Shown: positions 1-44,600 of the stretch, piece by piece | How positions within the stretch are numbered: position 1 is the stretch's first letter | Layout of the letters: each line of letters begins with the position of its first letter | Assembly (NCBI GenBank): GCA_003598085.1 | Contig: QZKU01000065.1 | Location: forward strand, 1 to 44,600 | Origin: Candidatus Abyssobacteria bacterium SURF_5 | Lineage (GTDB): Bacteria; Abyssobacteria; SURF-5 | Reading direction: 5' to 3' | DNA: 44,600 nt | The notes under the pieces: generated by a model | Seen by the model: only the letters and a program-made list of their open reading frames with translations | What the model was told of the DNA's origin: nothing | The model's database searches: none | Made by a program: the position numbers and the translations under genes

Positions 1-469
1 ATCTCCAAAACCACAAAGGAAACCCAACAGAGCCAATAAGAAGGAGCAGTCAGCAAAAATCCGCCCCCAAGGGCCGATTTAGATGCGTAAGCCCTAGTTG
101 ACAAGGCGGTTGAGACCGAGATGATAAATGGATATATACCCGGCGAGGAAGGATTGAAGCCGGTTCCCCAGGCGAAGCATCGGCTTGAGGTGAGGATTGA
201 CAAGGTTTTGACCCTATCGACGGGCCCGCACTCGGACGAATGATGAGAGCCGCAGGTTTCGGATTTGCGGAAAAATCGCCCGTGTTACTTGAAAAAGTTG
301 TGGAAATCTGGGGCTCTTTCTGATAGACTGTTGGCGCAACCCCGGGCCGATAACCCCCGGCAGGACCTTTGGAATCCGCCGAAAGAAAGTCTGTCTGCTA
401 CGTCGGCTCGCGGCATGGACTAAGAATGCAGGTGTTTTGTCTGAGGCTGAGCTTCAAAGGAGAGGACGT
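1..469. other. Intergenic region before the acyl-CoA dehydrogenase gene
   Basis: No recognisable gene lies here. A frame open from 91 to a TGA at 241-243 could encode a 40-residue peptide from ATG 121, but it has no Shine-Dalgarno sequence and matches nothing I know; it may be the remnant of an older gene. A GC-rich inverted repeat around 340-360 (CCGGG...CCCGG) precedes the dehydrogenase gene. No convincing sigma-70 promoter was found; TTGTGG at 298-303 and TGATAG at 321-326 are poor matches. Confidence 0.4.
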
Positions 470-2293
470 ATGGGTAATAACTACTACCGTATCAACAAGC
501 GCGACATCGATTTCATCATGAATGAGCAGCTCCGCGTGGAGCAGCTCTGCGAACTGGAGAAGTACAAGGACTTTGCGGTGGAAGACTTCGACATGATCAT
601 CACCGAAGCGATCAAGTTCGCTCAGGAAGTGCTCGGTCCGATGAATCAGGACGCCGACCGCGACGGCGCGAAGTACGACAAGGGCGTGGTGAAGGCGCCG
701 GAGTATTTCCACAAGGCGTACAAGCTGGCCTGCGAAAACGGCTGGATCGCGATGTCCAACAGTCAGGAATGGGGCGGACAGGGGCTTCCGACCGTGGTCG
801 CCATGAGCGCGGGCGAGATTCTGACGGGCGCCTGCACCAGTTTCATGCTGTATTTCCCCGGCCCTGGCGTTGCGCATATGGTCGAGAACTTCGGCCCGCA
901 GTATCTGCGCGAGTTGTTTTGCGAGAAGCTTTACACCGGCGAGTGGGGCGGCACGATGTGCCTGACCGAGCCGGGCGCCGGAACCGCATTGGGCGATCTG
1001 AGGACGTCGGCGAAGAAGGACGGCGACACCTATCTTATTTCCGGCACGAAGTGCTTTATCACCTCGGGCGACCACGACCTGACGCCGAATATCATTCACG
1101 GCGTTTTGGCGCGCGTCGAGGGCGGCCCGGCGGGAACGAAGGGCATCACTCAGTTTATCGTGCCGAAGTACTGGGTGAACAAGGACGGCTCGGTCGGCGA
1201 TTTCAACAATGTCACCTGCGCCGGCATCGAGAAGAAGATGGGCATCAAGGCATCGGCCACCTGCGTTCTGAATTTCGGCGAGAGCGGTCCCTGCCGCGGC
1301 TATCTGCTCGGTGACGCCGAGAACCAGGGCATGAAGCAGATGTTCCAGATGATGAACGAGGCCCGCATCACGACCGGACTGCAAGGGATCGCGCTCGCGG
1401 CGGCCGCATATGAGAATGCGGTGCAGTACACCCAGGAGCGCATCCAGGGCGTGCACGTGTCCCAGATGAGGGACCCGAACGCGCCGCGCGTTCCGATCAT
1501 CAAACACTCCGACGTGCGCCGGATGCTCCTGTTCCAAAAAGGTTTTATCGAGGGAATGCGCGCATTCGCGTACCGGCTGGCGATGTTCGAAGACCTCGCG
1601 CACGCGCATCCGGACGCAGAAAAGAAATCCTATTATCAAGGTTTCGTGGACCTGATGACCCCGATCATCAAGGCCTACTGTTCCGACATGGGATTCGAGT
1701 CGGCGTCCATGGCGATGCAGTGCTACGGCGGCTACGGCTACTGCCAGGAATATCCGGTCGAGCAATACTGCCGCGACTCGCGCATCGCGATGATCTTCGA
1801 GGGAACCAACTTCGTTCAGTCGGCGGACCTGATCGGCCGCAAGCTGAACATCGGCGGCGGCATCCTGATGCAGAACTACATGGCATATCTCGACGAGTTC
1901 ATCGGCGGGCTGAAGGGCGACGGCGAAGTCGGCAAGATGGCCGAGCAGCTTGACGCCGCAAAGAACACCCTGCTGGAGACAACGATGAAGATCGGCGGGA
2001 TCGCGATGGAAGGCGACCTCGATTACGTCATGTCGGTGTCGACCCGGTACCTGCACATGTTCGGCGAGATCGTGATCGCGCGCGAACTGATCGAGCAGGC
2101 AGCCATTGCAGCCGAGAAGATCAAGAGCGTCGCGTCCGACAGCCAGGATTACGCCTTCTACTCCGGGAAAATCCACTCGGCAAAGTTCTTCGTCAATAAC
2201 GTTTTGCCGGGCGTCGAAATGAAGGCAAAGGTGATTGCAAACGGCGACCGGAGCTGCATCGAGATTCCGGATGCCGGTTTCTCGCTTGCGTAA
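470..2293 (+). CDS. Acyl-CoA dehydrogenase, C-terminally extended (about 600 aa) type
   Basis: FAD-dependent enzyme that introduces the 2,3-trans double bond into an acyl-CoA, the first step of beta-oxidation or of aromatic/branched acid degradation, passing electrons to electron-transfer flavoprotein. The start at ATG 470 is chosen because AAAGGAGAGG lies just upstream; the frame is open from TTG 437 but without a ribosome-binding site. The 607-residue protein begins with the YRINKRDIDF-type N-terminus common in this long subfamily. It has the flavin-binding stretch CLTEPGAGTALGDL and the GGYGYCQEYPVEQYCRDSRI block followed by IFEGTN, whose Glu444 matches the catalytic base of the family. 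About 130 residues follow the usual end and form an extra helical domain. Monocistronic, closed by a terminator. Chain-length specificity cannot be read from the sequence. Confidence 0.93.
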   Translation: MGNNYYRINKRDIDFIMNEQLRVEQLCELEKYKDFAVEDFDMIITEAIKFAQEVLGPMNQDADRDGAKYDKGVVKAPEYFHKAYKLACENGWIAMSNSQEWGGQGLPTVVAMSAGEILTGACTSFMLYFPGPGVAHMVENFGPQYLRELFCEKLYTGEWGGTMCLTEPGAGTALGDLRTSAKKDGDTYLISGTKCFITSGDHDLTPNIIHGVLARVEGGPAGTKGITQFIVPKYWVNKDGSVGDFNNVTCAGIEKKMGIKASATCVLNFGESGPCRGYLLGDAENQGMKQMFQMMNEARITTGLQGIALAAAAYENAVQYTQERIQGVHVSQMRDPNAPRVPIIKHSDVRRMLLFQKGFIEGMRAFAYRLAMFEDLAHAHPDAEKKSYYQGFVDLMTPIIKAYCSDMGFESASMAMQCYGGYGYCQEYPVEQYCRDSRIAMIFEGTNFVQSADLIGRKLNIGGGILMQNYMAYLDEFIGGLKGDGEVGKMAEQLDAAKNTLLETTMKIGGIAMEGDLDYVMSVSTRYLHMFGEIVIARELIEQAAIAAEKIKSVASDSQDYAFYSGKIHSAKFFVNNVLPGVEMKAKVIANGDRSCIEIPDAGFSLA

Positions 2294-2336
2294 CAAATGG
2301 GGCTGATACGGATCGCCTGATTTCGGGAGAGAGAAC

Positions 2337-2383
2337 GGCCGGCCGTCGAAGTCAAGGAGGCTTCGGCGGCCGGCTTAATTTTT
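2337..2383 (+). terminator. Rho-independent terminator after the acyl-CoA dehydrogenase gene
   Basis: A 14-bp GC-rich stem with one G-T wobble (2338-2351 with 2361-2374) around a 9-nt loop is followed by TTAATTTTT. It lies 44 bp after the stop codon and faces the plus strand. Confidence 0.85.
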
Positions 2384-2396
2384 GTGGCGTTTTAGG

Positions 2397-3260
2397 TCAG
2401 AAGGGCTCGATGTGAATCTGCACGTCGGTTACGCCCGGGATTTGCTGTTTGAGGCTGCGCTCGAGCCGGTGCGCCAGGGCGTGGGCTTCGCCGACTTCCA
2501 TTTTCTGGTTCACCACAATGTGAAGGTCGATGTTGATATCATCTTTCCGGCCGCGCGTCCGGATTTTGTGGCATTTTTCAATGCCCTCGATTTTGGCGCA
2601 GACCTCTTCGACGCGCGTCTTGTCCAGAACCATACGATCGACCAACACCATGGAACTGCGCCGGAGGATCATGAAGCCGGCATGGCCGATGGCGAAGGCG
2701 ATGCCGATTGCGACCACGATGTCCCAGCGCGGGTACCCCATGTGCGCGAGCACGAGCGTTCCGATGACCGATATTGAGACGAAGATGTCGCTTCTCGTTT
2801 GGGCCGAGTCGGCTATCAGCACGTCACTCGAAAGCTCCTCTCCCCGGCGGCTTTCGTAGCGGGTTACGAAGATATTGACGATAATGGTGATAATCATGAC
2901 GCCGAAACTGGCCGGCGAGACCTCGATCGGCTGCGGATTGAACATTCGACGAAAGGCTAACTCGATCACTTCGAAGCAGGTAATGAAAAGGAGGATCGAT
3001 ATCGCGATTGCCGTGAAGGTCTCATATTTCTTGTGACCGTAGGGGTGCACCTCATCGCGTTCCTTTGCGGCGACGGTAAGGCCGACAAGACCGATGACAT
3101 TCGAGGCCCCGTCAAGAAGCGAATGGAAGCCGTCGGCGATCATGCTGAGTGAGTTGATTAAATAGCCGACCGCCATCTTTGCAAGCGCGACCGACCAATT
3201 CAAGAGCAGAACCAGCAGCAGCACCCTGCGCGCGCGAGCGAAGTTATCAAGTCTTGCCAA
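2397..3260 (-). CDS. Cation diffusion facilitator (CDF) metal transporter
   Basis: Inner-membrane divalent metal/proton antiporter that exports metals such as zinc, iron or manganese. The 287 residues show the family plan: about six membrane segments (residues 12-200) and a cytoplasmic C-terminal domain (about 205-287) with the HLERS-like ferredoxin fold and a final QIHIEPF strand. The TM2 signature is H46-S-L-L-D50, preceded by D43; the TM5 signature is Q154-T-R-S-D158, where most relatives have His at the first position. The metal quartet would be H/D/Q/D, so the transported ion may be unusual. TTG start at 3260 chosen because AGGAGG lies 11 nt upstream and no in-frame ATG is nearby. It is on the same strand as the ABC exporter operon, about 100 bp downstream, and may be read through from it. 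Confidence 0.9.
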   Translation of the reverse strand: MARLDNFARARRVLLLVLLLNWSVALAKMAVGYLINSLSMIADGFHSLLDGASNVIGLVGLTVAAKERDEVHPYGHKKYETFTAIAISILLFITCFEVIELAFRRMFNPQPIEVSPASFGVMIITIIVNIFVTRYESRRGEELSSDVLIADSAQTRSDIFVSISVIGTLVLAHMGYPRWDIVVAIGIAFAIGHAGFMILRRSSMVLVDRMVLDKTRVEEVCAKIEGIEKCHKIRTRGRKDDINIDLHIVVNQKMEVGEAHALAHRLERSLKQQIPGVTDVQIHIEPF

Positions 3261-3364
3261 GCCGCGTCCATCCTCCTTCTTCTTCCGATGTCAAGTTTAT
3301 CAGTCGACTGGTCCATCTGCAAAATGGAACGAGCAAACATCCTGCGGTGGCGCCCGTCCCAAAT

Positions 3365-4522
3365 TCACATGATTCGCTTGCGGAACCTCAGAATGCACAT
3401 GGCTATCATGAACAAGCCGAAGATAACGAGAGGATATATCTGTGGCCAAAGGATTCCGGCGCCGACTCCCTTAAGAACGATGCCTCGAATGATAATCAGG
3501 AAATAGCGTACCGGCATCAGGTACGTCAGGTACTGGATCCATACGGGCATATTCGCGATCGGAAAAATGAATCCGGACAGCAGGATCATCGGCATGATAA
3601 AAAAGAAGGTTACAATCATCGCTTGCTGTTGGGTTCTGCAGAACGTCGACACGAGCAGTCCCAGACTCAATGTCGAGAGCAGGAACAGACCGGACAGCGC
3701 GAAAAGGAGCGGGATGCTGCCGCGAATCGGGATGTCGAACCAGAAGACCGCGGCAAGCAGAATGATGGTGACGTCAAGCACTCCAATGAAGACGAAGGGA
3801 ATCAGCTTCCCGAGGATCAGATTTACGGAGCGCACGGGGGTGACGATCAACTGCTCCATCGTGCCGATCTCCTTTTCGCGCACCATGCTCATCGACGTCA
3901 TGATCGACGTCATGATGAGCAGAATCAACGCGATGACCCCCGGCACCATGAAGTTCCGGCTCTGCAGGCTGGGGTTGTAACGGACTCGGATGCGATCATC
4001 CACAAGGAGGACTCCTTCAGCCGTGTGTTCGGCGGCATGAAGAAGGCGCGCATCTCCCACGATGCGCAACCAGGTATACAAGCTGTCCAGCGCATGCCGC
4101 TGAGAAATTCCGGCAGCATAGTTGGCAGCCAGCGTCGCTTCATTTGAATTGGTTCCATCGATGAACATCTGGACCTTCGCCGTTCGACCGCGATGCAGAT
4201 CGCGGGCGAAATCGGGAGGAATAACGATGGCCGCAGTGACTTTGCCGGCATCCAGAGCGGAACGAACGTCGTCATACGCATCGACATAAAGAGTCGCTTT
4301 GAAGTACCGCGAATTGAAGAAGCGCCTGAGGTATTCACGCGATTCCGCGGACCGGTCAAGGTCATAGACGGCGGTGGGAATGTTTTCGATGTCGAATGTG
4401 GCCGCGTACCCATAAATGATCAACTGCAAGGTCGGCGCTATCAGGATCAATGGGAACATCCGCCTGTCGCGCAGCAACTGGAGCAGTTCCTTGAGGGTGA
4501 TGTTGAGGATTTCCCTCAGCAT
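3365..4522 (-). CDS. ABC-2 type transporter permease (second permease of the exporter)
   Basis: Membrane subunit of an ABC exporter, related to YbhR/YbhS and daunorubicin-type permeases. The 385-residue protein starts LREILNITLKELLQLLRDRR, a typical cytoplasmic N-terminus. One membrane helix follows at about 25-45, then a large periplasmic loop, then five membrane segments in the C-terminal half with the family motif REKEIGTMEQLIVTPV. ATG 4522 is chosen: GGAGGAG stands upstream and the ATG shares a base with the TAA of the preceding gene (TAATG), implying translational coupling. Reading the frame further upstream (to 4909) only runs antisense-like through the neighbour. Last gene of the tetR-hlyD-ATPase-permease-permease unit. 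Substrate unknown; drugs or hydrophobic compounds are usual for this family. Confidence 0.92.
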   Translation of the reverse strand: MLREILNITLKELLQLLRDRRMFPLILIAPTLQLIIYGYAATFDIENIPTAVYDLDRSAESREYLRRFFNSRYFKATLYVDAYDDVRSALDAGKVTAAIVIPPDFARDLHRGRTAKVQMFIDGTNSNEATLAANYAAGISQRHALDSLYTWLRIVGDARLLHAAEHTAEGVLLVDDRIRVRYNPSLQSRNFMVPGVIALILLIMTSIMTSMSMVREKEIGTMEQLIVTPVRSVNLILGKLIPFVFIGVLDVTIILLAAVFWFDIPIRGSIPLLFALSGLFLLSTLSLGLLVSTFCRTQQQAMIVTFFFIMPMILLSGFIFPIANMPVWIQYLTYLMPVRYFLIIIRGIVLKGVGAGILWPQIYPLVIFGLFMIAMCILRFRKRIM

Positions 4523-5655
4523 TATAATCTCCTCCGGGAGACTCGTCTCGACGACAGAACGAGCATTGCCGCCGAGAAAGCTGCAAGGCTCAGTATGTGC
4601 GGAAGGAGAGACTCGGCGCCCACGCCTTTCATGATGATCCCCCTGAGAATCACGATGAAATAGCGCACGGGAACGATATAGGTGACCAGCCGTATTCCCC
4701 AGGGCATGCTTTCGATCGGGAAAATGAAACCGGATAACAGAAACGACGGGAGCGCCGTCGTAAGCATGCAGATGGTCCATGCCACCTGCTGGCTGGATGC
4801 GATTGTCGAGATGAGGATCCCCAGTCCGAGCGCGCTGAGAAGGAAGAGCGCCGACAGCCAGAACAACAGCGTTATGCTGCCGCGGAACGGCACATGAAAG
4901 AATTCCCATGAGACAAAGAGCAGAACAAACATGTTGGCCATCGCTACCACGAAATACGGCGCGATCTTGCCAAGCACCAGGGCCACCCTCGGAAGCGGCG
5001 CGACCATCAGCATCTCAATGGTCCCGCGCTCCTTCTCCCTGACAATGGACATTGCCGTCAAAACCGTTGTTGTGACCATCATCACCATCGCGACCAAGCC
5101 CGGCACGAAGAAGTTCTCACTGATCAGCTCCGGGTTGTACCAGATGCGGGTTTCAAGATCGACCGGCAGAGCAGGGTCCTGAGCGAGTGCCCCGCTCCGC
5201 TGAAATGTTTCGAGGAAAACGCGCGTCGAAAACTGCTGGATAATGAGGTTGATGTAACTGAGCGCGATAGCGGTCGTATTATTGTCGGAGCCGTCGATCA
5301 GGATGCCGATCGGGGCCGGCTGCGCTTTTTTGATGTTTTCTTCGAAGCCGGGTGGAATTTTCAGCGTAACCCGTATTTTGCCACTGTCCAGAAGATGCGC
5401 AATCCGCCGATCATTCTCGCTATACTCCGTAATGGTAAAATAGCCGCTCTCGGTAAAGTTGCGGATCAATTCGCGTGAGACGGGAGTTCGATCGAGGTCC
5501 CAGACAACCAGGTTAATATTATTCAGATCGAGCGAGATGGCGATCCCGAACAGGATCAGCATCACGCCCGGCATGATGAACATGATCATGAGCGAGACGG
5601 GATCTCTCAGCACCTGGATGACTTCTTTTTCTATGAGCGCGAACAGGCGCAGCAT
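4522..5655 (-). CDS. ABC-2 type transporter permease (first permease of the exporter)
   Basis: Paralogue of the permease encoded immediately downstream, probably forming a heterodimeric membrane channel with it. The 377-residue product begins LRLFALIEKEVIQVLRDP, has a membrane helix at about 20-42, a periplasmic domain of roughly 130 residues, and five C-terminal helices. The cytoplasmic motif REKERGTIEMLMVAPL occupies the same place as in its partner. The start is ATG 5655, preceded by GGAG at 7 nt; the frame continues upstream into the ATPase gene but without support. It lies 19 bp after the ATPase stop codon and overlaps the next start by one base. Gene order matches the CecR-YbhGFSR arrangement known from E. 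coli. Confidence 0.92.
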   Translation of the reverse strand: MLRLFALIEKEVIQVLRDPVSLMIMFIMPGVMLILFGIAISLDLNNINLVVWDLDRTPVSRELIRNFTESGYFTITEYSENDRRIAHLLDSGKIRVTLKIPPGFEENIKKAQPAPIGILIDGSDNNTTAIALSYINLIIQQFSTRVFLETFQRSGALAQDPALPVDLETRIWYNPELISENFFVPGLVAMVMMVTTTVLTAMSIVREKERGTIEMLMVAPLPRVALVLGKIAPYFVVAMANMFVLLFVSWEFFHVPFRGSITLLFWLSALFLLSALGLGILISTIASSQQVAWTICMLTTALPSFLLSGFIFPIESMPWGIRLVTYIVPVRYFIVILRGIIMKGVGAESLLPHILSLAAFSAAMLVLSSRRVSRRRL

Positions 5656-5674
5656 GACAAGGCTCCGGAAAGTT

Positions 5675-6616
5675 TCAGTTTTTTCTGGAAAGGGAAACGA
5701 AGACGTCTTCGATGGAAGCCGGTATCGGCCCAAGCTCGTAGACGTCTATATCGGCCTGCTGCATCAAGCGTCGAATGATCGAGATTCCGGATTCTCGCTC
5801 CTTGACAACGACATGAATTTCCTCGCCGTAGATGTTGCTGTCGGTGACTTCGCCCGACCTGAGCAGCGTCTCGAACGCTTTCTGGATGTCGGAGCAGCGA
5901 AGTTTGAGAATCTCCTCGGTCATGACCCGCGTTTTCACGTTGAGCGGAGAATCGCAGGCAACAAGGCGCCCGCGCCAAATGAAACCGATCTTGTTACAGC
6001 GCTCGGCTTCCTCCATGTAGTGGGTGGTGACGAAAAGCGTTATCCCCTTGTTCTGCGAGAGGTCATACAGGATGTCCCACAGGGTGCGCCGCGATACGGG
6101 ATCAATGCCGGCGGTAGGCTCGTCGAGGAACAGTATTTGCGGCTCGTGGACGACGGCGCACGCGAGGGCAAGACGCTGTTTCCAGCCGCCGGATAATTTG
6201 GCGCTCAAGTGCTTGCGATACTCGCTAAAACCCATTGTCTCGATTACCGCGTCCCGCCGGAGCCTCGCTTGTTTCCAGTCTTGAAGATAAAGGCGGGAGT
6301 AAAAAGCAAGGTTCTCCTCGACGGTGAGGTCATTGTACAACCCGAAGCTCTGAGACATGTATCCAATGATGCGCTTGATTTGTTCGGGCTGCCGCACGAT
6401 GTCGAAACCGCCGACGGTAGCCGTCCCCGCCGTCGGCCTCAGGATTCCGCATAACATCCGGATGGTGGTGCTTTTGCCCGCTCCGTTTGGCCCCAGAAAA
6501 CCGAAAACCTCTCCCCGAGCGATCTGCAAATCGAGGTTATCGACAGCGGTGACCGGACCGAATCTGCGCGTGAGGCCACTGGTCTCTATTGCGTTACCAT
6601 TCGGTTTCTGAACCAT
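5675..6616 (-). CDS. ABC transporter ATP-binding protein (drug-exporter type)
   Basis: Cytoplasmic ATPase that powers the two ABC-2 permeases encoded next to it. It has Walker A GPNGAGKST, the signature LSGGWKQRLALA, Walker B ILFLDEPTAGIDP and the switch histidine in VTTHYMEEAERC, followed by about 90 residues of the C-terminal domain usual in DrrA/YbhF-like subunits. It carries one nucleotide-binding domain, unlike E. coli YbhF which carries two, so a homodimer is expected. ATG 6616 is preferred because AAGGGTGAG lies about 8 nt upstream; GTG 6625, three codons earlier, has its purine tract too close. The gene begins just after the HlyD-like gene ends. Identification is secure, substrate is not. 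Confidence 0.94.
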   Translation of the reverse strand: MVQKPNGNAIETSGLTRRFGPVTAVDNLDLQIARGEVFGFLGPNGAGKSTTIRMLCGILRPTAGTATVGGFDIVRQPEQIKRIIGYMSQSFGLYNDLTVEENLAFYSRLYLQDWKQARLRRDAVIETMGFSEYRKHLSAKLSGGWKQRLALACAVVHEPQILFLDEPTAGIDPVSRRTLWDILYDLSQNKGITLFVTTHYMEEAERCNKIGFIWRGRLVACDSPLNVKTRVMTEEILKLRCSDIQKAFETLLRSGEVTDSNIYGEEIHVVVKERESGISIIRRLMQQADIDVYELGPIPASIEDVFVSLSRKN

Positions 6617-6630
6617 CGGGCTCACCCTTG

Positions 6631-7674
6631 CTAAAGCTGTCTTTGCGTCTGCGAGCCTGGGGAAAGCGAGTCAAGCTCTATATCGCCATACATGCCGGGC
6701 TTGAGCAGTCCTCCCGCATTATCTATTCCAACTTTGACCGCGAAAACCAGCTTTACCCGGTCTTCCCGTGTCTGAATGTTTTTGGGGGTGAACTCAGCTT
6801 CATCCGCGATATAGGTGATATGACCGGTAAAAGGACGCGCGGGGAAGGCATCCACTCGCACAACCGCTTGTTGTCCGACCTTCAGTTTCCCGATATCGAC
6901 CTCGTCGATGTATATCTTGACCCACATGTCATCAAGATCGGCAACGGTAACAATGGGCACGCCTGGAGACATAACCTCACCCTGTTCGGCGTTCTTAACG
7001 AGGACGACGCCGCTCAGCGGTGCAGTGATCCGCGCTTTCTCGAGGCGGACCTCCGAGAGCCGAAGCGCAGCCTCAGCCTGCTCAACCTCGGCCCGGGCGG
7101 CATCAATGCGATCGGGCCGCGAGCCGGCCTCGAGCAATTTCAGTTCCTCGACGGCCACGGCATACTGCCCCCGCGAAACGTCGCGGTTGGCAACGGCGGA
7201 ATCAAGTTGATGCTGCGAGGCTACCCCTTCCTTGTGAAGGTCTCTGGCACGGCGCCATTCAGCCTCGTCGAGAGCCATTTTCGCTTTCGCGAGTTCGACC
7301 CGGGCGCGCGCCTGGCTCAGTTCCTGAGTGCGTGCACCGGCTTCCAAATCTCGAAGCGCCGAGCGGGCAGATTCAAGCAGTCCCCGAGCGCGAAGGACCT
7401 CGGCTTCCAGCAGGCTCGTATCCAGTTGCGCGATCAAAGCACCGCGCTTGACATGGTCTCCTTCCTTGACGGCCAGCTCGAGTATTCTTCCGCCGATCTC
7501 AGCCGCAATATCGACCTCGGTGGCCTCTATCGTGCCGGTTGCAACGATCAAATGCCTCAGATTATTCCTGTTCGTCACAAAATCCATCCGCAGTCCAATG
7601 AATCCCAATACAAGAAAAAACGCCAGAATAACTGCGATTTTCAGAATCGGCCGCTTCTTAGTTTTATCGCTCAT
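6631..7674 (-). CDS. HlyD-family membrane fusion (periplasmic adaptor) protein
   Basis: Periplasmic adaptor that links an inner-membrane ABC exporter to an outer-membrane channel, which implies a Gram-negative envelope. The 347-residue protein has an N-terminal signal anchor (about residues 9-28, KIAVILAFFLVLGFIGL), a biotinyl-lipoyl half domain with GGRILELAVKEGDHVKRGALIA, a long alpha-helical hairpin of about 100 residues rich in Ala, Glu and Arg, the second lipoyl half (ITAPLSGVVLVKNAEQGEVM) and a beta-barrel domain. Start ATG 7674 lies inside the end of tetR (11-bp overlap), with GGGAAAAG upstream. The closest general counterpart is YbhG. No outer-membrane factor gene occurs in the window. 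Confidence 0.92.
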   Translation of the reverse strand: MSDKTKKRPILKIAVILAFFLVLGFIGLRMDFVTNRNNLRHLIVATGTIEATEVDIAAEIGGRILELAVKEGDHVKRGALIAQLDTSLLEAEVLRARGLLESARSALRDLEAGARTQELSQARARVELAKAKMALDEAEWRRARDLHKEGVASQHQLDSAVANRDVSRGQYAVAVEELKLLEAGSRPDRIDAARAEVEQAEAALRLSEVRLEKARITAPLSGVVLVKNAEQGEVMSPGVPIVTVADLDDMWVKIYIDEVDIGKLKVGQQAVVRVDAFPARPFTGHITYIADEAEFTPKNIQTREDRVKLVFAVKVGIDNAGGLLKPGMYGDIELDSLSPGSQTQRQL

Positions 7675-8305
7675 GCTCTTGTTCTTTTCCCTGCTGCCGG
7701 ACCTGCAGCAGTCCCTCGAGGTAGATCTGTTTGATCTCATCTACGGCTTGTTCCGGGGAAAACGTTCCGGGATCAAAATAGCGCCGCAACAGCGTCAACT
7801 GCATTCCTCCGAGAAGAAAGGAAGCCGCGATTTGAGGATCGACTTTCTTGATCCGGCCGAGCTCGATTCCTTCGGAGATGACTCCTGCAATCAGCGAGGC
7901 GTACGGGGCAACCGCGACATGAAGAATTCGCGCCATCTGTACTTTTGCTCCGGGCCTTTTTCCATAAATGATCTGGAAGATATTACCCTCTTTCGTGAAG
8001 AAATGGAAATGGAAAGAGATTAGGCGGTCGAGCTTCTGCAGGCCCGGCGGCTCATTCGAGAGGGCATCGACCAATGCGGACAGATACGACCCGGCGAAAC
8101 AGGTCACGGTATGGATAAGCAGGTCGTCCTTCGTGCGGAAGTAGTTATAAATCGACCCCTCGGCTACGCCCGCTTTCCTGGCGATTTCCGCCGTCGTCGC
8201 CTGGTCGAATCCCTTTTCGGCGGCGATGGCAAGCGTAGCATCGACGATTTTCTGCTTGGTTTCCGATGCCGATGCGGCCTTATTTTTTGAGCTGGCTGTT
8301 CGCAT
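7664..8305 (-). CDS. TetR/AcrR-family transcriptional regulator of the exporter operon
   Basis: Likely repressor of its own operon. The N-terminal helix-turn-helix is clear (KIVDATLAIAAEKG ... TTAEIARKAGVAEGSIYNYF), followed by an all-helical ligand-binding domain of about 150 residues. I place the start at ATG 8305. The longer reading from ATG 8347 would begin at or before the predicted transcription start and its first codons coincide with a palindromic operator, although the ATG at 8305 has no good Shine-Dalgarno either. The gene overlaps the HlyD-like gene by 11 bp, giving the order regulator, adaptor, ATPase and two permeases, as in E. coli CecR-YbhGFSR. The inducing ligand is unknown. 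Confidence 0.9.
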   Translation of the reverse strand: MRTASSKNKAASASETKQKIVDATLAIAAEKGFDQATTAEIARKAGVAEGSIYNYFRTKDDLLIHTVTCFAGSYLSALVDALSNEPPGLQKLDRLISFHFHFFTKEGNIFQIIYGKRPGAKVQMARILHVAVAPYASLIAGVISEGIELGRIKKVDPQIAASFLLGGMQLTLLRRYFDPGTFSPEQAVDEIKQIYLEGLLQVRQQGKEQEHER

Positions 8306-8328
8306 GGGTCGTGTCGTCGGGGCCCGCG

Positions 8329-8346
8329 TGAGTGAGTGCTCACTCA
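8329..8346. promoter_or_regulatory. Palindromic operator, probable TetR-family binding site
   Basis: TGAGTGAG and CTCACTCA form a perfect 8-bp inverted repeat with a 2-bp spacer. It lies just after the -10 box of the tetR promoter, over the predicted transcription start. This is the typical size and position for autoregulation by a TetR-family protein; the assignment to the adjacent regulator is inference. Confidence 0.75.
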
Positions 8347-8350
8347 TTAA

Positions 8351-8379
8351 ATCTTACCACTGAAGCGGCTCTCTGTCAA
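8351..8379 (-). promoter_or_regulatory. Sigma-70 promoter of the tetR-exporter operon
   Basis: Reading the minus strand, TTGACA (8374-8379) is followed after 17 bp by TAAGAT (8351-8356). Transcription would start near 8344, inside the palindromic operator. Confidence 0.7.
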
Positions 8380-8505
8380 ATCGTATCTCTGATATCTCCG
8401 GCCGCCAGAGCTAGACACGCCTGCTTCTTCGATCACTGGGCGCAATTCGACTGAGCGATCGTTCGGGCGTTTCCCTTTAACCGCATTTTTTCGGTGCGGG
8501 AGGAG

Positions 8506-8534
8506 TTGAAAAACTCTGGCATTTTTATTATAAT
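8506..8534 (+). promoter_or_regulatory. Sigma-70 promoter of the fmdB-like gene (and perhaps the arg genes)
   Basis: TTGAAA at 8506-8511, a 17-bp spacer and a perfect TATAAT at 8529-8534. Transcription would start near 8541, about 47 nt before the zinc-ribbon gene. Confidence 0.75.
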
Positions 8535-8587
8535 TATCTTTTCCTCAATATGTGTGGAACGCGTATCTTTATGGAGGCTGTTGAGAA

Positions 8588-8857
8588 ATGCCGACTTATG
8601 AGTATGAGTGTACAAGCTGCGGTCACATCTGTGAAGTGTTTCACGGGATGACCGTCAAGCCGCGCGTCAAATGTCCCGAATGCGGGGGGCAAACGAGAAA
8701 GAAAATAGGCGCGGGTGCCGGGATCATCTTTAAAGGGTCCGGTTTTTACGAGACCGACTACAAGCGCAAATCCAACGATGCGAAGTGCCAACCGAACTCT
8801 CCGAAGCCTTCGGAAACGAAGAACGATAAGAAAACTGATAGCCCAAAAGCCGACTGA
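8588..8857 (+). CDS. FmdB-family zinc-ribbon protein
   Basis: Small 89-residue protein of the FmdB/CxxC-CxxC-SSSS family, annotated as a putative regulator but of unproven function. It begins PTYEYECTSCGH, and its zinc ribbon uses C8, C11, C29 and C32. The remainder, after GSGFYETDY, is a low-complexity Lys/Ser/Pro tail, as usual in this family. GGAGG stands upstream of ATG 8588 and a strong promoter lies at 8506-8534. It is followed after 42 bp by argD and may share its transcript; a link to arginine synthesis is not established. Confidence 0.9.
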   Translation: MPTYEYECTSCGHICEVFHGMTVKPRVKCPECGGQTRKKIGAGAGIIFKGSGFYETDYKRKSNDAKCQPNSPKPSETKNDKKTDSPKAD

Positions 8858-8899
8858 TGTTGATTCGTAAATCGAGGTGCGCATACAGGTCACTTCCGG

Positions 8900-10108
8900 A
8901 TGAACACGAAAGAAATCGTAGATCTGAATCACGCGTACGTCATTGACACGTATGGAAAACAACGGAATCTTGCCTTAGTGAAGGGAAGGGGGACGCGTGT
9001 GCAGGATGCGGACGGAAGGATTTATCTTGATTTTCTTTCCGGTCTTGCCGTGAACGCGTTGGGACATTGCCATCCCGCCGTCGTGGATGCTTTGCGGAAT
9101 CAAGCCGAGACCCTTATCCACGTCTCAAACCTTTATTACATAGAACCTCAGGTTCGGCTGGCGGAGGCGCTCGTATCCCATTCCTTCGCGTCGAAATGTT
9201 TTTTCTGTAACAGCGGCGCCGAGGCGAACGAGGCTGCCATCAAATTGGCGCGAAAATGGGGGAATACCTCCGGCAAAGGCGGCCGGATCATTACCTTCAG
9301 GAATTCGTTTCACGGGCGCACGCTTGCAACAATTACCGCTACCGGACAGGAGAAATTTCAGCGAAACTTTCAGCCGCTGGTCGATGGGTTCTCATACGCT
9401 TCCCTGAACGATATCGAATCCGTTGAGGAGCTTGCAGATGGGCGGACGTGTGCGATTCTTCTCGAGCTGGTGCAGGCCGAGGGGGGCGTGCATGTGGCGT
9501 CTCAAGGTTTTGTCGACAGTCTGAGGAGATTCTGTGAGGAACGCGATCTTCTATTGATACTTGATGAAGTACAAACCGGCATGGGCCGAACGGGCCGGCT
9601 GTTTGCCTATGAGCATTACAATCTGGAACCCGATATAGTGACCCTTGCGAAGGCGCTCGGCGGGGGCGTTCCCATCGGGGCGATGTTGGCCGGACCGAAG
9701 GTGGCCGACGTGCTTCAGCCGGGTGATCATGCAAGCACGTTTGGCGGGAATCCGCTTGCGTCGGCGGCGGCGCTGGCCGTTCTTGACGTCCTCACATCCG
9801 ACGGTTTTCTGGACACAGCGAAGGGACTTTCAGATTATCTTCTTGGACTTCTGGGGGAGACGGCAAAGCACCATGCGTTTATAAAAGAAGTCCGCGGGTT
9901 GGGGATGCTGATCGGAATCGAATTTGATTGGCCGGTCAAGCGCGTGGTTGCAGGTTGTCTCGAACGCGGTCTGATTGTCGGGACCGCCGGCGAAAATGTC
10001 CTCCGTCTCTTGCCTCCACTGATAGCCACACGTGAGGACATGGACGAAGCCGTTTCGGTTCTTCGCTCGGTGCTGGAGGTACAGAAGAATGAAAATGCTC
10101 AAGCATAA
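8900..10108 (+). CDS. argD: Acetylornithine aminotransferase
   Basis: PLP-dependent class III aminotransferase that converts N-acetylglutamate semialdehyde and glutamate to N-acetylornithine and 2-oxoglutarate (fourth step of arginine synthesis); many members also act on succinyl-diaminopimelate. The 402 residues show CNSGAEANEAAIKLAR (phosphate-binding), NSFHGRT, ILDEVQTGMGRTG (cofactor Asp) and LAKALGGGVPIGAM, in which Lys251 should form the Schiff base; STFGGNPLASAAA follows. Length and motifs match ArgD. Its 3' end overlaps argF by 20 bp, and argG and argH follow, which strengthens the arginine assignment over ornithine or GABA aminotransferase. The Shine-Dalgarno before ATG 8900 is weak. 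Confidence 0.93.
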   Translation: MNTKEIVDLNHAYVIDTYGKQRNLALVKGRGTRVQDADGRIYLDFLSGLAVNALGHCHPAVVDALRNQAETLIHVSNLYYIEPQVRLAEALVSHSFASKCFFCNSGAEANEAAIKLARKWGNTSGKGGRIITFRNSFHGRTLATITATGQEKFQRNFQPLVDGFSYASLNDIESVEELADGRTCAILLELVQAEGGVHVASQGFVDSLRRFCEERDLLLILDEVQTGMGRTGRLFAYEHYNLEPDIVTLAKALGGGVPIGAMLAGPKVADVLQPGDHASTFGGNPLASAAALAVLDVLTSDGFLDTAKGLSDYLLGLLGETAKHHAFIKEVRGLGMLIGIEFDWPVKRVVAGCLERGLIVGTAGENVLRLLPPLIATREDMDEAVSVLRSVLEVQKNENAQA

Positions 10109-11015
10109 GGACCTTATATCGATTTTTGATCTGGCGAGGGAGGAGATTGAGGAGATATTCTCTCTGGCTCAGTCCCTGAAGAAGCGCCTGCGTGATAACG
10201 AGGTTGTCACGCCGCTCGCCGGGAAGACACTGGCCATGATTTTTGAGAAACCCAGCCTCCGAACGCGAGTCACGTTCACGGCCGGAATGACACAACTGGG
10301 CGGGAACGCGATCTTTTTGGGGCCGAACGACATCAACATGGGTGTACGCGAATCGGCGGCCGACACCGCCAAAAACCTTGAGCGATGGGTCAACGCCATT
10401 ATGGCACGCACATTCGCGCATGAAACCGTTCTTGCGCTTGCGCGCGAGGCCTCCATCCCCGTAATCAACGGACTCACCGACCGGTTGCACCCATGCCAGG
10501 TACTGAGCGATTGCTTCACCCTGCTCGAAAAATTCGGATCTCTCGCGAACATCAAGGTATGTTTTCTCGGAGACGGGAATAACGTTGCGCATTCCTGGTT
10601 GAATGCGGCCGCTCGACTGGGGTTCCACTTCTCGATAGCGTGTCCGCCCGGATATGAGCCGCTGGGTGAAATCGTCGATGAGTGTCGGGCCGAGGCGGGG
10701 GAGAGAATTCAGGTTACTCATGATGCTGCGGATGCATTGGAAGATGCCGACGTCGTTTATACCGACGTGTGGGCGAGCATGGGGCAGGAGCATGAGGCTG
10801 AGCAGCGAAATAAGGTTTTCGCGCCGTACCAATTGAACAAGGCGGCGCTTTCACTCGCTCGCCCCAGCGCGCTCGTCATGCACTGCCTGCCGGCGCACCG
10901 GAACCTGGAGATCACCGACGAAGTGATCGACGGACCGCAGTCGATTGTGTTCGACCAGGCGGAGAACCGGTTGCACGTGCAGAAGGCAGTACTGGTTCTC
11001 CTGATGGCGGACTAG
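10089..11015 (+). CDS. argF: Ornithine carbamoyltransferase
   Basis: Makes citrulline from ornithine and carbamoyl phosphate. The 308-residue protein has the carbamoyl-phosphate motif in the form KPSLRTRVTF (most relatives have STRTR), the LHPCQ motif that completes the carbamoyl site, the FLGDGNNVAHSW block and the ornithine-binding HCLPAHR. ATG 10089 is chosen because GGAGGT ends 8 nt upstream, within argD; the frame is open earlier (10032) but only inside argD. The overlap indicates translational coupling. Anabolic rather than catabolic function is inferred from the argD-argF-argG-argH order. Confidence 0.95.
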   Translation: MKMLKHKDLISIFDLAREEIEEIFSLAQSLKKRLRDNEVVTPLAGKTLAMIFEKPSLRTRVTFTAGMTQLGGNAIFLGPNDINMGVRESAADTAKNLERWVNAIMARTFAHETVLALAREASIPVINGLTDRLHPCQVLSDCFTLLEKFGSLANIKVCFLGDGNNVAHSWLNAAARLGFHFSIACPPGYEPLGEIVDECRAEAGERIQVTHDAADALEDADVVYTDVWASMGQEHEAEQRNKVFAPYQLNKAALSLARPSALVMHCLPAHRNLEITDEVIDGPQSIVFDQAENRLHVQKAVLVLLMAD

Positions 11016-11083
11016 ACTGAAATCCATTACGCCTTTAGCCCGCTGAGTACCATTCGTTTTACCAAGGGAGAAGCGACGGGAAG

Positions 11084-12286
11084 ATGAGAGACAGCGTCAA
11101 AAAAGTGGTGCTTGCGTATTCCGGCGGACTCGATACTTCGGTGATCCTCCGGTGGATTGTTGATAACTACGACGCCGAAGTGGTCGCGTTCACAGCCGAT
11201 CTCGGGCAGGGCGAGGAGCTGGATTCCCTCGAGGAAAAGGCGAAGAAGACCGGCGCCAGCAAAATCTACATCGAAGACCTGAAAGAAGAGTTTGTTCGCG
11301 ATTTCGTGTTTCCCGCCGTCAAAGCGAATCTCGTTTATGAGGGTACCTACCTTCTTGGAACCTCGATAGCCCGTCCTTTAATCGCAAAAAAACAGATCGA
11401 GATAGCACGCAAGGAAGGCGCCGATGCCGTCGCGCACGGAGCAACCGGCAAGGGAAACGATCAGGTGCGTTTCGAGCTGACGTATTTTGCGCTCGAGCCG
11501 GCAATCAAGGTGATCGCGCCCTGGCGCGAGTGGTCGTTCAAATCGCGCACCGATCTGATTACCTATGCCCGCGACTGCGGCATTCCGATTACCGTAACCG
11601 AGCGGAAACCTTACAGCAGCGATCGAAACCTGTTCCATATCAGCTTCGAGGGAGGTATTCTGGAGGATCCCTGGAACGAGCCTCCCGAGGACATGTTCCT
11701 TCTGTCCGTTTCACCGGAACGTGCGCCTGACAAGGCGACCTCTTTGGAGATCGAGTTTGAACACGGCGTTCCCGTCGCTCTCGATGGGAAACTCCTGGGT
11801 CCGGTCGAGATGCTGACCAAGCTGAATGAGGTGGCTGGCCGAAACGGCATCGGGCGGGTCGACATGGTCGAGAACAGGTTCGTCGGCATGAAGTCGCGCG
11901 GCGTCTACGAGACACCCGGCGGGACGGTCCTGCACGTCGCGCATCGGGCGCTGGAGTCGATCACGCTCGATCGCGAGGTAATGCACCTGCGCGATTCGCT
12001 GATTCCGCGGTACGCCGAGCTTGTGTACTACGGCTTCTGGTTTGCGCCCGAAACGGAATTGCTGCGAAAGATCGTCGACGAAACACAAATTTCGGTGAGC
12101 GGAACGGTCCGCCTCAAGTTGTACAAGGGTAACTGCAGCGTGACCGGTCGAAAATCGGAGCGCTCATTGTATCACGCCGATTTCGCCACATTTGAAAAGG
12201 AAACCATCTATAACCAGGCGGATGCGGCCGGCTTCATCCGGCTGAACGCGCTCAGGCTGCGCATCCGGGCGCTCATCGACAAATAG
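11084..12286 (+). CDS. argG: Argininosuccinate synthase
   Basis: ATP-dependent ligase joining citrulline and aspartate to argininosuccinate. The N-terminal N-type ATP pyrophosphatase loop is [12 protein letters not shown] (residues 9-20); the citrulline/aspartate region [15 protein letters not shown] and the block [20 protein letters not shown] are intact. At 400 residues it has the usual length of the short bacterial ArgG form. It lies 68 bp after argF and 30 bp before argH on the same strand, as part of the arginine operon. Confidence 0.96.
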
Positions 12287-12316
12287 GATCGTGCGCACCG
12301 ACCGGGGAAATCAAGC

Positions 12317-13702
12317 ATGACCGCAAAATTATGGGGTGGCCGGTTTCGGAAGGAGCAGGATAAGCGTGCCCTGCTTTACTCGCAGTCGATCACGTTTGAT
12401 TATCGGCTGTATCCCTACGACATCGGGGGTAGCATCGCTTATGCGAAAATGCTCGGCCGGTGCGGCTTCATCAAGAAGAAAGATACCGACGCGATCGAGA
12501 AAGCCTTGTCCGATATCCTCGCACAGATGGATGCCGAGAAATTTTCATTCGATATCGATCTGGAGGATATCCATACGAATATTGAGGCAGCCCTGGTGAC
12601 GCGGGTGGGTGCGGATATCGGAGGGCGGCTGCATACCGGCCGCAGCCGAAACGATCAGGTGGCGCTCGATATGCGGATGTACGTGAAGGATGAGGCACTG
12701 GAGATCAGGGGCGGCCTGCAGCAGGTCCGCCGAGCGCTGATCGCGCAGGCCGAGAAAAATCTGGACGCAGTCATGCCGGGATTCACGCATCTGCAGCATG
12801 CGCAGCCCGTTCTTTTAGCCCACCATCTCCTCGCGTACAATGAGATGCTCGTACGCGATGAGGAAAGATTTCTCAAGGCCTATGAAGCGGCCGACGTGAT
12901 GCCGCTCGGTTCGGCCGCACTTGCAGGAACAAGCTTTCAAATTGACCGGCAGTTTCTGGCAAAAGAATTGAACTTTGCAAAGCTCTCGAATAACAGCATC
13001 GACGCTGTTTCCGATCGAGATTACCTTATCGAGTTGCTTTCCGCCTGCGCCACATTCATGATGCACATCTCGCGCCTGAGCGAAGAGCTTATTCTCTGGT
13101 CATCGTCGGAATTCGGATTCGTTGAGATGGATGACGCTTTCACGACCGGCTCCAGTATCATGCCTCAGAAAAAGAATCCGGATATCGCCGAACTCGCGCG
13201 GGCAAGGACGGCAAAAGTATACGGCAACCTGATGACCTTGCTTTGCCTGATGAAGGGGTTGCCGCTCGCGTATAACCGGGACCTTCAGGAGGATAAGCCG
13301 TGTGTCTTTGATTCGGTGGATATCGTCAGAGACACTCTGGATGTGTTCGCCCCCATGATCGAAACACTGGTCGTGAACGCGAAGAGGATGGAGCAGGAAT
13401 GTAAAGCCGGTTTCCTCAATGCCACCGATCTGGCCGACTATCTCGTGAAAAAGGATGTGCCGTTCCGACAGGCTCATGCGATAGTGGGAAAGGTGGTAAG
13501 CTTCTGCATCCGGGAAAACGCGGCGATAGAAGACCTTCCTCTCGAGAAACTGCAGGAATTTTCTCCTCTCTTCCAGAAAGACGTCTACAAGGAGATCAGC
13601 CTTGCTGCCGTCATTAATTCTCGTCGAGCGCCCGGCGGAACTGCCCGGCCGAACGTCCTGAAGGCAATCCGAAGAGCTAAGAAAGACCTGGGCATGGAAT
13701 AG
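12317..13702 (+). CDS. argH: Argininosuccinate lyase
   Basis: Cleaves argininosuccinate to arginine and fumarate, the last step of the pathway, as a homotetramer. The 461-residue protein starts AKLWGGRFRKEQDK and carries HTGRSRNDQVALDMR, TPGFTHLQHAQP-like PGFTHLQHAQPV, and the fumarase/aspartase superfamily signature GSSIMPQKKNPD with its catalytic serine. GGGGAAA stands upstream of ATG 12317. Last gene of the arginine cluster. The fumarate released could be used by the aspartase encoded elsewhere in the window, but that link is only metabolic. Confidence 0.96.
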   Translation: MTAKLWGGRFRKEQDKRALLYSQSITFDYRLYPYDIGGSIAYAKMLGRCGFIKKKDTDAIEKALSDILAQMDAEKFSFDIDLEDIHTNIEAALVTRVGADIGGRLHTGRSRNDQVALDMRMYVKDEALEIRGGLQQVRRALIAQAEKNLDAVMPGFTHLQHAQPVLLAHHLLAYNEMLVRDEERFLKAYEAADVMPLGSAALAGTSFQIDRQFLAKELNFAKLSNNSIDAVSDRDYLIELLSACATFMMHISRLSEELILWSSSEFGFVEMDDAFTTGSSIMPQKKNPDIAELARARTAKVYGNLMTLLCLMKGLPLAYNRDLQEDKPCVFDSVDIVRDTLDVFAPMIETLVVNAKRMEQECKAGFLNATDLADYLVKKDVPFRQAHAIVGKVVSFCIRENAAIEDLPLEKLQEFSPLFQKDVYKEISLAAVINSRRAPGGTARPNVLKAIRRAKKDLGME

Positions 13703-13755
13703 GTTTTCTTCTCTCCTTTCATCCTCCTCTCCAATACCGGGCACTTAAAATACTC

Positions 13756-13771
13756 TGGCACAAAGCTTGCT
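13756..13771 (+). promoter_or_regulatory. Sigma-54 (-24/-12) promoter of the TPR gene
   Basis: CTGGCAC then AAAGC then TTGCT gives TGGCAC-N5-TTGC, matching the sigma-54 consensus at every strongly conserved position with correct spacing. Transcription should begin near 13782, about 44 nt before the ATG of the TPR gene. It was the only such match found by eye in the intergenic regions. Confidence 0.8.
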
Positions 13772-13793
13772 AAAATAGTATTACGCGCCGGGT

Positions 13794-13822
13794 GGGGACT
13801 CCCCTTTTGGGCAAAAAAGGGG
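13794..13822 (+). promoter_or_regulatory. Leader hairpins that can cover the TPR gene ribosome-binding site
   Basis: CCCCTTTT (13801-13808) pairs perfectly with AAAAGGGG (13815-13822) around a 6-nt loop. The AAGGGG arm is the only Shine-Dalgarno-like sequence and ends 3 nt before ATG 13826. The same CCCC (13801-13804) can instead pair with GGGG (13794-13797) around a 3-nt loop, freeing the site. The two foldings exclude each other, suggesting translational control, which is inference. Confidence 0.45.
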
Positions 13823-13825
13823 TAT

Positions 13826-15265
13826 ATGGAGAGAGTACGCTTACAATTTTGGAATGCACTCGGATATCTGTCCACCTTCTTGTATCTCCTCTTCGTGCTG
13901 CTCGCTGGCATCACTTATGCCGGTTACCTGCCGGATGCGCTGAAAAGGCATGTCTCCTCTCTTCTGCAGTATCCATTCGAGAAAATCTTGCCGCCTCAGT
14001 TCATGTGGGCGTTCTTCGCTGCGGCTGCCGTTTTTTCCCTCTACATAGCTGTGCTCAGCGATCGATGCAGAATCCGGTGGCGGCCCGCTGGACTGGAAGC
14101 CTTGCCGGCGCCGGACGGGGGATATCTTCAAAAGGTAGGGACGCTCTATCTCAGGCAGGAACTTGATGATGTCCTCCCGAGCGTGCGCCGTGAAGCGAAG
14201 AGGTTTTTCAGGCAGGGGGAGAGACACTTCGCCGCGAACCAGTACCAGGCGGCGGCGAGCGCGTATCTGAAGTCGATCAATGCGGCGCGCACCATATCCG
14301 CTCATCTGAATCTTGGAGTATGTCATTGTTACCGGTCAGCGTTTGACAGGGCCATGGAGAATTTTGAACTCAGCCTTGCGCTCGCGCGCAGAAGCAAGAA
14401 CGAAAAGTTGGCGGCGGCCTCTTTGTGCAATATGGGGATTTCGCACCGCGAGCGCGGCAAACTGACGGACGCGCTCCTTGTGTTTAAGCAGGCGGTTGGC
14501 ATCGGCGGGAAAATGAATGACTTTATAAGCCAATCCTGCAGTCAGGGAAATCTCGGCACCCTCTTTATGGCGGAGGGGAGGCCGGATGAAGCACTCAAGC
14601 CATGGCAATCTGTGCTAAAAGGTTTTGAGTCGACGGATTATCGTGCTGGTCTGGCGGTCGCGCTCGATAATGTCGGAAGCGTTTATGGGATGAAACGCGA
14701 GTACAGATGCGCGCTGGATTATCACAAGAAGGCTCTCGCACTTTATAGAAGCATCGGTAATCTGCCGGGAGAGACACAGGCATTGACCAATGCGGGTCTG
14801 ATGTATCTCAGGCTGGGGAAATTACGGAAGTCGCTCAAGACAAATCGAGAAGCCCTCCGGCTGGCGGGCTGGCTCAATTGTTCAAGCGATCGGGCGAGGG
14901 CGCACGGCAATATCGGCCTGCTCTACGAGAAGAAACGAAAATTGGGGGACGCGCTTAAATCGATGGACAAGGCGCTCGAGCTTTATGAGCGGATCGGAAA
15001 CCCGATCGGTGCGGCCACCCAACTGATGGCGATTGGCGGCCTCTACGGCAGTCAGGGTAAAAGGGCCGAAGCCCTCAAGAGACTTGGAGAGGCAAGAGCC
15101 AAATTTGTCCAAAGTGGAATCCTGAGCAGCCCTATCGAGAGCGCAATCGAGAGGGCGCTTCGACAAAATCCTTACGATAAATCCCCCCGCAAAGGACCTC
15201 GCGAGTTCATTCAATCGCTCTTCATCAGGAGACCGAAGAAGCAACCCGCTCCAAAAGCGCTTTAG
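13826..15265 (+). CDS. Membrane-anchored tetratricopeptide-repeat protein
   Basis: 479-residue protein with two N-terminal membrane segments (about residues 12-35 and 57-76), a short linker, then about eight tetratricopeptide repeats from roughly residue 125 to 430. The repeats have approximately 40-residue spacing and the ALD-YHKKAL / KLGDALKSMDKALELYERIGN pattern typical of LGN/rapsyn-like TPR stacks. The C-terminus is a basic tail (RRPKKQPAPKAL). TPR stacks bind protein partners, so a scaffold or signalling role at the cytoplasmic membrane is likely; no enzymatic domain is seen. It stands alone behind a sigma-54 promoter, so it should be expressed only when an enhancer-binding activator is active. 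An activator of that class is encoded at 24095-25480, though nothing ties the two together directly. Confidence 0.85.
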   Translation: MERVRLQFWNALGYLSTFLYLLFVLLAGITYAGYLPDALKRHVSSLLQYPFEKILPPQFMWAFFAAAAVFSLYIAVLSDRCRIRWRPAGLEALPAPDGGYLQKVGTLYLRQELDDVLPSVRREAKRFFRQGERHFAANQYQAAASAYLKSINAARTISAHLNLGVCHCYRSAFDRAMENFELSLALARRSKNEKLAAASLCNMGISHRERGKLTDALLVFKQAVGIGGKMNDFISQSCSQGNLGTLFMAEGRPDEALKPWQSVLKGFESTDYRAGLAVALDNVGSVYGMKREYRCALDYHKKALALYRSIGNLPGETQALTNAGLMYLRLGKLRKSLKTNREALRLAGWLNCSSDRARAHGNIGLLYEKKRKLGDALKSMDKALELYERIGNPIGAATQLMAIGGLYGSQGKRAEALKRLGEARAKFVQSGILSSPIESAIERALRQNPYDKSPRKGPREFIQSLFIRRPKKQPAPKAL

Positions 15266-15331
15266 TTTAAGACAAGCGCTGGGCAGATTTTCCTGTTGCG
15301 CCAAACATGAGAATCCGTATATACTAGCGCC

Positions 15332-15510
15332 ACCCCATACGCTTGTCGATTGGTAAGGGGGGGTAGAAGACGCAAAAAGGGGCGGTCAGATCCCTGCTAA
15401 AGGGCAGTGCGGGCTGAGGGTGTATCCGCTGCTGCGATTAGTCCTTGATATAAACCGGGACGGCCTGACTCATCCATCCATTTTTTCATGATGTAGGCCG
15501 TCCCGCTCTT
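15332..15510 (+). ncRNA. Candidate structured small RNA of unknown family
   Basis: A possible sigma-70 promoter (TTGCGC, 18 bp, TATACT) would start a transcript near 15332. Within it, GCAG-T-GCGG (15404-15412) pairs with CCGC-TG-CTGC (15426-15435), CCCT/AGGG near 15392-15404 offers a competing stem, and an 11-bp perfect hairpin (15456-15466 with 15495-15505) closes the segment before a T/C-rich tail. It lacks open frames. It does not match SRP RNA, tmRNA, the TPP or cobalamin riboswitch, or 6S RNA as far as I can judge. It could instead be the leader of the ferritin-like gene downstream. Confidence 0.35.
15456..15505 (+). terminator. Perfect 11-bp hairpin, possible terminator of the candidate RNA
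   Basis: CGGGACGGCCT pairs perfectly with AGGCCGTCCCG around a 28-nt loop containing TTTTTT. The tail CTCTTCTT is only moderately T-rich, so termination is plausible but not certain. Confidence 0.45.
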
Positions 15511-15696
15511 CTTATGCCTGATACTCCGCCCGGGGCGCGCAGGGTGGCGGTAATTTCATGAATGTGACATGATTTTTCGATAGGGTCGTCCGCACAAGGG
15601 GGAAGTCTGCAATCTCGTCGGGCATCAACTCAATTCGAGAAGGTCCCTCGTGGGCGTCTGTGCGCGAGCAAGAGAGTCGAACGAAAGGAATCAAAA

Positions 15697-16155
15697 ATGG
15701 CTGGCAAGGATTTCACCCCGCGGCAGTTGATCAACCGTGCAATAGGAAAAGAAGTTGAAGCGAACATGATGTACGAGATATATGCCGAAAAAGTGGAGGA
15801 TGAGCAAGGAAAGAGCTTGTTGAAAGAACTTGCGCGGGAAGAACTTGCTCACAAACACACGCTGGAGAAGATCAATCCGGAGAAACCGGGAGCCTTCAAG
15901 TCCCAGTCGCTCCCGACCGGAGAATTTATTGAATTTGCGGACAGACCGCAGATCACGAAACAGTCAACCATGCAGGAGGTTCTGCGGTATGCAATTGGAG
16001 AGGAGATGGAAGCCTTGAGTTTCTACACCTCCCTGTCAGAGTACGCCGGCAATGAAGAGGTTCGGGGTCTCCTGAACCGGATCGCCTCTGAAGAGAAGAA
16101 GCACAAAGACAAGTTGGAACGCATGTACGACGAGATGTATCGGCCGGAGAATTAA
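15697..16155 (+). CDS. Ferritin-like / rubrerythrin-family diiron protein
   Basis: 152-residue four-helix-bundle protein. Each half carries a helix-borne Glu and an ExxH-type motif: EVEANMMYEIYAEKV with EELAHKH in the first half, and EEMEALSFYTSL with SEEKKHKDKLE in the second, which fits a carboxylate-bridged diiron site. No rubredoxin-like domain is attached. Rubrerythrin-like proteins of this size reduce peroxide or handle iron in anaerobes under oxidative stress; the reaction here is not provable. GAAAGGAATC precedes ATG 15697. A glutaredoxin gene follows, in keeping with a redox-stress role. Confidence 0.88.
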   Translation: MAGKDFTPRQLINRAIGKEVEANMMYEIYAEKVEDEQGKSLLKELAREELAHKHTLEKINPEKPGAFKSQSLPTGEFIEFADRPQITKQSTMQEVLRYAIGEEMEALSFYTSLSEYAGNEEVRGLLNRIASEEKKHKDKLERMYDEMYRPEN

Positions 16156-16296
16156 AAGTCCCGGATCATCAAGCTTCAAAGTCTGTCGCCAAGTCCCCAG
16201 CTGATAGATTGCCCGGCCCGTAAACAGGCAGGGATATCGTCCGGACGACTAAGAACAATGGATAGATTTGCCCAGCCGGGCAGAGGAGGATGATTA

Positions 16297-16536
16297 ATGC
16301 TTGAACTTTACCAGAAGGAAGGATGCCCGTATTGCCAGAAAGTACGTGCGAAGATGACCGAACTTGATCTCGATTATATTTGCAGAAACGTTCGTGACGG
16401 TGGCAGCAAGAAGGCCCAACTCCTCGAGAAGCTGGGCGGTATGGTTCAGGTGCCTTTTCTGATCGATACCGATCGCAATGTTGCGATGTACGAGTCGGAG
16501 GATATCATCAAATACCTGGTTGAGCACTATTCCTGA
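16297..16536 (+). CDS. Glutaredoxin
   Basis: 79-residue thioredoxin-fold protein with the dithiol active site C10-P-Y-C13 right after the first beta strand (MLELYQKEG), the cis-proline element VQVPFLID and the C-terminal helix with YESEDIIKYL. It would reduce protein disulfides or glutathione mixed disulfides in the cytoplasm. GAGGAGGATG upstream of ATG 16297 gives a good ribosome-binding site. It sits between a ferritin-like gene and the thiamine operon and is probably cotranscribed with neither, since the thiamine operon has its own promoter. Confidence 0.92.
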   Translation: MLELYQKEGCPYCQKVRAKMTELDLDYICRNVRDGGSKKAQLLEKLGGMVQVPFLIDTDRNVAMYESEDIIKYLVEHYS

Positions 16537-16564
16537 ACGGTTATGGGATCAAGACCTGAGATAA

Positions 16565-16593
16565 TTGACAGTACCTGCGGGTCGTGTTAGAAT
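16565..16593 (+). promoter_or_regulatory. Sigma-70 promoter of the thiamine operon
   Basis: Perfect TTGACA at 16565-16570, a 17-bp spacer and TAGAAT at 16588-16593. Transcription would begin near 16600, at the edge of the TPP riboswitch. Confidence 0.88.
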
Positions 16594-16599
16594 GTACGC

Positions 16600-16685
16600 A
16601 AGCTAGGGGTGTGCTGAGCACTGAGAGTCCTCATTCAGGCAACCCTTTGAACCTGATCTGGTTAATACCAGCGTAGGGAAGCGCA
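16600..16685 (+). ncRNA. TPP riboswitch (thi box)
   Basis: The segment carries the conserved elements GGGGTG, CTGAGA, CCCTTTGAACCTGATCTGG and TTAATACCAGCGTAGGGAAG in the right order and spacing. It binds thiamine pyrophosphate and stands directly in front of thiS-thiG-thiE-thiC. A terminator hairpin follows, so control is probably at transcription. Confidence 0.97.
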
Positions 16686-16715
16686 ACAACGGCAACTGCG
16701 GGCGAAAGAATAGAA

Positions 16716-16757
16716 GCTGCCGCATTTCCTACGGGGGATGCGGCAAATTGTTTTTTT
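16716..16757 (+). terminator. Attenuator hairpin of the TPP riboswitch
   Basis: TGCCGCAT (16718-16725) pairs with ATGCGGCA (16738-16745), followed by AATTGTTTTTTT. The loop contains TTCCTACG, which is complementary to the CGTAGGGAA at the 3' end of the riboswitch, giving a likely antitermination switch that ends transcription when TPP is bound. Confidence 0.85.
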
Positions 16758-16763
16758 GGCATC

Positions 16764-16973
16764 ATGATGAGAATCCAGCTCAACGGGGAGCCGTATGAAT
16801 GTCCCGACGCCGCCACTGTCGCCGATTTGCTCGGGCGATTGGGAGTGACGGGGAATCGGGTGGCGGTTGAATTGAACCTCGATATTTTGCCAAAGGGCGA
16901 ATACGGCGCAACAAGGCTGAAAGAGGGCGACCGCATTGAGGTTGTACATTTTGTCGGAGGAGGCTCTCAATAA
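16764..16973 (+). CDS. thiS: Sulfur carrier protein ThiS with a short C-terminal extension
   Basis: 69-residue ubiquitin-like sulfur carrier that supplies sulfur, as a C-terminal thiocarboxylate, for the thiazole ring of thiamine. It shows RIQLNGEPYECPDAATVADLL, VAVELNLDILPKGEYG, and EGDRIEVVHFVGGG. The reading frame ends GGG-S-Q, two residues beyond the glycines; ThiS proteins normally finish on glycine because adenylation and thiocarboxylation occur there. Processing or an unusual activation may be needed. The Shine-Dalgarno is weak and the ATG follows the attenuator T tract closely. First gene of the operon; no thiF is present. Confidence 0.92.
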   Translation: MMRIQLNGEPYECPDAATVADLLGRLGVTGNRVAVELNLDILPKGEYGATRLKEGDRIEVVHFVGGGSQ

Positions 16974-16988
16974 TGATCGGGGGAGATT

Positions 16989-17765
16989 ATGAATGACGAT
17001 CTTATTATTGCAGGTCGAAAGTTTCGATCGCGTTTGTTGATCGGAACCGGGAAATATGCGACCTTTGAGCAGATGCGCGAAGCGCTTGACAAATCGGGTG
17101 CGGAGATCGTGACCGTTGCCGTTCGCCGGATCAATATTTCCGACAGGAGCAAGGAGTCGCTGCTCGATTATATCGATACGCGCAAGTACACGCTGCTGCC
17201 GAATACCGCCGGCTGCTATTCGGTTGAGGACGCGGTGCGAACGGCGCGATTGGGGAGGGAGGCCGGCCTGTCCGATCTGGTCAAACTCGAAGTGATCGGC
17301 GACGAGAAGACGCTGTTCCCGGATAACGCCGGTCTGATCGAGGCCGCCAGGATACTCATTAAGGAGGGATTTGTCGTCCTTCCGTATACCAATGACGACC
17401 CGATCGTGTGCAAGAGGCTCGAGGAGATTGGATGCGCAGCCGTCATGCCACTTGCCGCTCCGATCGGATCCGGCTTGGGCATCAGAAATCCATATAATAT
17501 CCGGATAATTCGGGAAAATGCCAAGGTGCCGGTCATTGTTGATGCCGGCGTGGGAACCGCCTCGGATGCGGCTATAGCGATGGAACTGGGAGTCGACGGC
17601 GTGCTGATGAATACCGGAGTCGCGGGAGCGAAAAACCCGGTGCTGATGGCAGAGGCGATGCAGCTGGCGGTTGAGGCGGGCCGAAAGGCCTTCCTTGCCG
17701 GTCGAATTCCCCGCAAGCTGTATGCTACCGCCAGCAGTCCGTTGGAGGGCGTCATTGCCGGTTAA
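16989..17765 (+). CDS. thiG: Thiazole synthase
   Basis: Condenses 1-deoxy-D-xylulose 5-phosphate, dehydroglycine or iminoglycine and ThiS thiocarboxylate into the thiamine thiazole phosphate. The 258-residue TIM-barrel protein has [23 protein letters not shown] and LVKLEVIGD, in which Lys99 forms the imine with the sugar phosphate; the phosphate-binding loops [12 protein letters not shown] and [11 protein letters not shown] are intact. It follows thiS by 15 bp and overlaps thiE by 11 bp. Neither thiH (tyrosine lyase) nor thiO (glycine oxidase), which supplies the imine, is in the window. Confidence 0.96.
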
Positions 17766-18414
17766 CTTCAATCTCTATCTTATAACCGATCGCCGCCAGT
17801 GCGCGGGCGACGACCTTGCGGCCTGTATTGAGCAGGCCCTGCGCGGAGGCGTTGGCGCGGTCCAGTTGCGGGAAAAGGACCTTCCCACACGCGACCGATA
17901 TGAGCTCGCTCTGAAGTTGCGTTCCGTTACCCGCGCGAGCGGGGCCTTGCTGTTAATAAATGGCGACGCAGCACTCGCACGTGCGGTCGGCGCCGACGGA
18001 CTACATCTCCCGCAAGACGGGCTGCCGGCGAACGTATGCCGGCGGATCGTCGACCCGCATATGCTGATCGGCGTCTCGACTCACACGCTGAATGAGGCGA
18101 AGGATGCTGAAGCAAGGGGCGCCGATTTCATAACGTTCGGTCCCGTTTTTCAGACGCCATCGAAGGCGCAGTATGGCTCTCCCGTTGGTCTTGAGGCGCT
18201 TCAGACGGCTTGTCGGACAGTGACTGTGCCGGTTTTTGGTCTCGGAGGGATTTCCGCTGCGCGAGCGGAGACAGTTGCTACGGCGGGAGCGGCGGGCATC
18301 GGCGTCATCTCTGCGATTCTCGCGGCTCCTGATAGAGAGGGCGCCGCGAGGGAAATAGCGCGCGCCTGGAGAAAGGCGCTGGCACGGTCGGACGAAACCA
18401 TGACGAAAGGTTGA
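17755..18414 (+). CDS. thiE: Thiamine-phosphate synthase
   Basis: Couples the pyrimidine (HMP-PP) and thiazole phosphates to thiamine phosphate. The product is a 219-residue TIM barrel with NLYLITDRR at the start, [13 protein letters not shown] (pyrophosphate loop), [40 protein letters not shown] and FGLGGIS. I place the start at TTG 17755, which overlaps the end of thiG and has GGAGGG 6 nt upstream; an ATG at 17722 would add eleven residues that do not resemble the family. It is followed by thiC after 5 bp. Confidence 0.93.
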
Positions 18415-18419
18415 TTCAC

Positions 18420-19703
18420 ATGAACCAGGTTCTGCAGGCAAGACAGGGCATCGTGACGCCCGAGATGGAAAAGGCGGCAACCGACGAACGGCAGTCGCGA
18501 GAGTATATCCGCGATGGGATTGCCGACGGCAGCATCATCATCACCAGAAACCGGAAGCATACGAATGCGAACGTTCTGGCCATCGGCAAGAACCTCAGAA
18601 CGAAGGTGAACGCCAATATCGGCACTTCCGGCGATAAGGCTGACGTCGAAGAAGACTTGCGCAAATTGGAGGTGGCGATCGAGGCGGGCGCGGATACCGT
18701 AATGGATCTCAGCGTTGGCGGAATGGTGAACGAAGTCCTCAAGGAAGTGCTGGCGCGTTCATCAATACCTGTCGGAACGGTCCCAATCTATCAGGCCGCC
18801 CTGCAGGCGCCCCTCCGAAAGAAATCCTTTGTCGAACTCGAACCCGATGAAATATTCGAGACAATCGAAGAGCACGCACGGCTCGGGGTGGATTTCGTGA
18901 CCGTTCATTGCACCGTGACGCAGGAATCGGTGGCCCGCTTGCGAAAACACCGGCGTATTCTGGATATCGTCAGCCGTGGAGGCGCGCTGATGCTGGAATG
19001 GATGGCTCACAACAAGAAGGAAAATCCGCTGTTCGAGCATTTTGTCCGCCTGCTCGCGATCGCAAAGAACTACGACATGTCGCTCAGCCTCGGTGATGGG
19101 ATGCGGCCCGGCTGTCTTGCCGACGCCACCGACCGCGGCCAGATTCAAGAACTCGTATTGCAGGGCGAGTTGGTGGAACAGTGCCGGCAGGCGGGGGTTC
19201 AGGTTATGTGCGAAGGCCCCGGGCATGTGCCCCTCGACCAGATAGCGGCGAACATGATTGTGCAGAAGCGTCTGTGCCATGGCGCGCCTTTTTACGTGCT
19301 CGGGCCACTCGTTACCGACATAGCTCCCGGCTACGATCATATAACGGCTGCGATTGGCGGCGCGGTCGCGGCTCTTGCCGGAGCGGATTTCCTCTGTTAT
19401 GTGACGCCGTCGGAGCACCTGCGTCTTCCCTCTGTTGAAGACGTGAAGGAGGGAGTGATTGCTTCGCGAATTGCGGCGCATGCCGCCGACGTGGCGCGAG
19501 GAATCCCGGGCGCGGTGGAACGCGACAATGCCATGGCCCGGTGCCGCAAGAATCTCGATTGGGAGGGCCAGATAGCTCTTGCGATTGATCCGCAGAGGGC
19601 GCGAGAGTTGCGGGAGAGCAGCCGGCCGACCGACAGCGAGGTATGCACGATGTGCGGAGAGTTTTGTGCGATCAAAGTGACGCGCAAGGCATCCGCCCTG
19701 TGA
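18420..19703 (+). CDS. thiC: Phosphomethylpyrimidine synthase
   Basis: Radical-SAM enzyme that rearranges aminoimidazole ribotide to HMP phosphate, the pyrimidine of thiamine. The 427-residue protein is the short type, lacking the N-terminal extension of E. coli ThiC. It shows ANIGTSGDK, GADTVMDLSVGG, FVTVHCTV, MCEGPGHVPLDQI and DIAPGYDHIT. It ends with the cluster-binding CTMCGEFCAIK (CxxCxxxC) at the C-terminus, where ThiC places its [4Fe-4S] site. ATG 18420 has AAAGG upstream; TTG 18411 is possible but unnecessary. Last thi gene of the riboswitch operon. Confidence 0.96.
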   Translation: MNQVLQARQGIVTPEMEKAATDERQSREYIRDGIADGSIIITRNRKHTNANVLAIGKNLRTKVNANIGTSGDKADVEEDLRKLEVAIEAGADTVMDLSVGGMVNEVLKEVLARSSIPVGTVPIYQAALQAPLRKKSFVELEPDEIFETIEEHARLGVDFVTVHCTVTQESVARLRKHRRILDIVSRGGALMLEWMAHNKKENPLFEHFVRLLAIAKNYDMSLSLGDGMRPGCLADATDRGQIQELVLQGELVEQCRQAGVQVMCEGPGHVPLDQIAANMIVQKRLCHGAPFYVLGPLVTDIAPGYDHITAAIGGAVAALAGADFLCYVTPSEHLRLPSVEDVKEGVIASRIAAHAADVARGIPGAVERDNAMARCRKNLDWEGQIALAIDPQRARELRESSRPTDSEVCTMCGEFCAIKVTRKASAL

Positions 19704-19713
19704 GGAGCACCTG

Positions 19714-21132
19714 TTGAAACGTTCCGTCCAGATTGTGCTGCTTTCGCTCATCCTGCTCTTGGCGCTTCTGTTGCGAATCTGGCACTATACCGGTCCAATC
19801 GGCAGTGACGACCACGACTATTATCTTGCCGCCTATGACATCTATCAGGGCGCGTATCAGCCTACCGAGAACTACTGGAAGAACCGCTTCGCGATGATCC
19901 TTCCGATCACGGCATCGTATGCCGTTCTGGGAACAAACGAGTATGCCGCGGCTGCGTGGCCGATGCTTTCGGCGCTGGGTGCAATCGCAGTCTGCTTTTT
20001 CCTCGGGAAGTCCCTCGTAGATGCCCGGGCCGGTCTGCTTGGCGGATTGCTGCTGGCTTTTTACCCTCTGGACATCCATTATTCAGGCCTGATCCTTCCT
20101 GATATCCCGCTGTCTTTCCTGATGGCGGCATCGGTATTGGCTTTTCTGCGTGCGACCGAAGGCGGCAGGTTTTCGTTACCTCTGTTTTTCACTTCTGGCC
20201 TGCTCATGGGCGTCTCCTATTCCGCTCGCTCCATGTCGATCATCCTGCTTCCTTTTTTCCTGGTTTATGCGGCTTTCTTTGTGCGAAAGATCAAATGGGG
20301 ATACGCCTTGTTTGCGCTAGGAGGTTTCGCCGTTCTCGCTCTCGAGGGGCTCTATTATCATCTGCATGATTTAAGCCCGTTCTACAATCTCTGGCTTAAC
20401 AAACAGGCCGCTCTTGAGGTAAACGCATCCGGTGAATGCTCGACCAGTCAGCTCTACTATCCTCAGGTGGTAACGAGAAATCTTTCCGTTTTCGGCCCCT
20501 ATTTCTATCTGTTCGTGCCGGCTCTGCTGCTGCCTGTAGTGAAGAGGGAGAGGGGTCCCCTGATTCTGGCGCTCTGGGCGGGCATCATTCTGCTGATTCT
20601 GCAGTTCGGGATCGTAAGTCTTTCTCCTCTGATCCATGTGGTCAAGGTGAGAAAATTTCTGAACTACGCCACCGTCCCGCTTATCCTGCTTTCAGCGTGG
20701 GCGCTGCTGCAGCTCCGGCTGCGGCTGCGAATTGCGGTCGTAGTTCTGGTGGCGGGGCTTTCTTTATATTTCCTGAGACCATACAGGTACAGCATGAATT
20801 CAACACCCGAAACGAGCGGCTCGAATATACGGCAGGTGGCGAGATACCTCGCGGAGGCGCCCCCAAAGCCCATTTACGCCGATCCTCGAACGCAAGCGAT
20901 GCTGACGATCTTTTCTGAATTCTCCTTCACGCCGGAGAGATTTCGGAATCTGTACGAAGTGAAATCTGCATACGACTTGAAGAATTGCTACGTTGTAATA
21001 AACGGGTATTATGCGCAGTTCGATTCGGCAAAGCCGTGGGTGCCGCGGTTTGTGGGTCATTATCCTGAAGGCATTCCTGGCGAGTGGGTTCTCAAAGACT
21101 TTTATCTTTCGGGCGTCTATACGGTTCCTTGA
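19714..21132 (+). CDS. Membrane glycosyltransferase, GT39/ArnT-like (PMT_2 superfamily)
   Basis: 472-residue integral membrane protein with an N-terminal helix (VLLSLILLLALLLRIW), a first periplasmic loop containing the acidic motif GSDDHDYY, expected to be the catalytic base of GT-C enzymes, and about ten further membrane helices. It ends in a modest soluble C-terminal domain of about 100 residues. Such proteins transfer sugars from polyprenyl-phosphate donors to lipid A, proteins or other surface acceptors; the acceptor here cannot be read. The TTG start at 19714 has GAGGAG 7 nt upstream, within 10 bp of the thiC stop, so it may be transcribed from the thiamine promoter, although functionally unrelated. 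Confidence 0.82.
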   Translation: MKRSVQIVLLSLILLLALLLRIWHYTGPIGSDDHDYYLAAYDIYQGAYQPTENYWKNRFAMILPITASYAVLGTNEYAAAAWPMLSALGAIAVCFFLGKSLVDARAGLLGGLLLAFYPLDIHYSGLILPDIPLSFLMAASVLAFLRATEGGRFSLPLFFTSGLLMGVSYSARSMSIILLPFFLVYAAFFVRKIKWGYALFALGGFAVLALEGLYYHLHDLSPFYNLWLNKQAALEVNASGECSTSQLYYPQVVTRNLSVFGPYFYLFVPALLLPVVKRERGPLILALWAGIILLILQFGIVSLSPLIHVVKVRKFLNYATVPLILLSAWALLQLRLRLRIAVVVLVAGLSLYFLRPYRYSMNSTPETSGSNIRQVARYLAEAPPKPIYADPRTQAMLTIFSEFSFTPERFRNLYEVKSAYDLKNCYVVINGYYAQFDSAKPWVPRFVGHYPEGIPGEWVLKDFYLSGVYTVP

Positions 21133-21140
21133 GGGTAAGC

Positions 21141-21641
21141 ATGAGCGGCTTTCTTGAAATCAAGCGACATCTGAATAAACCGGATGAGCGCTACAGATGC
21201 GAGCTCGTCCGGCGCGAGCCGGCCAAGATAGTGCTGAAATACAGGAGTGATCGTTCGTTTCAAAGCTCCAAATTGGGCGTCACGTTCCCGCCCGGCTGCG
21301 TGACGCTTGCCTTTTACTGGCTCGATAGGCCTTATGTCTTCTGGGCGATCTATTCACCGGAGGGGGAGCCGCTCGGGTATCTGGTTCATATCTGCCGCGA
21401 GATGGAGATTTTTTCGGATTCTCTGACCTACGTGGACTTGCTGCTTGATATCTGGTTTTCTCGGGACGGCGATTACCTGATTTTGGATCAGGATGAGGTT
21501 GATGACTGCGTTCGTTCAGGCAAGCTGGCGGATGCCGATGTCGCCTATATAGATGCGGCGAAGGAAAAAGCTATCGCCGATTTCCCCCAGAACGCAAAAA
21601 ACGCGACGATGCTTGCGGCTGAGCTTGACATTTCCCGCTGA
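21141..21641 (+). CDS. DUF402 family protein
   Basis: 166-residue protein of the DUF402 family, some members of which are nucleoside di/triphosphate phosphatases. The family core is visible: FWAIYSPEGEPLGYLVHICRE, then TYVDLLLDIWFSRDGDYLILDQDEV, with the acidic residues that bind metal in characterised relatives. The ATG at 21141 is used, with GAGGG upstream; an earlier start at 21084 lies inside the glycosyltransferase gene. It directly follows that gene (8 bp) and precedes a sodium-pump subunit gene. Substrate unknown. Confidence 0.8.
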   Translation: MSGFLEIKRHLNKPDERYRCELVRREPAKIVLKYRSDRSFQSSKLGVTFPPGCVTLAFYWLDRPYVFWAIYSPEGEPLGYLVHICREMEIFSDSLTYVDLLLDIWFSRDGDYLILDQDEVDDCVRSGKLADADVAYIDAAKEKAIADFPQNAKNATMLAAELDISR

Positions 21642-21720
21642 TCTTTTTAAAATGGACGGTGTTCTCACCTCTGCGCCATCGCGGTAAAGTATCCGGAATT
21701 CCTGAAAAAGGGAACGAAAT

Positions 21721-22869
21721 ATGTCTGTACAAGAATTCTTCAGCGTGCTGAACAGCATCGCCCTGCAAACCGGTGTTTTCAGCCTCAAGTGGGGCCATTT
21801 TCTCATGTGGGCCATTGGCCTCATCTTCATATACCTCGCCATCGGCAAGAAGTACGAGCCGCTGTTGCTGCTCCCTATCGGGTTTGGGATTTTTATTGTG
21901 AATTTTCCACTCACGCCCATGATGGGGGTCAATCCCGAAACAGGGCAGGAGCATCTGCTGCAAATCTTCTACCATTACGGCGTCGCGTGGGAGGTGATTC
22001 CCTGCGTCATCTTTTTGGGATTGGGCGCGCTGACCGATTTCGGCCCGCTCATCGCAAACCCGAAAACGTTGCTGGTGGGCGCCGGCGCTCAACTTGGAGT
22101 ATTCGTTACCTTTACTGCGACGTTGATTTTCGGGTTCACGATGAAAGAGGCGGCGTCGGTCGGCATTATCGGTGGAGCAGACGGCCCCACCACGATCTAC
22201 CTTACGAACGCGCTTGCGCCCCATTTGCTGGGTCCGAACGCGCTTGCTGCGTATTCCTACATGGCAATGGTGCCGATTATCCAGCCCCCGCTCATGCGCC
22301 TTCTGACAACGAAAAAGGAGCGCAAGATCGTCATGCGGCAACTGCGGCCGGTATCCCAGAAGGAAAAACTGCTTTTTCCATTACTAGGCGCGGGTTTGAT
22401 CGCATTATTGATTCCGGCGATCATGCCGCTGTTAGGCATGCTGATGTTCGGTAATCTGATGCGCGAGAGCGGCGTAGTCAGACGTCTCAGCGATACTGCA
22501 CAAGGGTCGCTAATGAATATTGTCACGATTTTTCTGGGTCTTTCGGTCGGCGCCACGATGAGCGCCGAGAAATTCCTGACGCCGAAACCGCTGGTGATCT
22601 TTACGTTTGGACTTCTCGATTTCGCCGTCTGCACGCTGGGCGGAATCTTGACCATAAAAATCATGAACCTGTTCATAAAGGAAAAATTGAACCCGCTCAT
22701 CGGTTCAGCCGGTGTGTCCGCCGTACCAATGGCCGCGCGCGTTTCGCAAATGGTCGGATTGCAGGAGAACCAGGAGAATTATCTTCTGCTCCATGCGCTC
22801 GGCCCTAATCTTGCCGGCGTTATCGGAACTGCGGCCGCTGCCGGTCTCTTCATCGCGATGTTTTCCTGA
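21721..22869 (+). CDS. Sodium-pumping decarboxylase beta subunit (OadB/MmdB/GcdB family)
   Basis: Integral membrane subunit that couples decarboxylation of a biotin-bound carboxyl group to sodium export in oxaloacetate, methylmalonyl-CoA or glutaconyl-CoA decarboxylases. The 382 residues contain about nine membrane segments and the conserved GIIGGADGPTTIY region, with the Asp needed for decarboxylation and Na+ binding, plus the IQPPLMRLL and GLSVGATMSAEKFL blocks. AAAAAGGGA lies upstream of ATG 21721. The alpha (carboxyltransferase), biotin-carrier and gamma subunit genes are absent from the window, so the substrate cannot be named; methylmalonyl-CoA would fit a fatty/propionate-oxidising context but is only a guess. 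Confidence 0.92.
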   Translation: MSVQEFFSVLNSIALQTGVFSLKWGHFLMWAIGLIFIYLAIGKKYEPLLLLPIGFGIFIVNFPLTPMMGVNPETGQEHLLQIFYHYGVAWEVIPCVIFLGLGALTDFGPLIANPKTLLVGAGAQLGVFVTFTATLIFGFTMKEAASVGIIGGADGPTTIYLTNALAPHLLGPNALAAYSYMAMVPIIQPPLMRLLTTKKERKIVMRQLRPVSQKEKLLFPLLGAGLIALLIPAIMPLLGMLMFGNLMRESGVVRRLSDTAQGSLMNIVTIFLGLSVGATMSAEKFLTPKPLVIFTFGLLDFAVCTLGGILTIKIMNLFIKEKLNPLIGSAGVSAVPMAARVSQMVGLQENQENYLLLHALGPNLAGVIGTAAAAGLFIAMFS

Positions 22870-23058
22870 CGAAGCTTTCTGAGCTCCCGCCAAAACATGA
22901 TTGCCGGACATGCGGTGCCGGGCGCCCTGCCTCGCCTGTTTCTTTAGCCAATGAACGGTGCCATTATTGACGTACGCACGCATTCTCTTCAGGCATTGTG
23001 GAAGCGAGAGCGGCGCCGCATTTTCTAAGGATATCCTTTTCCGAATGAGGAGGGGATC

Positions 23059-24066
23059 ATGCCCGAATTCAGACAAAACATAGCCACCAGGGAATGGGTA
23101 ATAATAGCCGCCGAGCGGGCGGAGCGGCCGGATCAATTTGTGCGCCGACGGGAAAGAAGGAAGGCCCTGCCGGAATTTTCCCAAAGCTGCCCCTTTTGTC
23201 CCGGCAACGAACATCTGACGCCCGCGCCCACATTGCTTGTCGGTCGCGGCGACAACTGGGATGTTCGGGTGGTTCCCAATAAATACGCCGCGCTTCGACC
23301 GGACGACAGTAATGAACGCGAAAAGATCGGGCTGTTCCTGAAGGCTGGGGGATATGGGATTGCAGAGGTTATCATTGAGACGCCACGACATGATTTAAGC
23401 ATCGCGACAATGTCCGAAACGCATGTAAGGCTCGTGCTGGGGGCGTATCGGCAGAGGAAAATGGAAGTTGCGAAGAGGCATAATATCAATTTCGTCACGC
23501 TGTTCCGAAATCACGGAGAGCGGGCGGGGACTTCGCTTGAGCACCCGCATTCGCAGCTCATTGCGACCCCAATCATTCCGCCGAACGTGCGCGACCAGAT
23601 TAACCAGTCGATGATGAGTTATGACTCGTACGGGACGTGTGTCTACTGCCAGATGGTTGCAGAAGAAACGCAACAGGGAAGCCGACTGCTCATCGATAGC
23701 GAGAAATTTGTTGCGTTTGTGCCATTTGCCTCACGGTCGCCGTTCGAAGTGATGATAGTTCCGAAACAGCATCGCGCTTATTTTGGAAATGTGGCCGATG
23801 AGGAGTTGGACGATCTGGCGCGAGTCCTGAAGACGATCCTGTGCAAAATTCATAAAGGGCTGGATGACCCGGACTACAACTATATTATCCAATCGGCCCC
23901 GGTGGGCGATGACGACGTCAAATATTATCACTGGTATCTTTCCATTGTGCCGCGGCTGACGACGCGGGCCGGGTTCGAGATGGGATCGGGGATCAACATA
24001 AATGTGATGGCGCCCGAACGCTGCGCCCAGATCCTGCGAAACGTTGAAATCGAGGCGTGCGCGTAA
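23059..24066 (+). CDS. galT: Galactose-1-phosphate uridylyltransferase
   Basis: Exchanges UMP between UDP-glucose and galactose 1-phosphate in the Leloir pathway. The 335-residue HIT-superfamily protein has the zinc-site start CPFC (C44, C47), VVPNKYAAL, the nucleophile motif E-H162-P-H164-S-Q, and a second half with FVPFASRSPFEVMIVPK and YYHWYLSIVPR. GAGGAGGGG stands upstream of ATG 23059. No galE or galK is adjacent, so a wider role as a sugar-phosphate nucleotidylyltransferase is possible. Convergent with the sigma-54 activator gene (28-bp gap). Confidence 0.9.
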   Translation: MPEFRQNIATREWVIIAAERAERPDQFVRRRERRKALPEFSQSCPFCPGNEHLTPAPTLLVGRGDNWDVRVVPNKYAALRPDDSNEREKIGLFLKAGGYGIAEVIIETPRHDLSIATMSETHVRLVLGAYRQRKMEVAKRHNINFVTLFRNHGERAGTSLEHPHSQLIATPIIPPNVRDQINQSMMSYDSYGTCVYCQMVAEETQQGSRLLIDSEKFVAFVPFASRSPFEVMIVPKQHRAYFGNVADEELDDLARVLKTILCKIHKGLDDPDYNYIIQSAPVGDDDVKYYHWYLSIVPRLTTRAGFEMGSGININVMAPERCAQILRNVEIEACA

Positions 24067-24094
24067 AAGGAAACGCGGCAGCAAAAGCGGCCAT

Positions 24095-25480
24095 TTACTC
24101 GATGTGGTGAGTCCTCATTTTCCGCCAGAGCGTAGTCCGGCTGATGCCGAGGATATTTGCAGCCTGCGTTCGATTTCCTGCTGCTTCTCGAAGAGCCTGC
24201 GTGATAATTGAATGCTCGGCCTTGGTTTCAAGGCGGGAATGCTTGAGCAATCGTATCTTTCTTTCCTGCGTCGGCTCGAAATCTTCCATTTTTCGTATCT
24301 CGAGCGGGAGGTCGTGGGGCTCAATCAACGTGCTTCGGGAAAGCACGATTGCGTGTTCGAGCGCGTGCTCGAGTTCCCGGATATTGCCGGGCCAGTCGTA
24401 GTTCCAGAGAAAAACCATGCTCTCCTCGCTCACCCCGCGGATTCTCTTGGCCATTATCTTATTGAAGCGATTGATAAAATGGTTGATCAGGAGCGGCAGG
24501 TCGTCTCTTCTCTCCCTCAACGGCGGCAGAAAGATCGGGATAACGCGAAGGCGGTAGTAAAGGTCGGGCCGGAATTCTGCCTTCTGGACGAGGTCCTTCA
24601 AGTTGCGACTGGTGGCCGCGATAATGCGAACATCGCTTTTGCGTGAGGCCGTTTCGCCGACGCGTTCGAATTCTCTCTCCTGGAGGACCCGCAGCAGTTT
24701 CAACTGAATGAACGGGCTGAAGTCGCCGACCTCGTCGAGAAATATCGTGCCCCCATTGGCGGCCTCGAATCTTCCCACCTTATCATACAGCGCCCCCGTA
24801 AAGGCCCCTTTTACGTGCCCGAACAGCTCGCTTTCGAGCAGCGTCTCGGCCAGGGCGGAGCAGTTAACCTTGATAAAAGGGGCGTGAGCCCGGTGGCTGT
24901 GATAATGGATCGCATGGGCCACAAGTTCCTTTCCAGTGCCGCTTTCGCCCTGGATGAGGACAGTGGAATCGCTTTCGGCAGTCTGCAAAATGCGATCATA
25001 CACCTGCTGAATCAGATGGTTCTTGCCGATAATCTGGTCCAGCCTGTATCTTCCCCGTAGTTCCTCTTTCAAGCTGTAAATCTCGGTTACATCGGCTATG
25101 CTGATGACGGCGCCGGCGGGTTTGTCTTCGTAGATATCGGATAAGACGGTGCTCGTGATGTTGATCGTTTTCAACCGCCCGTCCTTCGTGGTTATCTCGA
25201 GCCCATAATTCTCGATCCGGCGATTTGCGGAGATACTCTGGACAACCATTTCGGTAAGCGCCTCTTTACGGGAGCGCAGAATCACATGAAGCGGCTTATC
25301 AAGGGCCTCATCGGCGGAAAAAGCGGTGATTTTTTCGGCGGCCTTATTGAATTGCTGAATCTTGCCGGCGGGATCGACTGTTATTATGCCGTCGTACAGG
25401 CTATCGAAGATCGATCTGAGGTTTTCCGCAAAGCGCAGAAAAAAAGGCGAAAATTGTGCTGAGTGTTTATCGTCCGACAC
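24095..25480 (-). CDS. PAS-domain sigma-54-dependent transcriptional activator
   Basis: Enhancer-binding protein that uses ATP to open sigma-54 promoters. The 461 residues contain an N-terminal PAS sensor (about 15-135), an AAA+ domain (about 147-375) and a Fis-type helix-turn-helix. The AAA+ domain has Walker A GESGTGKE (178-185), the sigma-54-contacting GAFTGA (225-230) and Walker [10 protein letters not shown] (243-251). The helix-turn-helix is [20 protein letters not shown] (436-455). There is no receiver domain, so it senses a ligand or redox state directly through PAS. GTG 25480 is preceded by a G-rich ribosome-binding site. It is not flanked by an obvious target operon; the only sigma-54 promoter found here is at 13756. 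Confidence 0.95.
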
Positions 25481-25506
25481 GGTCCCCCCCTGGCCGACTA
25501 TAAATC

Positions 25507-25536
25507 ATGATACCACTGCTCTTTTTTAATTTGCAA
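25507..25536 (-). promoter_or_regulatory. Possible sigma-70 promoter of the sigma-54 activator gene
   Basis: On the minus strand TTGCAA (25531-25536), 18 bp, TATCAT (25507-25512). Reasonable but not strong. Confidence 0.45.
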
Positions 25537-25579
25537 GTTAAAGCCCCACATTTTGTCAAAAAGGATGCCTTCAAGCCGC

Positions 25580-25608
25580 TTGATTAAGCAGTATCGCTAT
25601 GTTAATAT
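25580..25608 (+). promoter_or_regulatory. Sigma-70 promoter of the phosphofructokinase gene
   Basis: TTGATT at 25580-25585, a 17-bp spacer and TAATAT at 25603-25608, about 75 nt before the ATG. A small inverted repeat (AGGTT...AACCT, near 25660) lies in the leader. Confidence 0.6.
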
Positions 25609-25691
25609 TACAGAGGTGCTTTGCTTAATGGGCATTCAAATGTACTCTCAATAGAGGAGGTTGGCAAACCTTTCAACAGGGGGAAGCAACG

Positions 25692-26735
25692 ATGGAAATT
25701 GAACGTATCGGAGTATTGACCGGTGGGGGCGACGCCCCAGGACTCAACGCCGTCATTCGAGCAATTGTCATTGCGGCCGACCAACACGGAATCGAAGTGA
25801 TAGGGATAAAACGCGGGTGGGCCGGACTTCTCGATGGGGGAGAAGCGGAACTGCTCACGGTCGATCAGGTTGACGATATCCATCGAACCGGCGGGACTGT
25901 CTTGCGGACCTCGAGAACCAACCCGGTGAAACACCCGAACGGGATGGAACAGATCAGGAGGAACCTCGAAAAATATCACATCGACGCGCTCATTGCGATC
26001 GGCGGAGACGATACTCTGGGAGTGGCGAACAAGCTGCACTTGGAGGGCATAAAAGTTGTCGGGGTTCCAAAAACGATCGATAACGATTTGTGCGGCACCG
26101 ATTACACCTTCGGTTTTGATACGGCAATTAATATTGCGACCGAGGCGATGGACCGCCTTCACACAACGGCAAAGTCGCACGACAGAGTGCTGATTGTCGA
26201 GATCATGGGCCGCTACGCGGGCTGGCTGGCTATGAATGCCGGCATGGCCGGCGGTGCTCATATAATCCTTCTTCCCGAAGAGAAATTTGATCCCGATGAG
26301 GTGGCGGATATCGTCAAGAAGCGCCGCGAATCGGGCAGAAATTATACCATTATAGCGGTCTCGGAGGGAGCGGTGCCTGCGGATGCTCGCGAGTTCATCA
26401 CTCAGGACGACAAAGTGGACGAATTCGGCCATGTGAAGCTTGGCGGGATCGCGAAACGGCTTGCGAAGGTCATCGAGAAGAAAACAGGGCAGGAGACGCG
26501 CTCGGTAGAGTTGGGCCACGTCCAGCGTGGAGGCGCCCCATCGGCCTTTGATCGGGTTCTGGGCGCCAGGCTTGGCCTGAAGGCGGTGAACCTGTTGCTC
26601 GAAGGCAAATTCGGGCAGATGCCCGCTCTCCAAGGGACGACAATTATTAATATCCCTCTGGAGCAGGCTATCGGGAAGCTGAAGCTGGTGGATAAATCCT
26701 TCATCGACGAGATGAAGATTTTCAGGGGGAGATGA
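25692..26735 (+). CDS. 6-phosphofructokinase, predicted pyrophosphate-dependent
   Basis: Phosphorylates fructose 6-phosphate at C1 in glycolysis. The 347 residues show GVLTGGGDAPGLNAVIR, AIGGDDTLG (G104-D107), GVPKTIDND (K127, catalytic D129), EIMGRYAGWLA and LGHVQRGGAPSAFDR. The residue pair Asp107 in GGDD and Lys127 in PKTIDND is the classic mark of PPi-using enzymes; ATP-using PfkA has GGDG and GTIDND. If so, the reaction is reversible and can serve gluconeogenesis. GGGGGA precedes ATG 25692. Single gene with its own promoter, followed by an SDR gene. Confidence 0.93.
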   Translation: MEIERIGVLTGGGDAPGLNAVIRAIVIAADQHGIEVIGIKRGWAGLLDGGEAELLTVDQVDDIHRTGGTVLRTSRTNPVKHPNGMEQIRRNLEKYHIDALIAIGGDDTLGVANKLHLEGIKVVGVPKTIDNDLCGTDYTFGFDTAINIATEAMDRLHTTAKSHDRVLIVEIMGRYAGWLAMNAGMAGGAHIILLPEEKFDPDEVADIVKKRRESGRNYTIIAVSEGAVPADAREFITQDDKVDEFGHVKLGGIAKRLAKVIEKKTGQETRSVELGHVQRGGAPSAFDRVLGARLGLKAVNLLLEGKFGQMPALQGTTIINIPLEQAIGKLKLVDKSFIDEMKIFRGR

Positions 26736-26821
26736 TCCGCCCCCCGCACGACTGGTACTGAATGCGCAGGCGCAGCCCTTTTTCTGATCAAGAAAGCTCT
26801 TGCCGATCGTAAGGAGAATAT

Positions 26822-27715
26822 ATGAATATCTTCATTTCCGGAGGGACCGGCTTCATCGGCAGTCATTCGGCGGCTCGACTGATCGATGCCGGCCATCATG
26901 TGCGGCTCCTGAGCCCGAAGGGGCCGGGGCATGCACAAGGCCTTCCGCAGGAACACGCGGAATTTGTCGGCGGAGACCTCCTCGATCCGGATTCGCTGAA
27001 GGGGAAAATGGACGGCGTCGACGTTGCGGTCAATTTCGTCGGGATCATCGTCGAGGTCGGGGAAGCCACGTTTGAGCGCGTTCACGTCCACGGACTTCAC
27101 AACTTGCTGTGGGAAGCAAAGAGAGCAGGCGTAAAGCGCTTTGTGCACATCAGTGCCCTGGGCACCAGCGACAGGCCCGTCAGCGAATATTTCCGCACAA
27201 AATGGCAGGCCGAGCAGCTTATCAAGAACAGCGGAATCCCATATGTCATTTTGAGGCCGTCGCTGGTTTTCGGGCCTGAGGACAAGTTTTTCAACATGCT
27301 CAAGCCGATGCTTTACTTGCCTATCGTCCCCGTTGCCGGCGGCGGCAAGACGAGGTTCCAGCCGATATATGTCGAGGATATCGCATCGTGCATAGTGGCG
27401 TCGGTCGAGCAGGAAAAGCCGCTGAACGGGATTTGGGAAATCGCGGGCCCCGACCAGTTCACGTTCGATGAGATGCTCGATCAGATGGCCGATGTGATGG
27501 GAAAGGCGCACCGCCTCAAACTGCATATCCCCATGCCGGTGATGATGTTGGTCGCGCGCGTGGTCGAAAAACTTTTTCCAAAGCCGTTTGTCACCACGGA
27601 CCAGCTAAAAATGCTCTCGCTCGATAACGCAACCGCCGAGAATTCCCTGACCGACGTCTTCGGAGTTCAGCCCCATGTTTTCCGCGACACCTTGCGGAAG
27701 TACTGGGGAACATGA
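26822..27715 (+). CDS. NAD(P)-binding SDR protein, NDUFA9-like
   Basis: 297-residue atypical short-chain dehydrogenase. It has the N-terminal Rossmann motif GGTGFIGS (residues 7-14), a second-strand region ending RLLSPKG, VNFVGIIVEVG in place of the usual NAG, and a YxxxK pair in SEYFRTKWQAE followed by ILRPSLVFGPEDKFFN. This group includes the complex I accessory subunit NDUFA9 and bacterial proteins that handle nucleotide cofactors, quinones or flavonoid-like substrates; no specific reaction can be claimed. AAGGAGAATAT gives a good ribosome-binding site. Convergent with the ferritin-like gene at 27776. Confidence 0.87.
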   Translation: MNIFISGGTGFIGSHSAARLIDAGHHVRLLSPKGPGHAQGLPQEHAEFVGGDLLDPDSLKGKMDGVDVAVNFVGIIVEVGEATFERVHVHGLHNLLWEAKRAGVKRFVHISALGTSDRPVSEYFRTKWQAEQLIKNSGIPYVILRPSLVFGPEDKFFNMLKPMLYLPIVPVAGGGKTRFQPIYVEDIASCIVASVEQEKPLNGIWEIAGPDQFTFDEMLDQMADVMGKAHRLKLHIPMPVMMLVARVVEKLFPKPFVTTDQLKMLSLDNATAENSLTDVFGVQPHVFRDTLRKYWGT

Positions 27716-27775
27716 GCGATCTCTTGGAATAGCCTTTTTGTCCCGGCCGGATCCCGTGCGATGCCGGTTGTTGTC

Positions 27776-28312
27776 TCAGCCCCCCTCGAACATCCAGCCT
27801 TCGTTCTTCATGAACCAGTTGCCGGTGTCGTCGAGGTATTCGAGCGTCTCCTGCAACAGTTCGTAATGGTGCTTTTCCATCAGACTCAGGTGCTTGAACG
27901 CCGTCTTCTCGATTCCGCTTTGAGCCTTCTCGTAAGCGTCGTTATAGAGATTATACCCCTTTTTCTCGAAATCGAGGGCGATGCGCATAGCCTCCGTATC
28001 GCTGGGGTCGGCCTGTGTCCGGTTGCGAGCCTCCTCTCCGGCCGCTTCGAAAATCGTCTTGAACCGCTGTCGTATCGGCTCTAGTTTGCTTCTGGACACG
28101 ATTTCCTCGATTTCCTTGATACCGGATTTCCCGTAGAGTTTCTGGAGTAGTTCTATATGGTGGCGCTCATCCTCGACCAGTCCCTCGAACGTCTTCTTTC
28201 CGAAGGCATCATTTGATCGTTCCGCGAATTCGCGGTACATCTTCAGGCCGTCATGCTCGAGTTGCAGCGCAAATTTTACGATTTCCTCAATTGTTTTTGG
28301 GACTTCAGCCAT
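27776..28312 (-). CDS. Ferritin-like (rubrerythrin-related) diiron protein
   Basis: 178-residue helical protein with two half-domains. The first contains ALQLEHDGLKMYREFA and EDERHHIELLQ; the second contains ALDFEKKGYNLYNDA and LMEKHHYELLQETLEYL, i.e. two E...ExxH sets that can hold a diiron centre. The C-terminus (GNWFMKNEGWMFEGG) is characteristic of a rubrerythrin-like subgroup often found near rubredoxin. The start codon ATG 28312 lies inside the 3' end of the aspartase gene (37-bp overlap), with AAAGGAG upstream, so the two are translationally linked. Probable role: peroxide or iron handling. Only about 25% similar by eye to the ferritin-like protein at 15697. Confidence 0.85.
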   Translation of the reverse strand: MAEVPKTIEEIVKFALQLEHDGLKMYREFAERSNDAFGKKTFEGLVEDERHHIELLQKLYGKSGIKEIEEIVSRSKLEPIRQRFKTIFEAAGEEARNRTQADPSDTEAMRIALDFEKKGYNLYNDAYEKAQSGIEKTAFKHLSLMEKHHYELLQETLEYLDDTGNWFMKNEGWMFEGG

Positions 28313-29775
28313 TTTCGCCTTCTCCTTTTTTTGTCTTTGGTTCTGCCCTTGCTCCTGGGCGCATTCGTATGAAGGGGATCGGTTACCGCCTCGAATTGCT
28401 CCTCCGTCATGATTCCGCGCTGAATGGCCAGCTTCTTAATTGATTCGCCCGTGAGAAGCGACTGGTGCGCTATCTCGGCTGCATTCAGGTATCCAATGTG
28501 AGGGTTCAGCGCCGTAGCAAGGGCGACCGACCCCTCGAAATACCTCCTGCAGCGTTCTTCATTTGCGGTAATCCCCGTAATACACTTCTCGATGAAGTCC
28601 GGCAGGTACGAGGAAAGGAGTCGCATCGACTGGAGGAGGTTATAAGCCATCAGCGGCATCATGACGTTGAGATCGAATTGCCCGGCCTGCACCGCCAAAG
28701 AAACTGTCAAGTCGTGACCGATCACCTGGAAGCAGATCATATTCAGACATTCGGCCATCACCGGATTCACCTTCCCCGGCATTATCGAGGAACCGGGTTG
28801 TACCGCCGGCAGGTTGATCTCGAAGATGCCTGTCGTTGGTCCGGAACTCAGCAGGCGCAAATCGTTCGAGATGCGAGTCAACTCGAGCGCCAGGTCCCGC
28901 ACAGACCCCGAGACCGCGGCTATCCGGTGGTTCGACTGAATGGCAGATATGCGGTTTCGAGCCGGTCGCAACCGCACCCCGGTGATTCTCGCAAGATACC
29001 CAACAGCCGCCTGCGGATATTTCGGGTGCGCGTTCAATCCGGTCCCTACCGCGGTTCCTCCCAGCGCCACCTCCTTGAGAAGATCGGACCGCCGAACAAT
29101 TTCCTGTCTTGCCGCCTCAATGGCATCGGCGTATGCTTCGAATTCCTGCCCCAATGTGATTGGTACGGCGTCCTGAAGATGAGTTCGGGCGGACTTTGCG
29201 ACTCGCCTGAACCTGCGGCCTTTGCCGCGAAAGGCCGATATCAGCTTTCGAAGCGCGGCATCCAACAGATGGACCTCGAGCAATGCCGCAATATTCATCG
29301 CGGTCGGGAACGTATCATTTGTCGATTGGGCCATATTGACGTGGTCGTTCGGACTGAGATATCGGTAATCGCCGCGCCGCCTTCCCAGCTTTTCGAGCGC
29401 GAGGTTCGCAATGACTTCGTTGACGTTCATATTGAACGATGTGCCCGCGCCCGCCTGGTAAACATCCAGACCGAACTGGTCGGCATGCGCTCCGCCCAAA
29501 ATCGCGTCGCACGCCCATACGATCGCGTTCGCGCGGCGCCTGTCGATTACTCCCAAGTCCAGATTCGCCCGGGCGGCTGCCTTCTTGATCGAGGCATAAG
29601 CTCGCAGCAGCGAAGGAGGGTGCCTCAATCCGCTGGCGCGAAAATTTTCAAGCGCTCGCGCGGTCTGGATGCCGTAATACGCATCGGCTGGAACCGCCTT
29701 CTCGCCAAGCGAATCTCTTTCGGTCCTTGTGCCGGCGGCCTGTTTTACCCGGCGCATTTTGTTGTTTGATGTCAT
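28276..29775 (-). CDS. aspA: Aspartate ammonia-lyase (aspartase)
   Basis: Deaminates aspartate to fumarate and ammonia. The 499-residue protein of the fumarase/aspartase superfamily shows DSLGEKAVPADAYYGIQT, QAGAGTSFNMNVNEVIAN, SPNDHVNMAQSTNDTFPT, SARTHLQDAVPITLGQEF and the signature GSSIMPGKVNPV with the catalytic loop serine. ALNPHIGYLNAAEIA and the KLAIQRGIMTEEQFE end mark it as aspartase or class II fumarase; the absence of the usual fumarase wording and the DAVPIT region favour aspartase. The C-terminal 30 residues (after DPLH) are strongly basic and exceed the normal length of about 470; they overlap the ferritin-like gene. ATG 29775 is used. Confidence 0.88.
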   Translation of the reverse strand: MTSNNKMRRVKQAAGTRTERDSLGEKAVPADAYYGIQTARALENFRASGLRHPPSLLRAYASIKKAAARANLDLGVIDRRRANAIVWACDAILGGAHADQFGLDVYQAGAGTSFNMNVNEVIANLALEKLGRRRGDYRYLSPNDHVNMAQSTNDTFPTAMNIAALLEVHLLDAALRKLISAFRGKGRRFRRVAKSARTHLQDAVPITLGQEFEAYADAIEAARQEIVRRSDLLKEVALGGTAVGTGLNAHPKYPQAAVGYLARITGVRLRPARNRISAIQSNHRIAAVSGSVRDLALELTRISNDLRLLSSGPTTGIFEINLPAVQPGSSIMPGKVNPVMAECLNMICFQVIGHDLTVSLAVQAGQFDLNVMMPLMAYNLLQSMRLLSSYLPDFIEKCITGITANEERCRRYFEGSVALATALNPHIGYLNAAEIAHQSLLTGESIKKLAIQRGIMTEEQFEAVTDPLHTNAPRSKGRTKDKKRRRRKWLKSQKQLRKS

Positions 29776-29816
29776 ATTCCCGATTCTACCTTATCAACGA
29801 CTGCATGCTTTCGCTA

Positions 29817-29981
29817 TTAATCGACAACCTCTTCGAACATGTCCTTCGCGACACCACACAAAGGACATACCCAATCTTCCGGAACATCGGCGAAGGCCGT
29901 TCCCGGCTGAACTCCGTTTTCCGGGTCGCCCAGTGCGGGATCATAGATATAGCCGCAAACGGTACAAACGTATTTTTGCAT
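29817..29981 (-). CDS. Rubredoxin
   Basis: 54-residue iron protein starting [19 protein letters not shown] and ending [17 protein letters not shown]. The four cysteines in two CxxC(G) knuckles hold one Fe(SCys)4 centre. It donates electrons to rubrerythrin, superoxide reductase, diiron or flavodiiron proteins in anaerobes. ATG 29981 is chosen because GGAGGAAGGAAG directly precedes it; the GTG at 29999 falls inside that ribosome-binding site. It lies between the ACIII-type operon (70 bp upstream) and aspA with the ferritin-like gene downstream, so it could supply the latter. Confidence 0.95.
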
Positions 29982-30051
29982 GATTCTTCCTTCCTCCACT
30001 AGAGAGACATGGTCTGCAATCGATCATGAAATGAAAGAGTCGGTCGACTCT

Positions 30052-31038
30052 TTACTCCTTAAACCTGAATACCGGTCCGAAAATTACATGACTAAGGTAA
30101 AAGAGCGCTGCAAAACCGATGGTGACGAGCAGATGAATCCAGTTAATCGCGATGACATCGGGATGAAAAGAAGGAATCACCAGAACATATTTCTCAAGCA
30201 AGAGGCCGGCAAGAACAAAACTTGATGAAATGAGCGGAATAAATCCGGTCGCTTTGGCGCGGCGTGGCATGAGAATGGTGAACGGAATGACAAACGCCAG
30301 CGCCAGCATGGTTAGCGTCACCGCTCGCCATGGGCTGCGAAAGAAAATGAGATAGACGAATTGCGTCTCTTCCGGAATGTCTCCGTACCAGATCACGATG
30401 TATTGGCTCCACAAAAGGGACATCCAGAACAGAGAAAAGGCAAACAGCAGCTTTGAAATCCTTCGCCTGTCCCCATCCGGTATGGCCGCGAAATAGCCCG
30501 CCACGCACAATCCCGCGAGTCCGAGAAAAAACGCGCTCACCGCGAAATAGGCGCCCAGCAGCGTACTGTACCAGTTGGGCTGCAGAGACATGACCAGATC
30601 AAATGCGAGATAGGTGTAAACAACCATAAAGAGTATTACAAGTGCGACCGCCCACGGAGAGGCTTGAATCGGGTCGGAAGCCTCACTTTGTTTTCCGGTC
30701 TTGTAGAGGAATATCCAACTGAAGAGAGCCAGGAGACTCAATCCCAATAATCCGCGAATCGCCAGAAACGGGATATTCAGATAGGCCGCCTTTTGGGGTA
30801 CCGGGTCAGCAACCCAGGGAAAAATGGAGACGCGCCCCAGCAGAAGGACTGCAAATAGGATGACTACCACCGGCAAAAATGCAGCAAACGAGCGCGCGAT
30901 GCCGACATACGGACGGCCCCACCTCGCATTGGTGAGATTCAAAGAGGCTGCAAAAATGACGCTGCCCTGCGCAAGGCTCGCCCAAAAGAGAAAGTTAACA
31001 AGAAAAGCCTGCCAGAACAGGTTCACATAGTCGCCCAT
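30052..31038 (-). CDS. actF: Alternative complex III subunit ActF
   Basis: 328-residue polytopic membrane protein with about ten helices, of the ActF/ActC-related quinone-side subunit family. It shows the conserved FLVNFLFWASLAQGSVIFAA start, PWAVALVILFMVVYTYLAFDLVMSLQPNWYST-like region (residues about 140-165) and WSQYIVIWYGDIPEET, which are typical of ActF. ATG 31038 lies 4 nt after the actD stop with AGAGG upstream; a TTG at 31065 would overlap actD. Last gene of the complex. In characterised ACIII it helps form the membrane domain, possibly with a proton path. Confidence 0.9.
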   Translation of the reverse strand: MGDYVNLFWQAFLVNFLFWASLAQGSVIFAASLNLTNARWGRPYVGIARSFAAFLPVVVILFAVLLLGRVSIFPWVADPVPQKAAYLNIPFLAIRGLLGLSLLALFSWIFLYKTGKQSEASDPIQASPWAVALVILFMVVYTYLAFDLVMSLQPNWYSTLLGAYFAVSAFFLGLAGLCVAGYFAAIPDGDRRRISKLLFAFSLFWMSLLWSQYIVIWYGDIPEETQFVYLIFFRSPWRAVTLTMLALAFVIPFTILMPRRAKATGFIPLISSSFVLAGLLLEKYVLVIPSFHPDVIAINWIHLLVTIGFAALFYLSHVIFGPVFRFKE

Positions 31039-31042
31039 TGCC

Positions 31043-31561
31043 CTAACCTCTTCCTTCTCCTTCAAGCAGTCTTACGTCAAGTGTCCCCTCGTTTTTCAGT
31101 GCGGAGTGGACTTTCTCGCATTGTGGCGACTCGTGCCGGACCACAAGCGCAAATTCATTCTGCGAGCATCCTGGATGATAGATGCCGCCGATGCGCGGCA
31201 GTCGCGAGGTGAACAGAAATCCTGCAAAAGTGGCCGTGGCCCCGAAAAGGATTGTCAGCTCGAATGCAATGACTACGAAGGCCGACAGGCTGACTATCGG
31301 CTTTCCGCCAACCGGAATCGGCCACGACAGCACGGTGTAAATCTGAAGCCACAGGCCGAATGCGGCGCCCGTGAGGCAGCCGATGAGCGCAAACCAGCGC
31401 ACCTGGCTCGGCCGGCGCGGCACGAGTTCCTCCATCTCGGGCAGTGGAATAGGGCTGCAGATGTCGATTATTTCCATGTTCAATGACTGGGCCGCTTGCA
31501 CGGCGCGTGCGAGTGCTTCTGCCGTTGAATAGATTGCGATGCTTTCACAACGCTCACTCAT
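31043..31561 (-). CDS. actD: Alternative complex III subunit ActD (DUF3341)
   Basis: 172-residue protein with a soluble N-terminal part of about 55 residues, two membrane helices (about 56-76 and 90-115: WFALIGCLTGAAFGLWLQIY and SLSAFVVIAFELTILFGATA), and a C-terminal domain. The block FTSRLPRIGGIYHP followed by FALVVRHE is the hallmark of DUF3341/ActD. It is a structural, cofactor-free subunit of the ACIII membrane arm. Its ATG overlaps the actC stop by 8 bp and its own stop is 4 nt from actF, so the three genes are tightly coupled. Confidence 0.92.
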   Translation of the reverse strand: MSERCESIAIYSTAEALARAVQAAQSLNMEIIDICSPIPLPEMEELVPRRPSQVRWFALIGCLTGAAFGLWLQIYTVLSWPIPVGGKPIVSLSAFVVIAFELTILFGATATFAGFLFTSRLPRIGGIYHPGCSQNEFALVVRHESPQCEKVHSALKNEGTLDVRLLEGEGRG

Positions 31562-32915
31562 GTGTTTCTCCGCCCTCTCTATGCAGTTGGCTCTTCAGCT
31601 CGCTGATGGCGACAGCAGGGAACACCTTCATCAATGAGATAAACAAGAGGAAGAACAGCCCCCAGGTACCCAACATGATGCCCCACTCGATCAACGTCGG
31701 GAAATACAATCCCCAGGCATACGGATTGTAGTCCTCGGAAAGGCTGGTGACGATGATAACGAAGCGCTCGACCCACATCCCGATGACCACGCCGATCGAA
31801 ACGATGTAGACATATCTCAGGTTCATGCGCAGGCGATGGCTGAACAGGGACAGCGGCAAAAGGCAATTGAAGAATACCATGGTCCAGAAGAGGTAACTGT
31901 ATTCGCCGAAAGCGCGATTGAAGTAGGCGTGCTGCTCATACACGTTGCCGCTGTACCATGCGATGAAGGATTCAACGAAATACGAGTACGTCACAATGAG
32001 GCTCATGAAAATGAGGATTTTTGAAAGCATGTCGAAATGGCGATGCGTGATCAGCGACTCGAGCTCATAGAATTTCCTGATCGGCAGCAGCACGATGATG
32101 ATCATCGCCACCCCCGAAAAGATCGCGCCCGCAACAAAATACGGCGCGAAAATTGTGCTGTGCCAGCCGGGGACGACCGAGACGGCAAAATCCCAACTCA
32201 CGACGCTATGCACGGAGATCACGAGCGGAGTTGCCAGCGCCGCCAATAGCAGGTAAGCCATCTCGTAGTGGTGCCACTGCCGGTATCCGCCCCGCCACCC
32301 GAGGGAGAGGATTCCGTAGATCGTCTTCTTGAGACCGGTTGACCGATCACGAACGGTCGCGACATCCGGAAGAAGCCCCAAATAGAAGAACATCATGCTG
32401 ACCAGCATGTAGGTGGTAATTGCGACGACGTCCCACAAGAGCGGGCTCTTGAAGTTCGGCCAGAGCTGCCGGTAATTCGGATACGGCAACAGATAATACG
32501 CGACCCATACACGCCCCAGGTGAATGAGAGGGTAAAGTCCCGCCGTCATGATCGCGATAACGGTCATCCCTTCAGCAATCCGGTTTATGCTCGTCCTCCA
32601 TTTCGCCAGGAACAGGAAAAGGATGGCTGAAATGAGCGTGCCGGAATGGGCGAGACCGACCCAGAAAACAAAATTTGTTATGTAGACGCCCCAGTTGACG
32701 GGGTTGTTGATGCCCGCCACCCCGATAGAAGCCAATATCTGGCGCAGATATGCGAGAAATCCGAGAGCCAGGAATAGGGACATCAGCGCCGCGAAAAGAA
32801 AAAACAGCTTGCTCGGACGCAGCATTCCGCGCAGGACGGCCTCCTCGATTCCAAGAAAGGTGCCGGCGACCGACGGCGGCTGTTTTGTCGGTTGCACGAT
32901 CCGTTCGCTTGTCAT
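31554..32915 (-). CDS. actC: Alternative complex III subunit ActC (NrfD/PsrC family)
   Basis: 453-residue polytopic quinol-oxidising membrane subunit related to NrfD and PsrC, with about ten transmembrane helices. The segment NWGVYITNFVFWVGLAHSGTLISAILFLF near residues 75-103 contains the Gly/His/Ser site typical of ActC. HSVVSWDFAVSVVPGWHSTIFAPYFVAGAIFSG (about residues 220-255) is also characteristic. It forms the site where quinol hands electrons to the ActB iron-sulfur chain. Its ATG overlaps the actB TGA (ATGA), and it overlaps actD by 8 bp. Confidence 0.94.
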   Translation of the reverse strand: MTSERIVQPTKQPPSVAGTFLGIEEAVLRGMLRPSKLFFLFAALMSLFLALGFLAYLRQILASIGVAGINNPVNWGVYITNFVFWVGLAHSGTLISAILFLFLAKWRTSINRIAEGMTVIAIMTAGLYPLIHLGRVWVAYYLLPYPNYRQLWPNFKSPLLWDVVAITTYMLVSMMFFYLGLLPDVATVRDRSTGLKKTIYGILSLGWRGGYRQWHHYEMAYLLLAALATPLVISVHSVVSWDFAVSVVPGWHSTIFAPYFVAGAIFSGVAMIIIVLLPIRKFYELESLITHRHFDMLSKILIFMSLIVTYSYFVESFIAWYSGNVYEQHAYFNRAFGEYSYLFWTMVFFNCLLPLSLFSHRLRMNLRYVYIVSIGVVIGMWVERFVIIVTSLSEDYNPYAWGLYFPTLIEWGIMLGTWGLFFLLFISLMKVFPAVAISELKSQLHREGGETHE

Positions 32916-35818
32916 CGGCCGCTTCCCTCCGTATCAGCGGAAAGAGTACCCTGGCTAACGATCTTTTTCAAATAGGTTATGGACGGCTGTGTGTTCAAGT
33001 GCTCCAAGACAACGTATCCTCGCCGATCGGCGACGTGCTTGGCAATCCAACTATCAGGATCACGAAGATCGCCGAAACGGATAGCGTGCGTGGGACAGCT
33101 CTGGGCGCAGGCGGGAACAATTTCGCCGTCGCGCAACGGGCGGTTTTCGTCCTTTGCGATCTCCTTAAGCTCGCGAATCCGCTGAATGCAGAACGTGCAT
33201 TTTTCCATTGTCCCCCGCGTCCTGACCGAAACAAATGGATTGAATTGCCTCTGAAGAGGTGGAGGATATTTATAGGTGAACCAGTTGAACCGGCGCACCT
33301 TGTACGGACAGTTGTTCGCGCAGTAACGCGTCCCCACACAGCGGTTATATATTTGTACATTGAGTCCCTCGCTGTTATGAACAGATGCGTAGACCGGGCA
33401 GACCGTTTCGCAGGGCGCATGCCCGCAATGCTGGCACAGCATCGGCTGGAAGATGGTCAGCCCTTTGTCCGCGAGCCGCTGGATGCGCAGCCAGGAAAGC
33501 TTCCGTCCTCTGAGACACTGCTCCTTGCCAACGACAAAGACATTGTTTTCCGCCTGGCACGCAACCGCGCACGCTCCACACCCGATGCACAGGTTCAGGT
33601 CGATCACCATCGCCCACTTGTGGATCGGATACGCATATTCCGGGTAGAGCTCGCCGGCTGCGTGCGGCGCCTCCTCCTTATGATTCTCTTGAAGCTCTCC
33701 CGGTTGAGTGAGGACGACCGCCTGCGCGATCTCCCGTTCCCCCTGCTCGAAAGAACCCTGTATCCGTGCGAGCGGCACTCGCTCGATCACTCCGGCGAAT
33801 TCAACCGGCGCCGCCGTCCATGCTAGCGAGCCGGCATATGGATCGATCTCTCCGCCCAAGGCATGGAACGGATTCCCTTTGGGGTATGCATGAAACGGCA
33901 TGTACTCGCCCGCGGCTCCAATAGGGAAAGCGATGACGCCATCATGAGTACCCTCCTGCAGGGCAACCGGCGCCTCGAGCGTTTTGCCGCCAACGCTCAC
34001 ACGCACAATATCGCAAGGTTTGCAGTTCCAGCGTTCCGCCATTGCCGGCGAAATGAGAAGCGGATTATCCCATGCGATCGTGGTAATCGGATCGGGAAGT
34101 TCATTCAACCACGGCTTATCCGTATGCCGCCCATCGCCGTAGCGAACGGTGGCTATCGGGATAAGGATGCTTCCTTCCGATGTCACATCGGGAGTAATGC
34201 CGTTGAGGGTGGCGGCCGCGTCTTCCAACAGCGTCACCGCGCGCTCATCGGCGGGCAACCAGATGCCGCCCTGCTCGAGCGCGGTTTTCCAAAACGCATC
34301 GAAACTCTGATCGGGCGCCGTTTTTTTCCGAACCTCCTGCCATCGAGTCTGAACGAAGTCCACGTAATTGAAAGAGGGCTTGCCCTTACCGCTCAAAGTT
34401 TGTACGAGATCTGCCAACACCTGACCCGCATGCAGGGAATCCGTAAACGGTTGGATGATTGGTTGGCGCACACAATTTATTCCCGTTCTCGGCTCCACGA
34501 GGTCCCAGGTCTCGATCCAGTGAAGGATCGGAAGGATCAGGTCGTAGTCGGAAGAGGACTCTTCAATTACCGTCGCCAGCTTTATCTTGAGGGGTACATT
34601 GGCCAAAGCCGTTCGCAATCGGTCGGGGTCGGCAAACGCGAATTCCAGGCTCGTATCATGGACGATAAGGGCGCCAACTTCGCCCTTCTCCATTTCCTCA
34701 ACCGTTTTCAGCATGTCCCGGTATGAACCGACCGGAGAATGTTCATATCGATTAAAGGAAACGGTTTTCCCATAATTTCCGGCGGCATAGTTTATGAGAT
34801 TCACGAGTACCTGCAGTGCAGTTGCGTGAGTCGTTCGCGAGGTCGGGCCGCCGGCGAGCACGAGGCTGGGTTTTCGAGAACGTAATAGAACAGCGACGTT
34901 TCGAATTGTCTTCGCTGGGAGCCCGGTCGCTTTGGAGGCTTTCTCCACGGAGAAAGGCTCCAGAGCATCACGCCACTTCTGCAGTTCCGGGCGTTCGGTA
35001 ATGGCATCGGATATTACTTCTGCCGCAATCGCGCCGACAAGCGCCAAATCGGTTCCCGGAGGAATGGAAAAACGTTCGTCTGCGTTAGCGCCGGTCAATG
35101 ACCAGTGCGATTCAAATTGGATGAATCTGCTCTTTGAAGGATCAGTCACGCTGCGAGTTGCCGCGAATCCATGCGCACAACTGACGGGCGAAAGCCACGT
35201 CTCCAGAAAATCGGCGCCAAACGAGAGAATGAGACGGGCGTGTTCAAACTGATAAATCGGAATGCCTTTGATTCCGAAAGAAAGGTTATTCGCGGCGGAA
35301 ACGAAAGGATATTCGAGCGCTTCAAATATCAAGTGCTCGAGTTCCGGCGCATCCGATGTCAAGTCTTGAAGCAGAGTCTGCATCGCGCCCGTCACGTGCC
35401 TGCCGACGATGACGATCTTGCCCTCTTTCGGTGAAGTCCCTGCAACTTCCAGTGCCGCCTGCCAGGTGAGAGCCTCGAGTTCGCCCGATTCGGTCCTGCG
35501 CAGAGGTGATTGCACCCTTCGCGGGCTGTATAAGCCTTGCAACGCTGACTGCCCGCGTGCGCACAGGCCTCCATGATTGACGGGATGCTGCGCGTTCCCT
35601 TCGATTTTCGTGGCGTTCGAATTTATGAGTCGGACCCGCACTCCGCATCCCGCGGGACATTCATTGCAGGTTGAGCTGCGCCAGTACGAGACCCCGGGAA
35701 TCAGTTCTTCCACCGGTATGAGATGCTTGAGCAGGAGCGCGGCTCCTGACCGGCCGGTCGGAACGACTGTTGCCGCGCCGGCAAGGGCCGTAGCTTTCAG
35801 AAATTCCCTTCGGTTCAT
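32912..35818 (-). CDS. actB: Alternative complex III subunit ActB (molybdopterin-oxidoreductase-like plus Fe-S domains)
   Basis: 968-residue exported iron-sulfur subunit. It starts with a Tat signal (NRREFLKATALAGAAT). The B1 domain (to about 690) has the fold of a molybdopterin oxidoreductase and the ActB block GADFLETWLSPV. It also carries C51-x2-C54-x3-C58-x27-C86, a four-cysteine cluster site that characterised ActB proteins do not use. The B2 domain (about 735-920) is ferredoxin-like, with CIGCGACAVACQ, CQHCGHAPCETVCP, CVGTRYCANNCPYKVRRF, CTFCIQRI and CAQSCPTHAI, holding a chain of four clusters. It carries electrons from ActC to ActA. ATG 35818; its TGA overlaps actC. Polysulfide-reductase-like complexes are the main alternative, but the neighbours fit ACIII. 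Confidence 0.92.
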   Translation of the reverse strand: MNRREFLKATALAGAATVVPTGRSGAALLLKHLIPVEELIPGVSYWRSSTCNECPAGCGVRVRLINSNATKIEGNAQHPVNHGGLCARGQSALQGLYSPRRVQSPLRRTESGELEALTWQAALEVAGTSPKEGKIVIVGRHVTGAMQTLLQDLTSDAPELEHLIFEALEYPFVSAANNLSFGIKGIPIYQFEHARLILSFGADFLETWLSPVSCAHGFAATRSVTDPSKSRFIQFESHWSLTGANADERFSIPPGTDLALVGAIAAEVISDAITERPELQKWRDALEPFSVEKASKATGLPAKTIRNVAVLLRSRKPSLVLAGGPTSRTTHATALQVLVNLINYAAGNYGKTVSFNRYEHSPVGSYRDMLKTVEEMEKGEVGALIVHDTSLEFAFADPDRLRTALANVPLKIKLATVIEESSSDYDLILPILHWIETWDLVEPRTGINCVRQPIIQPFTDSLHAGQVLADLVQTLSGKGKPSFNYVDFVQTRWQEVRKKTAPDQSFDAFWKTALEQGGIWLPADERAVTLLEDAAATLNGITPDVTSEGSILIPIATVRYGDGRHTDKPWLNELPDPITTIAWDNPLLISPAMAERWNCKPCDIVRVSVGGKTLEAPVALQEGTHDGVIAFPIGAAGEYMPFHAYPKGNPFHALGGEIDPYAGSLAWTAAPVEFAGVIERVPLARIQGSFEQGEREIAQAVVLTQPGELQENHKEEAPHAAGELYPEYAYPIHKWAMVIDLNLCIGCGACAVACQAENNVFVVGKEQCLRGRKLSWLRIQRLADKGLTIFQPMLCQHCGHAPCETVCPVYASVHNSEGLNVQIYNRCVGTRYCANNCPYKVRRFNWFTYKYPPPLQRQFNPFVSVRTRGTMEKCTFCIQRIRELKEIAKDENRPLRDGEIVPACAQSCPTHAIRFGDLRDPDSWIAKHVADRRGYVVLEHLNTQPSITYLKKIVSQGTLSADTEGSGR

Positions 35819-35836
35819 CGTTTCGTCACCCTGTTT

Positions 35837-36379
35837 CTATTGATGACAGGTGTTGCATTCGATGGGCGCGCCTCTGCGCCGGTGACAATTCACGCACCAG
35901 CCCATCCCCATGTCGGAAACCTTCTGTACCGTGCTCATCAGTTCCACCGCCCCGTGACACTCCTGGCACCTGACTCCGGAAAGTACGTGGCGCTTATGCG
36001 AGAAGTAGACCCAATCCTGAAAATCGTAGATGCGCACCCAATCAATTGGTTCGCCTGTCTGATGGAATGCGGTGAGCTTGATGATCTCAGGCCGATCGGT
36101 TGCGACCGATTCGTGGCATTCCATGCACAATGCCGTGTTCGGAATACCGGCGTGAATCGATTTATCGGCATATCGATGACAATCGCCGCACTCCATTCCA
36201 ACGCGCTGCACGTGCACGTGATGCGGGAACTCGATGGGTTGTTCCGGATGCAGACTCGGCCGCCGGATCGCGAGTCCGAACAACAGGACCAGTGCCGCCA
36301 CAGCACCGAACCATCCCATGATGAGAAGAGCGAAGATATGGAAACTCTTCACGTCTTTCAAACGGTCGATCAGTCGCAA
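35837..36379 (-). CDS. actA: Alternative complex III subunit ActA, pentaheme cytochrome c
   Basis: 180-residue membrane-anchored cytochrome with an N-terminal helix (about residues 13-35, FHIFALLIMGWFGAVAALVL). Five CxxCH heme-binding motifs follow: CGDCH, CMECH, CQECH, CVNCH and CNTCH, the last three residues from the end. Five hemes is the count known for ActA of Rhodothermus and Flavobacterium ACIII. It takes electrons from ActB and passes them to a cytochrome c or oxidase. TTG 36379 is used because AAGGA lies upstream and an in-frame TAA stops any earlier reading; the ATG nearby is in another frame. It stands between the two CydA-like genes and actB. Confidence 0.94.
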   Translation of the reverse strand: MRLIDRLKDVKSFHIFALLIMGWFGAVAALVLLFGLAIRRPSLHPEQPIEFPHHVHVQRVGMECGDCHRYADKSIHAGIPNTALCMECHESVATDRPEIIKLTAFHQTGEPIDWVRIYDFQDWVYFSHKRHVLSGVRCQECHGAVELMSTVQKVSDMGMGWCVNCHRRRGAPIECNTCHQ

Positions 36380-36421
36380 AAAGGACCATCCTTATCTCGG
36401 TGCTCATTCATGACGTTCAAA

Positions 36422-37768
36422 TTAGCGGGGCGTCTGTCCCGGCTGTTGCGCCTGCTGGGATTCATCCGTCTCTTGCCCCTGTTTCCACTCTTCATTCAGG
36501 ACATACTCCGTAATCGCTTCGGTCTGCTCTTGCGTAACAGGCAATTTGGGCATTCGCGGCAGTTCCGGGTTCACCTTCACCGGGTTCAGAACGAATTGCG
36601 ACATTTCGTCCGGGTTCCCTTTATATTTCTCAACCATGTAGGTCAGCGGCGGGCCTACCGTGACCTGTTCCTGCGAGTGGCAGCTTGCGCAGAATCGATT
36701 AAACAGAGCTTGTCCGCTCGGCGCTCTGGCCGCTGCGCCTTCCTCTTCCGGCGGGGTGTATGTCTCAAGGAACTCCTCGACCGACGCGAAATAGAGCTCC
36801 GTATTCTGTTTCGCAATCTGATCCGGCCCGCGCAACAGGTTCAAGCGGACCGTGTCCCGAATGAAGCTCATCACAACGGCGACCGAGCCGATCGCAACCA
36901 GCGCAATCGCCATTTTCTTAACGGAGAATTCTTGAATTGCCGAAATCACGGCGACGGCGCCCACGGTCACGAGAGCAATCCCCACAAGCACGAGGATCAG
37001 GAGGGACGTGGAATAAAAACCGCGCGGCATCGTAAACAGATTCAACGGACCAAATACCCCTTGCAGGAGCGTCGCGATGAGAGCCCATCGCAGGCCGAGG
37101 TTGCGCGCGCGGGGATAGAAGGGATCGTCCGACTTTCGCCCGACGTACCAGAAATATGCGGCGGTGAAGAAACCGATGTTCGCAAAATCGGCCACGAAAA
37201 AATGCAGATAGCGCGGTAGTACGTTCGGCAGCAGCAGCGACCGAAAGAATCCCGTATACTCGTGCCATTGGAACGGCAGCAGCATCAGGTTGATGTTGGC
37301 CAGAAAGATCAGCGGAACAAATGTGAAGATGCCTGCGGCGGCGGCGCCGATACAGATGTGAATGATCGGGCGCCTCTTGCTCAAATCGTCCCAGGTGTAC
37401 TTGTACGCGTACAGGAGAAGGAAGGCGAGGATCACCAGCCACACGATGGAAAGGAAATAGGGGTAGGTCAGTTGGATGACCGAGTACCAGTAAATGGTGA
37501 AGATCAGGCTGATCACCAGCAGCGGAGCGACTCCGATGACAACCGCCATGCTTTTGTTTATGGTGACCGTGTCGAGTATCTCCTTCGCGAAGCGCAGCGA
37601 GAACTGATCTTTGAATCCAAGAATTCGATAGATGACACTGAAATACGTGCCGCCGACCATCAGCCCGACAAAAAATATGTGCAGAATGAAGGTCAGTACC
37701 AGCAGCACGCGCAGAAAAGTCGGCCCGCCGGGCAAATCCAACGGTATCTCTATCGGGATGTTGGTCAT
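36422..37768 (-). CDS. CydA-like membrane protein with C-terminal cytochrome c domain (second of a pair)
   Basis: 448-residue protein with about nine membrane helices and a C-terminal class I cytochrome c domain (about 345-435) with heme motif CASCH (C360, C363, H364) and a likely Met ligand in PRMPKLP. The membrane part resembles subunit I of the cytochrome bd superfamily: H30 in FILHIFFVGLMVGG aligns with the b595 ligand His19 of E. coli CydA, and H189 in LPRYLHFFVADF aligns with b558 ligand His186. The Glu pair near E. coli 99/107 is absent. Its ATG overlaps the stop of the sister gene (ATGA), so both are made together. Predicted partner of the upstream CydA-like protein in a bd-like complex fed by ACIII; function inferred, not shown. 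Confidence 0.7.
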   Translation of the reverse strand: MTNIPIEIPLDLPGGPTFLRVLLVLTFILHIFFVGLMVGGTYFSVIYRILGFKDQFSLRFAKEILDTVTINKSMAVVIGVAPLLVISLIFTIYWYSVIQLTYPYFLSIVWLVILAFLLLYAYKYTWDDLSKRRPIIHICIGAAAAGIFTFVPLIFLANINLMLLPFQWHEYTGFFRSLLLPNVLPRYLHFFVADFANIGFFTAAYFWYVGRKSDDPFYPRARNLGLRWALIATLLQGVFGPLNLFTMPRGFYSTSLLILVLVGIALVTVGAVAVISAIQEFSVKKMAIALVAIGSVAVVMSFIRDTVRLNLLRGPDQIAKQNTELYFASVEEFLETYTPPEEEGAAARAPSGQALFNRFCASCHSQEQVTVGPPLTYMVEKYKGNPDEMSQFVLNPVKVNPELPRMPKLPVTQEQTEAITEYVLNEEWKQGQETDESQQAQQPGQTPR

Positions 37769-39072
37769 CCGCCGCCTATCCCTTCGGCCAAAAATTCGGC
37801 CAACGCCTCCTTCTCGTCCTGCGTTCCGATGAACGGAGGCATGTACGGGTACGTGAACTGCATATTGTCAAGGAATTGAATGGCCGCTTCTTTAGTGCCG
37901 ATGATGGGGCCCTTATTGAAGATGCCGTTCATTCCGCGATAGGTGTGGCAAACGGAACATTCGATTATAAAAACCGCATGCCCTTTGGACGCCGGCGCTC
38001 CTCTGGGACCGGCTTGCTTTTGGGCCCACGTGTAATACTTCAAGACCCCCGTGCTCGAGAGATACGGCGCCTCACGCTTCCGGATGCCGTTGCTGTACAT
38101 GTACTCCTCAATGACATATGGTTTTCGCGAGAATTCGCGCACGCGTTCGAATTGGGCTGTCCCAATGGTCAGCAGGATGAAAGGGGCAACCGACAAGACG
38201 CCATAGCTGCGCCGCGTCGCGAACAGAATCAGGCCGGTCAGGAAGAGGAACCCTGCCACGAAAAGGAAAAATATCTGGCTGAAGGAAGCGTATTGCGTGA
38301 GGCGCAGCGTCATCAGGGCCACCGGCATGAATTGCGACGCGCGTTCGGGCAGCACCTGATAGTAGGCGAACGTGGCGAAGAGGTAAACCGGCGTTACGAA
38401 CAGCAGGTACCTCCCGCAAAACCGCAGAAACTCGCCGCGAATGTCCCGGAATCTGTGTCGCATGAACGAAAAAATGAGCAGGTTGAACGCGCATGCCAGC
38501 ATCGCCGCCAGCGCCATCCGGCTGAATGACTGCGGGAGATATGTCACGTTGAAGAAAGCAGGCCAGAACGAGCGCGTCTCCAGCCATTTCCCCGGCGTCA
38601 TCTGGAAACCTAATATTCCAACGATCGCAAACAGCGTCATCAATGATACGAGAATATAGGCCACACCGACGCGCAGGTGCTTTTCCGGCTTCATCACGCG
38701 CCACGTCAGATAATATATCGATACCAGCGACAGTTCCGCTACAAAAACGCCCCACTCGATAAACCAGACCCAGAAGAACAGGCGCAGAAGCGAGCCGATG
38801 CCGACCGGCGAAAAAATCTGCGTGCTGAACCAGATGCCGACTCCCGTGAGGGCGCCCACGGCCGTTGTCAAAATGAAAAACCAGCGCGCCATGTGGTACG
38901 CAGCTTCGTTCAACATCTGGTTCTTTTCGCGGATGGATTTGTATTCGAGTAAAACGATGAAAAGAGAGCCGCCCACCGCCATTCCATGGCTGACGAGGAC
39001 GTGTACGATGCCGATTATCGCGATCACCATCCGGTCGCCCAGAACGGGAAACAAAACGGCGGGGAAATTCAT
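37765..39072 (-). CDS. CydA-like membrane protein with C-terminal cytochrome c domain (first of a pair)
   Basis: 435-residue protein, first gene of the operon, with about nine membrane helices and a C-terminal monoheme domain (CSVCH: C372, C375, H376; possible Met ligand in YPYMPPF). The membrane part aligns with CydA: H24 in IVHVLVSHGMAVGG matches heme b595 ligand His19; E106 and E113 in WFIEWGVFVAELS match the Glu107 region; QMTPGKW and FFNVTYLPQSF match CydA wording. At the position of b558 ligand His186 it has Arg (SFSRMALAA). The quinol-binding loop of CydA is not recognisable, which fits electron supply by cytochrome c. GAGGA stands before ATG 39072, and a TATAAT (39091-39096 on the minus strand) with a weak -35 is upstream. 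Confidence 0.7.
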   Translation of the reverse strand: MNFPAVLFPVLGDRMVIAIIGIVHVLVSHGMAVGGSLFIVLLEYKSIREKNQMLNEAAYHMARWFFILTTAVGALTGVGIWFSTQIFSPVGIGSLLRLFFWVWFIEWGVFVAELSLVSIYYLTWRVMKPEKHLRVGVAYILVSLMTLFAIVGILGFQMTPGKWLETRSFWPAFFNVTYLPQSFSRMALAAMLACAFNLLIFSFMRHRFRDIRGEFLRFCGRYLLFVTPVYLFATFAYYQVLPERASQFMPVALMTLRLTQYASFSQIFFLFVAGFLFLTGLILFATRRSYGVLSVAPFILLTIGTAQFERVREFSRKPYVIEEYMYSNGIRKREAPYLSSTGVLKYYTWAQKQAGPRGAPASKGHAVFIIECSVCHTYRGMNGIFNKGPIIGTKEAAIQFLDNMQFTYPYMPPFIGTQDEKEALAEFLAEGIGGG

Positions 39073-39464
39073 TCGGAAATCCTCACGCTAATTATAGTTC
39101 CGCACACGATGCGGTAGTTGTGCCCAGCGCAAGCGCATCTTATCACAGAGGCCGGTCGGTTGGTAATAGTAATCGTTAGCAAATATAACCGGATTCCCGC
39201 TTATACGCAAGCGCAAAGGCGGAAATTTCAGCAGGCGGTCTATTTTGACAATACCTCTGATGATCGCCTATACTGCAACGCGGCGCCGGCAATTTTCACA
39301 TTTCTCATGGCGCAGCGGCATACCGCGCTTCCGCACAAGTTGGCGGGACAAGCCTTCGCAGCGCACTTCGTCTGCATCTTGTTGCGGCAGCGCCGTGAGA
39401 ATACCAACAGTGTTGGAGATGCGAAGTAACTGCATGCGTACCAGTCCCGTGACAGGAGGAACAG
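39073..39464. other. Divergent intergenic region between the ACIII operon and the crotonase gene
   Basis: Minus-strand side: TATAAT (39091-39096) close to the first CydA-like gene, with a short inverted repeat CCGCA/TGCGG at 39100-39114 that may be an operator. Plus-strand side: a strong promoter at 39245-39274, then a leader of about 184 nt before the crotonase ATG with no recognised motif. The frames open here (for example 39118-39429 plus) lack start signals. Confidence 0.5.
39245..39274 (+). promoter_or_regulatory. Sigma-70 promoter upstream of the crotonase gene
   Basis: Perfect TTGACA (39245-39250), 18-bp spacer, TATACT (39269-39274). The transcript would carry an unusually long leader of about 184 nt. 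Confidence 0.65.
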
Positions 39465-40274
39465 ATGACCGGAAATGGAGCTTTAAAGATCGAAAAAGAT
39501 GGATACGTCGCCTGGGTCACGATGAATCGGCCCGAAAAACGCAACACCTTCACGATGGATATGTTCAACGCATTCATCGATGTGTTCCCGCGGCTCGATG
39601 ACGACCCCGACGTGCGCGTCGTCGTCATCAAGGGCGAGGGCAAAAGCTTTACCGCTGGATTGGACCTCATGGAGGCCGGCAGTCTGTTCGAGCCCACGCC
39701 GGGCGCCGATTCCCGCGAAAGGGCGCGCAAGCACCTGCTTCACCTGCAGGAGAGCATGAATGTGATCGAGCGATGCCGAAAACCCGTCATTGCGGCCGCA
39801 CACAGCCACTGCATCGGAATGGGCGTCGATCTGCTCAGCGCGTGCGACATCAGGCTGGCCAGCAGGGATGCCGTCTTCTCGATCCGCGAAACGAGAATCG
39901 CCATCATCGCCGACCTGGGAACGCTCCAGCGCCTGCCGTACATCGTCGGGCACGGCTGGGCCCGCGAGCTGGCCCTCACGGGCAGGGACTTCTCCGCCGA
40001 GGAAGCGCTGAAGATGGGATTCATCACGCACCTGTGCGAAAACAGGGAGGATTTGTACAGGAAGGCCGGCGAGATCGCCGGGGAGATAGCCGAAAACTCC
40101 CCGCTCGCGGTGCAGGGCGCGAAAGACGTGATGATGTACAGCCGCGACAACGGCGTCCGTGCCGGCCTCGACTATGTCGTCCAGAAAAACGTTGCGGTTC
40201 TGCCGTGCGAGGACCTCACGGAGGCCTTCCAGGCCTTCATGGAAAAGCGCAAGCCGGTCTTCAAGGGGAAATGA
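39465..40274 (+). CDS. Crotonase-family protein, dienoyl-CoA isomerase (ECH1) type
   Basis: 269-residue enoyl-CoA hydratase/isomerase-fold protein. It shows the oxyanion-hole regions KSFTAGLDL and AAHSHCIGMGVDLLSACDIRLAS, then FSIRETRIAIIADLGTLQRLP. The Glu in IRE and Asp in ADLGTLQRLP occupy the places of the catalytic pair in mammalian ECH1, which isomerises 3,5-dienoyl-CoA to 2,4-dienoyl-CoA during oxidation of unsaturated acids; ordinary hydratases have Glu and Gly there. So isomerase activity is favoured. GGAGGAACAG precedes ATG 39465. It fits functionally with the acyl-CoA dehydrogenase at 470-2293 but is not linked to it. Confidence 0.87.
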   Translation: MTGNGALKIEKDGYVAWVTMNRPEKRNTFTMDMFNAFIDVFPRLDDDPDVRVVVIKGEGKSFTAGLDLMEAGSLFEPTPGADSRERARKHLLHLQESMNVIERCRKPVIAAAHSHCIGMGVDLLSACDIRLASRDAVFSIRETRIAIIADLGTLQRLPYIVGHGWARELALTGRDFSAEEALKMGFITHLCENREDLYRKAGEIAGEIAENSPLAVQGAKDVMMYSRDNGVRAGLDYVVQKNVAVLPCEDLTEAFQAFMEKRKPVFKGK

Positions 40275-40355
40275 CAGGTGCCAGAACGATCTATTTCTGA
40301 CTTTCATTTCTGATTCTCCACTCTCACTGTCGCGGAATGGTTAGGTGAGAAGGCT

Positions 40356-40508
40356 TCACCGCGCTGACGCGTTTTGCCTGATCTCCGTCTGGCGCCTGCA
40401 CGAGTCGCACTTGTACCGGGAGCGCCCGCCGAAGCTGCTCATGTAGGTGGTGGCCGAGCCGCATCTCTCACACAGAACACCCCGCCTTTCCGGCGGCGCA
40501 AGGCGCAT
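40356..40508 (-). pseudogene. Zinc-ribbon protein or transposase zinc-ribbon remnant
   Basis: A 50-residue frame from ATG 40508 reads CERCGSATTYMSSFGGRSRYKCDSCRR in its core: two CxxC knuckles with the spacing and RYKC wording of transposase-type or transcription-factor zinc ribbons. There is no Shine-Dalgarno, and no partner domain follows. The opposite strand also shows cysteine pairs (CLKCFRKDC, CARC) in a long open frame, so the coding strand is not certain. Best read as a remnant or a very small zinc-ribbon gene. Confidence 0.3.
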
Positions 40509-40704
40509 CTTTGTCGTCGATTGTTTGAAATGCTTTCGCAAGGACTGCGGGATGAGGATGAGCGTGCTCCAGAAGGGATCGGTTTGTGCCAGATGTCGGC
40601 AACATGTGGATATGCCTGTGGATGTCCCTGTGGACAAGGGAATTTCTGCTCCTGTTTGGTTGAGGGCGGGTTGCTATCGCTCCGAGCTGATTGCGGACGT
40701 TGAG

Positions 40705-40850
40705 AAAGCGCCTGTGATGGTTTGCCGCGCGGCCATGGCTTCCGGCCGTGCAGCGCAGCAGCTCATCCCCTCCGGCCGCTGCGGTCTGCGCGGGTTCTCC
40801 TCGATCACCCGCCCGATCTCATCAAGGTAGTTAGGCAATCAGTATTCGGC
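40705..40850 (-). pseudogene. Decayed open reading frame with early stop
   Basis: Behind GGGAGGAAAGCG on the minus strand, ATG-GCC-GAA-TAC is followed at once by TGA; the same frame then runs on for about 55 codons (NYLDEIGRVIEENPRRPQRP and onward). The good ribosome-binding site with an immediate stop suggests a broken gene of unknown function. Confidence 0.25.
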
Positions 40851-41029
40851 CATCGCTTTCCTCCCTTTTTCCCGGAATCAGAATAAAACAAGAAGAGAGG
40901 GGCCAGCGACGACGTTTATGTTTTCCGTCAAACGGTGTGCAGCAGAGAGTTTGCAGACTTCATCTTCGGAGTTATTGCGGCGGTTTTAGGGAGCATGAAC
41001 ATCGGGAGCAAAGTCGACGATCCTTGTCC

Positions 41030-41061
41030 GGTAGGGGCCGAATTTAATCGGCCGGTCTTCC
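41030..41061. repeat. Dispersed palindromic repeat, copy 1
   Basis: GGTAGGGGCCGAATTTAATC followed by GGCCGGTCTTCC. The core GGCCGA...TCGGCC is an inverted repeat. A second copy at 44368-44398 differs at few positions; the two flank the histidine kinase gene. Short intergenic repeats of this kind are usually scattered through a genome. Confidence 0.75.
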
Positions 41062-41138
41062 TGCGCAATTTCCATTGCGCGATTATCATCGCGCTCGGCG
41101 AGGACAAGGGTAGCGGGCTCCTTGCGTCACAACCAGAC

Positions 41139-41167
41139 GTGAAAAAATAGTTGCATTATGATATACT
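41139..41167 (+). promoter_or_regulatory. Possible sigma-70 promoter of the histidine kinase gene
   Basis: GTGAAA (41139-41144), a 17-bp spacer and TATACT (41162-41167), about 107 nt before the GTG start codon. Confidence 0.5.
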
Positions 41168-41280
41168 AATCTAGGAGAACTCTGTTAGTCAGGCAGCCCT
41201 CTCCTCCCGAAATCGCAAGTATCGTTTCTGTCATGAAAAGTGTCTGATATTCCATACTTTGTTTTGGAGGATCTCTCATC

Positions 41281-44220
41281 GTGGCCCAGTCGAATAAAAC
41301 GAGGGTCGAACTTCTTGAGGAAGTAAAAACCCTGCGCGACCGTCTGGAAGAAGAAGAGCGTGCGCGTGTGCGCCTCGAAGAGATGATAAAGGAATTCACG
41401 GCGGCGGCGAAAGCAACCCTTCCTCACGGAATCGAAGAGACTGAAGAGGAGCCTGCGGAATCGATTCGAAAGTTGTTGTTGATCCTGGAACGGACGCCCG
41501 ATATGATTTCGTATGCCACCCCGGATGGCAAGGTGAAATACATGAACCGAGCCGGGCGTCTGGCGGTCGGAATTCCACTTGATATAGACTTCGTCGGTTG
41601 CTCTATAGCGGACGGACACCCCGGGTGGGCGAACAAGATTTTGACGGAAGTTGCCATCCCAACAGCGATACGTGAGGGGATGTGGCTGGGAGAGACCGCT
41701 GTTTTGACCCATGATGGCGTCGAGATTCCGGTTTCGCAGTTAATCCTCGCACACAAGGGACCTGCGGGCGAGATCCAATACCTCTCCACGATCTGCCGCG
41801 ACATCAGCGAACGCAAAAAGGGGGAAGAACTGCTCCGGCATGGATTGACGGAAATAGAATCCATCTACAATTCGGCGCCGGTAGGCCTGTGCTTCTTCGA
41901 CCGCGAGCTTCGATATGTCCGGGTGAATGAGCGGCTGGCGGAAATCAATGGGATCCCACCCTCTGAGCATATCGGCAAAACACCCCGCGAGATTGTGCCC
42001 GATCTTGCGCCGCTTGCAGAACGAATAGCCGAGGAGATTTTTCGAACGGGCATGCCCATCCTCGATATTCAGTTCAGTGGGACAACACGGTCTCAGCCCG
42101 GAGTGCAACGATATTGGAAGGAGCAGTGGCTCCCGCTAAAAGATGCTTCCGAAAGAGTCTTCGGTATCAATGTGGTGGTCGAAGAGATCACCGAGCGAAA
42201 GCGGGCCGAAGAAGCTTTGCGGCAGAGCGAGAGCCGCTATCGGACTTTGTTCGAATCGATCGACGAGGGATTCTGCATTATCGAGATGATCTTTGACGCG
42301 AGCGGTAAACCTACAGACTGGCGCTTCCTGGAGGCGAACCCGGCCTTTGAGAAACACAACGGACTGCACAATGCGGTGGGGAAGCGGATGCGGGAGTTGG
42401 AGCCGCGCCTGGAGGAGCATTGGTTCGAAACTTACGGGCGTATCGCTTTAACGGGAAAACCAGAACGTTTTACAAACGAGGCGAAGCATCTTGATAATCG
42501 GTGGTTCGACCTGTATGCTTTCCGCGTCGGGCGCCCCGAAGAGCGGAAGGTGGCCGTCCTCTTCAAAAATATCACCGAACGCAAGCGGGCGGAGGCGGCG
42601 CTGCAGGAAGCGCATAAAAAGCTTCAGGTCACTATCGACAGCATCACCGACGGCCTGATGGTTCTCGACCGCACCTGGAACGTCACCTACTTTAGCGAGA
42701 CCGGCGCAAAGATGCTCGGTATGCGCCGTGAGGGCCTCATTGGCGGATATGTCTGGGATCTTTTCCCGTACGCCCGGGAAAGAAAGTTCTACGGAGAATA
42801 TAACCGTTCGGTCGAGACCGGACAGCCCGCGCACTTCGTGGAATTTTACCCTGATCCAATAAACAAGTGGATAGAGTGTCATGCGTATCCGAGTGAGGAA
42901 GGCTTGACCGTATACTTCCGCGATATCACTGCGCGCAAAGAGGCTGAAGAAAAGATCGCGCGGCAGAGCGCCGTGCTTGATGGGATCAACAGGATATTGC
43001 AGGAAACTCTCCGCAGCGAAACCGAGGAGGATGTTGCCCGGGTCTGTCTCGAAGTGGCCGAAAAGCTTACCGAAAGTGCGTTCGGCTTCATCGGGGAGAT
43101 AAACCGCGAAGGCACGTTCCATACCATTGTCATGAGTGATCTTGGTTGGGCAGAGTGCAAGATGCCGGATTCGAACAAAACACCAATGATACGAGGCCTG
43201 AAGATGCGCTGTTACTGGGGAAAGGCTCTTGTCGACAATCAATCTCTGATAGTCAACGATCCTGCGAATCATCCCGATCGGGTGGGCGTCCCGGAAGGGC
43301 ATCCCGCGATAACTTCCTTTATGGCGGTTCCGCTCAAGCGCGACGGCAAGACGATCGGGATGATTAGCCTTGCGAACAGGGCCGGTGGATACACTGTTGA
43401 GCATCAACAGGACGTCGAGGCTTTATCAATTACTTTCGTGGAGGCGCTCGAACGAAAACGGGCCGATGAAGCTTTGCGCGAGTCGGAGGCGCGTTTCAGG
43501 GATCTTTCACAGAAGCTGGAGGAAACGGTCAAGCAGAAAACATCCGAACTGCTGCAGGCTGAGCATCTGGCGGCCGTCGGGCAGATGGTCTCGACCGTGG
43601 CCCACGAGATCAGGAACCCTATCCAGATTATCCGGACTGGGGTGGACACCTTGCGGGAAGCGCGCGATGGCACAGAGCGGCAGGATCTTCTTTCGGAAAT
43701 CGAATATGGAGCCAAGATGCTCGAGATCACGATTTCGGAGATCCTGGAATACTCCAAACCGCTCAAGCTGAAGTTCTCCCACACAACAGTTAAAAACGTT
43801 GTTGAGGCGACCGTGAAACTGGTTTCGAATGAACTCAAGAACATAACCACCAATGTTGACCTGCAGCGAGACGACGAGGAAATATGTGTGGACGTCGTCA
43901 AGTTCTCACAGGTTCTGGTAAACATCATATCGAATGCTGCTGATGCGATGCCGCATGGAGGGACTGTGAGTATTCACTCCAGATCACTGGACCGGGCCGA
44001 CGGAAAATTCCTGGAGATTTCAGTTGCGGATACCGGGCATGGCATTGAAGAGAAACATATACGTGATATCTTCAAACCGTTCTTTACGACAAAAACGCGG
44101 GGGACCGGCCTGGGACTCTCCCTGTGCAGGAAGATAATGGATGCTCACAAAGGGAGCATGAGTATCAAGAGTAAAGTCGGCGAAGGGACCACGGTCACAT
44201 TGGTGCTTCCGCTGGAATGA
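41281..44220 (+). CDS. Multi-PAS/GAF sensor histidine kinase
   Basis: 979-residue soluble kinase; no membrane segment is seen. Order: N-terminal coiled coil (about 5-40), PAS1 (62-178), PAS2 (191-306), PAS3 (317-436), PAS4 (447-553), GAF (575-735), coiled coil, dimerisation domain with H775 in VAHEIRNPIQ, and an ATPase domain. The ATPase domain has the N box NIISNAADAMPHGG (881 on), DTGHGIEE, the F box KPFFTTK and GTGLGLSL. Several PAS domains end in DISERKK or ITERKRAEEA, the usual linker. The signal is probably an intracellular ligand or redox change. GTG 41281 has GGAGG 10 nt upstream. No response regulator gene is adjacent, so it is an orphan here. Confidence 0.94.
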   Translation: MAQSNKTRVELLEEVKTLRDRLEEEERARVRLEEMIKEFTAAAKATLPHGIEETEEEPAESIRKLLLILERTPDMISYATPDGKVKYMNRAGRLAVGIPLDIDFVGCSIADGHPGWANKILTEVAIPTAIREGMWLGETAVLTHDGVEIPVSQLILAHKGPAGEIQYLSTICRDISERKKGEELLRHGLTEIESIYNSAPVGLCFFDRELRYVRVNERLAEINGIPPSEHIGKTPREIVPDLAPLAERIAEEIFRTGMPILDIQFSGTTRSQPGVQRYWKEQWLPLKDASERVFGINVVVEEITERKRAEEALRQSESRYRTLFESIDEGFCIIEMIFDASGKPTDWRFLEANPAFEKHNGLHNAVGKRMRELEPRLEEHWFETYGRIALTGKPERFTNEAKHLDNRWFDLYAFRVGRPEERKVAVLFKNITERKRAEAALQEAHKKLQVTIDSITDGLMVLDRTWNVTYFSETGAKMLGMRREGLIGGYVWDLFPYARERKFYGEYNRSVETGQPAHFVEFYPDPINKWIECHAYPSEEGLTVYFRDITARKEAEEKIARQSAVLDGINRILQETLRSETEEDVARVCLEVAEKLTESAFGFIGEINREGTFHTIVMSDLGWAECKMPDSNKTPMIRGLKMRCYWGKALVDNQSLIVNDPANHPDRVGVPEGHPAITSFMAVPLKRDGKTIGMISLANRAGGYTVEHQQDVEALSITFVEALERKRADEALRESEARFRDLSQKLEETVKQKTSELLQAEHLAAVGQMVSTVAHEIRNPIQIIRTGVDTLREARDGTERQDLLSEIEYGAKMLEITISEILEYSKPLKLKFSHTTVKNVVEATVKLVSNELKNITTNVDLQRDDEEICVDVVKFSQVLVNIISNAADAMPHGGTVSIHSRSLDRADGKFLEISVADTGHGIEEKHIRDIFKPFFTTKTRGTGLGLSLCRKIMDAHKGSMSIKSKVGEGTTVTLVLPLE

Positions 44221-44367
44221 GCGAAAGTGTCTTTATGGGTGTGATATTTCATGTTCGCATGATTAACTCGATCAAGCTTCCGGTGGTGAACCGATGTGAG
44301 AGCGTGAAGCTTTGTCCCTAGGATGCCGACCTTTCACGTCTGGTTCTTTCCTCGCGAACCCTCATCT

Positions 44368-44398
44368 GGTAGGGCCGAATTCATTCGGCCGGTCTTCC
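44368..44398. repeat. Dispersed palindromic repeat, copy 2
   Basis: GGTAGGGCCGAATTCATTCG followed by GCCGGTCTTCC. The core GGCCGAA-TTCA-TTCGGCC is a perfect 7-bp inverted repeat. Nearly identical to the copy at 41030-41061. Confidence 0.75.
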
Positions 44399-44484
44399 CA
44401 TGCAGCTCTCGTCCCGCAACTGCCACGCCATCATCCGATCTTCCTATGCGGCTGTCATCCGGCGACTGTACGCGGTCGTCCAGA
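44393..44484. repeat. Imperfect direct repeat of about 46 bp, two units
   Basis: Unit 1 starts TCTTCCCATGCAGCTCTC at 44393 and unit 2 starts TCTTCCTATGCGGCTGTC at 44439. The units are roughly three-quarters identical if one gap is allowed. It is joined to the palindromic repeat, suggesting one composite intergenic element. Confidence 0.5.
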
Positions 44485-44600
44485 CCCTGGATTCCTGCCT
44501 GCGCAGAGATTTTATTGAAACAGTTTATTTTACATTTTCATCTCTTCATTTGAATCGAAAGTCGAGTTTGAAGTCATAAAGCCAAGGGATGTGCGGGTTG

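Follow-up and report, generated by a model that had tools for sequence, protein, structure and literature searches.

An ACIII operon without ActE that carries a pair of cytochrome c-bearing, bd-like membrane proteins in Candidatus Abyssobacteria

The window analyzed here, a stretch of 44,600 nucleotides, contains seven minus-strand genes transcribed in the order g1-g2-actA-actB-actC-actD-actF. An initial annotation had described them as one tightly packed unit, and all seven ORFs were indeed found where it had placed them, separated by intergenic distances of -4, 42, 18, -4, -8 and -23 bp. The genes and their products are as follows:

g1, 37765..39072, minus strand: CydA-fold membrane protein with a C-terminal monoheme cytochrome c; proposed oxygen-reducing subunit
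g2, 36422..37768, minus strand: CydA-prime-like membrane protein with a C-terminal monoheme cytochrome c; proposed ActE substitute leading from ActA to g1
actA, 35837..36379, minus strand: pentaheme cytochrome c of ACIII with five CxxCH motifs; match to 8k9e chain A, E=1.3e-38
actB, 32912..35818, minus strand: fused B1-B2 iron-sulfur subunit; match to 6lod chain B, E=8e-120
actC, 31554..32915, minus strand: NrfD-like membrane subunit; match to 6f0k chain C, E=2.7e-133
actD, 31043..31561, minus strand: match to Pfam PF11821 (ActD), E=2e-40
actF, 30052..31065, minus strand: second NrfD-like membrane subunit of 337 aa, start codon uncertain; match to 6f0k chain F, E=8e-27

To judge by their sequences, the five act genes encode an alternative complex III (ACIII) without ActE. 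The multiheme ActA, the iron-sulfur ActB and the NrfD-like ActC, the latter being the site of quinol oxidation in ACIII, are all present, ActD and ActF are there too, and the best PDB matches of ActA, ActB, ActC and ActF are ACIII structures (6lod, 6f0k, 8k9e and 6btm). ActB bears a Tat signal and a Molybdop_Fe4S4 domain (Pfam). The N-terminus of its B1 part (window 35429-35701) shows a CxxCxxxC...C iron-sulfur motif of the kind that catalytic molybdopterin enzymes typically have, and this region resembles those enzymes more closely than it does the solved ACIII chains; the motif is shared by the ActB of a cluster from another genome (L146). Membership in Qrc, a complex that draws electrons from periplasmic cytochrome c to reduce quinone, was considered and rejected because the NCBIfam scores fell under the cut-off and ActD, ActF and the ACIII structures fit instead. 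Besides ActA, a single CxxCH motif occurs in g1 and another in g2; beyond these three, no plausible cytochrome c ORF was found in the window. The absence of the monoheme ActE, already remarked upon in the initial annotation, was borne out, as no ActE-like ORF exists in the operon or in the window. ActE is dispensable and several ACIII clusters do without it (PMC8552683), which makes it a variable and not a defining subunit.

The two genes at the head of the operon had been annotated as CydA-like. Profiles and folds place both products in the bd superfamily, an identity that Pfam alone does not give: g1 by itself has no match to the Pfam CydA model, and g2 matches PF01654 with E=2.4e-4, under the cut-off, this being the only PF01654 match in the genome. 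A profile of 31 g1 relatives aligned with Geobacillus CydA (5doq) at E=1.1e-12, and the nine best PDB matches of the g1 AlphaFold model (mean pLDDT 83) were all CydA (Foldseek, TM 0.5-0.6). The profile alignment of g2 with CydA gave E=2.6e-8 and the top 15 Foldseek PDB matches of its model (mean pLDDT 90) were all bd-oxidase subunits. Eight transmembrane helices are predicted in g1 as well as in g2, and together with the positive inner loops they would place both cytochrome c domains in the periplasm.

The two proteins differ in the residues of the oxygen site. Residues H24, E106, E113, E313 and R316 of g1 correspond to H19, E99, E107, E445 and R448 of E. coli (numbering verified), the pairings E313/E445 and R316/R448 being read from a weak second alignment stretch and the RKPY/RQPW motif; all five are fully or almost fully conserved. 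The ligands of both oxygen-site hemes (E. coli H19, E99, E107 and E445) are retained in g1; H24, E106 and E113 are conserved in 31 of 31 relatives and E313 in 30 of them. No histidine stands at the g1 position equivalent to the heme b558 histidine (E. coli H186), and an invariant arginine, R185, lies beside it. The region of the quinol-binding Q-loop of canonical quinol-oxidising bd enzymes (qOR) aligned unreliably. In g2, the counterparts of E. coli H19 and H186 are H30 and H189, both of them kept, while no conserved glutamate occurs at the E99 and E107 positions, so g2 looks like a partner of the CydA-prime type. Since the ligands of the two-heme site are found in g1 and the glutamates are absent from g2, g1 appears to be the subunit that reduces oxygen and is probably the oxidase.

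The earlier remark that no heme-copper oxidase lies nearby extends to the whole genome (98.5% complete), where no PF00115 match was found. A search for dissimilatory sulfite reductase gave no dsrA match above the cut-off. Candidatus Abyssubacteria have been described as largely anaerobic, a lineage of anoxic fluids with nitrate reduction genes, and the describers of SURF_17 reported oxidative phosphorylation genes but did not find cytochrome c oxidase (PMC6121073).

All three genera sampled from the window's family carry the whole operon. Its carriers nearest the window are Candidatus Abyssobacteria SURF_17 (L014, with the same proteins as G002) and a MAG from groundwater that is labelled Poribacteria (L015, G001). 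The gene order is the same in these two other genera and their g1 and g2 are 57-63% identical to those of the window, so the arrangement is not due to chance. An aspartase-family gene comes after the operon in both SURF_17 and the window. The groundwater MAG also carries a canonical CydA, and the operon therefore need not be the main oxidase.

As had been supposed in the initial annotation, then, both proteins belong to the bd superfamily and the pair does co-occur with act genes, but this co-occurrence is exceptional. Among the 80 nearest g1 loci, only 3 have act genes. In a sample of 386 genomes, 43 had a g1-like match and 112 had ActD; by the listed coordinates, both lay within 10 kb on one contig in 3 of the 43, all from the window's family. 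ActD was found in 15 of 35 genomes with a strong g1 match and in 97 of the 351 others, a difference that is not significant (Fisher p=0.077). The other nearest g1-g2 loci, from Bacteroidota, Bacillota, Methylococcaceae, Zixibacteria and others, are nearly all without act genes, and the window g1 shares 33-43% identity with most g1 proteins of the 80 loci. Nearly half of the aligned g2 relatives are without cytochrome c. Given that most relatives of the pair have no adjacent act genes, the g1-g2 pair does not need ACIII. On an Acidobacteriota contig (L038), actA-B-C-D-F is followed by a monoheme cytochrome resembling ActE and then by g1-g2; supported branches of the g1 tree separate this locus from the trio formed by the window and the two other genera, which indicates either two or more origins of the union with ACIII or its repeated loss.

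The second protein of the pair has a distribution of its own. A g2 profile search of the 386-genome sample, followed by inspection of the loci, revealed nine more ACIII clusters, spread over six families (f171, f73, f74, f92, f68 and f43), in which a g2-like cytochrome c protein adjoins actA, bringing to 12 the clusters with such a gene beside actA and to seven the families, that of the window included. Neither an ActE-like ORF nor g1 was found in the nine clusters, some of which end at contig ends (L172/L173, L174 and L175/L176); heme-copper oxidase genes are present as well in two of the nine, L146/L161 and L171. A merely shared cytochrome c domain was ruled out as the source of these matches because the membrane part alone matches with E values from 1e-30 to 2e-4, and no other ORF of the act loci with a g2-like gene matches this part. 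The CxxCH motif is kept in all nine proteins, the equivalent of H189 is lost in all nine and that of H30 in six. In the g2 trees, which are unrooted and have some long branches, the window trio and the nine g2-like proteins fall on one side of a branch and the g1-paired proteins on the opposite side, with support of 96/91 for the membrane half and 96/96 for the cytochrome half. The ActC tree groups the window trio with six of eight g2-bearing clusters (87/90) and does not reject a single group of all of them (p-AU 0.25), so that it neither shows nor rejects one origin of g2-bearing ACIII.

Because g2-like genes stand beside actA in ACIII clusters that have neither ActE nor g1, g2 probably replaces ActE as the electron exit. 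The initial annotation had the pair replace both ActE and the usual oxidase. These two replacements are supported as separate roles, of g2 for ActE and of g1 for the oxidase, since g2-like proteins accompany ActE-less ACIII even without g1 or with a heme-copper oxidase, and the residues of the oxygen site are retained in g1 alone. We tentatively propose, as a possibility that falls somewhat short of probable, that a bd-oxidase subunit turned into an ACIII subunit, with g2 replacing ActE in at least seven families and the window lineage representing an intermediate with g1 still attached. In six families the b558 histidine would then be gone from g2, as would mostly the H30 ligand, and g2 would work there without its former oxidase partner.

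Concerning the operon as a whole, we consider it moderately probable that it encodes a quinol:oxygen oxidoreductase composed of an ActE-less ACIII and the cytochrome c-bearing bd-like pair, with the path ActC-ActB-ActA-g2-g1. Quinol would be oxidised at ActC, and the electrons would pass through the iron-sulfur clusters of ActB to the five hemes of ActA, leave them through the cytochrome c of g2, standing in for ActE, and proceed to the cytochrome c of g1, where oxygen would be reduced at a two-heme site without heme b558. We infer the direction of electron flow, oxygen as the acceptor, the physical complex and the direct transfer from g2 to g1. The ACIII of Flavobacterium johnsoniae passes electrons without ActE, and a sixth heme in its ActA may make ActE unnecessary (PMC8552683). 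Unlike it, the ActA of the window has no sixth-heme domain, and a further c heme is therefore likely to be required.

Three other accounts of the operon were weighed against this path. The bd-like pair could act on its own as a cytochrome c oxidase supplied by soluble cytochromes, with ACIII feeding other acceptors and the shared operon reflecting co-regulation instead of a supercomplex or a dedicated route for electrons. Most g1-g2 pairs do stand alone and ACIII can feed soluble carriers (PMC8552683); we nevertheless hold this unlikely, as order and adjacency are kept across the three genera, g2 lies beside actA in the 12 clusters of seven families, in operons without ActE, and the window g2 clusters with the ACIII-linked g2 in the trees. 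A pair that reduces nitric oxide, or that mainly detoxifies oxygen or NO in an anaerobe with ACIII as the electron source, would suit a lineage of anoxic fluids with nitrate reduction genes (PMC6121073) and a genome where no PF00115 match, and hence no NorB, was found. However, the literature searched gave no member of the bd superfamily whose chief role is NO reduction, and the retention of the bd oxygen-site ligands in g1 also makes such a function quite improbable.

Reversed flow, in which the complex would reduce quinone from periplasmic cytochrome c in a Qrc-like manner with g1 and g2 as electron-entry subunits, finds an echo in the best NCBIfam matches of ActA and ActB, which are QrcA, QrcB and QrcC, all under the cut-off. 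Yet ActD, ActF and the fused ActB are ACIII traits, the PDB matches are to ACIII and g1 has a full oxygen site, so we regard this direction as very improbable.

The initial annotation saw the novelty of the locus in its supercomplex-like arrangement, but ACIII beside bd-like proteins has been published for Nitrospirota and the kind of arrangement is thus already known. In Nitrospirales, ACIII is directly followed by the cyt. bd-like CydAA' (OR-N5) (PMC12342949), and the terminal oxidase clusters TO_3 and TO_4 of Candidatus Manganitrophus contain bd-like proteins and complex III or ACIII-like parts (PMC9040806). As in Nitrospirales, a pair of bd-like proteins adjoins the ACIII genes in the window; compared by published description, however, the Nitrospirales clusters have a split actB and an actE, are missing ActF/G and carry the pair downstream, whereas in the window ActB is fused, ActF is present, ActE is absent and the pair lies upstream with cytochrome c on both members. 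The likeness to Manganitrophus, also drawn by description, lies in the joining of bd-like proteins with ACIII-like components. The ACIII-aa3/caa3 supercomplexes of F. johnsoniae and Rhodothermus marinus (PMC8552683) likewise unite a quinol-oxidising ACIII with an oxygen reductase, as is proposed for the window, but they have a heme-copper oxidase and ActE and the window has neither. Clusters of ACIII without ActE are known as well, and a substitute monoheme protein has been suspected in Pelobacter (PMC8552683). The new element is g2: in a search lacking most subscription journals, no paper was found on a CydA-fold cytochrome c protein as an ActE-replacing subunit. An ACIII plus bd pair of the Nitrospirales type was also sought in two clusters with split actB (L141 and L142, in G207 and G337), where no bd-like gene occurs; what these clusters do contain is a diheme cytochrome together with an ActE-like monoheme, and no ActF lies beside them.

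The operon is a concrete oxygen-reducing candidate in a deep-subsurface lineage without a reported cytochrome c oxidase, and in SURF_17 it is a candidate for the enzyme that its describers did not find (PMC6121073). It suggests a compact respiratory machine consuming oxygen and a bd-type membrane protein recruited as an electron-exit subunit, and it makes testable how electrons leave ActA in an ACIII without ActE.

The stand-alone pairs of Bacteroidota, Bacillota, Methylococcaceae and other groups consist of the same two proteins as the window but have no act genes adjoining. Their recurrent neighbours (L047, L063, L087 and others) resemble AraC-type, Sco-type and two-component genes, which suggests regulated oxidase or stress roles for these pairs. 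On the Methylosinus plasmid pMSC49c (L013), g1-g2 lie beside a methanobactin cluster, together with two-component genes and a small cytochrome c. Pairs are also found on plasmids of Thermus thermophilus (L012) and Agrobacterium (L011) and, given this presence on plasmids of distant bacteria, the g1-g2 pair may be mobile.

Follow-up and report, generated by a model that had tools for sequence, protein, structure and literature searches.

Background

The OR-C family of the cytochrome bd superfamily, said to have been described by Murali, Gennis and Hemp in 2021, reportedly consists of CydA homologues that carry a C-terminal c-type cytochrome and have no quinol site. In Flavobacterium johnsoniae, an alternative complex III (ACIII; structure 6btm) is found with a heme-copper oxidase. 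In CydA of Escherichia coli, heme d has two ligands, one of which is His19. The other is Glu99; heme b595 is ligated by Glu445, and the ligands of heme b558 are His186 and Met393 (PMC6853902). Pairs of two CydA homologues (CydAA') have been proposed to receive their electrons from cytochrome c: the OR-N5 CydAA' is encoded directly downstream of ACIII in Nitrospirales (PMC12342949, PMC10839748), and the OR-N1 and OR-N2 CydAA' are known from Nitrospinota (PMC10839748). One CydA homologue of cable bacteria has been noted to carry a cytochrome c domain in the periplasm (PMC13047784).

The window analysed here, a stretch of 44,600 nucleotides from Candidatus Abyssobacteria bacterium SURF_5 (contig QZKU01000065.1), encodes two neighbouring homologues of CydA, which we call P2 and P1 (Table 1). 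An earlier note, based on an alignment by eye, had proposed that the heme ligands of a bd-type centre are divided between the two proteins, and that these form an obligate heterodimer with one intact active site and one electron-entry heme, in place of CydA-CydB.

Table 1. The seven genes of the operon, with the residues of P2 and P1 that are discussed in the text (positions are those of the window)
Feature	Position	Strand	Description
P2	37765..39072	minus	435 aa CydA homologue of the catalytic type; 8 predicted TM helices and a C-terminal class I cytochrome c
P2, residues			CSVCH and M411 (cytochrome c); H24, E106, E113, E313 and R316 (putative di-heme site); invariant R185 at the place of the b558 His
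P1	36422..37768	minus	448 aa second CydA homologue; 8 predicted TM helices and a C-terminal cytochrome c (CASCH)
P1, residues			conserved H30, R186, H189, M300 and R304; no Glu at the E99 and E107 places; D305 at the E445 place
ActA-like pentaheme cytochrome c	35837..36379	minus	5 CxxCH in the sequence; QrcA/class III cytochrome-like
ActB-like protein	32912..35818	minus	Tat signal; molybdopterin-oxidoreductase-like domain fused to a 4Fe-4S domain (QrcB+QrcC-like)
ActC-like protein	31554..32915	minus	NrfD-family integral membrane protein
ActD	31043..31561	minus	PF11821, E=2e-40
ActF-like protein	30052..31065	minus	NrfD-family integral membrane protein

The gene pair and its operon

Two reading frames occupy exactly the span given in the earlier note (36422-39072). 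The P2 reading frame is transcribed before that of P1 and overlaps it by 4 bp, and the two genes head a seven-gene operon that extends down to position 30052. The remainder of this operon has the composition by which an ACIII is recognised: a multiheme ActA, ActB, two NrfD-family proteins (matches with E=3.8e-26 and 5.5e-10) and ActD are all encoded together. Neither ActE nor ActG was seen in the operon (30052-39072), and the c-type domains of P1 and P2 may replace ActE. All seven genes are present in unchanged order in the two nearest genomes, Candidatus Abyssobacteria SURF_17 and a MAG from groundwater that is labelled Poribacteria. The pair has ACIII genes beside it in seven loci (L013, L014, L024, L025, L029, L041 and L087) and partly in an eighth (L073).

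The family is large, with at least 490 confirmed matches from many phyla, and is common in aerobes, for example in Bacillus, Paenibacillus, Myroides and Methylobacter. P2 and P1 are adjacent and on one strand in 113 of the 118 loci, usually with the 4 bp overlap; four of the five non-adjacent cases sit at contig or locus ends, leaving one real exception (L018). The usual gene order is P2-P1, and it is reversed in loci of the Desulfobulbales type, where P1 precedes P2. Some P2 homologues are much longer (about 880 aa) and have eight CxxCH motifs in an octaheme extension (L074, L077, L079, L082, L090, L097, L098, L101, L016 and others); the octaheme P2 and the reversed order in the Desulfobulbales-type loci suggest a different electron donor. 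In one further variant (L087:10001-13729) P2 is duplicated in tandem and a single P1 comes after it, all lying immediately downstream of a complete set of ACIII genes.

Family searches of the source genome, which is 98.5% complete, found no COX1, no CydB (PF02322) and no canonical CydA; a bc-type cytochrome b is present. Since all three are missing, the P2/P1 pair is the only O2 reductase of this genome that the searches could recognise. The published description of SURF_17 (as Candidatus Abyssubacteria SURF_17) reports no cytochrome c oxidase, assigns the host group to the subsurface and considers it probably anaerobic; a qNOR was reported in the same genome (PMC6121073). SURF_17 (L022) carries the P2/P1-ACIII operon despite this reported absence.

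Both proteins are homologues of CydA

The Pfam and NCBIfam models recognise the pair poorly: P1 scores below the cut-off of the Pfam CydA model and P2 has no match to it. Profile-profile comparison of the two families with CydA is clear by comparison, with E=3.7e-18 for P2 and E=8e-12 for P1, and the transmembrane parts of P1 and P2 alone align to each other with E=1.1e-18. The CydB profile has no significant match to either protein. AlphaFold models built from alignments of 67-69 homologues have pLDDT values of 89.7 (P1) and 92.8 (P2), and their best structural matches in the PDB are CydA chains of bd oxidases (E=2.6e-5 for the P1 model and E=1.4e-6 for the P2 model), with CydB chains matching more weakly. 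P1 is therefore not a diverged CydB: it lacks a significant CydB profile match and is structurally closer to CydA. When PDB sequences were searched, both the P2 sequence and the P2 profile found 5doq, the CydA of G. thermodenitrificans, and neither P1 nor its family matched any bd oxidase. The PDB copy that was searched holds no solved structure of any member of the pair family, and the papers that were found report no assay of a member.

The models give P1 a TM6-TM7 loop of about 8 residues and P2 one of about 20, too short for a Q-loop in either protein. Together with the ligands described below, P2 has the features that define a member of the bd superfamily, namely the CydA fold, the ligand places of His19, Glu99 and Glu445 and the proton residue Glu107. 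The pair has none of the features of a quinol-oxidising CydAB, which are a catalytic subunit with His186 and Met393, a Q-loop and a CydB partner. It does have those of the OR-C and OR-N groups: no quinol site, a c-type heme domain, as is often found there, and a second CydA as partner. That two CydA homologues are encoded together in the place of CydA-CydB, as the earlier note had it, agrees with the adjacency of the two genes across loci, with the lack of CydB profile matches and with the absence of CydB from the genome.

P2 has all tested ligands of the putative oxygen site

Profile-profile alignment with E. coli CydA as reference places H24 of P2 on His19, E106 on Glu99 and E113 on Glu107, and the by-eye alignment of these residues is upheld. 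When the P2 family profile was aligned independently to 5doq, R185 fell on the b558 His, in agreement with the Arg previously noticed at this position, and E313 on the Glu of ExGRQPW. E313, R316 and P318 correspond to E445, R448 and P450 of CydA, the ExxRKP motif of P2 being aligned with E445-xx-R448-QP. These positions are nearly invariant in the extended set of 120 P2 homologues: H24 is present in 119/119, E106 in 119/120, E113 and R185 both in 120/120, E313 in 118/119 and R316 in 119/119, and the CxxCH and M411 of the cytochrome c domain are found in 119/119. A reversion of Arg185 to His was seen in none of the 120 sequences, and P2 has no conserved Met at the place of Met393.

E313, the equivalent of Glu445, had been missed in the alignment by eye. 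Because it is also kept, the two-heme oxygen site of P2 is whole and not divided: as judged from the alignments, all tested ligands of the high-spin hemes (H24, E106 and E313) lie in P2. The earlier interpretation is thus supported in part, but not as regards a division of the active site between the two subunits.

P1 has a candidate site for a b-type heme

In the alignment of the P1 family to CydA, H30 lies on His19 and H189 on His186, and no Glu is found opposite Glu99 or Glu107. H30 is present in 113/113 homologues of the extended set (114 sequences), R186 in 113/114 and H189 in 101/114; a Glu in the Glu99/Glu107 region occurs in none of the first 86 homologues that were scored. D305 occupies the place of Glu445, an assignment that comes from the P1-P2 family alignments only. 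The P1 residues reported in the earlier note are thus the right ones. The complementary pattern is conserved throughout the family (120 P2 and 114 P1 homologues), which excludes chance, and none of the homologues examined has the full ligand set in one protein.

The Met393 place is without a conserved Met in P1. A conserved Met, M300, does occur in its last helix, and M300 and H189 are jointly retained or jointly lost in 109 of the 112 scorable homologues (both in 98, neither in 11, one only in 3). This is the strongest association among 210 column pairs; it reflects about five independent changes, and a tree-based sign test is not significant. The H189/M300 pair is kept in about 88% of P1 homologues, from many phyla, and absent in about 10%. 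From these patterns, M300 and H189 are candidate His/Met ligands of a low-spin heme in P1. In some P1 lineages whose P2 ligands are intact, these two sites are occupied by E/Y, M/N, L/N, L/T, I/N or W/K. In P1 proteins of the Sediminibacterium/Chitinophaga/Sphingobacterium type (L037, L047 and L061) H189 and M300 are replaced by Glu and Tyr and P2 is intact; these three loci are a natural test of the need for a b-type heme in P1. As both residues are lost in clades with an intact P2, a P1 heme is not the obligatory point of electron entry across the family. A c-type heme motif is found on P1 in 33 of 86 homologues and on every complete P2 (119/119), and the c-heme of P2 would be the simplest entry point; the c-type domains of both proteins offer a more direct route for electrons than a b-type heme in P1.

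Two further readings concern the role of P1. An obligate heterodimer, in which P1 supplies a b558-like entry heme to the active site of P2, is favoured by the alignment of H189 with His186, by the presence of H189 in 101/114 homologues and by its shared retention or loss with M300. It does not fit easily with the missing Met393, with the replacement of both sites in lineages whose P2 ligands are intact, or with the c-heme that every P2 already has; moreover, by analogy with the pseudo-two-fold symmetry of CydA and CydB, a heme at H189 would be expected in the opposite subunit and not at 10-15 A from the P2 hemes, and the canonical triangle of hemes would not be restored. We consider this reading unlikely, and the electron-entry heme of P1 in the form originally proposed is only possible. 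Alternatively, P1 may be a structural partner free of heme b, much like CydB, with H189 and H30 as relics and electrons passing solely from the c-heme to the di-heme site of P2. The lack of equivalents to Glu99, Glu107 and Glu445, the joint losses of H189 and M300 and the patchy occurrence of the c-heme on P1 are all in line with this; yet an H30 without exception and an H189 and M300 at around 88% across many phyla are more conservation than relics would be expected to show, and we rather doubt that P1 is heme-b-free.

A probable cytochrome c-fed oxygen reductase with a proposed link to ACIII

We think it quite probable that P2 and P1 are the two subunits of an O2 reductase fed by cytochrome c, a heterodimer that belongs to the bd superfamily and there to the non-quinol branch (OR-C/OR-N-like), with P2 as the catalytic subunit and P1 in the place of CydB. 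This proposal builds on sequence homology, predicted fold, residue conservation, gene pairing and operon context, from which heme occupancy, electron route, O2 as substrate and the physical complex are deduced. In such an enzyme, ACIII (ActABCDF) would oxidise quinol, and the electrons would travel by way of ActB and the pentaheme ActA, reach the c-hemes of P1 and P2, which would stand in for the missing ActE, and continue to the di-heme site of P2. P2 would hold two high-spin hemes, one ligated by H24 and E106 and the other by E313, and its catalytic centre would be fed by its own C-terminal c-heme; O2 would be reduced at this di-heme site, with protons arriving via the E113 region. P1 would fill the place of CydB and contribute a second c-heme and, in most of the family, probably one low-spin b-heme at H189/M300. 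Less likely than not is a stronger version, in which function is split: one CydA paralogue would house the di-heme O2 site and the other a low-spin b-heme that has been relocated to a new His/Met pair (TM5 H189/TM8 M300), both wired by c-hemes to ACIII as a supercomplex from quinol to O2. If true, this supercomplex would replace bc1 and heme-copper oxidase in lineages that are thought to have no terminal oxidase.

The substrate could also be NO, or the pair could serve in the detoxification of O2. An ACIII-linked activity other than that of an oxidase (NO reduction, reverse electron flow or, in an anaerobe, the scavenging of peroxide or O2) would suit a host group that lives in the subsurface, is probably anaerobic and has no cytochrome c oxidase (PMC6121073), and reverse electron transport has been put forward as a role of the bd-like proteins in Nitrospina (PMC3578206). 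We regard such an activity as improbable, given that the set of residues that is important for the O2 chemistry of bd oxidases (Glu99, Glu107, Glu445 and His19) is nearly invariant in P2 and that the family is common in aerobes.

Comparison with known systems

P2/P1 is most likely an O2 reductase that is fed by cytochrome c and belongs to the already proposed OR-C/OR-N branch. What is added here is a full audit of the ligands, the H189-M300 pair, and a candidate for an overlooked oxidase from a lineage whose description reports no cytochrome c oxidase; as carriers such as SURF_17 have been described in this way, their respiration may have gone unnoticed. For mutagenesis, the conserved ligands are direct targets.

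With CydAB (E. coli 6rx4/6rko, G. thermodenitrificans 5doq) the pair shares the CydA fold, and P2 keeps the His19/Glu99/Glu107/Glu445 set; unlike in CydAB, the His186/Met393 site for b558 is absent from P2, and the pair has neither a Q-loop nor a CydB but instead cytochrome c domains and another homologue of CydA. P2 resembles the reported OR-C family in that it is homologous to CydA, has a c-type cytochrome at its C-terminus and is without a quinol site. The OR-N5 CydAA' of Nitrospirales is, by its description, likewise a pair of CydA homologues beside ACIII and a proposed cytochrome c-fed O2 reductase; in contrast to the OR-N CydAA', both subunits have c-type heme domains here and the ACIII is without ActE. 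Finally, the predicted coupling of ACIII to a terminal oxidase via cytochrome c domains is as in ACIII-linked cytochrome oxidases, but where the ACIII system of F. johnsoniae has a heme-copper oxidase as its partner, the partner here is a pair from the bd superfamily.
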